Of a stretch of DNA of 64,000 nucleotides, positions 1 to 64,000 are shown in pieces. The DNA is from Marinibacterium profundimaris. GTDB taxonomy: Bacteria; Pseudomonadota; Alphaproteobacteria; Rhodobacterales; Rhodobacteraceae. Each line of letters begins with the position of its first letter. Position 1 is the first letter of the stretch. Under the pieces are notes generated by a model that did not search any database, had not been told where the DNA came from, and was given only the letters and a program-made list of their open reading frames with translations. The stretch is taken from positions 124,001-188,000 of the forward strand of contig NZ_AQQR01000006.1 of the NCBI RefSeq assembly GCF_002210095.1. The letters run 5' to 3'. The position numbers and the translations under genes were made by a program.

Positions 1-266
1 CCGCGAAACATCGACACTGTCGCAACGGGAGGCGGCCCGTGGGGTGCCGCTCTGACCTTTGTGCGGGTGTGCTTTATGGTGCAATCGTTCTCCCGGCGGG
101 GAGTTCTGTGCTGGCGTCACCAAAGCGGCAGCCCGGGGGGCGGGCCGCCGCTGGTCCGGCGCCTTCGGCTTGATTCCGGACCGGGAGAGAAGCTTGGGGG
201 GAGTGCCGGGGATGGAGAGACGGTCAGTGGCGCGATGCGAGTGTTGGGGGGCTTGGGTGCCGTCCT
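1..266. other. Non-coding stretch downstream of guaD
   Basis: No convincing gene was found here. The open frames are short and arginine/glycine-rich, as expected for chance frames in GC-rich DNA. The stretch lies 3' of the minus-strand guaD gene. No tRNA fold or terminator with a T tract was recognised. The left neighbour lies outside the window. Confidence 0.5.
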
Positions 267-1568
267 TTAGCGCGTCGCCTCTTCGCCGTCGATCCACACC
301 GCATGGATCGCGCGGTCATCGCCCATCATGATCGTGGGAAAGATCTCTTCCCAGGGGTCTTCGGCCCTGGCCGCGCGTTGCGCGATGGCGGGGGTGGAGG
401 CGAGGTCGAGCACGACGAAATCCGCCTCGAAGCCCTGCTCCAGCCGGCCGATGCGATCGCCCATGTGCAGGGCCTGGGCGCTGCCGGCCGTCGCCAGCCA
501 CAAAAGTTCGGCCGGATGCAGGGCGCGGCCGCGCAGCTGGGCGATCTCGTAGGCGGCGGCCATGGTGCGCAGCATCGAGAAGGAGGAGCCGCCGCCGGTG
601 TCGGTGGCCAGCCCGATCCGGTGGCCCTCGCGCATCAGCCCGTCCATGTCGAAGAGGCCCGAGCCGATGAAGGTGTTGGACGTCGGGCAATGCACCAGCC
701 CGGCGCCGGTCTCGCGCAGGCGGTCGCGTTCGCGCGGCTCCAGGTGGATCGCGTGGCCGTAAAGGCCGCGCCCGCCCAGCAGGCCGAAGGCCTCGTAGGT
801 GTCGAGGTAATCGCGCGCCTGCGGGAAGAGGTCCCGGACCCAGGCGATCTCGTCTGTCTGTTCGCTGAGATGGGTCTGCATCAGGCAGTCGGGGTGTTCG
901 GCCCAGAGCGCGCCCATCGCCTCCAGCTGGTCGGGCGTCGAGGTGGGCGAGAACCGCGGCGTGATCGCGTAGGAGATGCGGTCGGTGCCGTGCCAGCGGC
1001 CCAGCAGCGCCTTGCTGTCGTCATAGGCCGATTGCGCGGTGTCGCGCAGGCCCTCGGGCGCGTTGCGGTCCATGCAGGTCTTGCCGGCGACCACGCGCTG
1101 GCGGCGGGTCTGCGCCTGCGCGAAAAACGCCTCAACACTGGCGGGGTGGATCGTGCAGAAGGAGCACATGGTCGTGGTGCCATGGGCGGCGGTCAGGTCG
1201 AAGTATCGCGAGGCGATCCCGGCGGCATAGGCCGGATCGGCAAAGCGCATTTCCTCGGGAAAGGTGTAGATGTTCAGCCAGTCGATCAGCCGCTTGCCCC
1301 AGGAGGCGATCATCGCGGTCTGGGGATAATGCGCATGGGCGTCGACGAAGCCAGGCACGATCAGGCGGGTGCCGTAATCGGTGACCGGGGCGTCAGGATG
1401 GGCGGCGCGAAGCTGCCCGGCCTGGCCGATCTGAACGATATGGCCGTCCTGCAGGAGCATCGCGGCATCGGTCTCGACCCGGGCTGCGGCCAGCGGATCG
1501 CCCGCGAAGGGATCGGCCGAAAAGCGCAGCAGCCGCCCGGTCACGAGCCTTGTCGTCGTCATTCGCAT
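267..1568 (-). CDS. guaD: Guanine deaminase
   Basis: Hydrolyses guanine to xanthine and ammonia in the cytoplasm for purine salvage or catabolism. The 433-aa product is normal for the amidohydrolase-superfamily enzyme. Visible zinc-site elements are VDAHAHYPQ (H78, H80), QTHLSEQ (H233, E236), GHAIHL (H272, H275) and ATDTGGGSSFSM (D323). The last two are characteristic of guanine deaminases rather than other amidohydrolases. The gene is transcribed away from mgtE and seems to stand alone. A molybdenum hydroxylase subunit 8 kb away is not obviously a xanthine dehydrogenase partner. The start could be residue 1 or residue 3 (Met). Confidence 0.93.
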   Translation of the reverse strand: MRMTTTRLVTGRLLRFSADPFAGDPLAAARVETDAAMLLQDGHIVQIGQAGQLRAAHPDAPVTDYGTRLIVPGFVDAHAHYPQTAMIASWGKRLIDWLNIYTFPEEMRFADPAYAAGIASRYFDLTAAHGTTTMCSFCTIHPASVEAFFAQAQTRRQRVVAGKTCMDRNAPEGLRDTAQSAYDDSKALLGRWHGTDRISYAITPRFSPTSTPDQLEAMGALWAEHPDCLMQTHLSEQTDEIAWVRDLFPQARDYLDTYEAFGLLGGRGLYGHAIHLEPRERDRLRETGAGLVHCPTSNTFIGSGLFDMDGLMREGHRIGLATDTGGGSSFSMLRTMAAAYEIAQLRGRALHPAELLWLATAGSAQALHMGDRIGRLEQGFEADFVVLDLASTPAIAQRAARAEDPWEEIFPTIMMGDDRAIHAVWIDGEEATR

Positions 1569-1707
1569 CTGCCCTATGTTGTGCCCCGTCGCCGAAGACC
1601 CTATCCGCGCACCCGGCCCGGGTAAATCGGGACCTTGCTGCCCTGCGGCATTGTCTCGGCCAACGGGGCCGGCCTATGGTCGCGGCAAGAGCAGAAGGAA
1701 GCCGAGC

Positions 1708-3099
1708 ATGTCCGAAGAGACGGAAACGCCAGACGTCGTGGAAGAGCGCGAAGAGCAGGCCTATGCGCTCGACCGGAAGACCTGGGCGGGGATTCTCTAT
1801 GCGCTGGATGTCGAGGATCCGGAGCTTCTGGAAAGCCTGACCGCGCCGATGCACGCGGCCGACATCGCCGACCTTCTGGAGCAGTTCAACCCCTATGACC
1901 GGGGCCGGTTCATCCGGCTGTATTCCGGCGACATCCACGGCGACATCCTGTCGGAACTGGACGAGAGCCTGCGCGAGGAGGTGATCCGGTTCCTTGATCC
2001 CGACCAGCTGGCCGAGGCGGTGCGGACGCTGGAAAGCGACGACGTCGTCGACCTGGTCGAGGACATGGACGACGCCGACGCCGAGGCGATCCTGGGCGCG
2101 CTGGAAGACAGCGACCGGGTCGCGGTGCAGCAGGCGCTGTCCTTCCCGGAGGGCTCGGCCGGGCGTCTGATGCAGCGCGAGGTGGTCTGGGCGCCGGATC
2201 ACTGGACGGTGGGCGAGGCGATCGACTACATGCGCAACACCGAGGATCTGCCGGACCAGTTCTACCATATCGTGCTGGTCGATCCGCGTATGCGGCCGAT
2301 GGCCAATGTCACGCTGGGGCGGTTGATGGCCTCGCGGCGCGAGGTGAAGCTGGCCGACCTGGCCGAGGAGTCCTTTCGCGTCATTCCCGTCACCCAGGAC
2401 GAGGAGGACGTGGCCTATGCCTTCAACCAGTATCACCTGATCTCGGCCCCAGTGGTCGATGACGACGGGCGGCTGATCGGTGTGATCACGATCGACGACG
2501 CGATGATCGTGCTGGACGAGGAACACGAGGAAGACATCCTGCTGCTGGCCGGTGTGACGGAGAGTTCGCTGTCGGAAGGGGTGATCGAGACCTCGAAGAG
2601 CCGGCTGCCGTGGCTGTTCATCAACATGTGCACGGCGGTGCTGTCGTCGATCGTGATCGCGCAGTTCGAGGACACGATCGAGGCCTTCGTGGCGCTTGCG
2701 GTGCTGCTGCCGATCGTGGCGTCGATGGGCGGGAATGCCGGGACGCAGACGCTGACGGTGTCGGTCCGTGCTCTGGCGACGCGCGACCTGACGGCGGCGA
2801 ACCTGATGCGGGTGGTCCGGCGCGAGGCGACGGTGGGGCTGATGAACGGGGTGGCCTTCGCGGTCTGCCTGGGGATCGTGGGCATGGTGTGGTTCGGGAT
2901 GCCGCAGCTGGGGCTGGTGATCGCCGCGGCGCTGATCGTGAACATGCTGGTGGCGGCGCTGGCGGGGACACTGGTGCCGGTGACGCTGGACCGGTTGGGG
3001 GTGGACCCGGCGCTGGCCTCGGGGACGTTCGTGACGACGATGACGGACATGATGGGCTTCTTCGCCTTCCTCGGGCTGGCGACGGTGATCTTGTTGTGA
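1708..3099 (+). CDS. mgtE: Magnesium transporter MgtE
   Basis: Inner-membrane Mg2+ channel gated by cytosolic Mg2+. The frame is open from 1576, but the ATG at 1708 follows an AGAAGGAAG ribosome site and gives 463 aa, a normal family length. An acidic MgtE N-terminal domain with alternating Leu/Asp helices comes first. Two CBS motifs follow (about residues 165-285), then five hydrophobic segments from about residue 300. The pore signature GGNAGTQ is near residue 342. The 3' end lies 22 bp before the cyclo-ligase gene, so the two may be co-transcribed. Confidence 0.95.
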   Translation: MSEETETPDVVEEREEQAYALDRKTWAGILYALDVEDPELLESLTAPMHAADIADLLEQFNPYDRGRFIRLYSGDIHGDILSELDESLREEVIRFLDPDQLAEAVRTLESDDVVDLVEDMDDADAEAILGALEDSDRVAVQQALSFPEGSAGRLMQREVVWAPDHWTVGEAIDYMRNTEDLPDQFYHIVLVDPRMRPMANVTLGRLMASRREVKLADLAEESFRVIPVTQDEEDVAYAFNQYHLISAPVVDDDGRLIGVITIDDAMIVLDEEHEEDILLLAGVTESSLSEGVIETSKSRLPWLFINMCTAVLSSIVIAQFEDTIEAFVALAVLLPIVASMGGNAGTQTLTVSVRALATRDLTAANLMRVVRREATVGLMNGVAFAVCLGIVGMVWFGMPQLGLVIAAALIVNMLVAALAGTLVPVTLDRLGVDPALASGTFVTTMTDMMGFFAFLGLATVILL

Positions 3100-3121
3100 T
3101 GCGACGGAAGGGAGGCGCGGA

Positions 3122-3691
3122 ATGAAGGACCTGGCGGAGATCAAGGCGGCGGCGCGCAAGGCGGCCTTCGCACGGCGGGCCGAGGCCCATGCGGCGGCGG
3201 CGCCCGGTGCGGCGGGGCGGCTGTCGGAGGTTCTGGCCGGCTATCGCGGCGTGCCGCTGTCGGGCTACATGGCGATCCGGACCGAGATCGACCCGCTGCC
3301 GGCCATGGCCGAGGCGGCGGCGCACGGGCCGGTGGCCGTGCCGGTGATCATGGCGAAGGGCCAGCCGCTGAAGTTCTCGCGCTGGGAGCCGGACGGGGCG
3401 CTGAGGGAAGGACCGTTCGGTGCGATGGTGCCGGAGGTGGACGATTTCCTGGAGCCGGAGATCCTGATCGTGCCGCTGGTGGCCTTCGACGCGGGCGGCG
3501 GACGGCTGGGCTATGGCGGCGGGTTCTACGACCGCACGCTCGAGATGCTGCGCGCCAAGCGGGCGACGCTGGCCATCGGCTTCGCCTATGACGCGCAGGA
3601 GGCGGAGGGGCTGCCGCTGGAGCCGACGGACCAGCCGCTGGACATGATCGTGACCGAGACGCGGGTGCTGCAGCCGGGCAGGGCCGGCTAG
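3122..3691 (+). CDS. 5-formyltetrahydrofolate cyclo-ligase
   Basis: Converts 5-formyl-THF to 5,10-methenyl-THF with ATP in one-carbon metabolism. The 189-aa protein has the family's basic N-terminal helix (KAAARKAAFARR), the substrate-region sequence SGYMAIRTEIDP and the nucleotide-binding signature GRLGYGGGFYDRTL at about residues 127-140. The ATG follows a GGGAGG ribosome site. It lies between mgtE and map. In many proteobacteria this gene sits beside 6S RNA, but the 22-bp upstream gap leaves no room for one here. Confidence 0.93.
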   Translation: MKDLAEIKAAARKAAFARRAEAHAAAAPGAAGRLSEVLAGYRGVPLSGYMAIRTEIDPLPAMAEAAAHGPVAVPVIMAKGQPLKFSRWEPDGALREGPFGAMVPEVDDFLEPEILIVPLVAFDAGGGRLGYGGGFYDRTLEMLRAKRATLAIGFAYDAQEAEGLPLEPTDQPLDMIVTETRVLQPGRAG

Positions 3692-3745
3692 GCGGCGCGG
3701 GCCGGGTGGCCCGGCGGCGAGGACGATGAACATGAGAAACGGGAC

Positions 3746-4495
3746 ATGACGATCACACGGGAAGAAGAGCTGGAGCATCTCAGGGAGATCGGCCGGATCG
3801 TCGCGAACACGCTTCAGGCGATGGCGCGGGCGATCGAGCCGGGGATGACCACGGGAGAACTGGACGACATCGGACGCGGGCTGCTGGAGACGGCGGGGGC
3901 GAAATCGGCGCCGGAGGCCGTCTACGGGTTTCCGGGTGCGACCTGCATCAGCGTCAACGAAGAGGTCGCGCATGGCGTGCCCGGGGACAGGAGCATCCAC
4001 GAGGGCGATCTGGTGAACATCGACGTCTCCGCCTCGAAAAAGGGTTACTTCGCGGACACGGGCGCGACGTTCCGGGTGGGGCGGGTGGCGCCGGGGCTCG
4101 ACCGGCTGTTGCGGGACGGAAGACGCGCCATGCAGATCGGCATCGCGCAGGTCGGCGCGGACCGCCCGCTTGCGGGCATCGGACGGGCGATCGAGGCCTT
4201 CGCGTCGCCTCGCGGCTATACGCTGATCCGGAACCTGGCAAGCCACGGGGTCGGGCAAGCGCTGCACGAATATCCCGAGGAAATCCCGACCTGGTCGGTC
4301 CGGGGCGAGCGGCGCCGGATCAACCGGGGGCTGGTCCTGACGGTGGAGCCGTTCCTGTCCCGGGGCGCGCTCTGGGCTGATACCGGCGACGACGGCTGGA
4401 CGCTTCACGGAATGCCGCCCGCGCCGGCGGTCCAGTACGAGCATACGGTCGTCGCGACCGACCGGGGAGCCATCGTCGTCACCCTGCCGGGCTGA
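3746..4495 (+). CDS. map: Type I methionine aminopeptidase
   Basis: Removes N-terminal methionine from nascent proteins. The 249-aa pita-bread fold enzyme keeps every expected active-site element. These are the substrate histidine in EVAHGVP, the two metal aspartates in NIDVSAS and FADTGATF, the metal and catalytic histidines in SHGVGQALHEYP, the glutamate in LTVEPF and the glutamate in QYEHTV. It differs from the usual form in details such as SHGVG for GHGIG. It may therefore be a second copy rather than the housekeeping enzyme, but the window cannot show this. An AT-rich hairpin follows the stop. Confidence 0.92.
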   Translation: MTITREEELEHLREIGRIVANTLQAMARAIEPGMTTGELDDIGRGLLETAGAKSAPEAVYGFPGATCISVNEEVAHGVPGDRSIHEGDLVNIDVSASKKGYFADTGATFRVGRVAPGLDRLLRDGRRAMQIGIAQVGADRPLAGIGRAIEAFASPRGYTLIRNLASHGVGQALHEYPEEIPTWSVRGERRRINRGLVLTVEPFLSRGALWADTGDDGWTLHGMPPAPAVQYEHTVVATDRGAIVVTLPG

Positions 4496-4531
4496 GCCAT
4501 GGCCCCGGCGGCGCGGTGGCGGCGGGGGGCG

Positions 4532-4553
4532 AGATTTTTCGGACGAAAAATCT
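4532..4553. terminator. AT-rich 10-bp inverted repeat after map
   Basis: AGATTTTTCG and CGAAAAATCT form a perfect 10-bp stem with a 2-nt loop, 36 bp after the map stop. The stem is strikingly AT-rich against the local GC background. It could end map transcription or be a DNA palindrome. No clean T tract follows. Confidence 0.45.
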
Positions 4554-4630
4554 TGCACATGCTCAATCGGTTGACGCGGGGGGGCACGGGCCAGCTTGCG
4601 CAGGGGAAAGGCCCACACTACCAGTAGCGC

Positions 4631-5443
4631 ATGCGACTCCTCTTTCTTGGCGATGTCATGGGCCGGTCCGGCCGAAACGCAATTGCCGAACACCTGCCCA
4701 GACTGCGCGCCGACTGGCGGCTCGATTTCGTCGTGGTCAACGGCGAGAACGCCACCAACGGCATGGGGCTGTCGGGCGCCCATGCGAAGCTGATCTTCGA
4801 CGCCGGCGCGGATTGCGTCACGCTGGGCGATCATGCCTTCGACCAGAAGGACATGATGCAGGCCATCGAGAGCGACAGCCGCATCATCCGCCCGCTGAAC
4901 TTCGCCAAGGCGGCGCCGGGCAAGGGCTATCGCCTGTTCCAGGCCACGAACGGGCGCAAGGTGCTGGTCTGCCAGGTGCTGGGCCAGGTCTTCATGAAGC
5001 GGCCCTTCGACGATCCGTTCTCGGCCGTCGATTCCGTGCTGCGCGCGCATCCGCGGGGCGGGCTGGCGCAGGCGGTCATCGTCGACATGCATTGCGAGGC
5101 GACATCCGAGAAGATGGCGATGGGCCATTTCTGCGACGGCAAGGCCAGCCTGGTGGTGGGCACCCATACCCATGTGCCCACGGCGGATGCGCAGATCCTG
5201 CCGGGCGGCACCGGTTACCTGACCGATGCGGGCATGTGCGGCGATTACCATTCGGTCATCGGCATGGACAAGGCCGAGCCCATGCGCCGCTTCATCACCG
5301 GCATGGCCAAGGGGCGATTTACCCCGGCCGAGGGCGAGGCGACGCTGTCCGGCGTTTTCCTGCGCACCGACGACCGGACCGGCGCGGCGGAAGAGATCCG
5401 GATGATCCGGGTCGGCGGCCGTCTGCAGCCGTCGGCGCCCTGA
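4631..5443 (+). CDS. YmdB-family metallophosphoesterase (TIGR00282 type)
   Basis: Predicted cytosolic dinuclear-metal phosphodiesterase; characterised relatives hydrolyse 2',3'-cyclic nucleotides. The 270-aa protein begins with the metal motif FLGDVMGRSGR, followed by VVVNGENATNGMG (Asn/Glu ligands), LGDHAFDQKD and VGTHTHVPTADAQ (two His). It ends near YHSVIGMDKAEPMRRF, which also matches the family. The length is normal. The next gene starts 14 bp after the stop, suggesting a two-gene transcript with the DMT transporter. The physiological substrate in this organism is unknown. Confidence 0.92.
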   Translation: MRLLFLGDVMGRSGRNAIAEHLPRLRADWRLDFVVVNGENATNGMGLSGAHAKLIFDAGADCVTLGDHAFDQKDMMQAIESDSRIIRPLNFAKAAPGKGYRLFQATNGRKVLVCQVLGQVFMKRPFDDPFSAVDSVLRAHPRGGLAQAVIVDMHCEATSEKMAMGHFCDGKASLVVGTHTHVPTADAQILPGGTGYLTDAGMCGDYHSVIGMDKAEPMRRFITGMAKGRFTPAEGEATLSGVFLRTDDRTGAAEEIRMIRVGGRLQPSAP

Positions 5444-5457
5444 CCGGAGGCCGGCGC

Positions 5458-6402
5458 ATGCAGGCACGGTTTCGGCTGGCGGCCTTTGGCGCGATGATCG
5501 CGGTGGCGCTGGGATGGGGCCTGTCGATGCCCTTGTCGAAAATCGCGGTCAGCACGGGATACGGGCATTTCGGCCTGATTTTCTGGCAATCGCTGATCGG
5601 GGCGGCCCTGCTGGCCGCCATCGCGCTGGGCCGGCGCAAGCCGCCGAGTGTGGGGCCCGCCCAGTGGCGGACCTGGATCGTGCTGGCGCTGACCGGATCG
5701 GTGATCCCCAGCGCGGCCTTCTACAGCGCCATCGCGCATCTGCCCGCCGGCGTGATGTCGATCGTGATTTCGCTGGTGCCGATGATGGCCTTTCCGCTGG
5801 CCATGGCGCTGGGGTTGGAAGGCTTTGCCATGCGCCGCTTTCTGGGGCTTCTGGTGGGGCTGGGCGGAACGCTTCTGCTGATCCTGCCCGGGGCCAGCCT
5901 GCCGGGGGCGGGCGCGGGCGCGCTGGGCTGGATCGCGATCGCGATGATCGCGCCCTGCTGCTATGCCATCGAGGGCAATTACGTCGCGCGGTTCGGCACC
6001 GCGGGGATGGATCCGTTCCAGGTCATGCTGGGGGCCTCGTTGACGGGGGCGGCGATGGTGCTGCCGCTGGCGCTGGCGACGGGGCAGTTCATTTCGCCCC
6101 TGCGCGTCTTCGGGGCGGCGGACTGGGCGCTGGTGGGCTATTCGCTGATCTCGATCATGGCCTATTCCGGCTATGTCTGGCTGGTCGGCGCGGCGGGGGC
6201 GGTCTTTGCCGTGCAGGTGTCGTACCTGGTGACCGCCTTCGGCATTCTGGCTTCGATGATCTTTCTGGGCGAACGGTATGCGGCCGTCACCTGGCTGGCT
6301 TTTGTGCTGGTTATCAGCGGCATTTTCCTCGTGCAGCCAAGACGGCAGAGCAGGCTTGCGGAAGAGCCCCCAATCGATGAGAGTGTTTCGCGCGCCTCGT
6401 AG
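5458..6402 (+). CDS. DMT-superfamily (EamA) transporter
   Basis: A 314-aa inner-membrane protein with about ten hydrophobic segments arranged as two EamA repeats, typical of drug/metabolite exporters. The ATG at 5458 follows GACCGGAGG, 14 bp after the YmdB-like gene. The repeat boundary is near residue 155, and the second half carries the usual VQVSYLVTAFGILASMIFLGE-type segment. The substrate cannot be read from sequence. The frame is open upstream through the YmdB-like gene, but that is a shadow and not a fusion. Confidence 0.88.
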   Translation: MQARFRLAAFGAMIAVALGWGLSMPLSKIAVSTGYGHFGLIFWQSLIGAALLAAIALGRRKPPSVGPAQWRTWIVLALTGSVIPSAAFYSAIAHLPAGVMSIVISLVPMMAFPLAMALGLEGFAMRRFLGLLVGLGGTLLLILPGASLPGAGAGALGWIAIAMIAPCCYAIEGNYVARFGTAGMDPFQVMLGASLTGAAMVLPLALATGQFISPLRVFGAADWALVGYSLISIMAYSGYVWLVGAAGAVFAVQVSYLVTAFGILASMIFLGERYAAVTWLAFVLVISGIFLVQPRRQSRLAEEPPIDESVSRAS

Positions 6403-6435
6403 AGGCCCGCGTCCGAGGGGCAAGACAGGGCAATC

Positions 6436-8223
6436 ATGCAACTGCTTCAATTGGGTGAAACCGGCCAGGCCGTCCTGGCGCTGGTGATCGTCGCGGGCAT
6501 GTTCGTGGCTTTTCTGCGCGAGACGCTGCCGACCGAGGTGGTGGCGCTGTCGGGGGTCTCGTTGATGCTGATCACCGGCGTGCTGCCCTATGAGGCGGCG
6601 CTGCCGGTGCTGGCCAACCCGGCGCCCTGGACGATTGCCGCGATGTTCCTGATCATGGGGGCATTGGTGCGGACAGGGGCTCTCGACAGTTTCACGTCGC
6701 TGGCGCAGGGGCAGGCCGCGTCCAACCCGAAGCTTGCGGTGGGGATGCTTGGGCTCTTCGTGGTGCTGGCCTCGGCTGTGGTGTCGAACACGCCGGTGGT
6801 GGTGGTGATGATCCCGGTGGTGATCCAGATCGCCCGGTCGCTGGACATCGCGGCGAGCAAGCTGCTGATCCCGCTGAGCTATGCGGCGATCATGGGCGGT
6901 ACGCTGACGCTGATCGGGACATCGACCAACCTGCTTGTCGACGGGGTCGCGCGCAGTTCCGGGATGGAGCCCTTCACGATCTTCGAGGTCACGCCGATCG
7001 GGCTGGTGGTGGTCGCCTGGGGGGCGATCTATCTGTATTTCATCGGCTCCAGGCTGTTGCCGGAGCGGGATTCCATGGCGACGCTGCTGAGCGACCGCAG
7101 CCGCATGAAGTTCTTCACCGAGGCGGTGATCCCGCCCGACAGCAACCTGATCGGGCGCGAGGTGCTGGGCGTGCAGCTGTTCAAGCGCGAGGGCGTGCGG
7201 CTGGTCGACGTGGTGCGCGGCGATGCCTCGCTGCGGCGCAACCTGGACGGGGTCGAGCTGCAGGTGGGCGACCGGGTGGTGCTGCGCACGCAGATGACCG
7301 AATTGCTGAGCCTGCAGCGCAACAAGGAGCTGAAGCGGGTCGACCAGGTGTCGGCCGTGGCGACCGAGACGGTCGAGGTGCTGATCACGCCGGGCTGCCG
7401 GATGGTGGGGCGTTCTCTGGGCTCGCTGCGGCTGCGGCGGCGGTTCGGGGTCTATGTGCTGGCCGCGCACCGGCGCAACCAGAACATCGGCCGGCAGCTT
7501 GACGAGCTGGTGGTGCGCGTGGGCGACACGCTGCTGCTGGAGGGCGCGCCGGAGGATATCCAGAGGCTGGCGGCCGAGATGGAGCTGGTCGACGTGTCGA
7601 AGCCCTCGGCCCGGGCGTTCCGGCGCAACCATGCGCCGATCGCCATCGGCGCGTTGCTGGGGATCGTGGTGCTGGCCGCACTTGGCGTGGCGCCGATCCT
7701 GATGCTGTCGGTGCTGGCCGTGGCGCTGGTGCTGGTCACCGGCTGTATCGATGCGGACGAGGCGTTTTCCTTTGTCGACGGGCGGTTGCTGGCGCTGATC
7801 TTCTCGATGCTGGCGATCGGGGCGGCACTGGAGAGTTCGGGCGCGGTGGAGCTGATCGTGAATGCCATCGCGCCGGGGCTGTCGATGCTGCCGCCGGCGC
7901 TGGTGGTGTGGGCGGTGTACCTGCTGACCTCGGTGCTGACGGAGCTGGTGTCGAACAACGCGGTCGCCGTGGTGATGACGCCGATCGCCATCGGGCTGGC
8001 CGCGGCGCTGGGCGTGGATGCGCGGGCGCTGGTGGTGGCGGTGATGATCGCCGCCTCGGCCTCGTTCGCGACGCCCATCGGGTACCAGACCAACATGCTG
8101 GTCTATGGTCCGGGGGGCTACAGATTCACCGATTTCATGAAGGTCGGGATCCCGCTGAACCTGTCGATGGGGCTTCTGGTGTCGCTGCTGATCCCGCTGA
8201 TCTGGCCGTTGCAGATGCAATAG
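6436..8223 (+). CDS. SLC13/ArsB-like permease with two RCK_C (TrkA_C) domains
   Basis: A 595-aa inner-membrane anion symporter of the SLC13/citrate-transporter type. The two transmembrane halves carry the paired signatures VSNTPVVVVMIP and GTSTNLLV in the first half, and LVSNNAVAVVMTP and SFATPIGYQTNMLVYGPGG in the second. Between them, residues about 205-390 hold two soluble TrkA_C/RCK_C regulatory domains. This architecture is shared with putative sulfate or dicarboxylate permeases. The substrate is not determinable here. It is convergent with the LysR gene, with a GC hairpin between. Confidence 0.9.
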   Translation: MQLLQLGETGQAVLALVIVAGMFVAFLRETLPTEVVALSGVSLMLITGVLPYEAALPVLANPAPWTIAAMFLIMGALVRTGALDSFTSLAQGQAASNPKLAVGMLGLFVVLASAVVSNTPVVVVMIPVVIQIARSLDIAASKLLIPLSYAAIMGGTLTLIGTSTNLLVDGVARSSGMEPFTIFEVTPIGLVVVAWGAIYLYFIGSRLLPERDSMATLLSDRSRMKFFTEAVIPPDSNLIGREVLGVQLFKREGVRLVDVVRGDASLRRNLDGVELQVGDRVVLRTQMTELLSLQRNKELKRVDQVSAVATETVEVLITPGCRMVGRSLGSLRLRRRFGVYVLAAHRRNQNIGRQLDELVVRVGDTLLLEGAPEDIQRLAAEMELVDVSKPSARAFRRNHAPIAIGALLGIVVLAALGVAPILMLSVLAVALVLVTGCIDADEAFSFVDGRLLALIFSMLAIGAALESSGAVELIVNAIAPGLSMLPPALVVWAVYLLTSVLTELVSNNAVAVVMTPIAIGLAAALGVDARALVVAVMIAASASFATPIGYQTNMLVYGPGGYRFTDFMKVGIPLNLSMGLLVSLLIPLIWPLQMQ

Positions 8224-8237
8224 GCGCGGGGGCTCGC

Positions 8238-8255
8238 CCGGCCGTTGCCGGCCGG
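8238..8255. terminator. GC-rich hairpin between convergent genes
   Basis: CCGGCC and GGCCGG arms enclose a 6-nt loop between the ends of the SLC13 permease and the LysR regulator. This is a plausible bidirectional terminator or 3'-end stabiliser. It lacks a T tract, so it is only moderately supported. Confidence 0.4.
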
Positions 8256-8278
8256 TCTCGCGGCTGCTGTGCCTGATG

Positions 8279-9169
8279 TCAGCCGAAGGTCTCGGCCAGC
8301 AGGTCGAAGACCATGCGGATCGGGCGGGACGTGTGCAGCTCGCGGTGGGTGGTCAGCCAGGTTTCGACCGGGATCGGCGGGAAAGCGTCGGGCAGGATCA
8401 TCTCGACCTCGGGCGTCAGATCGCCGACCTCGCGCGTCATGACACCGATGCCCAGCCCCTGGCGCACCAGCTGCCAGGACAGCGCGCCATTGGCCGAGTT
8501 GCAGCGGACCTGGTCGCGGGTGACCGGCAGGCCGCGGCGGCGCAGCTCGTCTGTCAGGCGGTCGGTGGCGTCAAAGCCAACGAAGGCCATGCGCGCCAGA
8601 TCCTGCAGGGTCGCGGGGTGGCCGCCTGCGCGGGCGAGGTAGCGGCGCGCGGCCCAGAGATGGGCCTGGGTGTCGCGCAGGCGGCGGGCGATCAGGTCGG
8701 GCTGTTCGGGGCGGGCGTGGCGGAGCGCGATATCTGCCTCGCGCCGGCGCAGGTCGCGGATGTCGTTGCCGGGCACCAGGTCGACCGTGATGCCGGGCGC
8801 AAGGTCGCGCAGGCGGTCGATCACCGGCGGCAGCTGCCAGGCCGACATGGCGTCCGAGGCGGTGATCGAGACCGGCCCCTCGACCGATTGCGCCTGGCCC
8901 GAGGCCGCGAGCGAGAGCTGCGCCGCCGCGTCGCCCATCGCGCGGACATGATCCAGCAGGATCCGGCCCGAGCGGGTCAGCACCATGCTGCGCCCGGTCC
9001 GTTCGAAGAGGGTGACGCCCAGGCTGTCCTCTAGCGCCGCCACCTGCCGGCCGAGCGTTGGCTGGGTTGCGCCCATCGCGCGGGCGGCGGCCGAGAGCGA
9101 GCCCTCCTCGGCGGTGACGAGAAAGGCGCGGACCTGGTTCCAGTCGAAGCAAATGTTCTGCCAGTTCAT
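8279..9169 (-). CDS. LysR-family transcriptional regulator
   Basis: A 296-aa DNA-binding regulator. The N-terminal winged helix (residues about 10-68) includes FLVTAEEGSLSAAARAMG, TQPTLGRQVAAL and LGVTLFERTGRSM, the standard LysR HTH. The rest is a periplasmic-binding-protein-like effector domain. It is divergent from the molybdenum hydroxylase subunit gene 192 bp away, the usual arrangement for a LysR regulator and its target, so that gene is the likely target. The inducer is unknown. Confidence 0.93.
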   Translation of the reverse strand: MNWQNICFDWNQVRAFLVTAEEGSLSAAARAMGATQPTLGRQVAALEDSLGVTLFERTGRSMVLTRSGRILLDHVRAMGDAAAQLSLAASGQAQSVEGPVSITASDAMSAWQLPPVIDRLRDLAPGITVDLVPGNDIRDLRRREADIALRHARPEQPDLIARRLRDTQAHLWAARRYLARAGGHPATLQDLARMAFVGFDATDRLTDELRRRGLPVTRDQVRCNSANGALSWQLVRQGLGIGVMTREVGDLTPEVEMILPDAFPPIPVETWLTTHRELHTSRPIRMVFDLLAETFG

Positions 9170-9361
9170 GCATTTTTGTATGACGCAAGCGCCCGCCAGT
9201 CCATTCCAACCTGCGGTGATGCATGACTGCGCGCGCTGCCCGCCGCGTACCCGGGGGCGCCCGGGTCCCGGGCAATCGCCCGCCCTGTCGCGGGGCTGTC
9301 ACTGGACATGGCCGAGCCTGTGACTAGTGTCGCATCAAGCGAGCTGACAGGAGTTGCGACG
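9170..9361. promoter_or_regulatory. Divergent promoter region, LysR / molybdenum hydroxylase
   Basis: This 192-bp region separates two divergent genes and must hold both promoters. An A/T-rich patch (about 9168-9182, CATGCATTTTTGTATG) next to the LysR start is the best candidate for a promoter or LysR site. No certain T-N11-A operator could be assigned. The GACAGGAG ribosome site at about 9346-9353 supports the 9362 start. Confidence 0.4.
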
Positions 9362-11659
9362 ATGGAGAAGTTCGGCAAGAGCCAGCCGGCCAAGCGGGTC
9401 GAGGATGTGCGCTTTCTGACCGGCGCGGGCCGCTACGTGGACGACATCGCGCCCGGGGACGCCCTGCATGCCTATTACCTGCGCAGCCCCGTGGCCCATG
9501 CCGAAATCGTCACGCTTGACGTGGCCGAGGCGCGCGCGGCCGAGGGCGTGGCGGCCGTCTACACGATCGAGGACCTGGAAGCCGCCGGGCTGGACATCGC
9601 CATCCCCGCGACGGTGGTGAAGAACCGCGACGGGTCCATGGGGGCGGCGCCGCTGCGTCCGATGCTGGCGAAGGGCAAGGTCTGTTTCGTGGGCGAGCCC
9701 ATGGCCGTGGTCCTGGCCGAGACGCTTGAGCAGGCGCGCGACGCGGCCGAGCTGATCGAGTACGACCTCAAGGACCTGCCCGCGAAGCTGGACCTCGCGA
9801 AGGGCGGGCCGATGATCCATGACGCCGCGCCCGACAACCTGGCCTTCGACTGGGGTTTGGGCGACGAGACGGCGACAGAGGCGGCCTTTGCCGCAGCCGC
9901 GAAGACCGTGCGCCTGGAGGTCGGCGACAACCGGGTCATCGTCAATTCGATGGAGCCGCGCGGCTGCTATGCCGAGGCCGAGGGAGAACGGATCCACCTG
10001 TCGTTCAACGGGCAGGGCGTCTGGGGGATGAAGGCGCTGCTGGCGCAGGCGCTGGGGCTGAACGCAGAGGCGGTGCGGATCACCAACCCCGACGTCGGCG
10101 GCGGCTTTGGCATGAAATCGGGGCCATACCCCGTATATTTCTCGGTCGCCCACGCGGCGCGGGCGCTGGGGCGTCCGGTGCGCTGGATGTCGGACCGGTC
10201 CGAGGCGATGATGGCCGACAACGCCGGCCGGGACCTGGTCTCGCTGGCCGAGCTGGCCTTTGACGAACACAACCGCATCACCGCCTACCGTGTGACCACG
10301 CGGTGCAACCTGGGCGCCTACAATTCCGTCTATGGCCAGCCGATCCAGACCGAGCTGTTCAGCCGGGTGCTGATGGGAACCTATGACGTGCAGACCACGT
10401 GGCTGCAGGTCGAGGGCTATTTCACCAACACCACCCAGGTCGATGCCTATCGCGGCGCCGGGCGGCCCGAGGCGATCTATCTGCTGGAACGGGTGATGGA
10501 CCGGGCGGCGCGCGAGCTGGGCGTCGATCCGCTGGAGCTGCGGCGGATCAATTTCATCAAGCCGGACCAGTTCCCCTACACGACCGCCACGGGCGAGACG
10601 TATGACGTGGGCGATTTTTCCCGGGTGCTGGGCCGGGCCGAGGCGGAGGCGGACCTTGCGGGCTTTGCCGGACGCCGCGCGGCGGACGAGGCCGAGGGAC
10701 GATTCCGGGGTCTGGGGCTGTGTTACTATATCGAAAGTATTCTGGGCGATCCTTCCGAGACCGCGAAGGTGGAATTCCATGAGGATGGCACGGTGAGCAT
10801 CTATGTCGGCACACAGTCGAACGGGCAGGGGCACGAGACCGTCTATGCCAGGTTCCTGTCGGACCAGACCGGCATTCCCGCCGATCTGATCCGCGTGGTG
10901 CAGGGCGACAGCGATCTGATCGCCAAGGGCGGCGGCACCGGGGGCTCGCGGTCCGTCACCACGCAGAATACGGCGACGCTGGCCACGGTGGATGCGATGG
11001 TGGCGGCCTTCATTCCCTACCTGGCCGAAAAGATGGGGGTTGAGCCGGACGCGGTCGAATTCGACGCCGAAACCTTCCGCGCGCCGGGGTCGAACCTGAC
11101 GCCGACGATGGTCGAGGCCGCGCAGATGGCGCGCGAGGATCAGCGGGAGGACCTGCTTGTGCACCAGGAAACTGCCGAGCTTCCGGGGCGGTCCTATCCC
11201 AACGGCTGCCACGTGGCCGAGGTGTCGGTCGATCCCGAGACCGGGCAGGTCACGCTGGAGCGGTACACGGTGGTCGATGATTTCGGCAACCTCATCAACC
11301 CGATGCTGGCCGAGGGGCAGGTGCATGGCGGGGTGGCGCAGGGCGTGGGCCAGGCGCTGACGGAACACGTCGTGTTCGACGAGGACGGGCAGCTTCTGAC
11401 CGCGACGTTCATGGACTACGCGCTGCCGAGGGCCTATGATATGCCCATGATTTCCTTCACGTCAGAGCCGGTGCCGTCGACGGCGAACCTTATGGGCATG
11501 AAGGGCTGTGGCGAGGCCGGAACAGTCGGCGCGCTGGCGGCGGTATCGAATGCGGTGCAGGACGCGCTGTGGAATTGCGGTGTGCGGCAGGCGGATATGC
11601 CGTTCACGCCGCTCAGGGTCTGGGAAATGCTCAGGGATGCCCCTGTCGCCGCTGAGTGA
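9362..11659 (+). CDS. Xanthine dehydrogenase-family molybdopterin-binding subunit (CoxL form II-like)
   Basis: A 765-aa large subunit of a molybdenum hydroxylase. The frame opens at 9308, but the ATG at 9362 has an AGGAG site and starts directly at the family N-terminus (KRVEDVRFLTGAGRYVDDI). Cofactor-site elements are DVGGGFGMKSG, the active-site loop AYRGAGRPEA and the catalytic glutamate in GMKGCGEAGTVGA. AYRGAGR is the form II CoxL signature; genuine CO dehydrogenases have AYRCSFR. CO oxidation is therefore not implied and the substrate is unknown. The FAD (CoxM) and 2Fe-2S (CoxS) subunit genes are absent on both sides. The 3' end overlaps the DUF2235 gene by 23 nt. Confidence 0.88.
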   Translation: MEKFGKSQPAKRVEDVRFLTGAGRYVDDIAPGDALHAYYLRSPVAHAEIVTLDVAEARAAEGVAAVYTIEDLEAAGLDIAIPATVVKNRDGSMGAAPLRPMLAKGKVCFVGEPMAVVLAETLEQARDAAELIEYDLKDLPAKLDLAKGGPMIHDAAPDNLAFDWGLGDETATEAAFAAAAKTVRLEVGDNRVIVNSMEPRGCYAEAEGERIHLSFNGQGVWGMKALLAQALGLNAEAVRITNPDVGGGFGMKSGPYPVYFSVAHAARALGRPVRWMSDRSEAMMADNAGRDLVSLAELAFDEHNRITAYRVTTRCNLGAYNSVYGQPIQTELFSRVLMGTYDVQTTWLQVEGYFTNTTQVDAYRGAGRPEAIYLLERVMDRAARELGVDPLELRRINFIKPDQFPYTTATGETYDVGDFSRVLGRAEAEADLAGFAGRRAADEAEGRFRGLGLCYYIESILGDPSETAKVEFHEDGTVSIYVGTQSNGQGHETVYARFLSDQTGIPADLIRVVQGDSDLIAKGGGTGGSRSVTTQNTATLATVDAMVAAFIPYLAEKMGVEPDAVEFDAETFRAPGSNLTPTMVEAAQMAREDQREDLLVHQETAELPGRSYPNGCHVAEVSVDPETGQVTLERYTVVDDFGNLINPMLAEGQVHGGVAQGVGQALTEHVVFDEDGQLLTATFMDYALPRAYDMPMISFTSEPVPSTANLMGMKGCGEAGTVGALAAVSNAVQDALWNCGVRQADMPFTPLRVWEMLRDAPVAAE

Positions 11660-12734
11660 TCATGTCTCGCGCCTGATCGGCCGGCTGAGGTGGGCCGAGC
11701 CGGCGGCGCCGGGCAAGGAGTTGCCCGCGCGGATCCACGTGATCATCCTGGACGGGACGCTTTCGACCCTCGAGCCGGGCGAGGAGACCAACGCCGGCCG
11801 GACCTACAAGCTGTGCCGCGAGGTCGGTGCGCCGCTGCTGGTGCATTACGAGAAGGGCGTGCAATGGCCCAACTGGCGATCGACGATGGACGTGCTGCGG
11901 GGCAAGGGGACCAGCCGCAGGATCCGGCGGGCCTATGGCCGGCTGGCGTCGCGCTACCGGCCGGGGGACAAGGTGTTCCTGTTCGGCTTCTCGCGCGGGG
12001 CCTTCGCGGTGCGGTCGCTGGCGGGGGTGATCGACATGGTGGGGCTGTTGCGGCCCGAACATGCCACCCATCGCAACGTGCGGCAGGCCTACCGCCTGTA
12101 TGAACAGAACCCCTATGGCCATGCGGCGGCGGCCTTTTCGCGGCAGTTCTGCCACCCGCCCGGAACCGTGACGATCGAGATGGTCGGCGTCTGGGACACG
12201 GTGAAGGCGCTGGGGCTGAAGGTGCCGATCCTGTGGCGGATGGTGCGCAGCCGGCATTCCTATCACAACCACAATCTCGGCCCCTCGGTGAAGGCGGGCT
12301 TTCACGCGCTGGCGCGGGACGAGACGCGGCTGGCCTACGAGCCGGTGATGTGGACGACACCGCCGGGCTGGTCGGGGCGGCTGGAACAGATGTGGTTTCG
12401 CGGCACGCATGGCGACGTGGGCGGCCAGCTGGACGGGTTCGACGCGGCGCGGCCGCTGGCGAATGTCTCGCTGGTCTGGATGCTGGAACGGGCGGAGGAA
12501 AGCGGGCTGCCGCTGCCCGAGGGCTGGAAGGCGCGGTACCCCTGCGATGCGACGGCGCCCTCGCTGGGGTCCTGGCGCGGCTGGGCCAAGGTCATGGTGC
12601 TGCGCGCGCCGCGCGAGGTCGGGCGCGACCGGTCCGAAAAGCTGCACGAGACGACGCCGCCGCGCCAGCCCGTGCCGGAAGGCTGGAGCGCCCGTGTCTC
12701 GGCGATCTGGTCGGGGCTGCGCGGGCAGGCGTGA
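11637..12734 (+). CDS. DUF2235-family alpha/beta hydrolase
   Basis: A 365-aa protein of the DUF2235 family, whose characterised members include T6SS Tle1-type phospholipases. The nucleophile elbow is GFSRGAFAVRSLAG. Other family blocks are HVIILDGTLS, MVGVWDTVKALG and WFRGTHGDVGGQL (catalytic Asp/His region). The ATG at 11637, inside the end of the preceding gene, gives the natural N-terminus. The frame open from 11508 is a shadow of that gene. No T6SS gene is nearby, so a metabolic or lipid-related hydrolase is as likely as an effector. The 23-nt overlap implies co-expression with the molybdenum subunit. Confidence 0.87.
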   Translation: MPLSPLSDHVSRLIGRLRWAEPAAPGKELPARIHVIILDGTLSTLEPGEETNAGRTYKLCREVGAPLLVHYEKGVQWPNWRSTMDVLRGKGTSRRIRRAYGRLASRYRPGDKVFLFGFSRGAFAVRSLAGVIDMVGLLRPEHATHRNVRQAYRLYEQNPYGHAAAAFSRQFCHPPGTVTIEMVGVWDTVKALGLKVPILWRMVRSRHSYHNHNLGPSVKAGFHALARDETRLAYEPVMWTTPPGWSGRLEQMWFRGTHGDVGGQLDGFDAARPLANVSLVWMLERAEESGLPLPEGWKARYPCDATAPSLGSWRGWAKVMVLRAPREVGRDRSEKLHETTPPRQPVPEGWSARVSAIWSGLRGQA

Positions 12735-12921
12735 AGGTGAGCCCCGGGACCGACCCGGGCGGAGGGGCAGGGCCAGGCCGCTGCGCGCGGCACCGGAGCG
12801 GCGCAGGACAGGGTGACGGGGCGTCCCGGGTCACGGGCCGATCGAAACGGGCGGTGACACGCGCCCCGCCGATGGGGGCATGGCCCTTGCGCCCGGACGA
12901 GAGGCCCCCTAATGGCACCGC

Positions 12922-14289
12922 ATGACCGCACCGATGTCCCTTCTGCAGCATATGCGTGCCACGCTTGTGCTTGGCCTGCCCCTGATCGGCGGGCACCTTG
13001 CGCAATTCGCCATCCAGCTGACCGATACGGTCATGCTGGGCTGGTATTCGGTGGAGGCGCTGGCCGCCGTCACGCTGGCGGGCAGCTACTTCATCACCTT
13101 CTTCCTGTTCGGCGCGGGTTTTGCCTGGGCGGTGATGCCGATGGTGGCGACCTTTGCCGCGAAGGGCGACCAGACCGGCGTGCGGCGGGCCACGCGGATG
13201 GGGCTGTGGCTGTCGCTGCTGTATTCCGCGCTGGCGATGCCGGCCTTCTGGTGGGCGGAGGAGATCCTGCTGGCGCTGGGCCAGACCGACGCGGTCGCGG
13301 GGCTCGCCGCCGATTACCTGCGGGTGGCGGGCTGGGGGATCTTTCCCGCGCTGATCGTCATGGTTCTGAAGAGCTACCTGGCCGCGCTGGAACGGACGCG
13401 GATCATCCTGTGGGTGACGCTGGCGGCGGCGGTGATGAACGTCTTCGGCAATTACGTCCTGATCTTCGGCAATTTCGGCCTGCCGCCGCTGGGCGCGGTG
13501 GGCGCGGCCTGGGCATCGATCATCACGCACACGACCGCGCTGGCCGGCGCCGCGGCCTACGCGGTGATCGCGCGGCCCGAGCACCAGCTTTTCGTGCGGT
13601 TCTGGCGTGCGGACTGGGAGATGTTCTTCAAGGTGTTCCGGATGGGCGGGCCGATCGGGATCACGACCCTGTCGGAGGTGAGCCTCTTTGCCGGGTCGAC
13701 CGTTCTGATGGGCTGGCTGGGGACGATCCCGCTGGCGGCGCATGGCATCGCGATCCAGCTTGGAACGGCGACCTTCATGGTGCATCTCGGCTTGTCCAAC
13801 GCGGCGACGGTGCGCGCGGGCCAGGCGCAGGGTCGGGACGACGGGCTGGGGCTGCGGCGCGGGGCGACGGGGGTGCTGATCCTGTCGCTGGTGGTCTCGC
13901 TGATCACGATCGCGGTGTTCCTGTCGATCCCCGAACAGCTGCTGGGCCTGTTCCTGGAGCCCGACAACCCGAACCGGCCGCAGATCCTGGCGATCGGCGT
14001 CGGGCTGGTGACGATCGCGGCGCTGTTCCAGCTGGTGGACGGGGCGCAGGTGGTGGCGCTGGGGCTGCTCCGCGGGCTGCATGACACGACCGTGCCGATG
14101 GTGATGGCCGCCGTGGGCTACTGGGTGGTGGGCCTGCCGGCCTCTTACATCCTGGGGTTCGTGGCCGGGCTGGGCGGCATCGGGGTCTGGCTGGGCCTGG
14201 TGTCGGGGCTGGCGACGGCGGCGGTGCTGCTGCTCTGGCGGTTCTGGGGACGGGCCGTGGGGCAGGTCGGGGCGGCCGTGCCGGTCTGA
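12922..14289 (+). CDS. MATE-family efflux transporter
   Basis: A 455-aa inner-membrane multidrug/toxin antiporter with about twelve transmembrane segments in two homologous halves. The first half starts LLQHMRATLVLGLPLIGGHL and carries the family's Q-L-T-D-T-V-M-LGW block (QLTDTVMLGWYSVEAL). The second half starts near FRMGGPIGITTLSEVS. Length and repeat pattern fit the NorM/DinF group. The Met at residue 5 is an alternative start. No regulator gene is adjacent. Two hairpins of a dispersed repeat follow the stop. Confidence 0.92.
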   Translation: MTAPMSLLQHMRATLVLGLPLIGGHLAQFAIQLTDTVMLGWYSVEALAAVTLAGSYFITFFLFGAGFAWAVMPMVATFAAKGDQTGVRRATRMGLWLSLLYSALAMPAFWWAEEILLALGQTDAVAGLAADYLRVAGWGIFPALIVMVLKSYLAALERTRIILWVTLAAAVMNVFGNYVLIFGNFGLPPLGAVGAAWASIITHTTALAGAAAYAVIARPEHQLFVRFWRADWEMFFKVFRMGGPIGITTLSEVSLFAGSTVLMGWLGTIPLAAHGIAIQLGTATFMVHLGLSNAATVRAGQAQGRDDGLGLRRGATGVLILSLVVSLITIAVFLSIPEQLLGLFLEPDNPNRPQILAIGVGLVTIAALFQLVDGAQVVALGLLRGLHDTTVPMVMAAVGYWVVGLPASYILGFVAGLGGIGVWLGLVSGLATAAVLLLWRFWGRAVGQVGAAVPV

Positions 14290-14303
14290 CGGGCGGCGCC
14301 CGC

Positions 14304-14371
14304 GGTGGGGTGAAACCCCACCCTACGGCGGAGGTGGGCGTGGTGCCGGCGCGGTGGGTTGGAAACCCACC
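14304..14371. repeat. Pair of GGTGGG-type hairpins (dispersed repeat, copy 1)
   Basis: Two short palindromes lie between convergent genes. GGTGGGGT/ACCCCACC is at 14304-14322 and GGTGGGTT/AACCCACC is at 14353-14371; each has a 3-nt loop and is followed by CTAC. The same two hairpin types recur at 28635-28714. They probably act as bidirectional terminators or REP-like elements. Confidence 0.75.
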
Positions 14372-14393
14372 CTACACGGGCAGCCCGGAGCGG

Positions 14394-16757
<2,364 letters not shown>

Positions 16758-16781
16758 ATCGGTTTTTCTCGTTTAACCGAT
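16758..16781. terminator. ATCGGTT/AACCGAT inverted repeat
   Basis: A 7-bp palindrome with a 10-nt loop starts one base after the sdhE stop and is followed by a T/G-rich run (TCTTGGGGTTTTGTTG). It may end the HTH-sdhE transcript. Because it also lies about 54 bp before the MarR gene, an operator role is possible. Confidence 0.45.
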
Positions 16782-16834
16782 TCTTGGGGTTTTGTTGCCA
16801 CTTTCGGTCCGAGCAGTTTGAGTCGGAGTGAAAC

Positions 16835-17332
16835 ATGCGTATGGACAAGCCCCTTGCGCCTTCTGGAAGAGCCGGGTTCATGGCCGGGTACCTTGAGGCG
16901 TTGGCCTTGGTCGAACGCCTGCACCGTCTGCTTCTGGATGTGATCAAGGACGAATTCGAACGGGTCGGAGTCTTGGAGATCAACGCCGTGCAGGCGTTGC
17001 TTCTGTTCAACATCGGCGACAACGAGGTCACGGCCGGCGAGTTGAAAAGCCGTGGCTACTACCAGGGCAGCAACGTCAGCTACAACCTGAAAAAGCTGGT
17101 TGAGATGGGCTACATGCACCATCAGCGGTGCGAGATCGACCGCCGGTCCGTGCGCGTGCGGCTGACACCCCGGGGGCGCGAGATCCGCGATGTCGTGGAC
17201 CAGCTCTTCCTTCGCCATGCGGAGGGCCTTCAGGAAAAGGGCGTGATCGATGCCGCGGGCATCGAGGACATCACCGGAGCGTTGCGCCGGGTGGAACGCT
17301 ACTGGACCGACCAGATCCGTTATATCTACTGA
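16835..17332 (+). CDS. MarR-family winged-helix regulator (LdtR-like)
   Basis: A 165-aa winged-helix protein. The core is LEINAVQALLLFNIGDNEVTAGELKSRG (written here as two blocks, residues about 49-68 and 69-80), with recognition helix YYQGSNVSYNLKKLVEMGY and wing CEIDRRSVRVRLTPRGR. The recognition helix resembles alphaproteobacterial LdtR regulators of L,D-transpeptidases, as I recall them. That sub-assignment is a memory-based inference. It is monocistronic, with a long non-coding stretch behind it. The upstream palindrome at 16758-16781 could be its operator. Confidence 0.87.
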   Translation: MRMDKPLAPSGRAGFMAGYLEALALVERLHRLLLDVIKDEFERVGVLEINAVQALLLFNIGDNEVTAGELKSRGYYQGSNVSYNLKKLVEMGYMHHQRCEIDRRSVRVRLTPRGREIRDVVDQLFLRHAEGLQEKGVIDAAGIEDITGALRRVERYWTDQIRYIY

Positions 17333-17764
17333 CGCTCCGGCGCGGCGCCTGCACGGGTCCGGAACCGGCGACGGGAACGGCCGGACCCAAGACGCCTTCG
17401 ACTGTTGTGAGTAGCCGGCGGATGGCCCTGGGACAGATATGCCGAGATGAGACGCTGATCGCAGGATCTGGCGTCTCATGTTCGTTTCTAGACTCCGCCG
17501 GAACCATGGCCGGGCTGGCCCGGGTGCCTTATCGATCGGTGAGGCTTTGATATACGATCAGCGGATCAAGGTCTTCGTGATCTGCGGCGGCAGGCGGGAT
17601 GGTGGTGAAAGCTCTGCCCCGGGATCGTCGGGAATTCGATCATCGGACGTACCTGTCCTGCCTGCCGGACATCAGGGGCCGATCCGGGATGTCGGGGCTA
17701 GGGTGGGACCGGGGTCGGAGAGTCGTTCGTGTCCGGTCGCTGCCTTGGGGCCCACGGTGGGGAC
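17333..17764. other. 432-bp intergenic stretch
   Basis: No gene is supported between the convergent MarR and DUF1194 genes; open frames here have no family features. The clearest structure is a perfect 9-bp inverted repeat at 17447-17479, listed separately. Otherwise nothing was recognised. Confidence 0.5.
17447..17479. terminator. Inverted repeat ATGAGACGC / GCGTCTCAT
   Basis: Perfect 9-bp arms with a 15-nt loop lie 115 bp after the MarR gene, followed by GTTCGTTTCTAG. This could be a weak terminator for the MarR transcript or a protein-binding palindrome. The T content after the stem is modest. Confidence 0.4.
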
Positions 17765-18544
17765 TTATTGTCCGGTGAGCGGATTGTCGGGCTTCAGGGT
17801 TGCGAGGTTGAGCCCCTCGAGCTCTCGCAACAGCTTGCGCACCATGGCGGCCTCGTAGTCGGCAAAGCCCAGGGCGGTTTCCACGAAGGCGCCGGGGCCC
17901 GCGATCACGTAGGCCCGGAAATAGGAGCTGAGGCCCGCCACGTCGTCTTGCCGGGCATCCCCCTGGCGCGGGTCGTCGACGCCGATCACAAGCGCGTTCA
18001 CGGTGATGTCGCGCGCTGCCAGCCAGGGCTGAAGGCTGCGCGGATGGGGGCCCATGTTGTGCTTGCCATCGCCCGAGACATCCAGCGTGTGGATCCAGCA
18101 TCCCGGATGCGCGTCGAGCATCGCGCCGCCGATGCGCACCGCGCTGCCTAGGGCGGTGCCCGGCGGGGCGGCGGTGCGGGCGGTGCCGCGCAGACGCGCG
18201 ATGATGCCGTCCAGCGCCCCGGCCGAGGTGACCGAGGTCCAGGGCACCAGGTGGCGCTGGTAGTCCGGCGCGCTCCATTCGAAGACGGCGATGTCCACCG
18301 GCGCCTGCGGCATGGCCAGGATCGCCCGCCGCACTTCGGGGTGGTTCAGCGCGGCGGCCAGCCCGTCAAGTTGCATCCGATACTCGATCGAATCGACCGA
18401 CCCGGACACGTCCAGCGCCAGCACCAGCGCCTGCCGGCATTCGGCCGTCGCGGCGGCCGGGGCCATGGACAGGGGCAGGGACACAGACAAGGCAGTGCAA
18501 ACGGCATACGCCATGGCCCGAAGCCGCCGGAGGCCTTGTGTCAC
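17765..18544 (-). CDS. DUF1194 / von Willebrand A-domain protein, copy 1
   Basis: A 259-aa exported protein with a signal peptide (cleavage after APAAATA) and one vWA domain. The metal-ion-dependent adhesion site is visible as LALDVSGSVDS, with further sites TALGSAVRIG and LDVSGDGKHN. No catalytic domain is present. The GTG start at 18544 overlaps the stop of the second copy (GTGA), making it the last gene of a three-gene operon. The role is unknown; DUF1194 proteins are thought to be periplasmic metal- or protein-binding proteins. Confidence 0.85.
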   Translation of the reverse strand: MTQGLRRLRAMAYAVCTALSVSLPLSMAPAAATAECRQALVLALDVSGSVDSIEYRMQLDGLAAALNHPEVRRAILAMPQAPVDIAVFEWSAPDYQRHLVPWTSVTSAGALDGIIARLRGTARTAAPPGTALGSAVRIGGAMLDAHPGCWIHTLDVSGDGKHNMGPHPRSLQPWLAARDITVNALVIGVDDPRQGDARQDDVAGLSSYFRAYVIAGPGAFVETALGFADYEAAMVRKLLRELEGLNLATLKPDNPLTGQ

Positions 18545-19278
18545 CCCGGGCTCCCGGGGCGCTGGTCAAGCTCGCCCACGACGCGGGGGCGCAGCTCGCG
18601 CTCCAGCTTGCGGCGCATGGCGCGTTCGTAATCCTCGAAGCCGCGCGCCACCTCGACAAAGGCGCCGGGGCCGCGGATGACCTCGTTGCGGTAGTAGTGT
18701 TCCAGGCTGACCTCGGGTTCCGAATTGGCGCCGTCGATGGCCAGCCCGTTCACCACGACACCGGCGAAGGGGAAATGCCGGTAGGCGCGGGAGGGGGCGA
18801 AGCCTTCGTTGTTCTCGCCGTCGCCGGCGACGTCCACGGTCTGGAACAGGCAGGGCGGTGCGCGGTCCAGAAGGCCGGCGGCATAGCCCAGGGCATAACC
18901 CATGGCGGTGGGGAATTCATCGTGGCTGCGGGTCGATGCGCCGATCGCCTGGGCCACGGCAAACAGCGCGGCGCGGCTGTCGATCAGGGTCCAGTCGACC
19001 AGGACCTCGTGATTGTACCGCCCGCTCCATTCGAAGACGGCCAGCGCCACGTGCATGTCGCTGGCAAACAACGCGGTCTGGACCTCGGGGGCCAGCAGGG
19101 CAGAGGCCAGGCCGCCCCTTTGCAGCGCGTCCTCCTGCGCATCGACGGAGGAGGAGACATCCATCGCCAGTACCAGCGCCAGCCGGCACTCGGCTGCGGC
19201 CGAGGCTTCGGTGACCCCGAAGACCCCGGCCAGACCGGCGGCGAGACCCGCCGCAAGAGATGCGGCGCGCGGCGTCAC
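18541..19278 (-). CDS. DUF1194 / von Willebrand A-domain protein, copy 2
   Basis: A 245-aa paralogue of its downstream neighbour. It has a signal peptide (SLAAGLAAGLAGVFG, cleavage after EASAAA) and a vWA domain with MIDAS residues in LAMDVSSSVDA, a degenerate third loop and VDVAGDGENNEG. Shared blocks such as VFEWSG and GPGAFVEVARGFEDYE show recent or constrained duplication. The GTG start at 19278 overlaps the VOC stop as GTGA. The longer frame to 19443 lies inside the VOC gene and is not used. Confidence 0.85.
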   Translation of the reverse strand: MTPRAASLAAGLAAGLAGVFGVTEASAAAECRLALVLAMDVSSSVDAQEDALQRGGLASALLAPEVQTALFASDMHVALAVFEWSGRYNHEVLVDWTLIDSRAALFAVAQAIGASTRSHDEFPTAMGYALGYAAGLLDRAPPCLFQTVDVAGDGENNEGFAPSRAYRHFPFAGVVVNGLAIDGANSEPEVSLEHYYRNEVIRGPGAFVEVARGFEDYERAMRRKLERELRPRVVGELDQRPGSPG

Positions 19279-19703
19279 CAGTGTCCGGTGTTTTCCATGC
19301 TGGCCCAGGGTTCTGCCGGCTCCAGCCGCTCGCCCTTCTGCAGCAGCTCGACCGAGATATTGTCGGGCGAGCGGACAAAGGCCATCCAGCCGTCGCGCGG
19401 CGGCCGGTTGATGGTCACGCCGTTGTCCTGCAGGTGCTGGCACATCTCGTAGATGTTATCGACCTGGTAGGCGAGGTGCCCGAAGTGACGGCTGTCGCTG
19501 GGCAGGCCCTCGTCGCCGTCCCAGTTGTAGGTCAGCTCCACCGGGCATTCTTCCTGGCCCGGAGGCGCCATGAAGATCAGCGAAAAGCGGCCCTGCTCGC
19601 TGTCGGTGCGGCGGGTTTCCCTGAGGCCCAGCAGTTCGAAGAACGCCATGGTCTTCTCGAGATCCTTCACGCGAACCATGGTGTGCAGATATTTGATGGT
19701 CAT
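19275..19703 (-). CDS. VOC-family protein, lactoylglutathione lyase-like
   Basis: A 142-aa single glyoxalase fold. Metal-ligand candidates typical of glyoxalase I are His in YLHTMVRV, Glu in ECPVELTYN, His in HFGHLAYQV and Glu in NISVELLQ, a full set of four. This supports conversion of the methylglyoxal-glutathione adduct to lactoylglutathione. The start at 19703 follows AAGGAG; the upstream Met at 19730 lacks a site. It is the first gene of an operon with two DUF1194 genes, each junction a 4-nt overlap. Confidence 0.9.
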   Translation of the reverse strand: MTIKYLHTMVRVKDLEKTMAFFELLGLRETRRTDSEQGRFSLIFMAPPGQEECPVELTYNWDGDEGLPSDSRHFGHLAYQVDNIYEMCQHLQDNGVTINRPPRDGWMAFVRSPDNISVELLQKGERLEPAEPWASMENTGHW

Positions 19704-19767
19704 GTCGGGGACTCCTTGGTGTTGGCCCATCCTAACGTCCCCCTTGTCACTGTCGAGCGGGGGCGGG

Positions 19768-21156
19768 TCAAAAAGCCGACTGGATCCCGAAATTGATGCC
19801 GAAGCGCCGGGCCTCGTAGAGGGCGATGTTGCTTTCGGTGTTCTGCGCGTAAACCGTCATCGTCGGGTTGAAACCGAAGTAGTCCAGCCCGGTGAAGATC
19901 ACCGTGGCCGAGGCCGAGACACGGTGATCCTGCCGCCCGTCCGGCGAATGGGGCGAGACATCGTAGTCGCGCCCGCGGTAATCCAGCCCCATCTGCAGGC
20001 CCGCGCCGTCGAAGATCTCTCCGAGCACCAGCGAGGCGCCCAGCCCGGCCTCGACATATTCTTCCGAGGCGACGGGGCTGTCGGTCACAGCACCCGACAG
20101 GACCACGCGCAGCTGCCGGCCGTTGGGGAAGAAATGCGCCGCCCAGGTTTCCGCCGAGTAGGTGTTCACGTCGGCGGTGTTGATCCCGTATTGCCATTCG
20201 CCCGCGATACGCCCGTTGATCCGCGTGGTCCCGGTAAGGGCGTAGGATTGCAGCGCCGAGGCGCGCAGGTAGCGGGCGAATTGTTCGTATCCGTACCAGG
20301 ATTGCCCGGCATCCGCGCGAAAGGCGAATTCGCCGTCCTCGCCGAAGTTGAACGCGCGATAGCCGTAGCCGGCAAAGACCGAGGCAAAGTCGAAATCCGA
20401 TCCCTTGACGCCCGGTGCTTCGGATTTGGCGTCACCGGTCAGCTCGAAATGGCGGTAATCCAGCGAGAGATAGAGATCCTGCGCCCGGGTCGCGGTCTGC
20501 CAGAAGCGGTAGCGGGTATCGGCGCCCAGCTCGAACTCGATCCCCGAAAGCGCCACGGCGGCGCCGGTCAGCTGGTATTGCACGGGCTGGCCAAAGAGCG
20601 CCTCGGTCAGCTCGTAGTTCAGGAAGGAGGTCCGGTAGGCGGAGCCGTTGTTGATGTTGCTGTCCGGCGTGATCGAGAAGCTGAAGCGCGACGACCAGGG
20701 GTTGGTGGCGCGCACGTACTTGAAGTCGCGGATCGCCATGGCCTCGAGGTTCTCGTGCGGGGCGATTTCGACCGCGCGGCGCAGCCAGAGCTGCGCCAGC
20801 GTCTTCTGCCCCGCCGTGGACAGGACCTGCGCCATCACCATGGCCGAGGCGAACTGGTCCGGGTCTTCCTCGGCAAGGTCCCAGGCCTGGCGCGCGGCGG
20901 TCTTGGCCGCGTCGGTCTGTCCCAGATCGCGCAGGGCGCGGGCGCGGATCAGCAGGGCGGGCAGGTCTTGCGCGTCGCGGGCAAGCAGGGCATCGGCCAG
21001 GGCCAGGGCCTGCTGCGGGGCGCCCACGGCAAGGCTGTCCGAGGCGGCGACGCGCATCTGGCCAGGGGTCAGCTGCACGGGGTCGGATCCGGCGGCGGGG
21101 GCCGGATCCGTCACAAGGCACAGGGCAAGGGCGGCCGCGAGGCCGGGCAGGCGCAT
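19768..21156 (-). CDS. Outer-membrane Slam-type surface lipoprotein translocator (DUF560)
   Basis: A 462-aa outer-membrane protein. A signal peptide is followed by a periplasmic TPR-like helical region (residues about 35-145, e.g. ALALADALLARDAQDLPALL). A DUF560 beta-barrel follows, with alternating aromatic strands (e.g. WSSRFSFSITPDSNINNGSA, FASVFAGYGYRAFNF), ending in a terminal Phe (GIQSAF), the BAM recognition feature. Characterised Slam proteins move lipoproteins such as TbpB to the cell surface. The gene immediately upstream encodes a TbpB-like lipoprotein, 4 bp apart, its expected client. Confidence 0.85.
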   Translation of the reverse strand: MRLPGLAAALALCLVTDPAPAAGSDPVQLTPGQMRVAASDSLAVGAPQQALALADALLARDAQDLPALLIRARALRDLGQTDAAKTAARQAWDLAEEDPDQFASAMVMAQVLSTAGQKTLAQLWLRRAVEIAPHENLEAMAIRDFKYVRATNPWSSRFSFSITPDSNINNGSAYRTSFLNYELTEALFGQPVQYQLTGAAVALSGIEFELGADTRYRFWQTATRAQDLYLSLDYRHFELTGDAKSEAPGVKGSDFDFASVFAGYGYRAFNFGEDGEFAFRADAGQSWYGYEQFARYLRASALQSYALTGTTRINGRIAGEWQYGINTADVNTYSAETWAAHFFPNGRQLRVVLSGAVTDSPVASEEYVEAGLGASLVLGEIFDGAGLQMGLDYRGRDYDVSPHSPDGRQDHRVSASATVIFTGLDYFGFNPTMTVYAQNTESNIALYEARRFGINFGIQSAF

Positions 21157-21160
21157 CCTC

Positions 21161-22219
21161 TTAGCGGACGACGACGAAGCCGCCGGTCTCGCGCACCGTC
21201 ACGTTGTCGGGCTGGCCGACGTTGGTTTCGGTGACGACGATGCCCACGATCTCGGCGGCGTCGTCGCCCGAGACGATGGCGTAGTAATTGCCCTCTTCGA
21301 AGGCGACCGCGTTGCCGCTGTTGTCGCCGAAATTGCTGGCGACGGTGCCGGCGATTTCGCCGTTGTCGTTCATCACGCCCGGACCGACCCGGAAGACGAT
21401 CGCGGGCATGGCGTCCAGGCTGGAATCGGAACTGGCGTTGATGCCGTTGACGACCTGCTGGGTGATGTCGTTGCCGTTGATGTCATAGATCACCCGGTCG
21501 GTGATCTGGCCCCGCACCGCGTCGCCGCGGCGGCCGGTGGTGGAATTGAAATCCTCGAAATCGATGGCCATGTCGATCGTGGCGGTGGTGTATTGCAGGC
21601 CGCCGGCCCCGTTGAAATCGCGCAGCCCGGCGTAGTCGCCGCTGTAGCGGGCCTGGCCGGAATCGGGCAGGGTCATGCCGCCGTTGCGCTGGTAGATGAA
21701 GCCGCCGAAGCCGTAGTCGATGTAATCGCCCGTCCGCACGATGGCGAACTGGGTGTTGCCCGAGGGGCTGACGCCATAGATCGCCCGGTGCGCGAACTGG
21801 CTGATCGGCGCGCCGGTGATGCTGTCGGGATAGGTGGCGCTGGCCTCGTAGACGGCATAGGGCCCAAGGCTCGAGACGGCGGTGCCGCGCTGGTAGACAT
21901 TGTCGCCGTCGAAGCCGAGGTTGTCGACGAAGAAGGTATCGTTCGAGGCGTCGTAGGACACGCTGGTGACAAAGCCGTCGCCGGGATTGCCGCCGTCCGC
22001 TTCGGTCGGTTCGGTGCGCACGATGGACGACGACGGGGTGGGCGAGGCGGTACCGGGGGGCAGGCCGCTGTCCCCGTCGATGCCGTCGGGATCGCTGCCG
22101 TCCGTGCCCTCGCCGTTGCCGCCGTCGGTGTCTTCGGCGTTGTCGTCGAACGGGTTGCCGTCCCCGCATCCCGACACCGCAATGCCCGCCGCAAGTGCGG
22201 CGGCAATAAACCTGTTCAT
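21161..22219 (-). CDS. TbpB-like surface lipoprotein, predicted Slam client
   Basis: A 352-aa lipoprotein starting at 22219 (MNRFIAAALAAGIAVSGCGD), with the lipobox VSGC. An acidic Gly/Asp linker rich in DGGNGEGTDGSD follows. The C-terminal half resembles the transferrin-binding-protein B barrel domain (ARYSGDYAGLRDFN, NYYAIVSGDDAAEIVGIVV). The ligand is unknown, and no TonB receptor (TbpA-like) is adjacent. The 4-bp gap to the Slam-type gene indicates one transcript and a translocator/client pair. The longer frame to 22288 adds a non-signal extension and is unlikely. Confidence 0.82.
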   Translation of the reverse strand: MNRFIAAALAAGIAVSGCGDGNPFDDNAEDTDGGNGEGTDGSDPDGIDGDSGLPPGTASPTPSSSIVRTEPTEADGGNPGDGFVTSVSYDASNDTFFVDNLGFDGDNVYQRGTAVSSLGPYAVYEASATYPDSITGAPISQFAHRAIYGVSPSGNTQFAIVRTGDYIDYGFGGFIYQRNGGMTLPDSGQARYSGDYAGLRDFNGAGGLQYTTATIDMAIDFEDFNSTTGRRGDAVRGQITDRVIYDINGNDITQQVVNGINASSDSSLDAMPAIVFRVGPGVMNDNGEIAGTVASNFGDNSGNAVAFEEGNYYAIVSGDDAAEIVGIVVTETNVGQPDNVTVRETGGFVVVR

Positions 22220-22417
22220 GCCTGTCTGCCTCGGTGTTTTTTGTACACGATTTTGCCCGATTTTTCGCGCGAACCCCTTTGAAGTCAATGAAGTTCACGA
22301 TTCGTCGAGGCGATTGAGAGCCGGGCATGATCGAAATGCCATACTGCATATGGCGTTTCATCCGGGGCTGACGCCAGATATGGTAGGGGGCGACTCGCAT
22401 GAGAGGGAAGTGCCGCC
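22220..22417. promoter_or_regulatory. Divergent promoter region, lipoprotein / thyX
   Basis: A 198-bp region between divergent starts. It is AT-richer than its surroundings (TTTTTTGTACACGATTTTGCCCGATTTT near 22238-22265, within short runs). An AGGGAAG site precedes thyX. If iron-regulated, a Fur/Irr/RirA-type box would be expected here, but none could be assigned with confidence. Confidence 0.4.
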
Positions 22418-23326
22418 ATGGGCCTGTCACCGGAACAGCTTGCCGAAATTTCTGAACTGCGCAGCCAGGCACAGTCCACGCTGCGGGCCACCGCGCCGGG
22501 GATGGAGGCGCATCTCTACAAGCCCTACCAGGTGCTGGACCATGGCTTTGTGCGGGTCGTCGACTACATGGGCGACGACGCGGCGATCTGTCAGGCGGCG
22601 CGGGTGTCCTATGGCCGCGGCACCAAGTCGGTGCAGAACGACGACGGGCTGATCCGCTACCTGATGCGGCACTGGCATTCGACGCCCTTCGAGATGTGCG
22701 AGGTCAAGCTGCACGTCAAGCTGCCGGTCTTCGTGGCGCGGCAGTGGATCCGGCACCGGACGGCGAACGTGAACGAATATTCGGCGCGCTATTCGATCCT
22801 GGACCGGGAATTTTACATCCCCGCGCCCGAGCATGTCGCGGCGCAGTCCGAGGTGAACAACCAGGGCCGGGGATCGGCGCTGGAAGGCGAAGAGGCGGCG
22901 CGGGTGCTGGAGCTGCTGAAATCCGACAGCACGCGGGCCTATGACCATTACGAGGAGATGATCTCTTCGGACGGGCAGCAGGGGCTGGCGCGTGAACTGG
23001 CGCGGATGAACCTGCCGGCGAATATCTACACGCAATGGTACTGGAAGGTGGATCTGCACAACCTGTTCCACTTCCTGCGGCTGCGCGCGGATGCCCATGC
23101 GCAATACGAAATCCGGGTCTACGCCGAGGAGATCTGCAAGATCGTGGCCGACTGGGTGCCCTTCGCCTATGGCGCCTTCGAGGAATACCGGCTGGGCGCG
23201 GAAACGCTGAGCGCCTCGGCGCTGGATTGCGTGCGGCGCATGCTGAAGGGCGAGGAGGTCACGAAGGAGACCTCGGGCATGTCGGCGCGGGAATGGCGCG
23301 AGCTGGAGGCCGTTCTGAAGGGCTGA
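22418..23326 (+). CDS. thyX: FAD-dependent thymidylate synthase ThyX
   Basis: Makes dTMP from dUMP using methylene-THF and FAD/NADPH. The 302-aa length fits alphaproteobacterial ThyX. The signature [15 protein letters not shown] near residue 108 is the RHR-X7-S motif. Other active-site parts are [34 protein letters not shown] and LFHFLRLR. The presence of ThyX suggests the organism may lack ThyA, which cannot be checked here. A strong 13-bp hairpin follows. Confidence 0.95.
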
Positions 23327-23346
23327 GGCTGGTTCGGGTTGAGAGG

Positions 23347-23385
23347 GGCAGCCTGCCCGGAGCTGACCGGTTCGGGCAGGCTGCC
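23347..23385. terminator. 13-bp hairpin between convergent thyX and hydrolase
   Basis: GGCAGCCTGCCCG and CGGGCAGGCTGCC pair perfectly around a 13-nt loop, 20 bp after thyX and 17 bp before the opposite gene's stop. It is a good candidate for a bidirectional terminator, although no T tract follows on either strand. Confidence 0.6.
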
Positions 23386-23402
23386 TGGAACGGGCGGCGC
23401 CC

Positions 23403-24241
23403 TCAGCTTTCGGTTTTGCCGCGGTAGAGCCAGAAGCGGCGGATGTCGGCAAAGAGCTGCGGGTTCATGATATGCGGCAGGTGCCCGCGATCACGGTACC
23501 AGCGGGCATCGGCGTTCTCCATTCGTGCGGCCAGCCGGGCGATCCCGGCCGAGGGGCTGACCGTGTCGTGGCTGCCATGAAAGAAGCGCAGCGGCGTGTC
23601 GGCCTGCATGGCGCGTGCCGAGGGGCGCCAGAAGGCGACGCCGGAGCCGTGGCTGAAAAGCATCCGGGCCGTGGGCGTGACCGAGGGCCCGGTGGGCCGG
23701 CCGCGGTCGTCCAGCGTCAGCTTCGGCCGGGGCGTGTCGCGGCCGAACATCAGCACCTGGAACAGCTCGTACCAGATCACCGGCCAGTCCGCCCCGGGAT
23801 GGGCGCGGCGGATGCGCCAGAGATCGCTGCTCATCCCCATGGTCGTGGCCAGCAGGTCAGGGAAGGGCGCAGGGGCTGCGATCGCCGCCAGCGTCACGTC
23901 CGGGCAGGTCAGCAGCCCGCGCAGTTCCAGGCAGATGCCGGCCCCGGCAGAGATCCCGACAAGGTCGATCCGTCGCGCGGGTGCCGCGTTCAGGCGCTTG
24001 GCCAGCAGCCGCGCGGCCGGCCGCATCCGCACCCGCCCCTGAAGCGGGCGGCCGTCGAGCCCGGGGAAGGCAAGCTCTGCCAGCGCCGTGCCCGAGGGCA
24101 GGTTTTCGGTCAGCGGGTCGAAGGCATCGAGGCGGGTGAGCGCGCCGGGCACGGTCACCAGGATGCGCCGGGCCTCGGCCAGGGGGGTGCCTGACAGGCG
24201 CAGGCCGTCGCGATCGGGGCCGGGAGGGGAGAGAGGTCTCA
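23403..24241 (-). CDS. Alpha/beta-hydrolase-fold protein
   Basis: A cytosolic alpha/beta hydrolase of about 279 aa from the Met at 24241 (MRPLSPPGPDRDG), or 291 aa from 24278. The nucleophile elbow is GISAGAG near residue 110, a late acidic residue is in RFFHGSHDTVSPSAG, and the catalytic His is in DRGHLPHIMNP. No signal peptide is present. Substrate is unknown. It is convergent with thyX and divergent from a small secreted protein gene. Confidence 0.8.
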
Positions 24242-24320
24242 TACGTGGTGGGAGAGCCGGGCAGAGGGGCGATGTCAAATGCGCGGGTCGCCGCAGGGGT
24301 TCGTTTTCGTGTATAGCGTG

Positions 24321-24334
24321 ACTATATACATAGT
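24321..24334. promoter_or_regulatory. AT-rich palindrome ACTATATACATAGT
   Basis: ACTAT and ATAGT arms around ATAC form an imperfect palindrome in a markedly AT-rich patch (24301-24362) just before a small secreted-protein gene. The composition suits a promoter, and the palindrome may be an operator. No regulator is identified. Confidence 0.35.
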
Positions 24335-24362
24335 GTCATTTTCCTGTTACAAAACACCTATT

Positions 24363-24656
24363 ATGCGCGCCTTCGTTTCCCTTGCCTTTCTGCTGTCACT
24401 TCCGGCGTCCGCCGCGCTGGCCAATCCGCTGGCAGAGGTGATCTGTGACACCACGCCCCGGATGCGGGACCGGCTGGAGCACCAGTTCGGCACCCGGCAG
24501 GAGGCGACAGGCCTGCGCGGGCCGGAGGAGATCATGGAGGTCTGGACCGACACGCGTGGCGACTGGACCCTGGTGATGACCTATGCCACCGGGACCTCCT
24601 GCATCGTGGCGATGGGCGAAGACTGGCAGCAGACGCATCGCAAGGATCCGGCCTGA
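24363..24656 (+). CDS. Small secreted conserved hypothetical protein
   Basis: A 97-aa protein with a signal peptide (MRAFVSLAFLLSLPASAALA). The mature part has two cysteines (VICDT and TSCIVAMG) that may form a disulfide, and a compact motif ATGLRGPEEIMEVWTD. I recall similar short proteins in Rhodobacteraceae with no established role. The Met at 24363 is preferred because it begins the signal peptide; the frame is open from 24279. It is divergent from the alpha/beta hydrolase gene. Confidence 0.72.
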   Translation: MRAFVSLAFLLSLPASAALANPLAEVICDTTPRMRDRLEHQFGTRQEATGLRGPEEIMEVWTDTRGDWTLVMTYATGTSCIVAMGEDWQQTHRKDPA

Positions 24657-24945
24657 CGGCATAAGCGCCGCGCGGCGTGAAGGGACCCTTGCGCAAGGCA
24701 CGGATCCTTGAACGGGGTCGGCTGACCGGTCGGTTGTCGCAAGGGACTGCACGGATGGTCCTGGACGACAACGCAGGGATCGCGGCGCGCGCCGTTTCCG
24801 AAACCCCGCACCGCGACGAAACATGGCGGCGGGGCGGGACAAAGGGCTGGACTTGGCCCCGCCGCTGCCGGCAGATTGGGACAACACTTGCATCCGCTGC
24901 ACCGGGTCGCATTCCGCGCGGCGCCTATCAACTTTCGGGGGTTTC

Positions 24946-25260
24946 ATGCGCAGACAGTCTCTTGCGGGTCCGGTTGGGGCCATGATCGGCGCGACCGCGC
25001 TTTGCGTGGCGGCCGGGGTGGCAATGGCCAGCGATGCGGCCACTGTCCAGCAATCCTCGTCGGAACTGCCGGTCGGGATCTATGCGACCGGCGCCGGTAC
25101 GTCCTACTGCCCCGCCGGGCTGCGGCCCGTATCGGTCGACGGCACCACCAGCTGTGGCATGCCGAACCGGACCGAAACCTATGCCGAAGCGAAGCGTACG
25201 CCCTATCGGCGCAGCTATCGTTCCTATGATTGCGCTGTCGGGATCAAGGGCTGCGACTGA
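24946..25260 (+). CDS. Small exported protein with Cys-rich C-terminus
   Basis: A 104-aa protein not recognised as a named family. It has a signal peptide (SLAGPVGAMIGATALCVAAG, cleavage near AMAS) and a mature region with YCPAGLRPV, SCGMPN and a terminal YDCAVGIKGCD. The four cysteines in the mature part suggest two disulfides in the periplasm. The ATG at 24946 is chosen because the residues before it are unlike a signal peptide. It stands alone, with 289 bp upstream free of genes. Confidence 0.65.
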   Translation: MRRQSLAGPVGAMIGATALCVAAGVAMASDAATVQQSSSELPVGIYATGAGTSYCPAGLRPVSVDGTTSCGMPNRTETYAEAKRTPYRRSYRSYDCAVGIKGCD

Positions 25261-25513
25261 GCGGTTGCGGATCGGGCAGCGCCGGCCGGCCAGGGACCTG
25301 TCGTCCCGGGCCAGTCCGGGCCACGCGGTCATATCGCGACCGGGACCACAGAGGGTGCAGGCCTGGCCGACGTCAATCAACCTCTCCGCGCCCCGGTCGA
25401 GAAAATGCGCCCGGGCAGGGCCAGGGCGCAGCACAGAAACATGTGTCGGACATTGAATTCGGACAGTGAATTCGGGCTGTCTAGGCAGGGTCCCGGAGGT
25501 CCGTCCGGTCTCG

Positions 25514-25720
25514 TCAGAGAGGTTTCAGATCGCCCGCCATCGTGCGCCCGTCGCGCCCCTCGATCAACTCGTATCCGATCTTCTGATTGTCGGCGAGCCC
25601 GGTCAGGCCGGACCGCTCCACGGCAGAAATGTGCACGAACACATCCTTGCCGCCTTCATCGGGGGCAATGAACCCGTACCCCTTGGTGGTATTGAACCAT
25701 TTCACGGTGCCAGTCGGCAT
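25514..25720 (-). CDS. Cold-shock-domain protein
   Basis: A 68-aa single OB-fold nucleic-acid chaperone. RNP1 is KGYGFIAPD and RNP2 is DVFVHISAV, with the opening GTVKWFNTTKGYGF typical of CspA proteins. The gene is divergent from the ArsC-like gene, and its ATG is preceded by AAAGGAGAC. Whether it responds to cold cannot be told; several Csp paralogues are usual in this group. Confidence 0.95.
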   Translation of the reverse strand: MPTGTVKWFNTTKGYGFIAPDEGGKDVFVHISAVERSGLTGLADNQKIGYELIEGRDGRTMAGDLKPL

Positions 25721-25938
25721 GTCCCGTGTCTCCTTTCACCTTTGGTCGTTCAATCGCAAATCCATGCGATCATGCGTAAAACCGGCATGAACATCATCGG
25801 TCCGGGTTGGCAGAGACCGAAGGTTGACATGACGATTGACGCCTTTTGAGTGTCGCACGGCTTAGGGAAAAATCAAGGTTAAGACCTGTGAATTCCGGGG
25901 GCTGGCATTTATTTCGACTTTGGAAATGAGGAAAAGAT

Positions 25939-26256
25939 ATGCGGATTTACGGAATAAAGACCTGTGATACCTGCCGAAAGGCAATTCGGGCGTTCCCTTA
26001 TGCCCAATTTATCGACATTCGCGCCTCCGGCCTGCCTGATGCGCTCAGGGCGCGTGCCTTGGAAGAGTTCGGGGAGGCGTTGATCAACCGCAGGTCGACA
26101 ACTTGGCGGGAGCTGGACGCGGCAGAGCGCGAAAGGGCGCCGCAGGATCTGTTGTCCGATCACCCGGTGTTGATGAAACGGCCCCTGATCGAGGATGACG
26201 AGGACGGGCTGCACCTGGGCTGGACGAAGGAGGTCCAGGCGGCTCTGGGCGTGTGA
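25939..26256 (+). CDS. ArsC/Spx-family (YffB-like) thioredoxin-fold protein
   Basis: A 105-aa protein of the ArsC/Spx/YffB family. The N-terminal KTCDTCRKA provides a CxxC motif. LINRRSTTWREL and LLSDHPVLMKRPLIED match the family's second half, where the LMKRP block is diagnostic. Despite the name, these short proteins are often not arsenate reductases, and a glutathione-dependent thiol role is possible. Its 5' part is less GC-rich than neighbours. It is convergent with doxX. Confidence 0.88.
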   Translation: MRIYGIKTCDTCRKAIRAFPYAQFIDIRASGLPDALRARALEEFGEALINRRSTTWRELDAAERERAPQDLLSDHPVLMKRPLIEDDEDGLHLGWTKEVQAALGV

Positions 26257-26340
26257 TCCGCGCGTGATCCGGGGGCCGCATGGCACGGCTCAGGGGCCGG
26301 CAAGGGACGGGCGCGCGGATCTGGCGGCGCGCCCGGTTCC

Positions 26341-26904
26341 TCAGCGCAGGCCGGGCGGCATGACCCGGCGCAGCAGCGCGTCGACGGACAGAAGCCCGCC
26401 GCCCTTCGCCACGAGATAGAGCAGCAGGAAGATCCAGAAGCTGCGCTGGTCGAGGATCAGGCTGCCCGAGGCGCCGTCGAACCAGGCGCCCAGTGACTGC
26501 GCGTCGGTCTGGCCCAGGCCATAGACATCGGTCAGCGACTGGATGACCACGAAGCCGATCATGCCGAGCGCGGCGAGCCGGGTGAAGAGACCCAGCACGA
26601 TCAGCGCGGGCAGCAGGAATTCGGCCCAGGTCCCCAGCACGGCAACCAGCCAGTGCCCGGTCCCCAGTTGCGACACGTCGTAAGAGACCGACTCCATCTG
26701 TTTCGGGAAGATCTGGGCATAGGCCCCGGTCGAGGGGTTCAGAAAGCCGAAGATACCGTCGCCCAGCTTGGTCACGGCCGAGTGCCAGAAATAGAAAAGC
26801 AGCACGGCGGCGAAGACGAAGCGTGCCAGGAGCGGCAACAGGACATCCCCCCCGGTCTCGACAAGGGCGAAGACCCGGTTGTGAAAGGAAAACAGGCGGT
26901 GCAT
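26341..26904 (-). CDS. DoxX-family membrane protein, last gene of the bufferin operon
   Basis: A 187-aa inner-membrane protein with four hydrophobic segments and the DoxX arrangement (LLPLLARFVFAAVLLFYFWH, GTWAEFLLPALIVLGLFTRL, SFWIFLLLYLVAKGGGLLSV). DoxX proteins commonly accompany DUF2282/DUF692/DUF2063 genes, as they do here. A role in electron transfer or membrane quinone-linked chemistry for the peptide pathway is inferred, not shown. It starts 18 bp after bufC. Confidence 0.87.
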   Translation of the reverse strand: MHRLFSFHNRVFALVETGGDVLLPLLARFVFAAVLLFYFWHSAVTKLGDGIFGFLNPSTGAYAQIFPKQMESVSYDVSQLGTGHWLVAVLGTWAEFLLPALIVLGLFTRLAALGMIGFVVIQSLTDVYGLGQTDAQSLGAWFDGASGSLILDQRSFWIFLLLYLVAKGGGLLSVDALLRRVMPPGLR

Positions 26905-26922
26905 CGGGGTGGTCCTTTTCAG

Positions 26923-27669
26923 TCAGTCCTGGTTGGCCAGGCCGGTGATCGCCGCGCCCCGGATCAGCAAGGCGAGGACGGGGCCGGGGTCGAAGCCCGG
27001 GGTCTCGGTGCAGGCGGTCTCGTGGGCCGCGGCGACGGTGGCACCGTCGACAAGCGCCTGCAGGAAGGCGGCGCCGCCGGGGGGCAGCCGCTGCGGCAGA
27101 GGATCGTAGGCGGGGCGCAGGATCACGACATCCTCCGGCCCGGGCTCTGGTTTCGGGGCGCCCTCTTCGGTGTTGAAGCGCCAGATCGCGTGGATCGGCC
27201 AGGCGGAGCGGATCAGCTGCATGGCGGGCGCCAGGCTGAGGGCGCTTTGCAGCAGTGTTTCGGGGGCGATGTCCGAAAGGTCGGCGGGCGCGGCATCGGC
27301 GGCGTGGTAGGCGCGGCGCATGGCCAGGTCGAGCCGGGCGATATCGGGCAGGTAGCCCAAGTGCGCCAGCTGCGGCATCCCGGCGAGGAAGTCGGGGAAG
27401 GCGCCGCCGTAATGCATCATCAGCGGTGTCTGAGGCGGGTGGGCGCGCAGGTAGAGCCGCGCGAGACCGTCCATGTTCTGCTTCCCCAGCAACCTGGCGA
27501 TGGTGGGGAAGGCGGTATGCAGCGCTTCGGTCAGCGAGACGGCGACATTGTTGCGATAGACGTCGAAGCGGCGGCCGGCCGGATGGTTGTCCGGACCGGA
27601 GAGCCCCTCTGGCACCGCGCTCTCGGGGTCCAGGAGCGCCGCGTGGAAGGTGGTCTGGTCCGGGCTCAT
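26923..27669 (-). CDS. bufC: BufC-like MNIO partner protein (DUF2063, HvfC family)
   Basis: A 248-aa soluble protein. The N-terminal DUF2063 domain (residues about 5-100) includes RRFDVYRNNVAVSLTEAL, AFPTIARLLG and YLRAHPPQTPLMMHYG. The C-terminal half is a second conserved region. The family was once labelled DNA-binding, but in MNIO operons it is the partner that presents the precursor peptide to the oxidase. It lies 7 bp after bufB and before doxX, so it belongs to the same operon. Confidence 0.88.
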   Translation of the reverse strand: MSPDQTTFHAALLDPESAVPEGLSGPDNHPAGRRFDVYRNNVAVSLTEALHTAFPTIARLLGKQNMDGLARLYLRAHPPQTPLMMHYGGAFPDFLAGMPQLAHLGYLPDIARLDLAMRRAYHAADAAPADLSDIAPETLLQSALSLAPAMQLIRSAWPIHAIWRFNTEEGAPKPEPGPEDVVILRPAYDPLPQRLPPGGAAFLQALVDGATVAAAHETACTETPGFDPGPVLALLIRGAAITGLANQD

Positions 27670-27676
27670 GGCAGTC

Positions 27677-28528
27677 TTATCCGGCGGGGACGAGGGCGTG
27701 GGCGGCCCGGGCGGCCTCGGCCTCGAGCACGGGCCAGTCGGGGACGTCCGTGTCCCATTCGATCAGCAGGGGGCGGGGCCCGGAGCGGGCCAGCGTGTAC
27801 GCCAGCAGCGCCCAGACCGGATCGGCGACCGCCCGGCCGTGGCTGTCTATCAGCAGCGGCGCGCCGTGGTCGTCGTGGTCCTCGTCATGGCCGCCGAGGT
27901 GGACTTCTCCGACGCGGTCCAGGGGGAAGGCGTCGATATAGCCCTGCGGCGAGAAGCCAAGGTTGGTGGCGGAGATGAAGACATTGTTGATGTCGAGCAG
28001 CAGGCCGCAGTCGGTGCGCTTCGACAGCTCGGCCAGGAACTCGGGCTCCGACCAGGTGCTGTCGTCGAAGGCGAGGTAGCTGGAGGGGTTCTCCAGCAGC
28101 ATGGGACGGCCGACATTGTCCTGTACCTGGTCGATATGGGCGGCGACGCGGGTAAGCGTGTCTTTGGTGTAGGGCAGCGGCAGGAGGTCGTTCAGGAAAT
28201 GGCTGTCGTGGGTGGACCAGGCGAGGTGCTCGGAAAAGCTGGCCGGGTCGAGCCAGGAGACGAGGTGTTTCAGCCGGGCCAGGTGGTCGGGGTCGAGCGG
28301 GCCCTCGCCGCCGATGGAGAGGCCGACGCCGTGGACGGAGACCGGAAAGCGTTCGGCCAGCGCGCGAAGCTGGGCAAGGGGGCGGCCGCCGTCGCCCATG
28401 TAGTTTTCGGCATGGATCTCGATCCACCGCACGGCGCCCGGGTTTTCGGTGATCGCCGCGAAATGCTGCGGCTTGAAGCCGACGCCGGGCGCGGCGGGAA
28501 GGCGGGTCGGGTGGCCGGTATCGAGCAT
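27677..28528 (-). CDS. bufB: MNIO-family peptide-modifying iron enzyme (DUF692, BufB-like)
   Basis: A 283-aa TIM-barrel multinuclear non-heme iron oxidase. Expected metal-site blocks are IEIHAENYMGDGG, VSVHGVGLSIGG, FSEHLAWSTHD, MLLENPSSY, LLLDINNVFISATNLGF and EVHLGGHDEDHDDH. Relatives (MbnB, BufB) oxidise cysteines of a precursor peptide, in bufferins to 5-thiooxazole groups. The start at 28528 gives the family N-terminus; the frame to 28675 covers hairpin repeats. Downstream of bufA1 by about 200 bp and immediately upstream of bufC. Confidence 0.92.
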   Translation of the reverse strand: MLDTGHPTRLPAAPGVGFKPQHFAAITENPGAVRWIEIHAENYMGDGGRPLAQLRALAERFPVSVHGVGLSIGGEGPLDPDHLARLKHLVSWLDPASFSEHLAWSTHDSHFLNDLLPLPYTKDTLTRVAAHIDQVQDNVGRPMLLENPSSYLAFDDSTWSEPEFLAELSKRTDCGLLLDINNVFISATNLGFSPQGYIDAFPLDRVGEVHLGGHDEDHDDHGAPLLIDSHGRAVADPVWALLAYTLARSGPRPLLIEWDTDVPDWPVLEAEAARAAHALVPAG

Positions 28529-28634
28529 GGGAGCCTCGGTTCGGTCTTCTGACGGTTTGCTGTCGGGCGCGCTGAACGGCGGGAAAGCGCGCCGTTCAGG
28601 TCTGTGTGGCGAGGGCAGCCGTGACGGCGCAGGC

Positions 28635-28714
28635 GGTGGGTTGGAAACCCACCCTACGGATATCTGCCGGGCCACGTCCGAGGGTCCGGGGGTAGGGTGG
28701 GGTTCTACCCCACC
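28635..28714. repeat. Pair of GGTGGG-type hairpins between bufA1 and bufB (copy 2)
   Basis: GGTGGGTT/AACCCACC (28635-28653) and GGTGGGGT/ACCCCACC (28696-28714), each with a 3-nt loop, sit in the 202-bp gap between bufA1 and bufB. They match the two hairpin types at 14304-14371, here with the second in inverted flank orientation (GTAGGGTGGGG). In mRNA they could stabilise bufA1 or reduce read-through into bufB. Confidence 0.75.
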
Positions 28715-28730
28715 GCCCCCGCAAAAGGCC

Positions 28731-29036
28731 TTACGCGGAGGGCAGATCGCGATCGAGCGGTTCCAGCGACCCGTGGCGCGCGGTGCCGTCGGCTGCGGCG
28801 GGCAGGGTCATGTCGGTGCAGGTGCCCGCGTCGACCAGGGTCCAGGCGTTACCCTGGTAATCCACGGTCGAGGTGCCGGCGCAGGTGGTACCCGGTCCGG
28901 CGGCGCAATCGTTCTCGCCGGCGAGCGACACGCCATAGCACTTCTCCTTGGCCTGGGCCTCGGCGGTGGTGGCATGGGCGGTCAGGGCCGCGGCGATGGA
29001 GGCGGCGACGGTCATGGTTTTCACGGGATTCGACAT
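28731..29036 (-). CDS. bufA1: Bufferin precursor, DUF2282 family (BufA1-like)
   Basis: A 101-aa precursor peptide with a signal peptide ([21 protein letters not shown]) and the DUF2282 core: [34 protein letters not shown] and DAGTC. The four core cysteines are C33, C44, C52 and C73. In characterised bufferins the two central cysteines are oxidised by the MNIO enzyme, and the exported product binds copper. An AGAGGAG site precedes the ATG. It is the first gene of bufA1-bufB-bufC-doxX and is separated from bufB by a pair of hairpins. Confidence 0.92.
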
Positions 29037-29191
29037 CTCTGTTCTCCTCTGGGTGGGTGCCGTTTATGCACGCAGCGTAAACCGACCCGGTCGCGCGTTG
29101 GAACTCACGAGCCTGTTGGTCACGCCCCTGTCACTCCACGCGAACGGCGCGCAGGTGCAAGATACTGAAAATCATTGAGGAATAAAGGCGT
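29037..29191 (-). promoter_or_regulatory. Probable bufA1 promoter region
   Basis: The 150-bp stretch between the thrS 3' hairpin and bufA1 should hold the operon promoter on the minus strand. I could not fix -35/-10 elements. Known relatives are often under an ECF sigma factor (SigF/NrsF type), but no such gene lies in this window. Confidence 0.35.
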
Positions 29192-29218
29192 CAGCCGGGC
29201 AATGTCATATCCCGGCTG
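29192..29218 (-). terminator. Terminator-like hairpin after thrS
   Basis: CAGCCGGG and CCCGGCTG (8-bp stem, 11-nt loop) lie 17 bp after the thrS stop. On the minus strand they are followed by ACGCCTTTATTCC, a weak T run. This should separate thrS from bufA1, which has the same orientation. Confidence 0.6.
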
Positions 29219-29235
29219 TCGCGGATCACGGATTG

Positions 29236-31215
29236 TTACAGAAGATCCGGGGCCGTCGCCTCGGTTCCCAGGGCCTTTGTTACATCCTCAAGGCTCATCA
29301 CCTCGGTCTTCTTCTCGCCCAGCCGGCGGATAGACACGGTGCGCTCCTCGACCTCGCGGTGGCCGATGGCGAGGATCACCGGGACCTTGCCGACCGAATG
29401 CTCGCGCACCTTGTAGTTGATCTTTTCGTTGCGGATGTCGGCCTCGGCCCGGACACCGGCGGCGGTCAGCTTGGCCACGACCTCGTTCACGTAGTCATCC
29501 GCTTCCGAGGTGATCGAGGCCACGACGACCTGCCGCGGCGCGAGCCAGAACGGCAGCTTGCCTTCCCAGTTCTCGATCAGGATGCCGATGAACCGCTCGA
29601 AGGATCCAAGGCAGGCGCGGTGCAGCATGAAGGGGCGATGCTTGTCGCCGTCCGCCGCGATATAGGACGCGCCCAGCCGTTCCGGCAGGTTGGGGTCCAC
29701 CTGGAAGGTACCGCATTGCCAGACCCGGCCGATCGCGTCGGTCAGGTAGAAGTCCAGCTTCGGGCCGTAGAATGCACCGTCGCCCGGCTCCAGCGTATAG
29801 TCGCGGCCCACCGCCTTGATCGCGTTTTCCAGCGCGTTCTCGACGTAATCCCAGCTCTCTTCCGTGCCGACGCGCTTTTCGGGGCGCGTGGCAAAGCGGA
29901 TCTCGAAATCGTCGAAGCCGAGTTCCTTGTAGACATTCGCGAGGAAGTCGATGAAGCGGGCGCATTCCTCCTGGATCTGATCCTCGGTGCAGAAGATATG
30001 CGCATCGTCCTGGGTAAAGCCGCGCACGCGCATGATGCCGTGCAGGGCGCCGGAGGGTTCGAACCGCGAGCACGATCCGAATTCGGCCAGCCGCAGGGGC
30101 AGGTCGCGGTAGGATTTGAGGCCCTGGTTGAACACCTGCACGTGGCAGGGGCAGTTCATCGGCTTCAGCGCGTTGATGCGCGTCTGCTCCTTGTTCCGGG
30201 CGGAGGCGTCGTCGGTCTCGCCGTCGCGGCTTTCATCCACCTCGACGATGAACATGTGGTGCTGGTACTTCTCCCAGTGGCCCGAGGCCTCCCACAGCTT
30301 GCGGTCGACGACCTGCGGCGTGTTGATCTCGCGATACCCACCCGCGCGCTGCTTGCGGCGCATGTAATCCTGCAGCGTGGTGTAGATCGTCCAGCCGCCC
30401 GGGTGCCAGAACACCTGGCCCGGCGCCTCTTCCTGCATGTGGAACAGGTCCATCTCGCGGCCGAGCTTGCGGTGGTCGCGCTTGGCGGCCTCCTCGAGCA
30501 TGTGCAGATGCGCCTTGAGCTTTTCCTTGCCGGTGAAGGCCACGCCATAGATCCGCTGCAGCATCTGGCGGTTGCTGTCGCCGCGCCAGTAGGCGCCGGC
30601 GATCGACATCAGCTTGAACGCATCGGCCGGCACCTGCCCGGTGTGCTGCAGGTGCGGGCCGCGGCAGAGATCCTGCCAGCCGCCATGCCAGTACATGCGC
30701 AGCGGTTCGTCGCCCGGAATGGCGTCGATCAGCTCGACCTTGTAGGGCTCGTTGTTGTCCTTGTAATACTGGACGGCCTTTTCGCGGCCCCAGACCTCGG
30801 TGGTCACGGGCTCGCGCTTGTTGATGATTTCCTTCATCTTCTTCTCGATCTCGCCGAGATCTTCGGGCGTGAAGGGCTCTTCGCGGTCGAAATCGTAGTA
30901 CCAGCCGTTGTCGATGACGGGGCCGATGGTGACCTTTGTGTCGGGCCAGATCTCCTGCACGGCACGCGCCATGATATGAGCGAGGTCATGGCGCACCAGC
31001 TCGTTCGCCTGAACCTCGTCCTTCATCGTGTGGATGGCGATGTCGGCATCCGTGTCGATCGGCCACTGAAGATCCCAGTGCTTGCCGTTCACGGTGGCGG
31101 AGATGGCCTTCTTGGCCAGGGAGGTGGAGATATCGGCAGCGACCTCGCCGGGCGTGATGCCGGCGTCATAGGAGCGCGAATTGCCATCGGGAAGGGTGAG
31201 AGAGACTTGGGCCAT
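29236..31215 (-). CDS. thrS: Threonyl-tRNA synthetase
   Basis: Class II aminoacyl-tRNA synthetase charging tRNA-Thr. The 659-aa protein has a TGS domain (residues 1-63), an editing domain ([18 protein letters not shown] and [15 protein letters not shown]), a catalytic core with [10 protein letters not shown] (zinc Cys), [17 protein letters not shown] (motif 2) and [17 protein letters not shown] (motif 3), and a C-terminal anticodon-binding domain. Start and length are normal. It is divergent from an alpha/beta hydrolase gene. No T-box leader was recognised, as expected outside Gram-positives. Confidence 0.97.
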
Positions 31216-31476
31216 GATCTGGCTCTCCTCGTCGGTTTGGCGCCCACGGAACGCCCGGTTGCGGGTATGTATGCAGGGGCGGTGTGCCGGGCCGGGGCGG
31301 CGGTGTCAAGCCGGTGTCGGGGCGGCGCTGGTCGGCCGGGGCCGGGACGGGGCCGGGGGTCGGGCAGAGCGGGCAGGGGAATGTCGGTGGACCCCGAAGA
31401 CCGGCCCCGGCATGATCGGGCCGCAAGGTGCCCGGATCGGGCGCAGGGCCCAAAGGCAGGAAGACAGGAGCGAGAC

Positions 31477-32220
31477 ATGAGCGAACCGCAATACCTGGAG
31501 ACGGCGCAGGGCCGGCGGCTGGCCTATCACCGGACGGGCGGGGAGGGGCCGATGGTGGTCTTCCTCGGCGGTCTGAAGTCGGACATGGAGGGGACAAAGG
31601 CGCTTTACCTCGAAGACTGGGCGCGGGCGCAGGGACGGGCCTTCCTGCGGTTCGACTATTCCGGCCACGGGCAGTCGAGCGGGGTGTTCGAGGAAGGCTC
31701 CATCGCCGACTGGCACGAAGACACGCTGGCGGCGGTCGAGGCGCTGACCGAGGGGCCGCTGGTGGTCGTGGGGTCTTCGATGGGGGGGTGGCAGGCGCTG
31801 CTGCTCGCCCGGGCGATGCCCGCGCGCGTCGCGGGTCTTGTCACCATCGCGGCGGCGCCGGATTTCACCGAGGACGGCTATTGGGCCGGGTTCAGCGACG
31901 CACAGAAGGCCGAGATCGAGGCGGGGCGGAATGTCGAACTGCCGTCGGATTACATGGAGCCCTATGTCGTCACGCGCAAGATGATCGAGGACGGGCTCCG
32001 CCACCTGGTGCTGCGCGCACCGCTGGACCTGCCGTTCCCGGTGCGGATGCTGCAGGGCACGGCGGATACGGCCGTGTCGGTGGCGACGGCGGTGGCCCTG
32101 CTGGAGCACGCGACCAGCCCGGACATGCGCCTGCTGCTGGTGAAGGATGCCGATCACCGGTTCTCGGACGACACCTGCCTGCAGCTGATCGAAAGGGCTG
32201 TCGAGGACGTCTCAACGTGA
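31477..32220 (+). CDS. Alpha/beta hydrolase (ABHD10-like)
   Basis: A 247-aa cytosolic hydrolase with the order seen in short acyl-thioesterase-like enzymes. It has an oxyanion loop FLGGLKSDMEGTKA, FDYSGHGQSSG, the nucleophile elbow VVGSSMGGWQALL, an acid near MLQGTADTAVS and His in KDADHRFSD. It resembles ABHD10-type palmitoyl-thioesterases, but substrate is unproved. The ATG follows ACAGGAGCGAG. Its TGA overlaps a GTG that opens a short remnant gene (32217). Confidence 0.88.
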   Translation: MSEPQYLETAQGRRLAYHRTGGEGPMVVFLGGLKSDMEGTKALYLEDWARAQGRAFLRFDYSGHGQSSGVFEEGSIADWHEDTLAAVEALTEGPLVVVGSSMGGWQALLLARAMPARVAGLVTIAAAPDFTEDGYWAGFSDAQKAEIEAGRNVELPSDYMEPYVVTRKMIEDGLRHLVLRAPLDLPFPVRMLQGTADTAVSVATAVALLEHATSPDMRLLLVKDADHRFSDDTCLQLIERAVEDVST

Positions 32221-32372
32221 CGCGCCGGCTGTGGTTCATCACCCATGCGGATGTGGCGATCAGCCGGGCGCAGGATCAGCCGGCGAACGGGGGCGGGAAT
32301 GTCCTGTGCTGCGCCGTGCCGGACTTGCGTCTGATCCACGGCTGGCGCGATATTGATCCCGTATCGGTTTGA
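32217..32372 (+). pseudogene. Possible remnant of a histidine phosphatase gene
   Basis: A 51-codon frame starting with GTG (overlapping the previous TGA as GTGA) encodes VTRRLWFITHADVAI and then unrelated residues to a TGA at 32370. The opening resembles the first strand and RH-type loop (here TH) of small histidine phosphatases that often follow such hydrolase genes. The rest of the domain is missing, so a truncated or deleted gene is the simplest reading. A real small protein is not excluded. Confidence 0.45.
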
Positions 32373-32381
32373 GGTCTCACC

Positions 32382-33377
32382 ATGCGCATGTTCGGCAAGA
32401 TCCTGGGGTGGATCCTCCTGTTCCTCGTGGTGGCCGTGGGTCTGCTGTGGGTTTTTGGCCCGCGCGAGCCGGTGGCGCTGCGGGCAGAGTTCGATCCGCG
32501 CCGGTTCGGCGAGGGTGTGCAAGTCTATTTCGAAAGCGTCGAGAGCGCCTTTGACGACATCACTCCGGGTGTCGAGAAGCGGGTGATCTGGCAGGCGGGG
32601 TTCAAGGAGCAGCGCACGCCGGTCTCGGTTGTCTATATCCACGGCTTCTCGGCCACGTCGGAGGAGATCCGGCCGGTGCCCGACCGGGTGGCCGAGGCGC
32701 TGGGGGCGAACCTGGTTTTCACGCGGCTGACGGGCCACGGGCGGCCGGGCGATGCGATGGGCGAGGCGACGGCGGTCGACTGGATCGGCGATGTCGCCGA
32801 GGCGATGGCGGCGGCGCGCGCGGTGGGCGAACGGGTGGTGGTCATCGCGACCTCGACCGGCGGCACGCTGGCGGCGCTGGCCGCGCTGGATCCGGAGATG
32901 TCGGAGAGGGTCGCGGCGCTGATCCTGGTCTCGCCCAACTTCGGGGTGAACGCGCCGGGGGCTGCGATGATGACCTGGCCGGCGGCGCGCTGGTGGGCGC
33001 CGCTGATCGTCGGAGAGCGGCGGAGCGCGGCGCCCGAGAGCGAGGAGATCGGGCGCTACTGGACCCATGATTATCCCACCGTCGCGGTGCTGCCGATGGC
33101 GGCGCTGGTGAAGGAGACGGTGGCGCAGGATTTCTCGGGCGCGCAGGTGCCCGCGCTGTTCTGGTTCACCGAGGAGGACAAGGTGGTGGTGCCGGCGGCA
33201 ACACACGCGGTGGCCGAGGCCTGGGGCGGGCCTGCGACGGTGAAGATCGTGACCATGGGGCCGGGGGATGACCAGAACAGCCACGTGATCTCGGGCGACC
33301 TGGTCTCACCCGGGCAGACGGAGGCGACGGTGCGGGGCATGCTGGACTGGCTCGCCTCGATCGGGATCGGCGGGTGA
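32382..33377 (+). CDS. Membrane-anchored alpha/beta hydrolase (carboxylesterase/lysophospholipase-like)
   Basis: A 331-aa protein with an N-terminal membrane anchor (KILGWILLFLVVAVGLLWVF) and a periplasm-facing or membrane-tethered hydrolase domain. The oxyanion loop is YIHGFSATSEE, the elbow is IATSTGGTLAALA (Ser in TSTGG), the acid is near FTEEDKVV, and the His is in DQNSHVISGD. RLTGHGRPG matches related esterases. It starts 9 bp after the remnant frame and is followed by a long perfect hairpin. Confidence 0.87.
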   Translation: MRMFGKILGWILLFLVVAVGLLWVFGPREPVALRAEFDPRRFGEGVQVYFESVESAFDDITPGVEKRVIWQAGFKEQRTPVSVVYIHGFSATSEEIRPVPDRVAEALGANLVFTRLTGHGRPGDAMGEATAVDWIGDVAEAMAAARAVGERVVVIATSTGGTLAALAALDPEMSERVAALILVSPNFGVNAPGAAMMTWPAARWWAPLIVGERRSAAPESEEIGRYWTHDYPTVAVLPMAALVKETVAQDFSGAQVPALFWFTEEDKVVVPAATHAVAEAWGGPATVKIVTMGPGDDQNSHVISGDLVSPGQTEATVRGMLDWLASIGIGG

Positions 33378-33421
33378 GGGGGACGTGCCGAAGCGGGGCC
33401 GTGGCATGATGGGCCAGAGGT

Positions 33422-33476
33422 CGGATCGCGTCCGGAGCGCTCCCGCCCGCCCACCCCGCGCTCCGGACGCGATCCG
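33422..33476. repeat. 18-bp perfect hairpin, dispersed repeat family B copy 1
   Basis: Left arm 33422-33439 (CGGATCGCGTCCGGAGCG) and right arm 33459-33476 are perfect reverse complements around a 19-nt pyrimidine-rich loop (CTCCCGCCCGCCCACCCCG). A related element with a changed but still paired stem is at 57596-57648. It may terminate the upstream hydrolase gene. Confidence 0.8.
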
Positions 33477-33482
33477 GCTCTG

Positions 33483-34115
33483 ATGCGGCGGCCGGGGAGC
33501 ATGTGGAGCCTGGAGACGCTGGGGCGCGTGCGGCTGTCGCGGCATTTCTTCATGCGCGATTTCCTCTATTCTGAGATCGGCAATTTCCACGAGGTGCAGA
33601 ACATCCCCGACGATCCGGAGCTGGCCATCGCCTGTGGCCGCGCGCTTTGCGAGACGCTGCTGGACCCGCTCGAGGAGACGTTTGGCCGGATCGCCGTGCG
33701 CTCGGGCTATCGCTCGGCGCGGCTGAACCGGTTCGGGAACGAGAGGAAGCTCAATTGCGCGTCGAACGACTGGCCGCTGGAATGCCATGTCTGGGACAGG
33801 CGGCGGGGCGAGGACCGCGTGGCCGGTGCTTCGATCGTCGTCCCGTGGTTCGCCGACCGCTATGCGCAGGGGCGCGACTGGCGCGACCTGGCCTGGTGGA
33901 TCCACGATCACCTGGACTATTCCGAGGCCTGGTTCTTCCCCAAGCTCGGCGCCTTCAACCTGGTCTGGCGGCCGGTCCCGCGGCGGCGGATCGACAGCTA
34001 CATCGCCCCGCGCGGCTGTCTTCTGCGCCCCGGCGCACGGCCCGACGAACCGCTGGAGGCGCGCCAGGCGCGCTATCGCGATTTCCCGCCGTTCCGGGGC
34101 ATAGCCTTTCCGTGA
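33483..34115 (+). CDS. Conserved hypothetical protein with peptidase M15-like region
   Basis: A 210-aa protein. The opening LSRHFFMRDFLYSEIG and the central IAVRSGYRSARLNRFGNE resemble D-Ala-D-Ala carboxypeptidase-like (M15/hedgehog fold) proteins. The expected zinc ligands are poorly preserved: the segment continues NCASNDWPLECHVWD instead of the usual S-x-H-x(6)-D block. No signal peptide is evident. An inactive or modified peptidase fold is the best guess. The start may be 33483 or the Met at residue 7. Confidence 0.65.
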   Translation: MRRPGSMWSLETLGRVRLSRHFFMRDFLYSEIGNFHEVQNIPDDPELAIACGRALCETLLDPLEETFGRIAVRSGYRSARLNRFGNERKLNCASNDWPLECHVWDRRRGEDRVAGASIVVPWFADRYAQGRDWRDLAWWIHDHLDYSEAWFFPKLGAFNLVWRPVPRRRIDSYIAPRGCLLRPGARPDEPLEARQARYRDFPPFRGIAFP

Positions 34116-34198
34116 TCGCCCTTGCGGGGCGGTTCAAAAGCCAGCAAGGTCGGACCAAAGGGATCCGACAGAGATCCCCGGCATGAGCGCAGGCAACA

Positions 34199-34909
34199 AT
34201 GAGCGAACCCCTGGTCCTGATCCCCGGCCTGATGGCCGACGCGCGCGCATATGATGCGTTGATGACGCCGCTGTCACGCGAGCGCGCGGTGATGGTCGCG
34301 CCCTCGATCCTGGGCGAACGGGTGGAGGAAATGGCCTCCAACCTGATGGACCAGCTGCCGGTGCGCTTCGCGCTGGCGGGCCATGGGCTGGGCGGCGTGG
34401 TGGCGATGGAGATCCTGCGCCGCGCGCCGGACAGGGTGATGCGCATCGCGCTCATGGACAGCACGCCGCTGCCCGAAACCCCGCAGGAGGCCGCCGATCG
34501 CGAGATGCTGATCGTCAAGGCGCGGGCCGGGCGGATGGAAGACGTGATCGCCGAGAGCTTTCCGGCCGAGGCCCTGGCCCCCGGCGCGGCGCGGCGCGAT
34601 GTGCTGAGGCACGTGGTCTCGATGGCCTTCGACCTTGGGCCGGAGGTGTTCCTGCGGCAGGCGCGGGCGCTGCAGAAGCGGCGGGACCAGCAACCGACAT
34701 TGCGCAAGTGCCGGGTGCCGGCGCTGGTGCTTTGCGGGGAACATGATTGCCTGGCGCCGGTCAAGCGGCAGGAGTTCATGGCGGAGCTGATCCATCATGC
34801 CGCGCTGAAGGTGATCCCGGAGGCCGGGCATTTCCCGATGATCGAGACACCGGGCGCGGTGCTGGAGGCGCTGCGGAGCTGGCTGGACGCACCCATGGTG
34901 CTGCGCTAG
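34199..34909 (+). CDS. Alpha/beta-hydrolase-fold protein lacking the nucleophile
   Basis: A 236-aa alpha/beta-hydrolase homologue (VLIPGLMADARAYDAL opening, acid in LCGEHDCLAPV, His in PEAGHFPMIETP). The nucleophile elbow reads AGHGLGGVVAM, with Gly (codon GGG) where Ser, Cys or Asp normally stands. Direct reading of the DNA supports this, so classical hydrolysis seems impossible. It may be a non-catalytic or differently acting homologue. The gene is convergent with phaZ. Confidence 0.85.
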   Translation: MSEPLVLIPGLMADARAYDALMTPLSRERAVMVAPSILGERVEEMASNLMDQLPVRFALAGHGLGGVVAMEILRRAPDRVMRIALMDSTPLPETPQEAADREMLIVKARAGRMEDVIAESFPAEALAPGAARRDVLRHVVSMAFDLGPEVFLRQARALQKRRDQQPTLRKCRVPALVLCGEHDCLAPVKRQEFMAELIHHAALKVIPEAGHFPMIETPGAVLEALRSWLDAPMVLR

Positions 34910-35001
34910 CGGTGCTGTGTTAGCGGCCGCCCCTGTGACGGCGCGCCTGATGGACACGCCGCTCTTCGCTGTCAGAAGTCGCGGCCGGCGGGGGCGTTTC
35001 G

Positions 35002-35038
35002 CTTGCCCGCCGGGCGGCAAGGCCGGGCAGAGCCCGGC
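35002..35038. terminator. Tandem hairpins between convergent genes
   Basis: CTTGCC/GGCAAG (35002-35021) is followed by GCCGGGC/GCCCGGC with a 3-nt loop (35022-35038). They lie between the convergent hydrolase-fold gene and phaZ and probably serve as bidirectional 3' ends. Confidence 0.5.
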
Positions 35039-35055
35039 GCCTGCGGACCAAGCCC

Positions 35056-36327
35056 TCAGGCCGCCGCGTTGGAATTTGCGGCGTTGGGCTTGGGCTTCGG
35101 GCTGTTGGCGTCGATGAAGCTCAGCACCAGCGGGCGGATGTTGTTGCGCCAACTCTTGCCCGCGAAGATGCCGTAATGTCCGGCGCCGGGCTCGATATGG
35201 CTGGCCTTCTTCTCGTCCGGCAGGCCGGTGCAGAGATCGAGCGCCGCGATGCACTGGCCGGGGGCCGAGATGTCATCGTTCGCGCCCTCGACCGTCTTGA
35301 CCGCCACGGTGGTGATCTTGCCGATGTCGACCTTCTTGCCGTTCACCGTGAAGACGTTGCGCGCGACCTCGCGGTTCTTGAAGATCCGTTCGACCGTCGA
35401 AAGGTAGAATTCGGCGGTCATGTCCATCACGGCGAGATATTCGTCGTAGAACCTGTTGTGCGGATCGTGGTCCGAGGCATCGCCCTTGGCGGTGCGCTGG
35501 ATCTGGTCGGTGAAGGCTTTGGAATGGCGCTCGGCGTTCATCGACATGAACGAGGCCAGTTGCAGAAGGCCCGGATAGACCATGCGGCCGACGCCCTTGT
35601 ACTTGAAGCCGACGCGCTGGATCATGGCGAATTCCAGCTGCCCCATGGTGACGCGACGGCCGAAATCCGTGACCTCGGTCGGCGTGGCGTCCGGGTCGAT
35701 CGGCCCGCCGATCAGGGTCAGCGAACGCGGCTGCGCGTCGGGGTCTTCCTCGGCGAGATAGGCCGTCGCGGCGAGTGTCAGCGGCGCGGGCTGGCAGACG
35801 GCGATCACATGGGTGTCGGGACCGAGGTGGCGCATGAAATCCACGAGGTAGAGCGTGTAATCCTCGACATCGAACTTGCCGCAGCTGACGGGGATGTCAC
35901 GGGCATTGTGCCAGTCGGTGACATAGACTTCGCAATCGGGCAGCAGCGAGTTCACGGTCGAACGCAGCAGCGTCGCGTAATGGCCCGACATCGGCGCCAC
36001 GACCAGCACCTTGCGCTGGCTTTTCTCGCGTCCGGACACCTTGAAGTGCAGGAGGTCGCCGAAGTCCTTTTCGACCACGATCTCCTTTTCGACGATGTGG
36101 TCCTTGCCGTCGGCGCAGGTGATCGAGCGGATCCCCCAGGACGGTTTCACGACCATGCGCGAGAAGGTGCGTTCGGTGACTTCGCCCCAGGCCGCGGTCC
36201 AGGCGATCGCGGGGTTCGGAATCATGGCATAGACCGGATACGAGGCAAACGCCTGCGCCGTCGCGCCCAGCCACTGGTTGGTGTTCCGAACCGTCTCCAT
36301 GACGTCGTACGTCATCATGTTCCGCAT
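35056..36327 (-). CDS. phaZ: Intracellular polyhydroxyalkanoate depolymerase
   Basis: Mobilises stored polyhydroxybutyrate. The 423-aa protein shows the intracellular PhaZ family features: VIAVCQPAPLTLAA (the Cys-containing lipase-like box), KVLVVAPMSGHYATLLR and the C-terminal PGAGHYGIFAGKSWR with the catalytic His. The start at 36327 follows AGGAGTCCC. It is divergent from phaC across 138 bp that contain a PhaR-type operator, the classic alphaproteobacterial arrangement. PhaR may control both directions. Confidence 0.95.
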   Translation of the reverse strand: MRNMMTYDVMETVRNTNQWLGATAQAFASYPVYAMIPNPAIAWTAAWGEVTERTFSRMVVKPSWGIRSITCADGKDHIVEKEIVVEKDFGDLLHFKVSGREKSQRKVLVVAPMSGHYATLLRSTVNSLLPDCEVYVTDWHNARDIPVSCGKFDVEDYTLYLVDFMRHLGPDTHVIAVCQPAPLTLAATAYLAEEDPDAQPRSLTLIGGPIDPDATPTEVTDFGRRVTMGQLEFAMIQRVGFKYKGVGRMVYPGLLQLASFMSMNAERHSKAFTDQIQRTAKGDASDHDPHNRFYDEYLAVMDMTAEFYLSTVERIFKNREVARNVFTVNGKKVDIGKITTVAVKTVEGANDDISAPGQCIAALDLCTGLPDEKKASHIEPGAGHYGIFAGKSWRNNIRPLVLSFIDANSPKPKPNAANSNAAA

Positions 36328-36404
36328 TTGGGGGACTCCTTTTTGCCGGTTGCTCGACTAAACTCGACGTGACTCGGTCCTCGCAGAAAGGACCATTCGC
36401 CGCT

Positions 36405-36433
36405 TTGTCCCGGCTACAGAGCGACACTATGCT
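36405..36433 (+). promoter_or_regulatory. Predicted phaC promoter
   Basis: TTGTCC (36405-36410), a 17-bp spacer and TATGCT (36428-36433) form a plausible sigma-70-type promoter about 26 nt before a GGAGGGA ribosome site. The PhaR palindrome at 36430-36444 overlaps the -10 and start region. Confidence 0.5.
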
Positions 36434-36444
36434 GCAAAGCAGCA
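36430..36444. promoter_or_regulatory. PhaR operator, phaZ-phaC intergenic
   Basis: TGCTGCAAAGCAGCA is a perfect palindrome containing CTGC-N3-GCAG, the site described for PhaR of Paracoccus denitrificans. It lies 22 bp upstream of phaC and within the phaZ-phaC divergent region, overlapping the predicted phaC -10. Confidence 0.8.
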
Positions 36445-36465
36445 AGGTAGGAGGGAATTACGAGA

Positions 36466-38280
36466 ATGGCAACTGATACTCAAGAATTGGTTACGACGCC
36501 CGCGGAGCATCTTGACAAGCTCAAGGAAAACATGCGCCGCGTCGAAGACCTCTCCCACCGACTGATCGACGTTCTCGCCCATCGCAAGATGCACAACCCG
36601 GCGCTGGACGCGCCCAAGCAGGATCTGTTTGCCAAGGCCGCCGCCGCCTACTGGATCGAATCGATGCAGGACCCGGGCAAGATCATCGAACACCAGATCC
36701 AGTACTGGTCCAAATCCGTGCTGCATTTCGTCGAGGCGCAGCAGGCGCTGGCCAAGGGCAAGCTGACCGCTCCGGACGATCCGGGGCCGAAAGACCGGCG
36801 CTTTACCAATCCTCTGTGGGACAGCCATCCCTATTTCAACTTCATCAAGCAGCAATACCTGATCAACGCCGAGGCGATCCAGCAGGCGGTCGCGGATGTC
36901 GACGACCTGGACGAGGTCGAAAAGCGTCGCCTGAGCTACTTCGCCAAGCAGATCGTCGACATGATGGCGCCGACCAACTTCCTGGCCACCAACCCCGACG
37001 CGCTGGAAAAGGCGGTTGAGACGGACGGCCAATCGCTCATCAACGGGCTCGAGAACCTGATCCGCGATCTCGAGGCCAACGACGGCGAGCTTGTCGTACG
37101 GCTTGCCGATGAAAGCGCCTTCAGGCTGGGCGAGAACATCGGCGCCTCGAAGGGCGAGGTGGTCTATCGCAACCGCATGATGGAGCTGATCCAGTATTCG
37201 CCCACGACCGAGCAGGTGCACGAGGTCCCGCTGCTGCTGTTCCCGCCCTGGATCAACAAGTTCTACATCCTCGACCTGAAGGCGCAGAACAGCCTGATCA
37301 AGTGGGTGACCGATCAGGGGTATACGCTGTTCGTGGTCAGCTGGGTCAATCCCGATCCATCCTATCGCGATATCGGGATGGAGGACTACATCCAGGACGG
37401 CTTTCTTGCCGCGATCCGCGAGGTGAAGGCGATCACGCAGCAGAAGCAGATCAACGTGGTCGGCTATTGCATCGCGGGGACGACGTTGGCGCTGACGCTG
37501 TCGCTGATGAAGCAGACCGGGGACAAGTCGGTGAAGTCGGCGACCTTCTTCACCGCGCTGACCGATTTTGCCGACCAGGGCGAATTCACGCCCTTCCTGC
37601 AGGACGATTTCGTCGACGGTCTGGAGACCGAGACGAAGGCGCGGGGGATCCTGCCGTCCTACATCATGGCGCGCACCTTCTCGTTCCTGCGCTCCAACGA
37701 TCTTGTCTATTCGCCCGCGATCCGGTCCTACATGATGGGGCAGACCCCGCCGGCATTCGACCTGCTCTACTGGAACGGGGACGGGACAAACCTTCCGGCG
37801 AAGATGGCGATGCAGTACCTGCGCCAGCTGTGCCAGAGGAACGAATTCGCCTCGGGCGAGGGGATGGACCTGCTGGGCCACACGCTGCGGATCAAGGACG
37901 TGGACGTGCCGGTCTGCGCCATCGCCTGCGAGACGGACCATATTGCCGCATGGCGCGACAGCTATCGCGGCGTGCAGCAGATGGGGTCGCGGTCGAAGAC
38001 CTTCATCATGACCCAGTCCGGCCACATCGCCGGGATCGTGAACCCGCCGTCCAAGAAGAAGTACGGCCATTTCGTCAACAAGGACCTCAAGCTTGACCCG
38101 CAGACCTGGCTCGACACGGCAGAGTTTACCGAAGGGTCGTGGTGGCCCCGGTGGGAATCCTGGCTGAAGGGACGCTCGGGCAAGATGATTCCCGCGCGCG
38201 AGCCGGGGGATGCCGCGCATCCGCCGCTGTGCGCGGCGCCCGGAGAATACGTGCGTCCGGCCATGGTCGAGAAGGACTGA
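36466..38280 (+). CDS. phaC: Class I polyhydroxyalkanoate synthase
   Basis: Polymerises (R)-3-hydroxyacyl-CoA on granule surfaces. The 604-aa length is typical of class I. The lipase-like box GYCIAGTT holds the catalytic Cys at about residue 333. The Asp is in CAIACETDHIAAW (about 490) and the His in TQSGHIAGIVNPP (about 520). The N-terminal helical region and WVNPDPSYRDIGMEDY block match. It is followed by phaP after 339 bp with its own regulated promoter. Confidence 0.97.
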   Translation: MATDTQELVTTPAEHLDKLKENMRRVEDLSHRLIDVLAHRKMHNPALDAPKQDLFAKAAAAYWIESMQDPGKIIEHQIQYWSKSVLHFVEAQQALAKGKLTAPDDPGPKDRRFTNPLWDSHPYFNFIKQQYLINAEAIQQAVADVDDLDEVEKRRLSYFAKQIVDMMAPTNFLATNPDALEKAVETDGQSLINGLENLIRDLEANDGELVVRLADESAFRLGENIGASKGEVVYRNRMMELIQYSPTTEQVHEVPLLLFPPWINKFYILDLKAQNSLIKWVTDQGYTLFVVSWVNPDPSYRDIGMEDYIQDGFLAAIREVKAITQQKQINVVGYCIAGTTLALTLSLMKQTGDKSVKSATFFTALTDFADQGEFTPFLQDDFVDGLETETKARGILPSYIMARTFSFLRSNDLVYSPAIRSYMMGQTPPAFDLLYWNGDGTNLPAKMAMQYLRQLCQRNEFASGEGMDLLGHTLRIKDVDVPVCAIACETDHIAAWRDSYRGVQQMGSRSKTFIMTQSGHIAGIVNPPSKKKYGHFVNKDLKLDPQTWLDTAEFTEGSWWPRWESWLKGRSGKMIPAREPGDAAHPPLCAAPGEYVRPAMVEKD

Positions 38281-38504
38281 GGCGCGACAACGGCGGTTTG
38301 CACCGGGTTATGCACGCGGCCTTCGGCGGTGAGCGGAATAAAATGGGGCTCCGCGGCCAATGGGTGCGGCGCCGTAAGAGCTGCTCGGAGCAAGAAAATC
38401 AAGGCCGTGAACCCGCGCGCCTTATGTCCTCCGGCTGGGCGGTGCATCCTCTGGGTGAGTATCCCTGTCGGCGGATCCTTGCCTTACAACCAGCATGTTA
38501 TTTT

Positions 38505-38515
38505 CTGCATCGCAG
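38505..38515. promoter_or_regulatory. PhaR operator, distal phaP site
   Basis: CTGC-ATC-GCAG, matching CTGC-N3-GCAG, lies 28 bp upstream of the second PhaR site, close to three helical turns, and just ahead of the predicted phaP -35. It could support cooperative PhaR binding. Confidence 0.72.
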
Positions 38516-38524
38516 CATTCGGAC

Positions 38525-38553
38525 TTGAAATGCTGCGTCGCAGCATCTATTGT
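38525..38553 (+). promoter_or_regulatory. Predicted phaP core promoter
   Basis: TTGAAA (38525-38530), an exact 17-bp spacer and TATTGT (38548-38553). The spacer contains a perfect PhaR palindrome (38531-38545), so repressor and RNA polymerase should compete. The transcript would begin near 38560, about 60 nt before phaP. Confidence 0.7.
38531..38545. promoter_or_regulatory. PhaR operator inside the phaP promoter spacer
   Basis: TGCTGCGTCGCAGCA is a perfect palindrome with CTGC-GTC-GCAG. It occupies the bases between the predicted -35 and -10 boxes of phaP. Confidence 0.82.
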
Positions 38554-38619
38554 ATGTCAGGAAGCGAGCGATGACGGGGTGGGCCCGTCACACAAGTACG
38601 GACAACCAGGAAGAGTACC

Positions 38620-39066
38620 ATGGCTACCAACGCACAAGACTTCACCGCAATGATGAAAGACATGATGGGCGCATTCCCGGTCGACACGTCGGCCATGGAA
38701 GACGCGTTCAAGACCAGCGCATCGCTGAACGAGAAACTCTCGGGCGTCGCTCTGGAAGCGGCCGACAAGACCGCCGAAGTGTCCACCGCGTGGACCAAGC
38801 AGACGATCGAGAAACTCAGCGAGCTGTCGAAAGCCAAGACAGAGCCGGCCGACTACGCGAAGGCCCTGACCGATTTCGCCTCGGCCACCGCCGAGATCTC
38901 GGCCGAGCACATGGCCGCCTACGCCGAAATCGCCAAGAAGGTCCAGATGGACACCGTCGAGCTGATGATGGCCGCTGGCAAGGACATGACCGAAGACGCG
39001 ACCGCGGCAATGAAAAAAGCCACCGACGACGTGAGCGCCGTCACCAAGAAAGCCACCGCGAAGTAA
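38620..39066 (+). CDS. phaP: Phasin
   Basis: A 148-aa amphipathic helical protein that coats polyhydroxybutyrate granules. The sequence is almost wholly helical, with phasin-family blocks (DFTAMMKDMMGAFP near the start, and a C-terminal Lys/Ala-rich tail KKATDDVSAVTKKATAK). No cysteine is present. An AGGAAGAG site precedes the ATG. Its promoter carries two PhaR sites, and a strong terminator follows, so it is expressed as a separate abundant transcript. Confidence 0.93.
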   Translation: MATNAQDFTAMMKDMMGAFPVDTSAMEDAFKTSASLNEKLSGVALEAADKTAEVSTAWTKQTIEKLSELSKAKTEPADYAKALTDFASATAEISAEHMAAYAEIAKKVQMDTVELMMAAGKDMTEDATAAMKKATDDVSAVTKKATAK

Positions 39067-39086
39067 TTCGGTCGCATTCGAGCAAT

Positions 39087-39114
39087 TTGCACCATCTCCT
39101 CCCCTCAGGTGCAA
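39087..39114 (+). terminator. First hairpin in the phaP 3' region
   Basis: TTGCACC and GGTGCAA enclose a 14-nt pyrimidine-rich loop, 20 bp after the phaP stop and before the main terminator. It may protect the 3' end of the mRNA. Confidence 0.45.
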
Positions 39115-39122
39115 TCGCAGGA

Positions 39123-39153
39123 GGGGGCAGGCCGAAAGGTCTGCCCCCTTTTT
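39123..39153 (+). terminator. Strong intrinsic terminator of phaP
   Basis: An 11-bp stem (GGGGGCAGGCC with GGTCTGCCCCC, one G-T pair) has a GAAA tetraloop and a TTTTT tail. This is a textbook Rho-independent terminator, 56 bp after phaP. Confidence 0.93.
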
Positions 39154-39491
39154 CGTGCCCGGAGCCCCGTCGCAGGGCACCGGACCGCGGGAGCATCCTG
39201 GCACATCGAGCAGGCCCCGCGCGGGCCGGGCGCCGAGGCCTGCGACAGACGGGCCCGGCGCCGTGCTGTTCGTGTCGTGGTTGTGGCACAGGCCCTTTCT
39301 GAAGGGCGGCGACGGAGGACTGTGCGGGCGCGATCAGTCCCGTCATGCTGCACTGCGCGCATGAACGGCTGGAACGGTGCGCTCCCGGCGCTGCTACCCG
39401 ACCCGCTGTTCCGCGATCGCGGTTGCCCAAGCGTCAGATCATTGAAAAAAAACGGCCTCTTTCCTTTCGTTCTGCGCTCGCATAGGCTTTT

Positions 39492-39502
39492 CTGCAACGC
39501 TG
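39492..39502. promoter_or_regulatory. Degenerate PhaR-type site upstream of phaR
   Basis: CTGC-AAC-GCTG lies 20 bp before the phaR GTG; the second half differs from the GCAG consensus. PhaR autoregulation is known in Paracoccus, so a weaker autoregulatory site is plausible. Confidence 0.45.
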
Positions 39503-39522
39503 CATAACCGGGGGAGGCTATC

Positions 39523-40071
39523 GTGGCCGATACAGACAAACCGCTTCTGATCAAGCGCTATGCGAGCCGGCGTCTCTACAACACGGAAACCAGCGATTAT
39601 GTCACGCTGGAGGACATCGCCGGCTTCATCCGTAGCGGACGCGAGGTCAAGATCGTCGATCTGAAATCCGGGGATGACCTGACGCGGCAGTATCTTCTGC
39701 AGATCATCGCCGAACACGAAAGCCGGGGCGAAAACGTTCTGCCGGTGACCGTGCTGAACGACCTGGTGCGCAGCTACATGGTGCCGGGCGGGGGGATGAT
39801 GCCGCAGTTCCTGCAGACGTCGTTCGACATGCTGCGCGAGAGCCAGTCGAAGATGCTGAACAACATGACGGCCATGAACCCGATGGCCAAGACCGGGCTC
39901 GAGGCGATGAAGGCCCAGCAGGAGGCCTTTGTGAAGGCCATGACCGGCGGGATCGGGACGCAATGGTCAGGCCCGGGCGAGGATGACAGCGCGGGCGACG
40001 ACAAGGACGACCTCGATTCCATCAAGAAACAGCTGGCCGAGCTGCAGGACAAACTGTCGAAGCTGAGCTGA
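39523..40071 (+). CDS. phaR: Polyhydroxyalkanoate synthesis regulator PhaR
   Basis: A 182-aa repressor that binds both DNA and polyhydroxybutyrate, so granule formation relieves repression of phaP. The N-terminal PHB/PHA accumulation DNA-binding domain is clear (LLIKRYASRRLYNTETSDYV, residues about 6-25, and TLEDIAGFIRSGREVKIVD). The middle carries the PHB-binding region (DMLRESQSKMLNN). The C-terminal acidic helix ends IKKQLAELQDKLSKLS. Start is GTG after GGGGGAGG. The presumed targets phaP and phaC carry its operators. Confidence 0.95.
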   Translation: MADTDKPLLIKRYASRRLYNTETSDYVTLEDIAGFIRSGREVKIVDLKSGDDLTRQYLLQIIAEHESRGENVLPVTVLNDLVRSYMVPGGGMMPQFLQTSFDMLRESQSKMLNNMTAMNPMAKTGLEAMKAQQEAFVKAMTGGIGTQWSGPGEDDSAGDDKDDLDSIKKQLAELQDKLSKLS

Positions 40072-40115
40072 CGTGCGGCGCGGGGCCCGCCGGGCGGGCT
40101 GCGCCGTTTCTACCG

Positions 40116-40137
40116 GGCCGGTCCGCTGTGACCGGCC
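40116..40137. terminator. Hairpin terminator after phaR
   Basis: GGCCGGTC and GACCGGCC (8-bp stem, 6-nt loop) are followed by TTGTTCGTTCC, 45 bp after phaR. It lies between phaR and the convergent sulfotransferase-like gene and should end phaR transcription. Confidence 0.7.
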
Positions 40138-40180
40138 TTGTTCGTTCCTGCGACTGTGTCGCGGATCGTCTGCCGCGGGG

Positions 40181-41284
40181 TCAGCCGGCACGCCGCAGCA
40201 ATTCGTCGAAAATCGCGTCCATAAGCGCGGGCGTCGAGGTGTCGGCCGGTGTCACACCCAGCCGCTCTGCGATCGGCGCGAGGTCTGTGGCCGCCGTGGC
40301 CGAGATGTCCAGCAGCTGTTCCTCCGAGGTGATCCCGTCCGCATCCGATTCCGACCCCGCCGAGGGCACCATGGCCAGATCCGCGCGGCGCTCCAGCCAG
40401 CGCAGGTCGCGGGGCGCCAGGTGCTCGTTGACCAGCGACGCGGCGAAGCGGAACCGGGGTCGGTGCAGGCCGCGTTCCAGTTGCGGCGACAGGTCGGGGC
40501 GGGCCGCCATGCGCTTGCGGATCCGCGCCTGGCGGCGGGCCTCCTCGCGCAGGAGCGTGCGCACCAGCCGCAGGCGCGCGCGGAACAGCCGGGGTGATCC
40601 CGTCAGCTCGGGGCGCTCGCGGTTGAACCGGAACAGCGCGGCGGCCATCGGCAGGGTGAAGCTCTCGTTGGTGCGGCGGTCCTGGATCCGGGACAGGTCG
40701 GCGCCGATGCGGGTGGCGAAGTCGCGCACGACTGACCCGCCGGGAAACCTGGACGGCCGGAAGGGCAGGAGTGTCACGTTCTCCGCGCCGAAGATCCGTT
40801 CGAGCGGGTCGAGCCGGGTGGCGTAGCGGGGGCCGGGCACACGGAAGACGTGGCGGCCGGCCTTCAGATCCTGCTGGAAGGCGGAGGCGGCATAGCCCGC
40901 CGGGTCGCGTACGTAGGCCAGAGGGCGGATGGACCGGCCGTGTCCGGCCAGGACGGCCTGCAGGGCGCGCAGCTGCGAGGGCTTGAGCGAGAGCACGCCC
41001 TCGGCCGAGATCAGGACCCGCGCGCGGGCGCCGTCGAGCGCGGCGGCGAGATCGGCGCGTGACCTCTCGCGGCGGCGCAGGATCTCGGCTCGGTCGAGCC
41101 CCTGGGCGCGGAGCGCGCGCGTGGGATCGCCGGGATCGCGGAACATCATCTGGATCGGCATGGAATGGTTGGCGCTGCCCAGTTGCGCATAGGCCAGCGT
41201 GCCGTCGTCATAGTCCGCGAAGGCCTGCTGGATCGACGAGGACCCGGTCTTGTCCATTCCGACATGCAGGAGGATTTCGGTCAT
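40181..41284 (-). CDS. Sulfotransferase-like family protein
   Basis: A 367-aa protein. Near the N-terminus, LLHVGMDKTGSSSIQQAFAD matches the 5'-phosphosulfate loop (P-loop-like KTGSSS) that binds PAPS. A later block RPLAYVRDPAGYAASAF matches the 3'-phosphate-binding arginine/serine region. The C-terminal part is arginine-rich helices and less typical. It likely transfers sulfate to a polysaccharide or small molecule; the acceptor is unknown. It lies downstream of a DegT aminotransferase gene in the same direction (140-bp gap). Start chosen at MTEILLHVG. Confidence 0.78.
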   Translation of the reverse strand: MTEILLHVGMDKTGSSSIQQAFADYDDGTLAYAQLGSANHSMPIQMMFRDPGDPTRALRAQGLDRAEILRRRERSRADLAAALDGARARVLISAEGVLSLKPSQLRALQAVLAGHGRSIRPLAYVRDPAGYAASAFQQDLKAGRHVFRVPGPRYATRLDPLERIFGAENVTLLPFRPSRFPGGSVVRDFATRIGADLSRIQDRRTNESFTLPMAAALFRFNRERPELTGSPRLFRARLRLVRTLLREEARRQARIRKRMAARPDLSPQLERGLHRPRFRFAASLVNEHLAPRDLRWLERRADLAMVPSAGSESDADGITSEEQLLDISATAATDLAPIAERLGVTPADTSTPALMDAIFDELLRRAG

Positions 41285-41424
41285 TGGATCATGACGGTTC
41301 CGGATGCTTCGGGGCGGGACAGGCCGGAATGAAAACAGCCCCCCGGCCGGTTGGCAAGGGGGCCGCATGAAAGGGGCCTTCGGGCCGGGGCTGTCACTCG
41401 CCGCGCTCTTGCAAGCGCGTCTCG

Positions 41425-42633
41425 TCAGGTGCCGTAGGCGCGTTCTTCGCCCATCACCGCCTCGACCGAGGCGAGCAGGATGTCGGTGATCACGTCCAGT
41501 TCGGCGCGGGTCAGGCGGACGGGCAGGCGCACGTCGCAGGCCTTCATCAGCATGGCGCGGGTCTGGGGCAGCTGGGGCAGGTCGCCCAGGAACTGCCAGT
41601 TCCAGAAGGCGCGGGCATTGTCGGTGGACATGCCGAAGACCTGGACCTTCACGCCGCGGGCCGCCGATTCATCCGAAAAGGCGCGGATCTGGTCGGCGTC
41701 CATGTTCTCCATGTTGAACTGGATCGAATCGGGCGCGCGCAGTTCCGGGCCCAGCGGGTCCGGCACGTGGATGAAGGGCGACGCGTTCAGCCGCGCGGCC
41801 ACGTAATCGTGGTTGGCGCGTCCGTCGGTCACGCGGCGGTCCAGCTGGGGCAGCTGCGAGCGGCTGATCGCGGCTGAGATGTTGTTGAGCCGCAGGTTGT
41901 ACAGCGGCAGCTGGTTCTGCCAGGTGGCAAAGGCGGCCTCGAGCTCGCCATTGCCATGGCCGAAGCCGCGGTGCTTCTTCCAGTTGTGTTCGTAGGCGCC
42001 GGACATGATGACGGCGCGCGCGATCAGGTCGGCGTCGTCGGTGATCATGATCCCGCCTTCGCCGGCATTGACCATCTTGTAAGACTGGAAGGAAAAGCAG
42101 CCGACCCTGCCGATCGTCCCGATCTTCTGCCCGTTCCAGAGCGTGCCGAGCGAATGCGCCGCATCCTCGATCACAGGCAGGTCGCGGGCATCGCAAAGCG
42201 CCATGATCGCGTCCATGTCCGAGGTGTGGCCGCGCATGTGGCTGATGATGACCGCCTCGACCCCGTCGAGCTTGGCTTCGAAATCCGCCATGTCGACGCG
42301 GTAATTGTCACCGACCTCGCACAGGACCGGCACGCAATCGGCGTGCACCACCGACGACGGCACGGCGGCAAAGGTGAAGGCGGGGATCAGCACGCGGGCG
42401 CCAGGCGTCAGCCCCAGTGCCTTGAGCGACAGGAAGAGCGCCGCCGAACAGGACGACACCGCCAGGGCATAGCGCGACCCCATCATCGCGGCGAAGTCTT
42501 CTTCCAGAAGCGTGACCGCCGCGCCTTCGGACGTGTACCGGAAGAGGTCGCCGGATTGCAGCAGCGCCTCGATCTCGGCGCGGGCAGCTTCGGGGATCGG
42601 CTCGGCCTCGTGTACGTTCGGAACGTCGTTCAT
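41425..42633 (-). CDS. DegT/DnrJ/EryC1/StrS-family PLP aminotransferase
   Basis: A 402-aa aminotransferase of the sugar-aminotransferase family. Blocks include SSCSAALFLSLKALGL (cofactor phosphate site), PAFTFAAVPSSVV, VIEDAAHSLG (cofactor ring Asp) and the Schiff-base lysine in SFQSYKMVNAGEGG. RLNNISAAI is also typical. Such enzymes usually make amino sugars from nucleotide-linked keto-sugars. No other sugar-nucleotide gene is nearby, so the substrate is unknown. Start at 42633 (MNDVPNVHEAEP). Confidence 0.9.
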   Translation of the reverse strand: MNDVPNVHEAEPIPEAARAEIEALLQSGDLFRYTSEGAAVTLLEEDFAAMMGSRYALAVSSCSAALFLSLKALGLTPGARVLIPAFTFAAVPSSVVHADCVPVLCEVGDNYRVDMADFEAKLDGVEAVIISHMRGHTSDMDAIMALCDARDLPVIEDAAHSLGTLWNGQKIGTIGRVGCFSFQSYKMVNAGEGGIMITDDADLIARAVIMSGAYEHNWKKHRGFGHGNGELEAAFATWQNQLPLYNLRLNNISAAISRSQLPQLDRRVTDGRANHDYVAARLNASPFIHVPDPLGPELRAPDSIQFNMENMDADQIRAFSDESAARGVKVQVFGMSTDNARAFWNWQFLGDLPQLPQTRAMLMKACDVRLPVRLTRAELDVITDILLASVEAVMGEERAYGT

Positions 42634-42752
42634 TTTGAATTTCCTTAACTGTACCTTTGAGAAAGGTAAAACATCGCGCTGGCGAGACCAAGCCAAAAGA
42701 GGCCGCGCGACCTAATAGTTTCATGACAGTGTTGCGAGCGGGTTCCGGTCTG

Positions 42753-44057
42753 TCAGAGCCCCAGCCGGTCGCGCAGGGCGTACCAGCTCATGGCGAGCGC
42801 CAGCAGCGGGCTGCGCAGGGCGGTGCCGCCGGGAAAGACCGGGGTAGGCAGGGCGGAGAAGGTGTCGAACCCTTCCGATTGCCCCTGCACGGCCTGCGCC
42901 ATCAGCTTGCCGGCATGGGTCGCCGTGCCGACGCCGTGGCCGGAATAGCCCGAGGCCGTCAGGATCCGGGGCGACAGCCGCGCCATCCAGGGCAGGCGCT
43001 GCATCGTGATCGCCAGCGTGCCGCCCCAGGCGTAGTCGATCCGGACCCCCTTCAGGTGGGGAAAGATCCGCTCCATCGGTTTGCGCACGGTCGCGGCGAT
43101 GTCGGCCGGGAAGCGGTAGCCATAGCTTTCGCCGCCGCCGAACAGCAGCCGGCCATCGACGGAGAGGCGGAAGTAGTTGATGACGAAGAGATCGTCGGCC
43201 ACGGCCACGTCGCGGGTCAGCACGTCGGCCGTCCGCTCGCCCAGCGGCTCGGTCGCGGCGATGAAGTTGTTGATCGGCATGACCCGGGCGGCGACGCGCG
43301 GCTCCAGCCCGCCGAGATAGCCGTTGCAGGCCAGGATCACGTGATCCGCCGTCACGGTGCCGGTGTCGGTCTTTACCCGCACCTGCGCGCCGTCTTCGAT
43401 CCCCGTCACGCGCGTGCCTTCGCAGATCCGCGCACCGGCGGCCTCGGCGGCGCGGGCCAGCCCCAGCGCCAGTTTCAGCGGATGCAGATGGGCGGAGCTC
43501 CAGTCGATCAGCCCGCCCTTGTAGACCGGCGAGGGGCAGAGCGCATGGCCGGCTTCGGCATCCAGCACCTCGGTCTGGGTGTGGCCGTAGCGGTCGGCGA
43601 GGAATTCGGCGTAGTGGTGCAGATGCGTGACCTCGGCCGCGGACGAGGCCATCTCGGCCACGCCGGGTCGCAGGTCGCAGTCGATGTCGTGGCGCGCGAT
43701 CAGGTCCTTGACCAGCGTCAGCGCCTCGTCGCCCAGCTCCCAGAGCTGGCGGGCGGTTTCGGGGCCGTGGCGTTTTTCCAGCACGTCCTGGGTGACGCGC
43801 TGCCCGCCGCCCAGCTGCCCGCCGTTGCGGCCCGAGGCGCCGAAGCCCGCGCGGTGCGCTTCCAGCAGCAGCACGGATCGCCCGGCCTCGGCCAGGTGCA
43901 GCGCCGCCGAAAGGCCGGTGTAGCCGCCGCCGACGATGCAGACGTCGACCCGCGCGTCGCCATCCAGCGCGGGGCGCTCGGGCGGCAGTTCCGCGCTGGC
44001 CACGTACCACGAGTCCGGATACCGGCCCGGCCGGTCATTGGCATAGAGCAGGTCCAT
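42753..44057 (-). CDS. FAD-dependent amine oxidase (PuuB / DadA-like)
   Basis: A 434-aa flavoprotein of the DAO family. The FAD-binding Rossmann motif is VCIVGGGYTGLSAALHLAE near the N-terminus, followed by LLEAHRAGFGASGRNGGQLG. The C-terminal end GYSGHGVGTATHAGKLMAQ is typical of gamma-glutamylputrescine oxidases. The probable reaction is oxidative deamination of a gamma-glutamylated amine. It is the last gene of the eight-gene operon, 73 bp after the ligase gene, which supports the assignment. D-amino acid or sarcosine oxidase activity is an alternative. Confidence 0.87.
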   Translation of the reverse strand: MDLLYANDRPGRYPDSWYVASAELPPERPALDGDARVDVCIVGGGYTGLSAALHLAEAGRSVLLLEAHRAGFGASGRNGGQLGGGQRVTQDVLEKRHGPETARQLWELGDEALTLVKDLIARHDIDCDLRPGVAEMASSAAEVTHLHHYAEFLADRYGHTQTEVLDAEAGHALCPSPVYKGGLIDWSSAHLHPLKLALGLARAAEAAGARICEGTRVTGIEDGAQVRVKTDTGTVTADHVILACNGYLGGLEPRVAARVMPINNFIAATEPLGERTADVLTRDVAVADDLFVINYFRLSVDGRLLFGGGESYGYRFPADIAATVRKPMERIFPHLKGVRIDYAWGGTLAITMQRLPWMARLSPRILTASGYSGHGVGTATHAGKLMAQAVQGQSEGFDTFSALPTPVFPGGTALRSPLLALAMSWYALRDRLGL

Positions 44058-44130
44058 CCCGCGTTCCCGTATCTGTCCTGTTGATCCCGTGCCGGGGCGC
44101 ACTCGGGCGCCGCCGGCCATGCCGTGCGCC

Positions 44131-45501
44131 TCAGACGTTCAGCAGCAGGTGTTCGCGTTCCCACGGAGAGATCACCTGCAGGAACTCTTCGTATTCGGTG
44201 CGCTTGACGATGCCGTAGACGCGCGCGAATTCCTCGCCCAGCACGCTGTGCAGGTCGGTCGCCTCGTCAAAGAGATCCAGCGCCGAGCCCAGCACGCGCG
44301 GGATTTCCCGCTGGCTGTCGTCGTCGCTGTCATAGGCGTCGCCGCGGAACTGGGCGTCCGGTTCGCGCTGCTGGATCAGCCCGAGATAGCCGCAGGCCAG
44401 CGAGGCCGCGATGCCGAGGTAGGGGTTGCAATCCATCCCCGCCAGCCGGTTTTCCACCCGCCGTCCGGCAGGGTCCGAGATCGGCACGCGGATGCCGGTG
44501 GTGCGGTTGTCATGGCCCCAGCTGAGGTTGATCGGCGCGGCATGGTCCTTCACGTAACGCCGGTACGAATTCACGTAAGGCGCCAGCACGGCGATTGCGT
44601 CGGGCAGATGTGCCTGAAGCCCGCCGATGAAATGGTGGAACTCGCGCGTGGGCGATCCGTCCTCGGCCGAGAAGACGTTGTTCCCGGTCTTCATGTCGAT
44701 CAGCGAGTGATGGATATGCATGGCCGAGCCGGGCTCGTCCGCGATCGGCTTGGCCATGAAGGTGGCAAAGCAGTCGTGGCGCAGCGCCGCCTCGCGGATC
44801 AGACGCTTGAAGTAGAAGACCTCGTCGGCCAGCTTCACGGGGTCCCCGTGGCGCAGGTTGATCTCGAGCTGGCCGGCGCCGCCTTCCTGGGTGATGCCGT
44901 CGATCTCGAAGCCCTGGGCCTCGGCGAAATCGTAGATGTCGTCGATGACGGGGCCGAATTCGTCCACGGCAGTCATCGAATAGGCCTGCCGCGCGGCGGC
45001 CGGGCGGCCCGAGCGGCCCATCATCGGCGCGATGTCCTGCGCCGGGTCGATGTTGCGCGCCACCAGGAAGAATTCCATCTCGGGCGCGACGACCGGCTTC
45101 CATCCCTTGTCGCGATAAAGCTGCACGACCCGTTTCAGCACGTTGCGCGGCGCGATCGGCACCGGCTCGCCCTTGGTGTCCAGCGCGTCGTGGATCACCT
45201 GCAGGGTCCAGTCTCCGGTCCAGGGCGCGGCCGTGGCGGTGGACATGTCGGGCACCAGCTGCATGTCGGCCTCGGTGAAACCGGCCTCGCCAGCGGCGTC
45301 CGACCAGGTGCCGGTGATGGTCTGGTAGAAGATGCTGTCGGGCAGGTAGAACATCTTCTGCCGGGCGAACTTGCTGGCCGGCACGGCCTTGCCGCGGGCG
45401 ATGCCGGGCAGGTCGGCGATGATGCACTCGACCTCGTCGAGGCGCCGGTTCTCAAGGTATTCCGCCGCCGAAGGGGGCAGATCGGTCATCCAGTCGCTCA
45501 T
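44131..45501 (-). CDS. Glutamine-synthetase-family ligase, PuuA-like
   Basis: A 456-aa ATP-dependent gamma-glutamyl ligase. The glutamine-synthetase catalytic beta-strands are present: PEMEFFLV, GAGQLEINLRHG, GSAMHIHHSLID and the ATP/Arg block DNRTTGIRVPISDPAGRRVENRL. The sequence fits the PuuA-like (gamma-glutamyl-amine) group better than GlnA. It probably attaches glutamate to an amine substrate for the downstream oxidase. Its start overlaps the amidotransferase stop by 4 nt. Confidence 0.9.
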   Translation of the reverse strand: MSDWMTDLPPSAAEYLENRRLDEVECIIADLPGIARGKAVPASKFARQKMFYLPDSIFYQTITGTWSDAAGEAGFTEADMQLVPDMSTATAAPWTGDWTLQVIHDALDTKGEPVPIAPRNVLKRVVQLYRDKGWKPVVAPEMEFFLVARNIDPAQDIAPMMGRSGRPAAARQAYSMTAVDEFGPVIDDIYDFAEAQGFEIDGITQEGGAGQLEINLRHGDPVKLADEVFYFKRLIREAALRHDCFATFMAKPIADEPGSAMHIHHSLIDMKTGNNVFSAEDGSPTREFHHFIGGLQAHLPDAIAVLAPYVNSYRRYVKDHAAPINLSWGHDNRTTGIRVPISDPAGRRVENRLAGMDCNPYLGIAASLACGYLGLIQQREPDAQFRGDAYDSDDDSQREIPRVLGSALDLFDEATDLHSVLGEEFARVYGIVKRTEYEEFLQVISPWEREHLLLNV

Positions 45502-46181
45502 GCCACGCGCTCCTGCAGGAAGAAGCGGGCCATCTCTTCGCCCACCTCCAGTCGGTCGGTCGGCTCGGGCAGTCGGGCGGTCGCCTCGTCGATCAGCGGC
45601 TGCGGGACATTGCCCGGCGCGCGGTGCTTCAGCAGCCCCGCGATGAAATCCGAATCGAACTCGGGATGCGGCTGGCAGGTCCAGATCGTGTCGCCGTAGC
45701 CAAGGATGGCATGGGGCGCGAACGCGTTGCCGCCGAGGATCTTGGCGCCCTCGGGCAGGCGCGTGACCTGGTCCTGGTGCCAGGCGTTCACCGCCACCCT
45801 GCGGCCGCCATAGTCATAGACCTGCCGGCCCACGGCCCAGCCGCCGGAGAATTTCTCGACCTTGCCGCCAAGCGCCTGGGCGATGATCTGATGGCCGAAG
45901 CACACGCCGATCATCGGCCGCCCGCTGGCGCGGATCCGGCGGATCAGCGCCTCCAGCGGCGGGATCCAGGGGTGATCCTCATAGGCGCCGTGGCGCGAGC
46001 CGGTGATAAGCCAGCCGTCGGCGGCCTCCGGTCCGGGCAGGGGGACGTTGTCGACAACGGCCCAGGTTTCGAAATCGAAGCCGTGACCGCCCAGCAGCCG
46101 CTCGAAGAGCTGGTCGTAATCGCCGGTTTCGCCAATGATCGCGTCGGGCGCGTGGCCCGTCTGCAAGATACCGATTTTCAT
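45498..46181 (-). CDS. Class I glutamine amidotransferase-like protein
   Basis: A 227-aa single-domain amidotransferase (GATase1). The nucleophile elbow is IGVCFGHQIIAQALGG (Cys), with His in CQPHPEFDSDF. The opening ILQTGHAPDAI matches a GuaA-like stand-alone subgroup rather than PuuD. By context it may cleave the gamma-glutamyl product, as PuuD does in E. coli, or deaminate glutamine. It lies between two GS-like genes; it ends with a 4-nt overlap with the following PuuA-like gene. Confidence 0.87.
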   Translation of the reverse strand: MKIGILQTGHAPDAIIGETGDYDQLFERLLGGHGFDFETWAVVDNVPLPGPEAADGWLITGSRHGAYEDHPWIPPLEALIRRIRASGRPMIGVCFGHQIIAQALGGKVEKFSGGWAVGRQVYDYGGRRVAVNAWHQDQVTRLPEGAKILGGNAFAPHAILGYGDTIWTCQPHPEFDSDFIAGLLKHRAPGNVPQPLIDEATARLPEPTDRLEVGEEMARFFLQERVA

Positions 46182-46271
46182 GAAACACCGAATTTGATCA
46201 AATTCAGGATAGGGGGTTGGGCGCCTCGTTTCAAGCTCAGTCTTGGGGGCAGGGGAGGCCGTGACGCGGGA

Positions 46272-47588
46272 TCAGGCGGTCTCGATCAGTGATTCCCAGT
46301 GCCGGTCCGGGTCCATCCCGGCAAAGACGGCATGTTCCTGGCGCTTGGTCATCACGAGGTAGCGGATCAGGTCGGGGGGCAGGATGCGGGCCATCAGGGC
46401 GCTGTTTTCCAGCCGGTCGATGGCGGTGGCCCAGTCGGCGGCGATCTGGGGCGCCTCCTTGATCGCATAGGCATTGCCCTGGATCGGCTCGGGCGGGGTC
46501 AGCCCGTCCTCGATCCCCACGAGCCCCGCGCCCAGCACCACGGCAAGCAGCAGGTAGGGGTTCACGTCGCCGCCGGCGCTGCGATGCTCGACCCGGCGCG
46601 CGGCCGGGGGGCCGCCGGGGATGCGGATCGCGGCGGTGCGGTTCTCGTAGGCCCAGACGGCGGCGGTGGGCGCGTGCGCGCCGGGCACCAGCCGGTCGTA
46701 GGAATTGCCGAAGGGCGCGAAGATCAGCGAACTGTCGGGCATCGCCTGCAGGCACCCGGCCACCGCGTTCATCAGCAGGGGCGTGCCCATCGCTCCGCCG
46801 TCCGAGAAGATGTTGCGCCCCTCGCGGTCCAGCACCGAGAAATGCACATGCATTCCGTTGCCGGCGTCGTCCATGTAGGGCTTGGCCATGAAGGTCGCGG
46901 CCATCTTGTACTTGCGCGCCAGCCCCTGCACCAACGCCTTGAAGAGCCAGGCGTCATCGGCGGCGCGCAGCGCGCCCTGGTGGGTCAGCGTCACCTCGAA
47001 CTGGCCCACGCCGCTTTCGGCGATGGCGTTGTCGGCGGGGATCCCCATTTCCTCGCAGCCCTCGTAGAGGTCCGAAAAGAAGGCGTCGAAGGCGTCGAGT
47101 TCCTGGATCGACAGCACCGCGCCATGGGCCAGCCGCCGGCCCGAATGCGGGTCGATCACCGGCAGCAGCGTGTCGCCGCTGTCGTCGACAAGGGTGAATT
47201 CCATCTCGGTCGCGGCCACGACCTCCCAGCCGCGCGCGGCATAGCGGCCCAGCACCGCCTCAAGTGCGGCGCGGGGATCGCCGGCGAAGGGCTTGCCGCT
47301 CTCGGTCCTCATCGTCATCGGCACCAGCGCCGAGGGCCGGTCGAGCCAGGGCATCGGCACCGGCCCACGCCCGGTGGGCACCAGGACGCCATCGGCATCG
47401 CCGGTCTCGAACACCAGCGGCGAATTCTCGATGTCATGACCCCAGAGATCCACGTTCAGCGCCGAGAAGGGCATGCGCACGCCCTTGTCCATGGACCCCA
47501 GCTGCCGGCCGGGCACGCGCTTGCCGCGCATCCTCCCGTTGAGGTCGCAGGCGGCGATACGGATCGTGGGATAGGCTGTAGGGCTCAT
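46272..47588 (-). CDS. Glutamine-synthetase-family ligase, second copy
   Basis: A 438-aa GS-fold ligase, paralogous to its neighbour. Visible blocks are ATEMEFTLV, GVGQFEVTLTHQG, GNGMHVHFSVLD and NRTAAIRIPGGPPAARRVEHR. An N-terminal lobe starts IRIAACDLNGRMRGKRVP, like the GlnT/PuuA classes. Two such ligases in one operon suggest two substrates, or one that acts as a heteromeric partner. It lies 27 bp after the HisM-like permease gene and 90 bp before the amidotransferase. Confidence 0.87.
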   Translation of the reverse strand: MSPTAYPTIRIAACDLNGRMRGKRVPGRQLGSMDKGVRMPFSALNVDLWGHDIENSPLVFETGDADGVLVPTGRGPVPMPWLDRPSALVPMTMRTESGKPFAGDPRAALEAVLGRYAARGWEVVAATEMEFTLVDDSGDTLLPVIDPHSGRRLAHGAVLSIQELDAFDAFFSDLYEGCEEMGIPADNAIAESGVGQFEVTLTHQGALRAADDAWLFKALVQGLARKYKMAATFMAKPYMDDAGNGMHVHFSVLDREGRNIFSDGGAMGTPLLMNAVAGCLQAMPDSSLIFAPFGNSYDRLVPGAHAPTAAVWAYENRTAAIRIPGGPPAARRVEHRSAGGDVNPYLLLAVVLGAGLVGIEDGLTPPEPIQGNAYAIKEAPQIAADWATAIDRLENSALMARILPPDLIRYLVMTKRQEHAVFAGMDPDRHWESLIETA

Positions 47589-47615
47589 TGGGGTGGTTCC
47601 GGGTAGGGCGCGGTC

Positions 47616-48422
47616 TCAGCGCATAAGGTTGGGGCGGTATTTCACGCGGCTTCGGCGGCTGGCCGGGAGATGCCGGTTCAGCCGGGCGTTCACAAGGCCG
47701 AAGATACCGACGATGATCAGGGTGAACAGGATGAAGTAACCCGCCAGGATCGGGTAGGCGATGAACGGGTTGAAGGTCTTGTCCGCGAAGTAGTTCGCGT
47801 AATAAAGCGCATCGCCCTGCTGGCGCCAGGCCGGGAAGCCCGAGAAGAACACCAGCGTGGTCGCGTGGAAGAGGAAGATCGCCTCGTTCGTGTAGGCGGG
47901 CCAGGCGAGGCGCAGCATGGTGGGCCAGACGATCCGCCGGAAGCGCGGCAGGCCGGTCAGGCCATAGGCATCGGCCGCCTCGATGTCGCCCTTGGGGATC
48001 GACTGCAGCGCGCCGTAGAAGATCTCTCCGGAATAGGCGGCGGTGTTCAGCAGCAACACGATCAGCGCGCCAAGCGCGGCCGAGGTGAAGGGATCGAAGA
48101 CCGGGCTCACGCCCTTGAGGCTGGTGAACAGCGCATAGGCGAAGAAGATCTGGATGAAGAGCGGCGAGCCCCGGAAGATGAAGATGAACCATTCCGACGG
48201 CTTGCGCAGCCAGCGTTTCGACGACGCCTTGCCCACCGCCACCGCCGTTGCCAGCAGGAAGCCCAGGCAAAGCGCGATCACGCCGAAATAGACGTTCCAG
48301 ATCATGCCCGAGCCGATCAGGATGACCTGCTCGCACAGCGTGAAATCCGATCGCGGCAGCAGCCGCTCGCCATAGCCCAGAGAGCGCAGCGCGTAGGATG
48401 AGAAGGCCTCGGCGCAGCTCAT
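47616..48422 (-). CDS. Polar amino-acid ABC transporter permease (HisM-like)
   Basis: A 268-aa inner-membrane permease with about five to six segments. The ABC-coupling EAA loop reads AADAYGLTGLPRFRRIVWP, and IFRGSPLFIQIFFAYALF is typical of HisM/HisQ permeases. It pairs with the HisQ-like gene 79 bp upstream. Start chosen at 48422 (MSCAEAFSSYALRSLGYGER). It completes the importer together with the binding protein and ATPase. Confidence 0.9.
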   Translation of the reverse strand: MSCAEAFSSYALRSLGYGERLLPRSDFTLCEQVILIGSGMIWNVYFGVIALCLGFLLATAVAVGKASSKRWLRKPSEWFIFIFRGSPLFIQIFFAYALFTSLKGVSPVFDPFTSAALGALIVLLLNTAAYSGEIFYGALQSIPKGDIEAADAYGLTGLPRFRRIVWPTMLRLAWPAYTNEAIFLFHATTLVFFSGFPAWRQQGDALYYANYFADKTFNPFIAYPILAGYFILFTLIIVGIFGLVNARLNRHLPASRRSRVKYRPNLMR

Positions 48423-48501
48423 GCGGGGCCTCCGGTCAGGGCGGGGGCGGGCCGGCGTATGGGCTGCCGTTCCGTTGCGCGCACGCTCGACATCTTTCCG
48501 C

Positions 48502-49386
48502 TCATGCCGCGGCCTTCCGCTGGGCTTCGCCGGCGGCGGTGGCCTGACCATGGGTCAGGCGCGCCGTGATCCGGTCCAGCACGATCTCGGACACCCGGGT
48601 GAAGGCCAGATAGAAGATGAGCAGCCCGAGGAAATACCACACCCGCCAGTCGCCATGTGGGTAATCGGTGAAGCGCGCGGTCTTGGCGCCGCCCAGTTCC
48701 TTGGCCCAGTAGACGATGTCCTCGACGCCCAGCAGGAACAGCAACGGCGTGGCCTTGACCAGCACCATCCACAGGTTGGACAGGCCGGGCAGGGCATAGA
48801 TCCACATCTGCGGCACCAGGATCCGCCAGAAGGTCTGGCGATGGGTCATGCCGTAGGCCTCGGCCGTCTCAAGCTGCGCCTGCGGCACCGCGCGCATGGC
48901 GCCGAACAGCACGTTGCCGGCAAAGGCGCCGAAGACGATGGCGAAGGTCAGCACCGCCAGCGCGAAACCATAGACCTCGTGCCAGGCCTGCGGTGCGGTC
49001 GACAGCGGCATCTTGGCCGCCGCGCAGACGATGAAGTCCGATCCCTGCCGGATCGGCTCGTCCCAGTCGGGGCACTTGATCTTGTGGCGCAGGTATTCGA
49101 TCCCCTGGTCCAGCGCGATCACGAAGAACAGGAAAAAGACGATGTCCGGCACGCCCCGGACCATCGCGATGTAGATCTTGCCGAACCAGCTGAGCGGCAG
49201 GATCCGCGACCGCGCCGCCGCCGCCGCCCCGAACCCGAAGCCAAGCGCGATGGGCGCGGTGATGGCCAGCAGCAGAAGCACCGTCCCGAAGGAGGCGTAG
49301 AACAGCATCAGCTTGCCGGTGGTCAGATAGCAGGCAAACCAGGCCGGGGTCGCAAGAAGCGAGGGATCGGTGCAGAAGGAAAACAT
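48502..49386 (-). CDS. Polar amino-acid ABC transporter permease (HisQ-like)
   Basis: A 294-aa inner-membrane permease. The EAA loop is ETAEAYGMTHRQTFWRILVP, and MVRGVPDIVFFLFFVI is the family's first-coupling block. A longer periplasmic loop around residues 100-130 (KIKCPDWDEPIRQGS, with two Cys in IVCAAAK context) is unusual. It forms the heterodimer with the HisM-like permease. It follows the binding protein by 44 bp. Confidence 0.9.
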   Translation of the reverse strand: MFSFCTDPSLLATPAWFACYLTTGKLMLFYASFGTVLLLLAITAPIALGFGFGAAAAARSRILPLSWFGKIYIAMVRGVPDIVFFLFFVIALDQGIEYLRHKIKCPDWDEPIRQGSDFIVCAAAKMPLSTAPQAWHEVYGFALAVLTFAIVFGAFAGNVLFGAMRAVPQAQLETAEAYGMTHRQTFWRILVPQMWIYALPGLSNLWMVLVKATPLLFLLGVEDIVYWAKELGGAKTARFTDYPHGDWRVWYFLGLLIFYLAFTRVSEIVLDRITARLTHGQATAAGEAQRKAAA

Positions 49387-49430
49387 GGGTGCATCAGCCG
49401 GCGGGGCGGGACCCCGCCGGCCGGGTCAGC

Positions 49431-50150
49431 TCAATAGGTGTCGGTGCCTTCCCCGAACCACTTGATCAGCATTTCGTTCAGCGATCCGTCTTCCTTCATC
49501 GAGGTGATGGCCGCGTCGAACTTGTCCTTCAGCTCGGTGTCGCTTTCGCGGATGCCCATGCCGGTGCCACGGCCCAGCGTGACGGTCTCGCCGATGAACA
49601 TCAGCTCGCCGCCCGATTCCTCGACGATCGGCACCAGATAGTCGGTATCGAAGAACACCGCGTCGGCCTCGCCGCTCTTCAGGGCGGTGATGATCTCGTC
49701 CGCGGTGGCGAATTCCAGCAGGGTCGCGTCGCTTTCCGAGATGTACTGCGATTGCAGGGTCGAGGTCTGGGCCGCGACCACGCCGCCAAGGTCGGCATCC
49801 TCGCTGAGCGCCACATAGGAGGAGGTCGCCGGCGGGATGTAATCCTGGGTAAAGTCGATGACCTCGTCGCGCTCGTCGTTGATCGACATGCCGGCGATGA
49901 TCGTGTCGTAGTTGCCCGACACCAGGTTGGGGATGATCGAATCCCAGTCGTTGGTCACCCATTCACAGGTCAACTCCGCGCGGGCGCAAAGCTCGTCGCC
50001 GAATTCCCGCTCGAAGCCGTCGACCTCGCCGGCATCGTTGATGAAGTTGTACGGAGGATAGGCGCCCTCGGTGCCCATGCGGACGGTCTGTGCCATGGCA
50101 AGGCCCGCGGACAAAGCCAGGACGGCGGTGCTGAGAATCAGGGTCTTCAT
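49431..50150 (-). CDS. Polar amino-acid ABC transporter substrate-binding protein
   Basis: A 239-aa periplasmic binding protein with a signal peptide (LILSTAVLALSAGLAMA). The mature start RMGTEGAYPPYNFINDAGEV and the SBP family 3 block GMSINDERDEVIDFTQDY are clear, with KSGEADAVFFDTDYLVPI in the hinge half. Two cysteines (LCARAELTC) are likely a disulfide. Ligand is unknown; the lysine/arginine/ornithine family is closest by eye. The Met at 50150 is the signal-peptide start. It lies upstream of both permease genes. Confidence 0.92.
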   Translation of the reverse strand: MKTLILSTAVLALSAGLAMAQTVRMGTEGAYPPYNFINDAGEVDGFEREFGDELCARAELTCEWVTNDWDSIIPNLVSGNYDTIIAGMSINDERDEVIDFTQDYIPPATSSYVALSEDADLGGVVAAQTSTLQSQYISESDATLLEFATADEIITALKSGEADAVFFDTDYLVPIVEESGGELMFIGETVTLGRGTGMGIRESDTELKDKFDAAITSMKEDGSLNEMLIKWFGEGTDTY

Positions 50151-50218
50151 GTGTGTTACTCCCGGTTCGTGGTTGGTGTTGTTATCGTTGTTATGGTTTG
50201 GCGGTCGCGTCGCGCTGG

Positions 50219-51004
50219 TCACGCCGCGTGAGACAGGAACCCGCGCAGGCGTTCGGATTTCGGCGCGCTGAACAGCGTGTCCGGCGGCCCTTCTTCCTCG
50301 ATCACCCCCTTGTGCAGGAAGACGACGTGGTCGCTGACATCCTGGGCCAGCTTCATGTCGTGGGTGACGATGATCATCGTGCGCCCCTCGGCGGCAAGGT
50401 CCTTGATGACCTTCACCACCTCCTGTTCCAGCTCGGGGTCCAGGGCCGAGGTCGGCTCGTCGAATAAAAGCGCCTCGGGCTCCATCGCCAGGGCACGGGC
50501 GATGGCGGCGCGCTGCTGCTGGCCGCCCGACAGCTGGGCGGGCCAGGCATCGCACTTGTCGCCGATGCCGACCTTGTCCAGATAGCGCCGGGCCGAGGCC
50601 TCGGCCTCTGCCTTGTCGCGGCCCAGCACGGTGACCGGCGCCTCCATCACGTTCTGCAGGATCGTCAGGTGGGACCACAGGTTGAACTGCTGGAAGACCA
50701 TCGACAGGTTCGTGCGGATCCGCAGCACCTGTTTGGCATCCGCCGGCCGGCGCGCCATCGCGGCCCCGCGCCAGCTGACCGGTTCGCCCTTGAACAGGAT
50801 CTCGCCCTGCTGGCTGTCTTCCAGCAGGTTGGCGCAGCGCAGCAGTGTGGATTTGCCCGACCCGGACGACCCGATGAGCGAGACCACGTCGCCGCGCCTT
50901 GCCGCGATCGACACGCCCTTGAGCACCTCAAGCGGGCCGTAGGCCTTGTGCAGGTCGCGGATCTCGATGACGGTTGGTGTGTCGGCGGGTGAATGGTCGG
51001 TCAC
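50219..51004 (-). CDS. Polar amino-acid ABC transporter ATP-binding protein
   Basis: A 261-aa ATPase of the HisP/GlnQ type. Walker A is LIGSSGSGKSTLLR, signature QLSGGQQQRAAIARAL, Walker B ALLFDEPTSALDPEL, and the switch His is in IIVTHDMKLA. The N-terminus from the GTG at 51004 (VTDHSPADTPTVIEIRDL) is preferred over a TTG at 51073, which has no ribosome site. It is the first gene of the operon, 68 bp before the binding protein. Confidence 0.93.
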   Translation of the reverse strand: MTDHSPADTPTVIEIRDLHKAYGPLEVLKGVSIAARRGDVVSLIGSSGSGKSTLLRCANLLEDSQQGEILFKGEPVSWRGAAMARRPADAKQVLRIRTNLSMVFQQFNLWSHLTILQNVMEAPVTVLGRDKAEAEASARRYLDKVGIGDKCDAWPAQLSGGQQQRAAIARALAMEPEALLFDEPTSALDPELEQEVVKVIKDLAAEGRTMIIVTHDMKLAQDVSDHVVFLHKGVIEEEGPPDTLFSAPKSERLRGFLSHAA

Positions 51005-51127
51005 GCGGTGTCCGTGGCAAAGGATGTTTGGCCCAAACTCTGGGCAAATTCCATGCGCCTTGGCAATCCGCAAAACGCCTTTAGCAGTGTGGAATTCGCC
51101 CGGTTGCCGCGACGTTGTGCCTGATTT

Positions 51128-51877
51128 TCAGGCAGCCGCGACCGCCGGAACCGGCGGCATCGCCTCGGCCAGGTAGGCGGCTTCGCCGTGCTGCACGAAG
51201 CCTTTCAGATGCAGCGCGTCGCGGAATGCGGGGTCAAGGCGCGCGATCGCGGCGCCGATGGCGCGCGCGATGGGCTCGGGGTCGCGGCCCTTCGCGGTGA
51301 TGTAGGGCGTGCCGAGCGACGGCTCGGTCAGGCCGGCGATCTCCAGCCCCTCGGGCAACAGGCCCAGCTCGTCGAACATGGTCCAGCTGAGCAGGTCGAT
51401 CCCGGCCATGTCCGCGCGTCCCTCGGCCAGCGCCCGGACGGAGGCCGCGTGCGCGCCGGTCCCGAAGATGGGGCCGGGGGTGATGCCCTGGGCGCTCAGC
51501 CAGGCCGAGGGGTTGCCCCAGCCGGATTGCGAGAACGGGTCGTTGATCGCCATGCGCGCGCCGTCGCGGGGCTCGTCCCCGCGGCGCACCACGATGGCAG
51601 AGCGGTAATGGCCCGGCGGGCAGCCCGGCAGTCCGAAATCCGGCGTGCCGACCAGCGTCACCTGGCCCCGCAGCGGGCCGCGGAAGGGCAGGGAGCAGGT
51701 CTGCGCCAGCAACAGGTCCGGTGCGCGCCAGACCGGCCAGAGATCATCGGGCCGCACCATGCGCTCGGGGCCGTGGCCCAGCTCGGCGCGGATCGCGGAC
51801 CAGTAGGCATCGTTGGCCGCCTGCACCGGGGCCATGTCGTAGAACCCCAGGTAGGCGATCGCGCCGGTCTCGGTCAT
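51128..51877 (-). CDS. PhnD-like phosphate/phosphonate-type binding protein (no signal peptide seen)
   Basis: A 249-aa protein resembling PhnD-type substrate-binding proteins (FGTGAHAASVRALAEGRADM matches the helix that anchors ligand, followed by IDLLSWTMFDEL). No N-terminal signal peptide is visible: the start is MTETGAIAYLGFYDMAPVQ. It has no ABC transporter partner beside it. It might be cytoplasmic or a relative with a sensor role. It follows a TerB-family gene by 7 bp on the same strand. Confidence 0.75.
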   Translation of the reverse strand: MTETGAIAYLGFYDMAPVQAANDAYWSAIRAELGHGPERMVRPDDLWPVWRAPDLLLAQTCSLPFRGPLRGQVTLVGTPDFGLPGCPPGHYRSAIVVRRGDEPRDGARMAINDPFSQSGWGNPSAWLSAQGITPGPIFGTGAHAASVRALAEGRADMAGIDLLSWTMFDELGLLPEGLEIAGLTEPSLGTPYITAKGRDPEPIARAIGAAIARLDPAFRDALHLKGFVQHGEAAYLAEAMPPVPAVAAA

Positions 51878-51884
51878 CTGTCGC

Positions 51885-52331
51885 TCATCCGGCTTCGGCC
51901 CGCTTGCGGGCCAGGTTGCTGTCCATGTCGTTGATGCCCAGCAGGCTGGCGACGACACGCAGCAGCGCGTCTTCCTCGGCCTCGCGATGGCCGTCGGTCA
52001 GGGCGATCTTCCACAGCGCCTCGATCACGGCGAGCCGCTCCTCGTAGGGGACCGCCTCCTTGATGGCGCGGGTAAAGCGGACGGTATCGGGCGCCTCCGC
52101 CTCGAGTTTCTCGGCATCTTGGCGCAAGGCGCCCGCGTCCTGCGCCGAGAGCCCGTAGCGGGTGGCCAGGATCCGGTCGATCTGCTGGATTTCGTCCGGG
52201 GCATAATAGCCATCGGTCCGTGCGACGCGCACCAGAAGGGCGGCCAGCGCGTGGCGGGCATCGGCATCGGACAGGGGCTGCGGGGCCGGTTCGGTCAGCC
52301 GGCGGATCAGATCTGAGAACATGGAACGCAT
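51885..52331 (-). CDS. TerB-family (tellurite-resistance-like) protein, copy 1
   Basis: A 148-aa all-helical protein of the TerB fold. LLVRVARTDGYYAPDEIQQIDRIL (residues about 31-54) and LWKIALTDGHREAEEDALLRVVA (about 105-128) carry acidic residues expected to line the metal site. It is soluble and has no signal peptide. A tellurite role is not implied by the name; TerB-like proteins are common in metal stress contexts. A paralogue lies upstream at 52645. Start may be 52331 or the Met at 52322. Confidence 0.82.
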   Translation of the reverse strand: MRSMFSDLIRRLTEPAPQPLSDADARHALAALLVRVARTDGYYAPDEIQQIDRILATRYGLSAQDAGALRQDAEKLEAEAPDTVRFTRAIKEAVPYEERLAVIEALWKIALTDGHREAEEDALLRVVASLLGINDMDSNLARKRAEAG

Positions 52332-52644
52332 ATAGACCGGCCGTCCCGGTCAGGCAATCTCGGCCGCGACCCGCTGCAGGGCGTCACGGGCCGGCGCCCC
52401 GATCCGCGGCGAATGCCAGGTGATGGAGGGTAAGGGTGTCGCCGGCCGGCGCTGCCGAGGTCAGGTCAGCGCCGGCCGGGTCCTGCCCAAGCGGTGTGTC
52501 CGATGAGGACCCGGCCCGGACATGCCAGCGTCAATGGGGGTGACGGGGCGCGCTTGTGGCGGGGGCCGGCGCTCCTTGTCGCTTATCGGCCGGCGGACGG
52601 GATGACCCTTGCGGGCCGTTGCCTGTCCGGTCCGGTCCGACCGC
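52332..52644. other. 313-bp stretch between the TerB genes
   Basis: No gene is supported here; open frames have no recognisable motif. A perfect 13-bp hairpin at 52442-52479 is the only strong structure and is listed separately. Confidence 0.55.
52442..52479. terminator. 13-bp hairpin between TerB genes
   Basis: CCGGCCGGCGCTG and CAGCGCCGGCCGG pair perfectly around a 12-nt loop. Downstream of TerB copy 2 by about 165 bp. It may terminate that transcript, although no T tract follows. Confidence 0.5.
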
Positions 52645-53094
52645 TCAGGCCAGCGCCTGTTCGGCCCGTGCCCGGGCCGCGGCGTTGTCGGCCACCGACA
52701 GACCCAGCGCGAGGCGCGCGGTCTCGACGATGTCGGTTTCCTTCTCCTGCGCCTCGCCGTCGGCCAGGACGACCTGCCACAGCGCGGTCAGCGCTTCGCG
52801 GCGCTCCTCGGTGTCCAGCTCGGACCGGATCAGGGCGGCGAAGGTCTCGGTATCCGGGGCCTTGGCGTGCAGCTTCTCGCAGGTGGCGCGCATCTTGGCC
52901 GCCTCGACCGCGTCTAGATCGAAAAGCCGGGCAAGCACCTTGTCGATCAGGCTGATCTCCGCGAACTGGTAGTTTTCGTCGGACATGGCAATCCGCACCA
53001 TCAGCGCGCCGGTTGCCAACTGCGCGTCGGGCTCCGGCAGGGGCTGCGGCTGGGTCGCGCGGAACGAATTGAGAAGCTGCGTCAGAACGGACAT
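52645..53094 (-). CDS. TerB-family (tellurite-resistance-like) protein, copy 2
   Basis: A 149-aa paralogue of copy 1 sharing LMVRIAMSDENYQFAEISLIDKVLARLF and LWQVVLADGEAQEKETDIVETA. Key acidic residues are shifted (SDENYQ in place of TDGYYAP), so the metal site may differ. The start at 53094 gives MSVLTQLLNSFR, comparable to MFSDLIRRL of copy 1. It stands 313 bp upstream of copy 1, so the two probably have separate promoters. Confidence 0.82.
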   Translation of the reverse strand: MSVLTQLLNSFRATQPQPLPEPDAQLATGALMVRIAMSDENYQFAEISLIDKVLARLFDLDAVEAAKMRATCEKLHAKAPDTETFAALIRSELDTEERREALTALWQVVLADGEAQEKETDIVETARLALGLSVADNAAARARAEQALA

Positions 53095-53506
53095 GGCGCT
53101 GAACTCAGTCGGAATGAGAAGCGCCGGATTGATCCGGGGCGTAGCGGGGAAGGCGAGAACGGAGCGCCACATGTGTCACCTTTAGATCGTGGATCATATG
53201 GCTTGCCAACGCTGTTATGCTTCAGGTTGTTCCGACGCTGATACAGATGCCGGCGCAAGTCCATCCCCGGCCGCTCGCCTTTTGGACGAAATTCGGCGGC
53301 GAATGCACCTTTGCCCGGTGGCGTGGAATCCGAGCAACAGGCGGCGGTGACAGCGGTTCCGAGACGGGTCGGCAACGGCCCGGCGAGGACCCTGCCACCG
53401 CGTCTTCGGAGCCTTGCTGACAAAGGGGGCGCGCGAGGATCCAGGCGGGGTCGCCTGGCCTCGCCGCCATGTCGCGCCGCGGCCCCTGTTGCCGCCCGGT
53501 CCGGTG
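53095..53506. other. 412-bp stretch between TerB copy 2 and pyrG
   Basis: Contains the expected promoter of the minus-strand TerB copy 2 and the pyrG 3' region. A slightly AT-richer patch lies at about 53165-53225. No gene, tRNA or clear terminator was recognised. Confidence 0.5.
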
Positions 53507-55150
53507 TCAGACCAGCCGCGAGGTTTCCTTCGCCGCCCGGATGAAATCGTCGAACAGCGGATGCGGCGCGAAGGGCTTGGATTTCAGTTCCGGGTGGAAC
53601 TGCACGCCCACGAACCACGGGTGATTGGCCCATTCCACGATCTCGGGCAGCCGGCCGTCGGGCGACATGCCCGAAAACTTCAGCCCCGCCTCTTCCAGCT
53701 TTTCGCGGTAGCGCAGGTCGACCTCGTAGCGGTGGCGGTGGCGTTCCTCGATCTGGGTGCAGCCGTAAATCCCGGCCACGCGCGATCCTTCGGTCAGCAT
53801 GGCGTCATAGGCGCCCAGGCGCATGGTGCCGCCCTTGTCGTCATCGACCTTGCGTTCGACCTTGTGATTGCCCTGCACCCATTCCTTCAGGTGATAGACC
53901 ACCGGCTCAAACCGTTTCTTGTCGGCCTCGTGATCGAATTCCTCCGATCCCGCCTTGGCGATGCCGGCCGCGTTGCGCGCCGCCTCGATCACCGCCATCT
54001 GCATGCCCAGGCAGATGCCAAGGTAGGGCACCTTATGCTCGCGCGCGAATTTCGCGGCGCGGATCTTGCCCTCGGTCCCGCGTTCGCCAAAGCCGCCGGG
54101 CACCAGGATCGCGTCGTAGCCTTCTAGGTAGGCCGCCGGGTCCTCGCGCTCGAAGAGCTCGGCGTCGACCCATTCCACGTTGACTTTCACGCGGTTCGAA
54201 ATACCGCCATGGGTCAGCGCCTCGGCAATGGATTTGTAGGCGTCTTCCAGCTGGGTGTACTTGCCGACGATGGCCACGCGCACGTCGCCTTCGGGATGGG
54301 CGATCCGGTCGGCCACGTCTTCCCAGATGTCCAGCTTCGGTTTGGGCGCCGGGTGGATCTGGAACGCGTCCAGCACCGCCTGGTCCAGCCCCTCGCGGTG
54401 ATAGACCAGCGGCGCCTCGTAGATGGATTTCAGGTCCAGCGCGGCGATCACCGCATCGGGGCGTACGTTGCAGAACAATGCCAGCTTCTCGCGCTCCTTG
54501 GCCGGGATCGGGCTTTCCGAGCGGCAGACCAGGATGTCGGGCGCCAGGCCGATGGAGCGCAGTTCCTTGACCGAGTGCTGGGTCGGCTTGGTCTTCAGCT
54601 CTCCGGACGCCTTGATGAAGGGCAGCAGCGTCAGATGCATGAAGATGCACTGGCCGCGCGGCTTGTCCTGGCTGAACTGGCGAATGGCTTCGAAGAAGGG
54701 CAGGCCCTCGATATCGCCGACGGTGCCGCCGATCTCGCAGAGCATGAAATCCACCTCGTCCTCGCCGATCGAAATGAAATCCTTGATCTCGTTGGTGACG
54801 TGCGGAATGACCTGGATCGTTTTGCCGAGGTAGTCGCCGCGGCGCTCCTTCTCGAGCACGTTGGAATAGATCCGGCCGGAGCTGACGCTGTCGGTCTTGC
54901 GCGCGGCGACGCCGGTGAAGCGTTCGTAATGGCCGAGGTCGAGGTCGGTCTCGGCCCCGTCATCGGTGACGAAGACCTCGCCATGTTCGAAGGGCGACAT
55001 CGTGCCCGGATCGACGTTCAGGTAGGGATCGAGCTTGCGCAGCCGGACCGAATAGCCCCGTGCCTGCAGAAGCGCCCCGAGTGCGGCCGAAGCCAGCCCC
55101 TTGCCGAGGGATGATACGACACCGCCTGTAATGAAAATGAAACGCGCCAT
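53507..55150 (-). CDS. pyrG: CTP synthase
   Basis: Makes CTP from UTP and glutamine with ATP. The 547-aa length is standard. The synthetase half begins [20 protein letters not shown], with [15 protein letters not shown]. The C-terminal glutamine amidotransferase has the Cys in [16 protein letters not shown] and the His/Glu pair in FHPELKSKP. It lies downstream of secG, the common alphaproteobacterial order, with a terminator-type hairpin between. Confidence 0.97.
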
Positions 55151-55268
55151 CTTTCGGCCGCCCCCGTGATTGAATGCGTATTATCTGCTCTGAGATAGCC
55201 TCAGCAGTGCCGGAACACCGCTTTACCACGGGATTTCATCCTAACAGGATTCGCCGGGCAAAGGCAAG

Positions 55269-55295
55269 AAAGCCGCTAGATGCTGTTGCGGCTTT
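55269..55295. terminator. Hairpin terminator between secG and pyrG
   Basis: AAAGCCGC and GCGGCTTT (8-bp stem, 11-nt loop) carry a TTTTT run on the plus strand and CTTGCCTTTG on the minus strand. It lies 100-130 bp after secG and should separate it from pyrG. Confidence 0.65.
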
Positions 55296-55396
55296 TTCGC
55301 GTGAGGCAAAGTGTTGTGGACACCCTCGGCCTGCCCGGGAAGGACCCCGGGACCGGCGCGGGCGCGTCCGTTGACGTTGATGTTATGGCCCGCCGA

Positions 55397-55765
55397 TCAG
55401 TCGGCGGTGGGTGCCAGCGGCGCGGTGTCATCCGTGCTCGGCGGCAGCAGGTCATCGGCCGAGGGCAGGGCCGGCGTGGTCGCCGGGCTGTCGTCCGTCC
55501 CGCCGATCGGCGCGCCGGCGCGGTCGATCACCGAGGTGCCGGCCGAGTTTTCGGCGGCCAGGATCGTCAGGATGATCGAGGTACAGATGAAGGCCGCCGC
55601 AAGGATCCAGGTCATCTTGGACATCGCGGTGGCCGCCGACCGGCCTGCCGTCGAGGGGCCCGACGATCCCATGCCAAGCCCGCCGCCCTCGGACCGCTGC
55701 ATCAGCACGATGCCGATCAGGCTCAGGGCCAGGAGGAGATGGATGATGAGAACGACGTTTTCCAT
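55397..55765 (-). CDS. secG: Protein translocase subunit SecG
   Basis: A 122-aa component of the SecYEG channel. The typical two transmembrane segments are near residues 4-20 ([18 protein letters not shown]) and 50-68 ([19 protein letters not shown]), separated by [14 protein letters not shown], the family signature. The C-terminal 50 residues are an acidic proline-rich extension common in this group. The start at 55765 is supported by this signature; the frame to 55822 is unused. It is divergent from the nitrile hydratase operon. Confidence 0.95.
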
Positions 55766-55974
55766 GGGGCCCCGTTTGGGTTGGTCTTCCGGATAGCAGG
55801 CTGGATCTTGATCGCGCGACATGTAGGCAAAAGAGGATCGGGGGGCAAGGGAGGAATCGGGGAAGCCGTCGTCCGGGCGCAGCTGTGCCGTCGGGGCGAT
55901 GCCGGGGCAGGGACGCGGGCCGGCCTGTCCACTCCGGTCTTGCCCGGCGCACGGCGGCGGTTAAGGATGCCGCC

Positions 55975-56598
55975 ATGGCACATGACGATCCCGATCACCC
56001 CCATGCGCTCCTGCCGCCGGACCCGGCGCTGCGGGTTCGCGCGCTTGAAACGGTCCTGACGCGCAAGGGGCTGATCGACCCTGCCGCGCTGGACGCGATC
56101 ATCGACACCTATCAGAACCGGGTCGGCCCGAAGAACGGCGCCGCCGTGGTGGCCCGCGCCTGGAGCGATCCGGGCTTCCGCGCGGACCTGCTGGACGATG
56201 CGACGGCAGCGGTATCCGGGATGGGCTTTCACGGCCGGCAGGGTGAACACATCGTCGCGGTCGAGAACACGCCCGAGGTCCATAACATGGTCGTCTGCAC
56301 ATTGTGCAGCTGTTACCCGTGGCCCCTGCTGGGCGTGCCGCCGGCCTGGTACAAATCCGACGCCTATCGCGCCCGTGCGGTGCGCGAGCCGCGCAAGGTG
56401 CTGGCCGAGTTCGGCGTGACCCTGCCCGAGGAGACGGCGGTGCGCGTGTGGGATTCGACGGCCGAGGTCCGCTACCTCGTGCTGCCGATGCGGCCCAAGG
56501 GCACCGACGGGCTGTCCGAAGAGGCGCTGGCCGCGCTGGTCGGGCGTGACGCGATGATCGGCACGGCGCTGGCCTCGGCACCCGAGGGCGCGGCATGA
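55975..56598 (+). CDS. nthA: Nitrile hydratase alpha subunit, cobalt type
   Basis: Hydrates nitriles to amides. The 207-aa alpha subunit carries the metal claw [10 protein letters not shown] near residue 107; CTLCSC is the cobalt-type form (iron types have CSLCSC). [16 protein letters not shown] is the usual neighbouring block. The Met at 55975 begins [14 protein letters not shown]. It is the first gene of a three-gene operon with the beta subunit and accessory protein. No amidase gene is adjacent. Confidence 0.95.
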
Positions 56599-57278
56599 CC
56601 CGGGTACACGACATGGGCGGACGGTTCGGCGACGGGCCGGTCGACCCCACGGACCGCGCCTATCCGCCCCGGGCCGAGCCCTGGCAGACCCGCGCCCTGA
56701 CACTGACGCTGGCGGCCGGCGCGACGGGGCTTTGGAATATCGACATGTCGCGCCGCGCCCGGGAAGCCGTGGACCCGAAGGATTACGCGCGATTCTCTTA
56801 TTACGAGAAATGGCTGGCCGGCATGGCCGACCTGCTGGTCGAAACCGGCGCGGTCAGCCGCGAGGAGCTGGCCAGTGCGGGCGAAGGCCTTTCCCAATGT
56901 GATGAGCTCGACCCGAAGGCCCTGCGCGCCGAGGCGGTGCCCGGGGTTCTGGCGCGCGGCGGGCCGGCCGATCGGGACAGCGCGGTGATGCCGGTGTTCT
57001 CGCCCGGCGACGCGGTGATGACGCTGCGGCCGGCGGCCAACCGGCTGGTCGATGGCGGCCACACCCGCCTGCCGGCCTATGCCGCCGGCGCGCGCGGGCG
57101 GGTGCTGCGCTGCCATGGCGCCCATGTGCTGCCCGACAGCAACGCGCACGGGCTGGGTGAGGCGCCGGAGCCGCTTTACGCGGTGGCCTTTGCCGCATCT
57201 GAGCTGTGGGCCGCGCCGGAACATCCCCGGGACGAGGTTGTGCTGGATCTGTGGCAAAGCTACCTCTGCCCCGCATGA
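56595..57278 (+). CDS. nthB: Nitrile hydratase beta subunit
   Basis: A 227-aa partner subunit of the heterodimer. [17 protein letters not shown] is the family N-terminus, [16 protein letters not shown] is in the helical half, and the C-terminal beta-barrel contains [15 protein letters not shown] and [13 protein letters not shown]. The start overlaps the alpha stop by 4 nt (ATGA), so the chains are probably made in equal amounts. The accessory gene overlaps its stop in the same way. Confidence 0.95.
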
Positions 57279-57595
57279 GCGCCCGGCCCGACCCCGTCTT
57301 TGCCGAGCCCTGGCATGCGCAGCTTTTCGCGCTGACGGTGCATCTGAACGAACAGGGGCTCTTTGCCTGGCCCGACTGGGCCGCGCGCTTCGGCGCGACG
57401 CTGAAGCGGCACGGGCTGTCCAGGGAGCTGGACGGCGGTGACGATTACTTTGCGGCCTGGCTCGAGACGCTCGAGGCGCTGCTGGACGAGGCGGGCGCCG
57501 CGCCGGGGTCGGTGGTCGAGGATCTGCGCGCGGCCTGGGAACGGGCCTACCTGATGACACCCCATGGGGATCCGGTGCACCTGGCGGAGAGCTGA
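57275..57595 (+). CDS. Nitrile hydratase accessory protein
   Basis: A 106-aa protein homologous to the nitrile hydratase beta-subunit N-terminus and to the P14K/NHase activator that helps insert cobalt. FAEPWHAQLFALTVHLNEQG and FAAWLETLEALLDE are the conserved features. The ATG at 57275 overlaps the beta stop (ATGA). Its end is followed directly by the family B hairpin at 57596, which probably terminates the operon. Confidence 0.9.
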   Translation: MSARPDPVFAEPWHAQLFALTVHLNEQGLFAWPDWAARFGATLKRHGLSRELDGGDDYFAAWLETLEALLDEAGAAPGSVVEDLRAAWERAYLMTPHGDPVHLAES

Positions 57596-57648
57596 GGATC
57601 GCCTCCGGACCGCTCCCGCCCACCCACCCCGCGCTCCGGAGGCGATCC
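57596..57648. repeat. Hairpin, dispersed repeat family B copy 2
   Basis: GGATCGCCTCCGGA (57596-57609) and TCCGGAGGCGATCC (57635-57648) are a perfect 14-bp stem. Loop sequence CGCTCCCGCCCACCCACCCCGCGC is near-identical to copy 1 at 33422. The stem differs at one pair (C-G in place of G-C), a compensated change. It starts right after the NHase accessory stop and is likely its terminator. Confidence 0.8.
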
Positions 57649-57849
57649 GGCAGGGCCCAGGCGCACCGCTTGGGGCCGAGGGCAGGGCGCGTCTCGCGGG
57701 GTGGGCGGGCGGGAGCGTGACGCGCCCTGCCCGGTGTCGGGGCCGCGACACAGACCCGCCATGCGCCCGTCAATCCGAAATTCCGGTTTCGCTGACGGCG
57801 CCCCACCGATATAGGGGCCGGGTTCAAACCCCAGAAGCGGGAGAAGGTC

Positions 57850-59142
<1,293 letters not shown>

Positions 59143-59158
59143 CCAAAGCGGACCAACG

Positions 59159-59404
59159 ATGACCGACAAGCCCGCCCTGAGCTACAAGGCCCGCCGCCGC
59201 TGGGCGCTGGTGATCCTGCTCGTCGGCCTGCCGCTTTACGCGGTGGTGGCGGTGAGCGTGATGAACTGGCTCGGCCGGCCGCCGATCCTGGTGGAATTGC
59301 TGGTCTATGTCGTGCTGGGCGTGCTTTGGGCGCTGCCCTTCCGGTTCATCTTCCGGGGCGTGGGCAAGGACGATCCGGGATCGGATGATCCGCCGGCCCC
59401 GTGA
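59159..59404 (+). CDS. DUF2842 small membrane protein
   Basis: An 81-aa inner-membrane protein with two hydrophobic segments (WALVILLVGLPLYAVVAVSV and ILVELLVYVVLGVLWALPF) and the terminal FIFRGVGKDDPGSDDP. DUF2842 genes commonly follow purA in Rhodobacteraceae; no function is established. It lies 16 bp after purA and shares its strong terminator. Confidence 0.85.
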   Translation: MTDKPALSYKARRRWALVILLVGLPLYAVVAVSVMNWLGRPPILVELLVYVVLGVLWALPFRFIFRGVGKDDPGSDDPPAP

Positions 59405-59450
59405 TACTGCGAACGGCCCTGCCGGGGGCATCGAGACTGAAAGAAAGAAA

Positions 59451-59485
59451 AGCGCCCTGCCGGATCTCCCGCAGGGCGCTTTTTC
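59451..59485. terminator. Bidirectional intrinsic terminator after the purA operon
   Basis: AGCGCCCTGC and GCAGGGCGCT form a 10-bp stem with a 10-nt loop and TTTTT on the plus strand; on the minus strand the upstream AAAAGAAAG gives a T-rich tail. It serves the purA-DUF2842 transcript and the convergent 772-aa gene. Confidence 0.9.
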
Positions 59486-59531
59486 ATGCCGGCGTCTTGA
59501 TCTCGGGACGCGGCGCCTGGGCGCCGGTGTC

Positions 59532-61850
59532 TCAGCCCGTCGCCTTGTGGGCCGGGCGATAGCCGATCTGTTCGGAGGCGGTGAACCGCCCGCCCGAGGT
59601 CTTCTCGATTTTTCCTTCGCGCAGCAGCTGGCCGAAGGTGCGCAGCCCGTCCTCGCGGTTGAACCCGGTGGTCGAGGCCTGCTTGACGCGGGTCATCAGC
59701 TGCGGGCGCGAGAATTGCTCCCAGCCCTCCACGAAGGACATGTAGGCGGCGGCAGCTTCCAGCAGCTCGCTCAGCTCGCGCGCGCCGACCTCGTTGGCGA
59801 AGGCTGCAAAGCCGCCCGGGGTGCCGCCTTCGGGGTCCGACACGGCCTGGGCCGCGACGCGGCGCGGGCGGATCGGGCCGCGCTGGGGCCGGGTCGTGTC
59901 TGCATCGACGCGCTGTTCGGCCACCAACTTCAGCGGCGCGGCGCGATCCGCGGTCTCGGGGCGGCGCGGACGGCTGCCGATGCCGGAGGTTTCGGGGCGG
60001 CGCGGGCGCACGACGCTGGCCAGATCCTCGCGATAGGCCTCGTCCTCGCGCGGCAGGAGCCGCTTCGCACCCTCTTCTGCGCCCAGCGTTTCCTCTGCCT
60101 CGGCGGCGGCGACGGCGGCGCGCAGATGCGAATAGGCCTCGCGGCGCGACGAGGATTCGGGCTCGTGCATCTTGGTGTCGGCTTCGGCCATCAGCCGGTT
60201 CACGTCGGGCCGCGCGCCCTCGATCACCTCGGAGCCCCGGTGGCGGTCGTGGCGTTCGGCACTGGTCCGCACTCGCGGAGCCTTTTCGTCGGGCGGGTTC
60301 AGCGCGGCCTGCGCCTCTGCCAGTTCGGCGGCAACGGCGTCAAGCTCAGCCTGCAGGTCCGCCTCGTCCGCGGCCGACAGCGAGGATTTCAGCTGTTCGG
60401 GTTCGGCGGCCGGCTCTTTCGCGGCAGACGCATCCGGCGCGGGCGCATCGGCTGTCGCGGCGGTCTCCTCGACCTCTTCCAAAGTGCCCGATGCAACGGC
60501 CTCTTCCAGGGCGGCGCGCTTGACCTTGATGACACGGGTCACCGGGCCGCTGGCGGCGGCCTGAACGCCCGCTTCCACGGCATCGCCGCGCGGGCCCAGC
60601 TCTCCGAGGATGTTCCGGATGGCCTCGTCGTCGGCCTGGTCGTCCTCGTCGTCCCTGTCCCAGTCGATGGTGCGGAAGACGTTGGCCTCGTCCTCTTCGG
60701 GCGTCTCGGCGGTGTCCGCATCGGTGGCGTCCCGGGTCTTGGGGGCGTCGGCCGGATCGGCAGCATAGGTGGAGGTCAGCGTGAGCGGTTCGACCTCGGC
60801 CATCTCGGCGGAGGGGGCGGGCACATCCTCGGGGTCGGGTTGCAGCGGTGCGTCCAGCTCGAAGGCTTCGGCGGACAGCTCTTCGGGCGTGTCGCCGGCA
60901 TCCTCGCCGGCGGTCTCGTTCAGCGGTGCGGCGAAGGCCTCCTCGTAGGCGGCATCACTGGCCGCGTAATCCGCCTCGTAGGCGTCGTCGAGGCTGTCGG
61001 AAAAGCTGTCATCGATCGGCGCATCGGCCATGTCCCGGGGGGCATAGGTCGACGATTGCGGCGCGTAGAGCGCTGTGCTGACGGCGTCGAGCGTGCTTTC
61101 GTCGGGATCGATCGCTTCGGCCGCTGCGGCGAGGATCTCTTCCTCCCGGGCGGTGTCGGCCAGTTCGGCCGCCTGCGCCGGCAGATCCGCGCCGACGGTC
61201 CCCGGGGTCGGGTCTGCCTGTTCGAAACTGCCGTATTGGGTGTTCTCGAAAGAGGTGACGTTGCCCCCGGTCCCCGGTGCCGGGGCCGCGTCGAAGGCGG
61301 TCTCTTCGATCTCGGGCGCGGTTGTCTCCTTGCGGTCGACCACGGCGCGGATCCGGGCGAGCTTGTCAGCGAGGTTGTCGGCCATGGGCGCCAGCACGAC
61401 CCGTGCGTCGACATCTTCGGCCTCGGGCATGTCCTCGGCGGTATCGTCCTGCACAAGGTCTTCGGGGTAGGCGGTGCCGGAGGGCATGTGCGCCGCTTCG
61501 GCCGGGGCTCCGGGGGCCGTGGCGGGGGACGCCGGCTGCGCGGCCACGGGGGCGGCGGGGGCCGGAGCAGGCTGTGGCGCAGGCGCCGGGGCGGGGTCCG
61601 TCGCGCGCAGCAGGATACCGGTGCCGTCGCTGTGGGCATCGACCCGGCGCGAGATCTCGCGCTGGGCGATTCGGGCCAGCATGTCGGCATCGGGCTGCGG
61701 CGGCTCGGCCCCGAAGTAGCGGTCGTCGGCGGCCAGGTCGCGGAAATACTCCGCTATGGCCTTCATCGTGCCGAAGGCGTCGTCGAACCCTTCCAATGTG
61801 CAGGAAAACGTCCCATAGGATACCGTCAGGATCTTGTTCGTCTGCACCAT
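59532..61850 (-). CDS. Large acidic conserved protein with disordered centre
   Basis: A 772-aa protein of unknown role (relatives are sometimes labelled chemotaxis protein CheA without CheA domains). The N-terminal 55 residues (MVQTNKILTVSYGTFSCTLE, then GFDDAFGTMKAIAEYFRDLA) and the C-terminal 80 residues (LSELLEAAAAYMSFVEGWEQ, then FNREDGLRTFGQLLREGKIE) are conserved-looking. The 600-residue centre is Ala/Glu/Asp/Pro-rich and probably disordered. A short basic repeat RPRRPET occurs twice. The ATG at 61850 is preceded by GAGGATGAG. The frame to 62138 is a shadow of the thiamine kinase gene. Confidence 0.78.
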   Translation of the reverse strand: MVQTNKILTVSYGTFSCTLEGFDDAFGTMKAIAEYFRDLAADDRYFGAEPPQPDADMLARIAQREISRRVDAHSDGTGILLRATDPAPAPAPQPAPAPAAPVAAQPASPATAPGAPAEAAHMPSGTAYPEDLVQDDTAEDMPEAEDVDARVVLAPMADNLADKLARIRAVVDRKETTAPEIEETAFDAAPAPGTGGNVTSFENTQYGSFEQADPTPGTVGADLPAQAAELADTAREEEILAAAAEAIDPDESTLDAVSTALYAPQSSTYAPRDMADAPIDDSFSDSLDDAYEADYAASDAAYEEAFAAPLNETAGEDAGDTPEELSAEAFELDAPLQPDPEDVPAPSAEMAEVEPLTLTSTYAADPADAPKTRDATDADTAETPEEDEANVFRTIDWDRDDEDDQADDEAIRNILGELGPRGDAVEAGVQAAASGPVTRVIKVKRAALEEAVASGTLEEVEETAATADAPAPDASAAKEPAAEPEQLKSSLSAADEADLQAELDAVAAELAEAQAALNPPDEKAPRVRTSAERHDRHRGSEVIEGARPDVNRLMAEADTKMHEPESSSRREAYSHLRAAVAAAEAEETLGAEEGAKRLLPREDEAYREDLASVVRPRRPETSGIGSRPRRPETADRAAPLKLVAEQRVDADTTRPQRGPIRPRRVAAQAVSDPEGGTPGGFAAFANEVGARELSELLEAAAAYMSFVEGWEQFSRPQLMTRVKQASTTGFNREDGLRTFGQLLREGKIEKTSGGRFTASEQIGYRPAHKATG

Positions 61851-61994
61851 TTTCTCATCCTCATCAGCTCGGCCTCGTCTCCATGGCACCCATTTACCAA
61901 CATAGTCGCGGCGGGAGCGGATCGAATCTGTGCTGAAACACGTATCATTTCGTGGCCAAATTATGGCCGTTTCCCAAAACTGCATTAAGATCGC
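61851..61994. promoter_or_regulatory. Divergent promoter region, acidic protein / thiamine diphosphokinase
   Basis: 144 bp between divergent starts, AT-richer than surroundings (ATCATTTCGTGGCCAAATTATGG near 61945-61967). No TPP riboswitch conserved box (CTGAGA) was seen. The promoters could not be assigned precisely. Confidence 0.35.
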
Positions 61995-62684
61995 ATGACC
62001 GAAACACTTGTCGAAACACCCGATCTGGTCACTCTCGTGGGAGGAGGCGACGTCTCGGCGGAAGATCTGGACCTCGCGTTGTCCCATGCCCCGGTGCTTG
62101 TCGCTGCCGATAGTGGCGCGGATGCGGCTCTGGCGCAAGGGAGGGCCCCGGTCGCGGTGATCGGGGATCTCGATTCCCTGTCAGACAGGGCGCGGGCAAC
62201 GCTGGGAGAGCAGCGTCTGCATCACCTGCCAGAGCAGGAAAGCACGGATTTCGACAAGGCGCTGCGCAGCATCGCGGCGCCGATGGTTCTGGCGGTGGGC
62301 TTTCTGGGCGCGCGCGTGGATCACCAGCTGGCGGTGTTCAACGTGCTGGTCCGGCGCGCGGACCTGCCCTGCGTGCTGATCGGCCCCGAAGAGGTGGTCT
62401 TTGCCGCCCCGCCCGCCATCGCGCTGGCGCTGGCGCTCGAGGCGGGCGATGTCGTCTCGCTGTTCCCGATGCGGCAGGTGACGGGCCGGTCGAGCGGGCT
62501 GACCTGGCCCATCGAGGGGCTGGACTTTGCCCCCGACGGGCGTGTCGGCACATCGAACCGGGCCGACGGGGCCGCGGTGCTGGAATTCGACGGGCCCGGC
62601 ATGCTGGTCATCCTGCCGCGCAACCGGCTGGAGACGGTGATCACTGCGCTGGCTTCTCCGCAGGCTCCATCTCGGGCTCGGTGA
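61995..62684 (+). CDS. Thiamine diphosphokinase
   Basis: Transfers pyrophosphate from ATP to thiamine. The 229-aa protein has VAADSGADAALAQGRAPVAVIGDLDSLSD (ADSGAD and GDLDS metal/nucleotide motifs), QESTDFDKALRS and the C-terminal thiamine-binding block RSSGLTWPIEGLDF with GTSNRAD. Start ATG at 61995 fits. The 3' end overlaps the convergent DMT gene by 44 nt. Confidence 0.92.
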   Translation: MTETLVETPDLVTLVGGGDVSAEDLDLALSHAPVLVAADSGADAALAQGRAPVAVIGDLDSLSDRARATLGEQRLHHLPEQESTDFDKALRSIAAPMVLAVGFLGARVDHQLAVFNVLVRRADLPCVLIGPEEVVFAAPPAIALALALEAGDVVSLFPMRQVTGRSSGLTWPIEGLDFAPDGRVGTSNRADGAAVLEFDGPGMLVILPRNRLETVITALASPQAPSRAR

Positions 62685-63582
62685 GCCGGGCGCGGGCGCG
62701 CTGGGTCGCCTGTTCGCGCATCACCACGTAAAGCCCGGCGCCCACGGTGATCAGGATCCCGACCGTGGCCATGGTATTGGGCAGGTCGCCGAAGATCGCG
62801 AAACCGGCGATCGTCGCCACCGGGATCTCAAGGTATTGCATCGGCGCCAGCGTGGCCGAGGGCGCGAAGCGCAGCGCCCAGGTCATCAGCAGATGCGCGC
62901 CGGTGCCCAATGCACCGATCGCCAACAGCAGCCAGACCGAATCCGGCGGCAGCGCGGTCAGGTCGATCTCGTGCCCATCCAGATGGGTGGCAACGACGAA
63001 GGGCAGGATCAGGATGGTGGCCATGAGCCCGTTGACGGCCTGCAGCCCGATCGGATCGGTGGCGTGTGCGATCCGGCGGGTGATCAGCATGAAGAAGGAG
63101 AAGGTGACCGCCACGCCCACCGGCAGCAGCGCGTACCAGCCGACATCGGCAAAGCTGGGCTGGATCACCAGCAACGTGCCGACGAAGCCGGCGCCGCAGG
63201 CCAGCAGCCGCCGCGGGCCCACCTCTTCTCCCAGAAGCCAGTGGCCAAGCAGAAGCATCAGGAAGGGCATCACGAAGGCGATGGCAACGGCATCGGCCAG
63301 CGGCATGAATTTCAGCGCGGTGAACATCGCACCGATCCCGGCCATGTGCAGGCAGGTCCGGACCCAGGCCAGCCGCAGGACCAGCCCCTGCATCCGCCAT
63401 GTCCGCCCGGTCGCCGCGACCAGCGGAATCAGGATCGCTGCCTGCATCGCGAAGCGGATCAGCAGCAGTTCGGTGATGCCGACGCGCGTTCCCAGAAGCT
63501 TGGCCGTGGCATCGCCAAGCGGCGCCACCACGCAGAAGCCAAGCATGAGAAGAATGCCCAGGACGGGCCGATCCGTTTGCAT
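62641..63582 (-). CDS. DMT-superfamily (EamA) transporter
   Basis: A 313-aa inner-membrane protein with about ten transmembrane segments in two EamA repeats (PLGDATAKLLGTRVGITELL in the first half, GALGTGAHLLMTWALRFAP in the second). The start at 63582 (MQTDRPVLGILLML) lies at the head of TM1; 63618 is an alternative. The C-terminal tail is charged. It resembles the RhaT/YdcZ-like S-adenosylmethionine or drug exporters of alphaproteobacteria, but substrate is unknown. Convergent overlap with the thiamine gene. Confidence 0.88.
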   Translation of the reverse strand: MQTDRPVLGILLMLGFCVVAPLGDATAKLLGTRVGITELLLIRFAMQAAILIPLVAATGRTWRMQGLVLRLAWVRTCLHMAGIGAMFTALKFMPLADAVAIAFVMPFLMLLLGHWLLGEEVGPRRLLACGAGFVGTLLVIQPSFADVGWYALLPVGVAVTFSFFMLITRRIAHATDPIGLQAVNGLMATILILPFVVATHLDGHEIDLTALPPDSVWLLLAIGALGTGAHLLMTWALRFAPSATLAPMQYLEIPVATIAGFAIFGDLPNTMATVGILITVGAGLYVVMREQATQRARARLTEPEMEPAEKPAQ

Positions 63583-63832
63583 GGCAACGACGCTAGGAAG
63601 AGGGCCGTCCGAATGCAAGCAGGGGTTGTTCTGACGTAGGGGCGGAATTTCTGGAATTGAAAAGTCTTCGGCGGGAATACGCCGTTTCGTTCACGTACGG
63701 GCCTCGTGATCACGACAATCCTACGCGGTCAGGAGGAAAGCGTCTGCCCGGAGCGGGGCCCGCGCCCCGGGACGGCCCCAACACTCCTGGCGACTCTCCG
63801 GGCCTGATCGCAGCGCCGGGGCGCGCCTGACG

Positions 63833-64000
63833 TCAGCAGTTCGGCACGTTCACGGCCAGCCCGCCCAGCGAGGTTTCCTTGTATTTCTCGTGCATGTCAT
63901 GGCCGGTCTGGCGCATCGTCTCGATACAGGCGTCCAGCGGCACCATGTGCGCGCCGTCGCCGCGCAGCGCGAGGCTGGCGGCCGACACGGCCTTGATCGC
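63833..64000 (-). CDS. sdaA: L-serine ammonia-lyase, C-terminal end (partial)
   Basis: Partial gene that continues beyond the right edge of the window. The last 55 residues read [20 protein letters not shown], then [18 protein letters not shown] and [28 protein letters not shown] is characteristic of L-serine dehydratase (iron-sulfur, SdaA) C-termini, and the terminal Cys in PNC is a cluster ligand region. It converts serine to pyruvate and ammonia. The stop is at 63833-63835. Confidence 0.9.

Follow-up and report, generated by a model that had tools for sequence, protein, structure and literature searches.

A tandem dyad promoter element upstream of a bufferin-1 operon in Marinibacterium profundimaris points to the envelope-stress regulator CenR

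The analysed window, a 64,000-nucleotide stretch of the Marinibacterium profundimaris genome, carries on its minus strand the four-gene set bufA-bufB-bufC-doxX (26341-29036), which was identified by profile searches and is single-copy in this genome. The first gene, bufA (28731-29036), encodes a DUF2282 bufferin-1 precursor of 101 residues (PF10048, E-value 5.5e-24, 84.4 bits against a cut-off of 22.4). It is followed by bufB (27677-28528), coding for an MNIO maturase of 283 residues counted from the ATG (PF05114, 3.5e-103; PDB 3bww, 3.7e-47), bufC (26923-27669) for a DUF2063-RRE partner (PF09836, 4.6e-26), and doxX (26341-26904) for a DoxX membrane protein (PF07681, 9e-8, 33.1 bits against 23.6). 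BufB also exceeds the curated cut-off of the NCBIfam model NF050167 (372 versus 310 bits). The other three proteins score under the cut-offs of the NCBIfam models BufA2 (BufA, 21 versus 60), HvfC (BufC, 53 versus 142) and HvfX (DoxX, 26 versus 80), as expected for a Buf1 set. The first-pass annotation had placed a bufferin-type RiPP operon here; its position and gene content were confirmed, and the precursor, BufB, the partner fold, DoxX and the gene order all agree with bufferin-1. The genes are an ordinary, complete operon of an already described kind and an expected find, and what is new lies in the promoter, with its tandem dyad element and predicted CenKR control.

The four cysteines of BufA lie at positions 33, 44, 52 and 73, as the first-pass annotation gave them, and are in register in 82 of 83 BufA sequences, judging from cysteine counts and an alignment read by eye. 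Codons C44 to C52 (28881-28907, minus strand) enclose the two central cysteines, the presumed thiooxazole sites, both of which are invariant in a 27-row alignment. The structure model of BufA is poor (pLDDT 44) and gives a low-confidence hydrophobic helix at residues 8-22; a putative signal peptide with an AEAQA-K junction was read by eye. The C-terminal tail of 11 residues (28734-28766, minus strand) lies outside the Pfam match, which stops at residue 77. This acidic tail had been thought possibly lineage-specific, but it is family-wide, with an RDxP tail in 77 of the 83 sequences. By analogy with relatives described in PMC12452194 and PMC13097082, the central cysteines may carry thiooxazoles, a modification readable by UV near 305 nm (PMC13097082), and the peptide may bind copper, as reported for the bufferins characterised so far (PMC12452194).

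Alignment of 158 BufB sequences, prepared together with a tree and omitting L042 and L097 (split bufB frames) as well as L113, revealed polar residues invariant in all 158: H66, E100, H101, E146, N147, D179, N181, N182, H210, H214, D228, H230, E257 and D259, among others (numbering from the ATG). The MNIO active-site His, Asp, Glu and Asn positions are therefore present. For BufC, a profile search of PDB sequences gave no match, unlike the fold search, in which its AlphaFold2 model (pLDDT 91.2) matched 8hi7_A (TglHI, E-value 6.7e-6) and 3dee (NGO1945, 1.2e-4). The captophorins (fontiphorin, oxazolin and gonophorin) likewise direct an MNIO and a PME-type-1 partner at a Cys peptide, whereas their substrates contain EGKCG repeats in place of a DUF2282 core with two central cysteines. 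By our reading, the proposed catalytic base of FonB, Asp249 (PMC13097082), corresponds to the invariant D259 of BufB, but the residue after it is Phe in the captophorins and Thr here.

MNIO and DUF2282 genes occur together in 139 of 198 genomes; no genome has the MNIO alone and a single one (G130) has DUF2282 alone. In G130, where no MNIO gene was found, BufA lacks both central cysteines and keeps the outer pair, which makes this genome a natural control for the cysteines required by the MNIO. The order A-B-C-doxX is kept in 79 of 80 fetched relatives. Among the 80 named loci it is kept in 76, while two deviate from it when the genes are ranked by ORF start and two are without one gene.

Upstream of bufA, motif discovery in 80 upstream regions (79 relatives and the M. 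profundimaris copy; the second tandem bufA copies L056_2 and L097_2 and the orphan L113 were omitted) revealed two TNAC-N6-GTGA-like dyads in tandem with a -10 box behind them. The motif likelihood was 1053, versus 121-125 in three shuffled sets. In M. profundimaris the 36-bp tandem element, a predicted CenR operator, occupies 29099-29134 on the minus strand (reading from 29134 to 29099), with an upstream dyad TGAC-N6-GTGA at 29120-29133 and a weaker downstream dyad CAAC-N6-GTGA at 29105-29118. The predicted -10 box, TACGCT (29074-29079, minus strand), follows from an offset pattern: of 57 aligned sites, 34 have TANNNT 18 or 19 bases past the element, and every other offset accounts for at most one. 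No -35 box is recognisable before it, the sequence at that place being TCCAAC. Across the aligned sites the spacer bases vary, whereas the half-sites and the -10 box are kept. Exact TNAC-N6-GTGA was found in 49 of 80 bufA upstream regions, one of 60 csp regions and none of 58 arsC regions. The bufA site is the only match without mismatch to the tandem pattern in the M. profundimaris genome; a match with one mismatch (L115) falls within the reading frame of a porin and is probably due to chance. In the same-genus copy L034 the second dyad has decayed and the 36-base motif scores only 13.6. A whole-genome model search retrieved no bufA site at E < 0.19 in three of 15 bufA-bearing genomes (G198, G010 and G149).

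The dyads resemble the TSACR-N4-YGTGA-like sites upstream of promoters in the CenR (RSP_0847) regulon of Rhodobacter sphaeroides. Using a matrix made from the 31 R. sphaeroides sites in Table 1 of PMC9275681 and a threshold of 7 bits, at least one site was found in 75 of 80 bufA upstream regions (at most 23 in each of 100 single-base shuffles) and at least two in 44 (at most 5). All 79 named loci in which bufA was found have a match (bufA was not found in L312). In M. profundimaris the upstream dyad scores 11.9 bits at -97 and the downstream dyad less than 7 bits. The background of this matrix is sizeable, with matches within 200 bases before 22 of 60 csp and 14 of 58 arsC genes, but between -140 and -80 the counts are 70 of 80 for bufA, 8 of 60 for csp and 4 of 58 for arsC. 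The positive control tolQ, a published CenR target, failed: a 7-bit site lies within 330 bases in 4 of 12 genomes, and near -132 in only two. The published sites are directly upstream of the -35 in 28 of 31 cases (PMC9275681). The bufA element differs from them as a tandem of two dyads, whose spacing of 15 bp rather than 10-11 counts against the CenR reading, and the published R. sphaeroides CenR table contains no gene annotated as a bufferin (PMC9275681). An inverted repeat of identical shape, AGTCAC-N6-GTGACT, was compared with the CenR sequence by authors working on Sinorhizobium meliloti (PMC9561847). Published ChvI motifs, TTGC-N3-GCAA and GCC-N8-GCC (PMC9731502), do not fit the element, and ChvI was rejected as its regulator.

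The presumed cenR of M. profundimaris encodes a response regulator (G000:C34:442760-443407) that is 89.6-99.1% identical to its copy in 11 other genomes. Its aspartates 51 and 56 agree with the published numbering (PMC9275681). In all 12 genomes its own upstream region contains a box, ACACG-N4-CGTGA (10 genomes) or ACACG-N4-TGTGA (2 genomes), about 100-108 bases before codon 7; for comparison, ACACGAGCGCGTGAG is the site published upstream of cenR in R. sphaeroides (PMC9275681).

Observed here are the conserved element and its agreement with published CenR sites, and this promoter evidence points to the envelope-stress response regulator CenR and not to a dedicated metal sensor. The question of which metal the operon responds to, raised by the first-pass annotation, may thus be wrongly put. 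We consider it probable that this complete bufferin-1 operon is activated at transcription by CenR through the predicted two-dyad operator. Transcription would start from a sigma-70-type promoter with its -10 box some 40 bases upstream of the bufA start codon. CenR of the CenKR system would activate it by binding both dyads, which end at the -35 position, a location suited to activation. As in characterised relatives, BufA would be made with a Sec-type signal, the BufB-BufC complex would oxidise its two central cysteines to 5-thiooxazoles before export, a disulphide would link C33 and C73, and the mature peptide would sequester periplasmic copper, with DoxX as an accessory membrane protein. 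Extended to most of the family (Rhodobacteraceae by the named relatives), it appears somewhat more plausible than otherwise that the essential CenKR system directly controls the copper-buffering RiPP via a tandem CenR operator, which occupies the place of the sigF-type promoter retained in one clade. If this promoter reading is right, a large RiPP family would be tied to an essential envelope regulator, which would gain a concrete readout promoter. Periplasmic copper (or thiol) damage would then become a candidate for the CenK signal, described as unknown in PMC10470753.

The BufA peptide might instead serve another metal or a non-copper role in the envelope. This is unlikely, since characterised bufferins are reported to bind copper (PMC12452194) and nothing in the window names a different metal, although MerC-Buf1 fusions exist (PMC12452194), chromate and cadmium induce sigF-dependently in Caulobacter (PMC3511200), and G130 retains a BufA devoid of central cysteines.

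Direct copper induction through a CopR/CusR/AgrR-type response regulator appears improbable. Copper is the ligand of the characterised bufferins (PMC12452194), and the AgrR box ATKACANNNNTGTMAT shares with the bufA element an inverted repeat with a 4-base spacer, extra half-sites and a similar place relative to the promoter; one AgrR footprint, from -74 to -40, covers about the same place (PMC7380067). However, the half-sites of AgrR/CopR-type boxes are A/T-rich and match poorly at bufA: in 78 of 80 loci the best AgrR-box match differs at three or more of the 12 positions, while 75 of 80 contain TSACRNNNNYGTGA with at most one mismatch in 10. No regulator in any of 12 genomes, M. profundimaris included, passed the curated TIGR01387 cut-off, the nearest being regulators of G038, G198 and G070 with 236-244 of the 279 bits. 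The TIGR01387 search and the poor box fit make a CopR-type regulator unlikely.

Another OmpR-type regulator with CenR-like specificity is a very doubtful candidate for the control of bufA. An example is the orphan G000:C1:1014531, which has three dyads upstream, as expected of a gene under autoregulation or of another target of the same regulator, but is only 30% identical to the CenR candidate. Its nearest compared regulators are a second regulator of the same genome (49%) and one at 38.7%; by these identities the other 11 genomes showed no orthologue of it. The bufA element, in contrast, occurs throughout the family. That the upstream conservation is inherited background of a constitutive operon is highly improbable: shared descent and an often shared neighbourhood (thrS homologues in 54 of 80 fetched regions) would favour it, but half-sites and -10 box persist beside a varying spacer, and that place is devoid of the element upstream of csp and arsC in the same loci.

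Alongside predicted control by CenR, the operon shows a second regulatory design within one bacterial family. Of the 80 loci, 59 have the tandem element, nine an ECF sigma gene next to the operon, none both and 12 neither. The nine loci form a minority clade in which a sigF-type (GTAAC-type) promoter replaces the dyads. The bufferin 1 operon of Caulobacter vibrioides, which we take to be the SigF-dependent CC3254-CC3257, shares with ours the four-Cys DUF2282 precursor, MNIO, DUF2063-type partner and DoxX in the same order. CC3254-CC3257 have been described as an operon (PMC3511200). In contrast to that operon, neither an ECF sigma gene nor a GTAAC-type promoter was found in the fetched region around the M. 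profundimaris operon, nor NrsF in the genome; tandem dyads and a sigma-70-type -10 box stand there instead.

A search of 19 genomes with sequence model R1 gave one further candidate regulon member that looked real, G197:C4:2775, located before a YHS-domain gene. Among 26 YHS loci including this one, the full element was present in it only, and the searched stretch contained a single dyad above 8 bits in eight others. Beside the bufferin operons, no homologue was found of the two regulators of L198 and L200 or of the YHS protein.

The bufA-bufB junction contains a pair of inverted hairpin repeats (28635-28714, with pattern matches at 28635-28658 and 28692-28714). Rfam returned no match for 25900-29500 at gathering thresholds. 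The repeat has 90 matches in the genome at up to two mismatches, against none for the backward control, and the junction folds with a z-score of -3.85 (0 of 200 shuffles as good). The stem-loop just 3' of bufA probably makes the precursor transcript outnumber those of the enzymes.

The four genes of the operon, all on the minus strand, lie where the first-pass annotation had placed them. bufA (28731-29036) encodes a 101-residue DUF2282 peptide, whose four cysteines are indeed at positions 33, 44, 52 and 73. It is followed by the MNIO maturase gene bufB (27677-28528 from its ATG), the product of which scores 372 bits against the curated BufB model (cut-off 310), and by bufC (26923-27669) and the membrane protein gene doxX (26341-26904). 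The predicted structure of BufC (pLDDT 91.2) matches the folds of 8hi7_A (TglHI) and 3dee (NGO1945) with a probability of 1.00 each, and the model comprises a DUF2063 domain and an RRE-type domain, a partner type named PME-type 1 in PMC12452194. Genome searches revealed a single DUF2282 gene and a single MNIO gene in this genome.

Among 198 family genomes, DUF2282 is present in 140 and MNIO in 139, the two sets differing solely by genome G130. The order bufA-bufB-bufC-doxX on one strand is conserved in the window and in 79 of 80 fetched relatives (L034-L113). Among the best 80 matches listed, close named relatives by BufB comprise Ruegeria, Leisingera, Phaeobacter, Salipiger, Roseovarius and the like, which makes the window a probable member of the Rhodobacteraceae. 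The bufB frame is split in L042 (genome G149) and L097 (G100) with the other three genes present, reflecting either sequencing error or decay; bufA is present twice in both L056 and L097. The operon is adjoined by a cold-shock gene (csp, 25514-25720) and an ArsC-family gene (25939-26253), and the fetched regions contain homologues of the neighbouring genes thrS, arsC and csp in 54, 57 and 59 of the 80 relatives, respectively.

The four cysteines are in register in 82 of 83 BufA sequences (80 relatives, the window and two tandem copies; alignment read by eye, cysteine counts computed). In G130, whose locus L113 is the one fetched relative that departs from the gene order, a lone bufA gene (L113:4429-4869) encodes a protein in which both central cysteines are gone; the outer two, a signal-like region at the N-terminus and the greater part of the C-terminal tail are retained, and no MNIO was found in that genome. 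Thus, the modifiable cysteines and the enzyme are absent together. By analogy with relatives, the MNIO and its partner would convert BufA cysteines to 5-thiooxazoles, as described in PMC13097082, using the diiron cofactor reported for MNIO enzymes (PMC13419390). C33 and C73 would form a disulphide, on the basis of a figure legend of PMC12452194, and BufA may buffer periplasmic copper.

Motif discovery in the 230 bases upstream of bufA from 80 regions (79 relatives and the window) identified cTgACGcgc.CGTGA..CACGggcccGTGA.TgG with a log-likelihood of 1053 versus 121-125 in three shuffled sets. A TANNNT hexamer occurs 18 or 19 bases past the end of this element in 34 of 57 aligned sites (other offsets at most one each) and is the predicted -10 box, represented in the window by TACGCT (29079-29074, minus strand). 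This spacing puts the end of the element at -35, the position at which activators bind; the window promoter has no recognisable -35 sequence, with TCCAAC there. In this genome, the tandem pattern matches one site at 0 mismatches and 10 at 1-2 mismatches, and a sequence model of the element gave bufA as the only strong match (E 2.8e-4). Across 19 genomes, the model detected the bufA site at E < 1e-3 in 12, with none below 1e-3 in bufA-bearing G198, G010 and G149; in four genomes without DUF2282 (G001, G012, G048, G199) the best E was no better than 0.36. At L185:2276-2855 (G197), a full tandem element and a TTAGGCT stretch precede a gene with a Tat-like signal, whose product we take to be YHS-domain-like; this gene is a possible second regulon member.

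The bufA dyad resembles the R. sphaeroides sites of the response regulator CenR (PMC9275681, Table 1, 31 sites), such as TGACGCGGGCGTGAA before RSP_1199. A matrix built from these sites (threshold 7 bits, 200 bases upstream of bufA) found at least one site in 75 of 80 regions and at least two in 44, compared to means of 15.3 (maximum 23) and 1.7 (maximum 5) in 100 single-base shuffles, and 10 and 1 in the regions read backward. At the same loci, at least one site was found upstream of csp in 22/60 and arsC in 14/58; between -140 and -80, the counts were 70/80 for bufA, 8/60 for csp and 4/58 for arsC, and for exact TNAC-N6-GTGA they were 49/80, 1/60 and 0/58. In a partly overlapping set of 80 named loci, all 79 with a bufA were matched, 57 by at least two sites. 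The Sinorhizobium inverted repeat AGTCAC-N6-GTGACT, likened by its authors to the CenR sequence (PMC9561847), has the same shape as the bufA dyad.

The candidate CenR gene of this genome (G000:C34:442760-443407) shares 89.6-99.1% identity with copies in 11 other genomes, and its product has aspartates at 51 and 56, as numbered in PMC9275681. All 12 genomes have a box upstream of this gene (ACACG-N4-CGTGA in 10, ACACG-N4-TGTGA in two), about 100-108 bases ahead of codon 7 and roughly 82-90 ahead of the ATG; the site published upstream of R. sphaeroides cenR is ACACGAGCGCGTGAG (PMC9275681). From these sequence matches, we infer that CenR activates bufA transcription. However, the second of the two dyads in the window is weak, the pair lies 15 bp apart, and tolQ, a published CenR target, has a site in 4 of 12 genomes (near -132 in only two), all of which count against CenR. 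Full-text literature searches, with most subscription journals outside their reach, showed no report of CenR control of bufferins among the papers listed. Three CenR-like dyads also lie upstream of an orphan OmpR-type regulator gene (L200, G000:C1:1014531-1015196), whose closest protein among the compared regulator loci is a paralogue from this genome with 49% identity.

An ECF sigma gene is adjacent at nine of the 80 loci, all nine having GTAAC-N15..18-CG[AT], which is close to the Caulobacter sigF sequence GTAACC-N16-CGAA (PMC3511200). This pattern occurs at 12 of 80 loci overall, one of which has the tandem element; shuffled sequences gave a mean of 1.0 and a maximum of 5. The tandem element is found at none of the nine ECF loci and at 59 loci that lack the sigma gene (Fisher p 1.3e-6, treating loci without regard to shared descent); 12 loci have neither, two of them (L043, L062) with the GTAAC pattern. 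A CenR-matrix site is kept in eight of the nine ECF loci. On a tree of 78 BufB rows built by a quick method, the ECF label takes three changes, and seven of eight ECF rows fall within one eight-row clade. A search of this genome for NrsF gave no match. The acidic tail of this precursor, earlier suggested as possibly lineage-specific, proved to be a family feature, since RDxP is present in 77 of 83 BufA sequences; four of the other six (L035, L036, L037, L047) wholly lack the RD part and have an adjacent ECF sigma gene.

The 60 bases past the bufA stop fold better than dinucleotide shuffles (z < -2) in 53 of 80 loci; the final 60 bases within bufA do so in one of 80. This stem-loop probably limits the enzyme transcript relative to that of the precursor. 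The window's own 60-base stretch is not significant (z -0.8); its whole 202-base junction folds at z -3.85, with 0 of 200 shuffles as good. The junction contains two copies of the hairpin repeat GGTGGGNTNNNANCCCACCCTACG (28635-28714), presumably a REP/BIME-like element, which has 90 matches in the genome, often paired, including another at 14304-14376.
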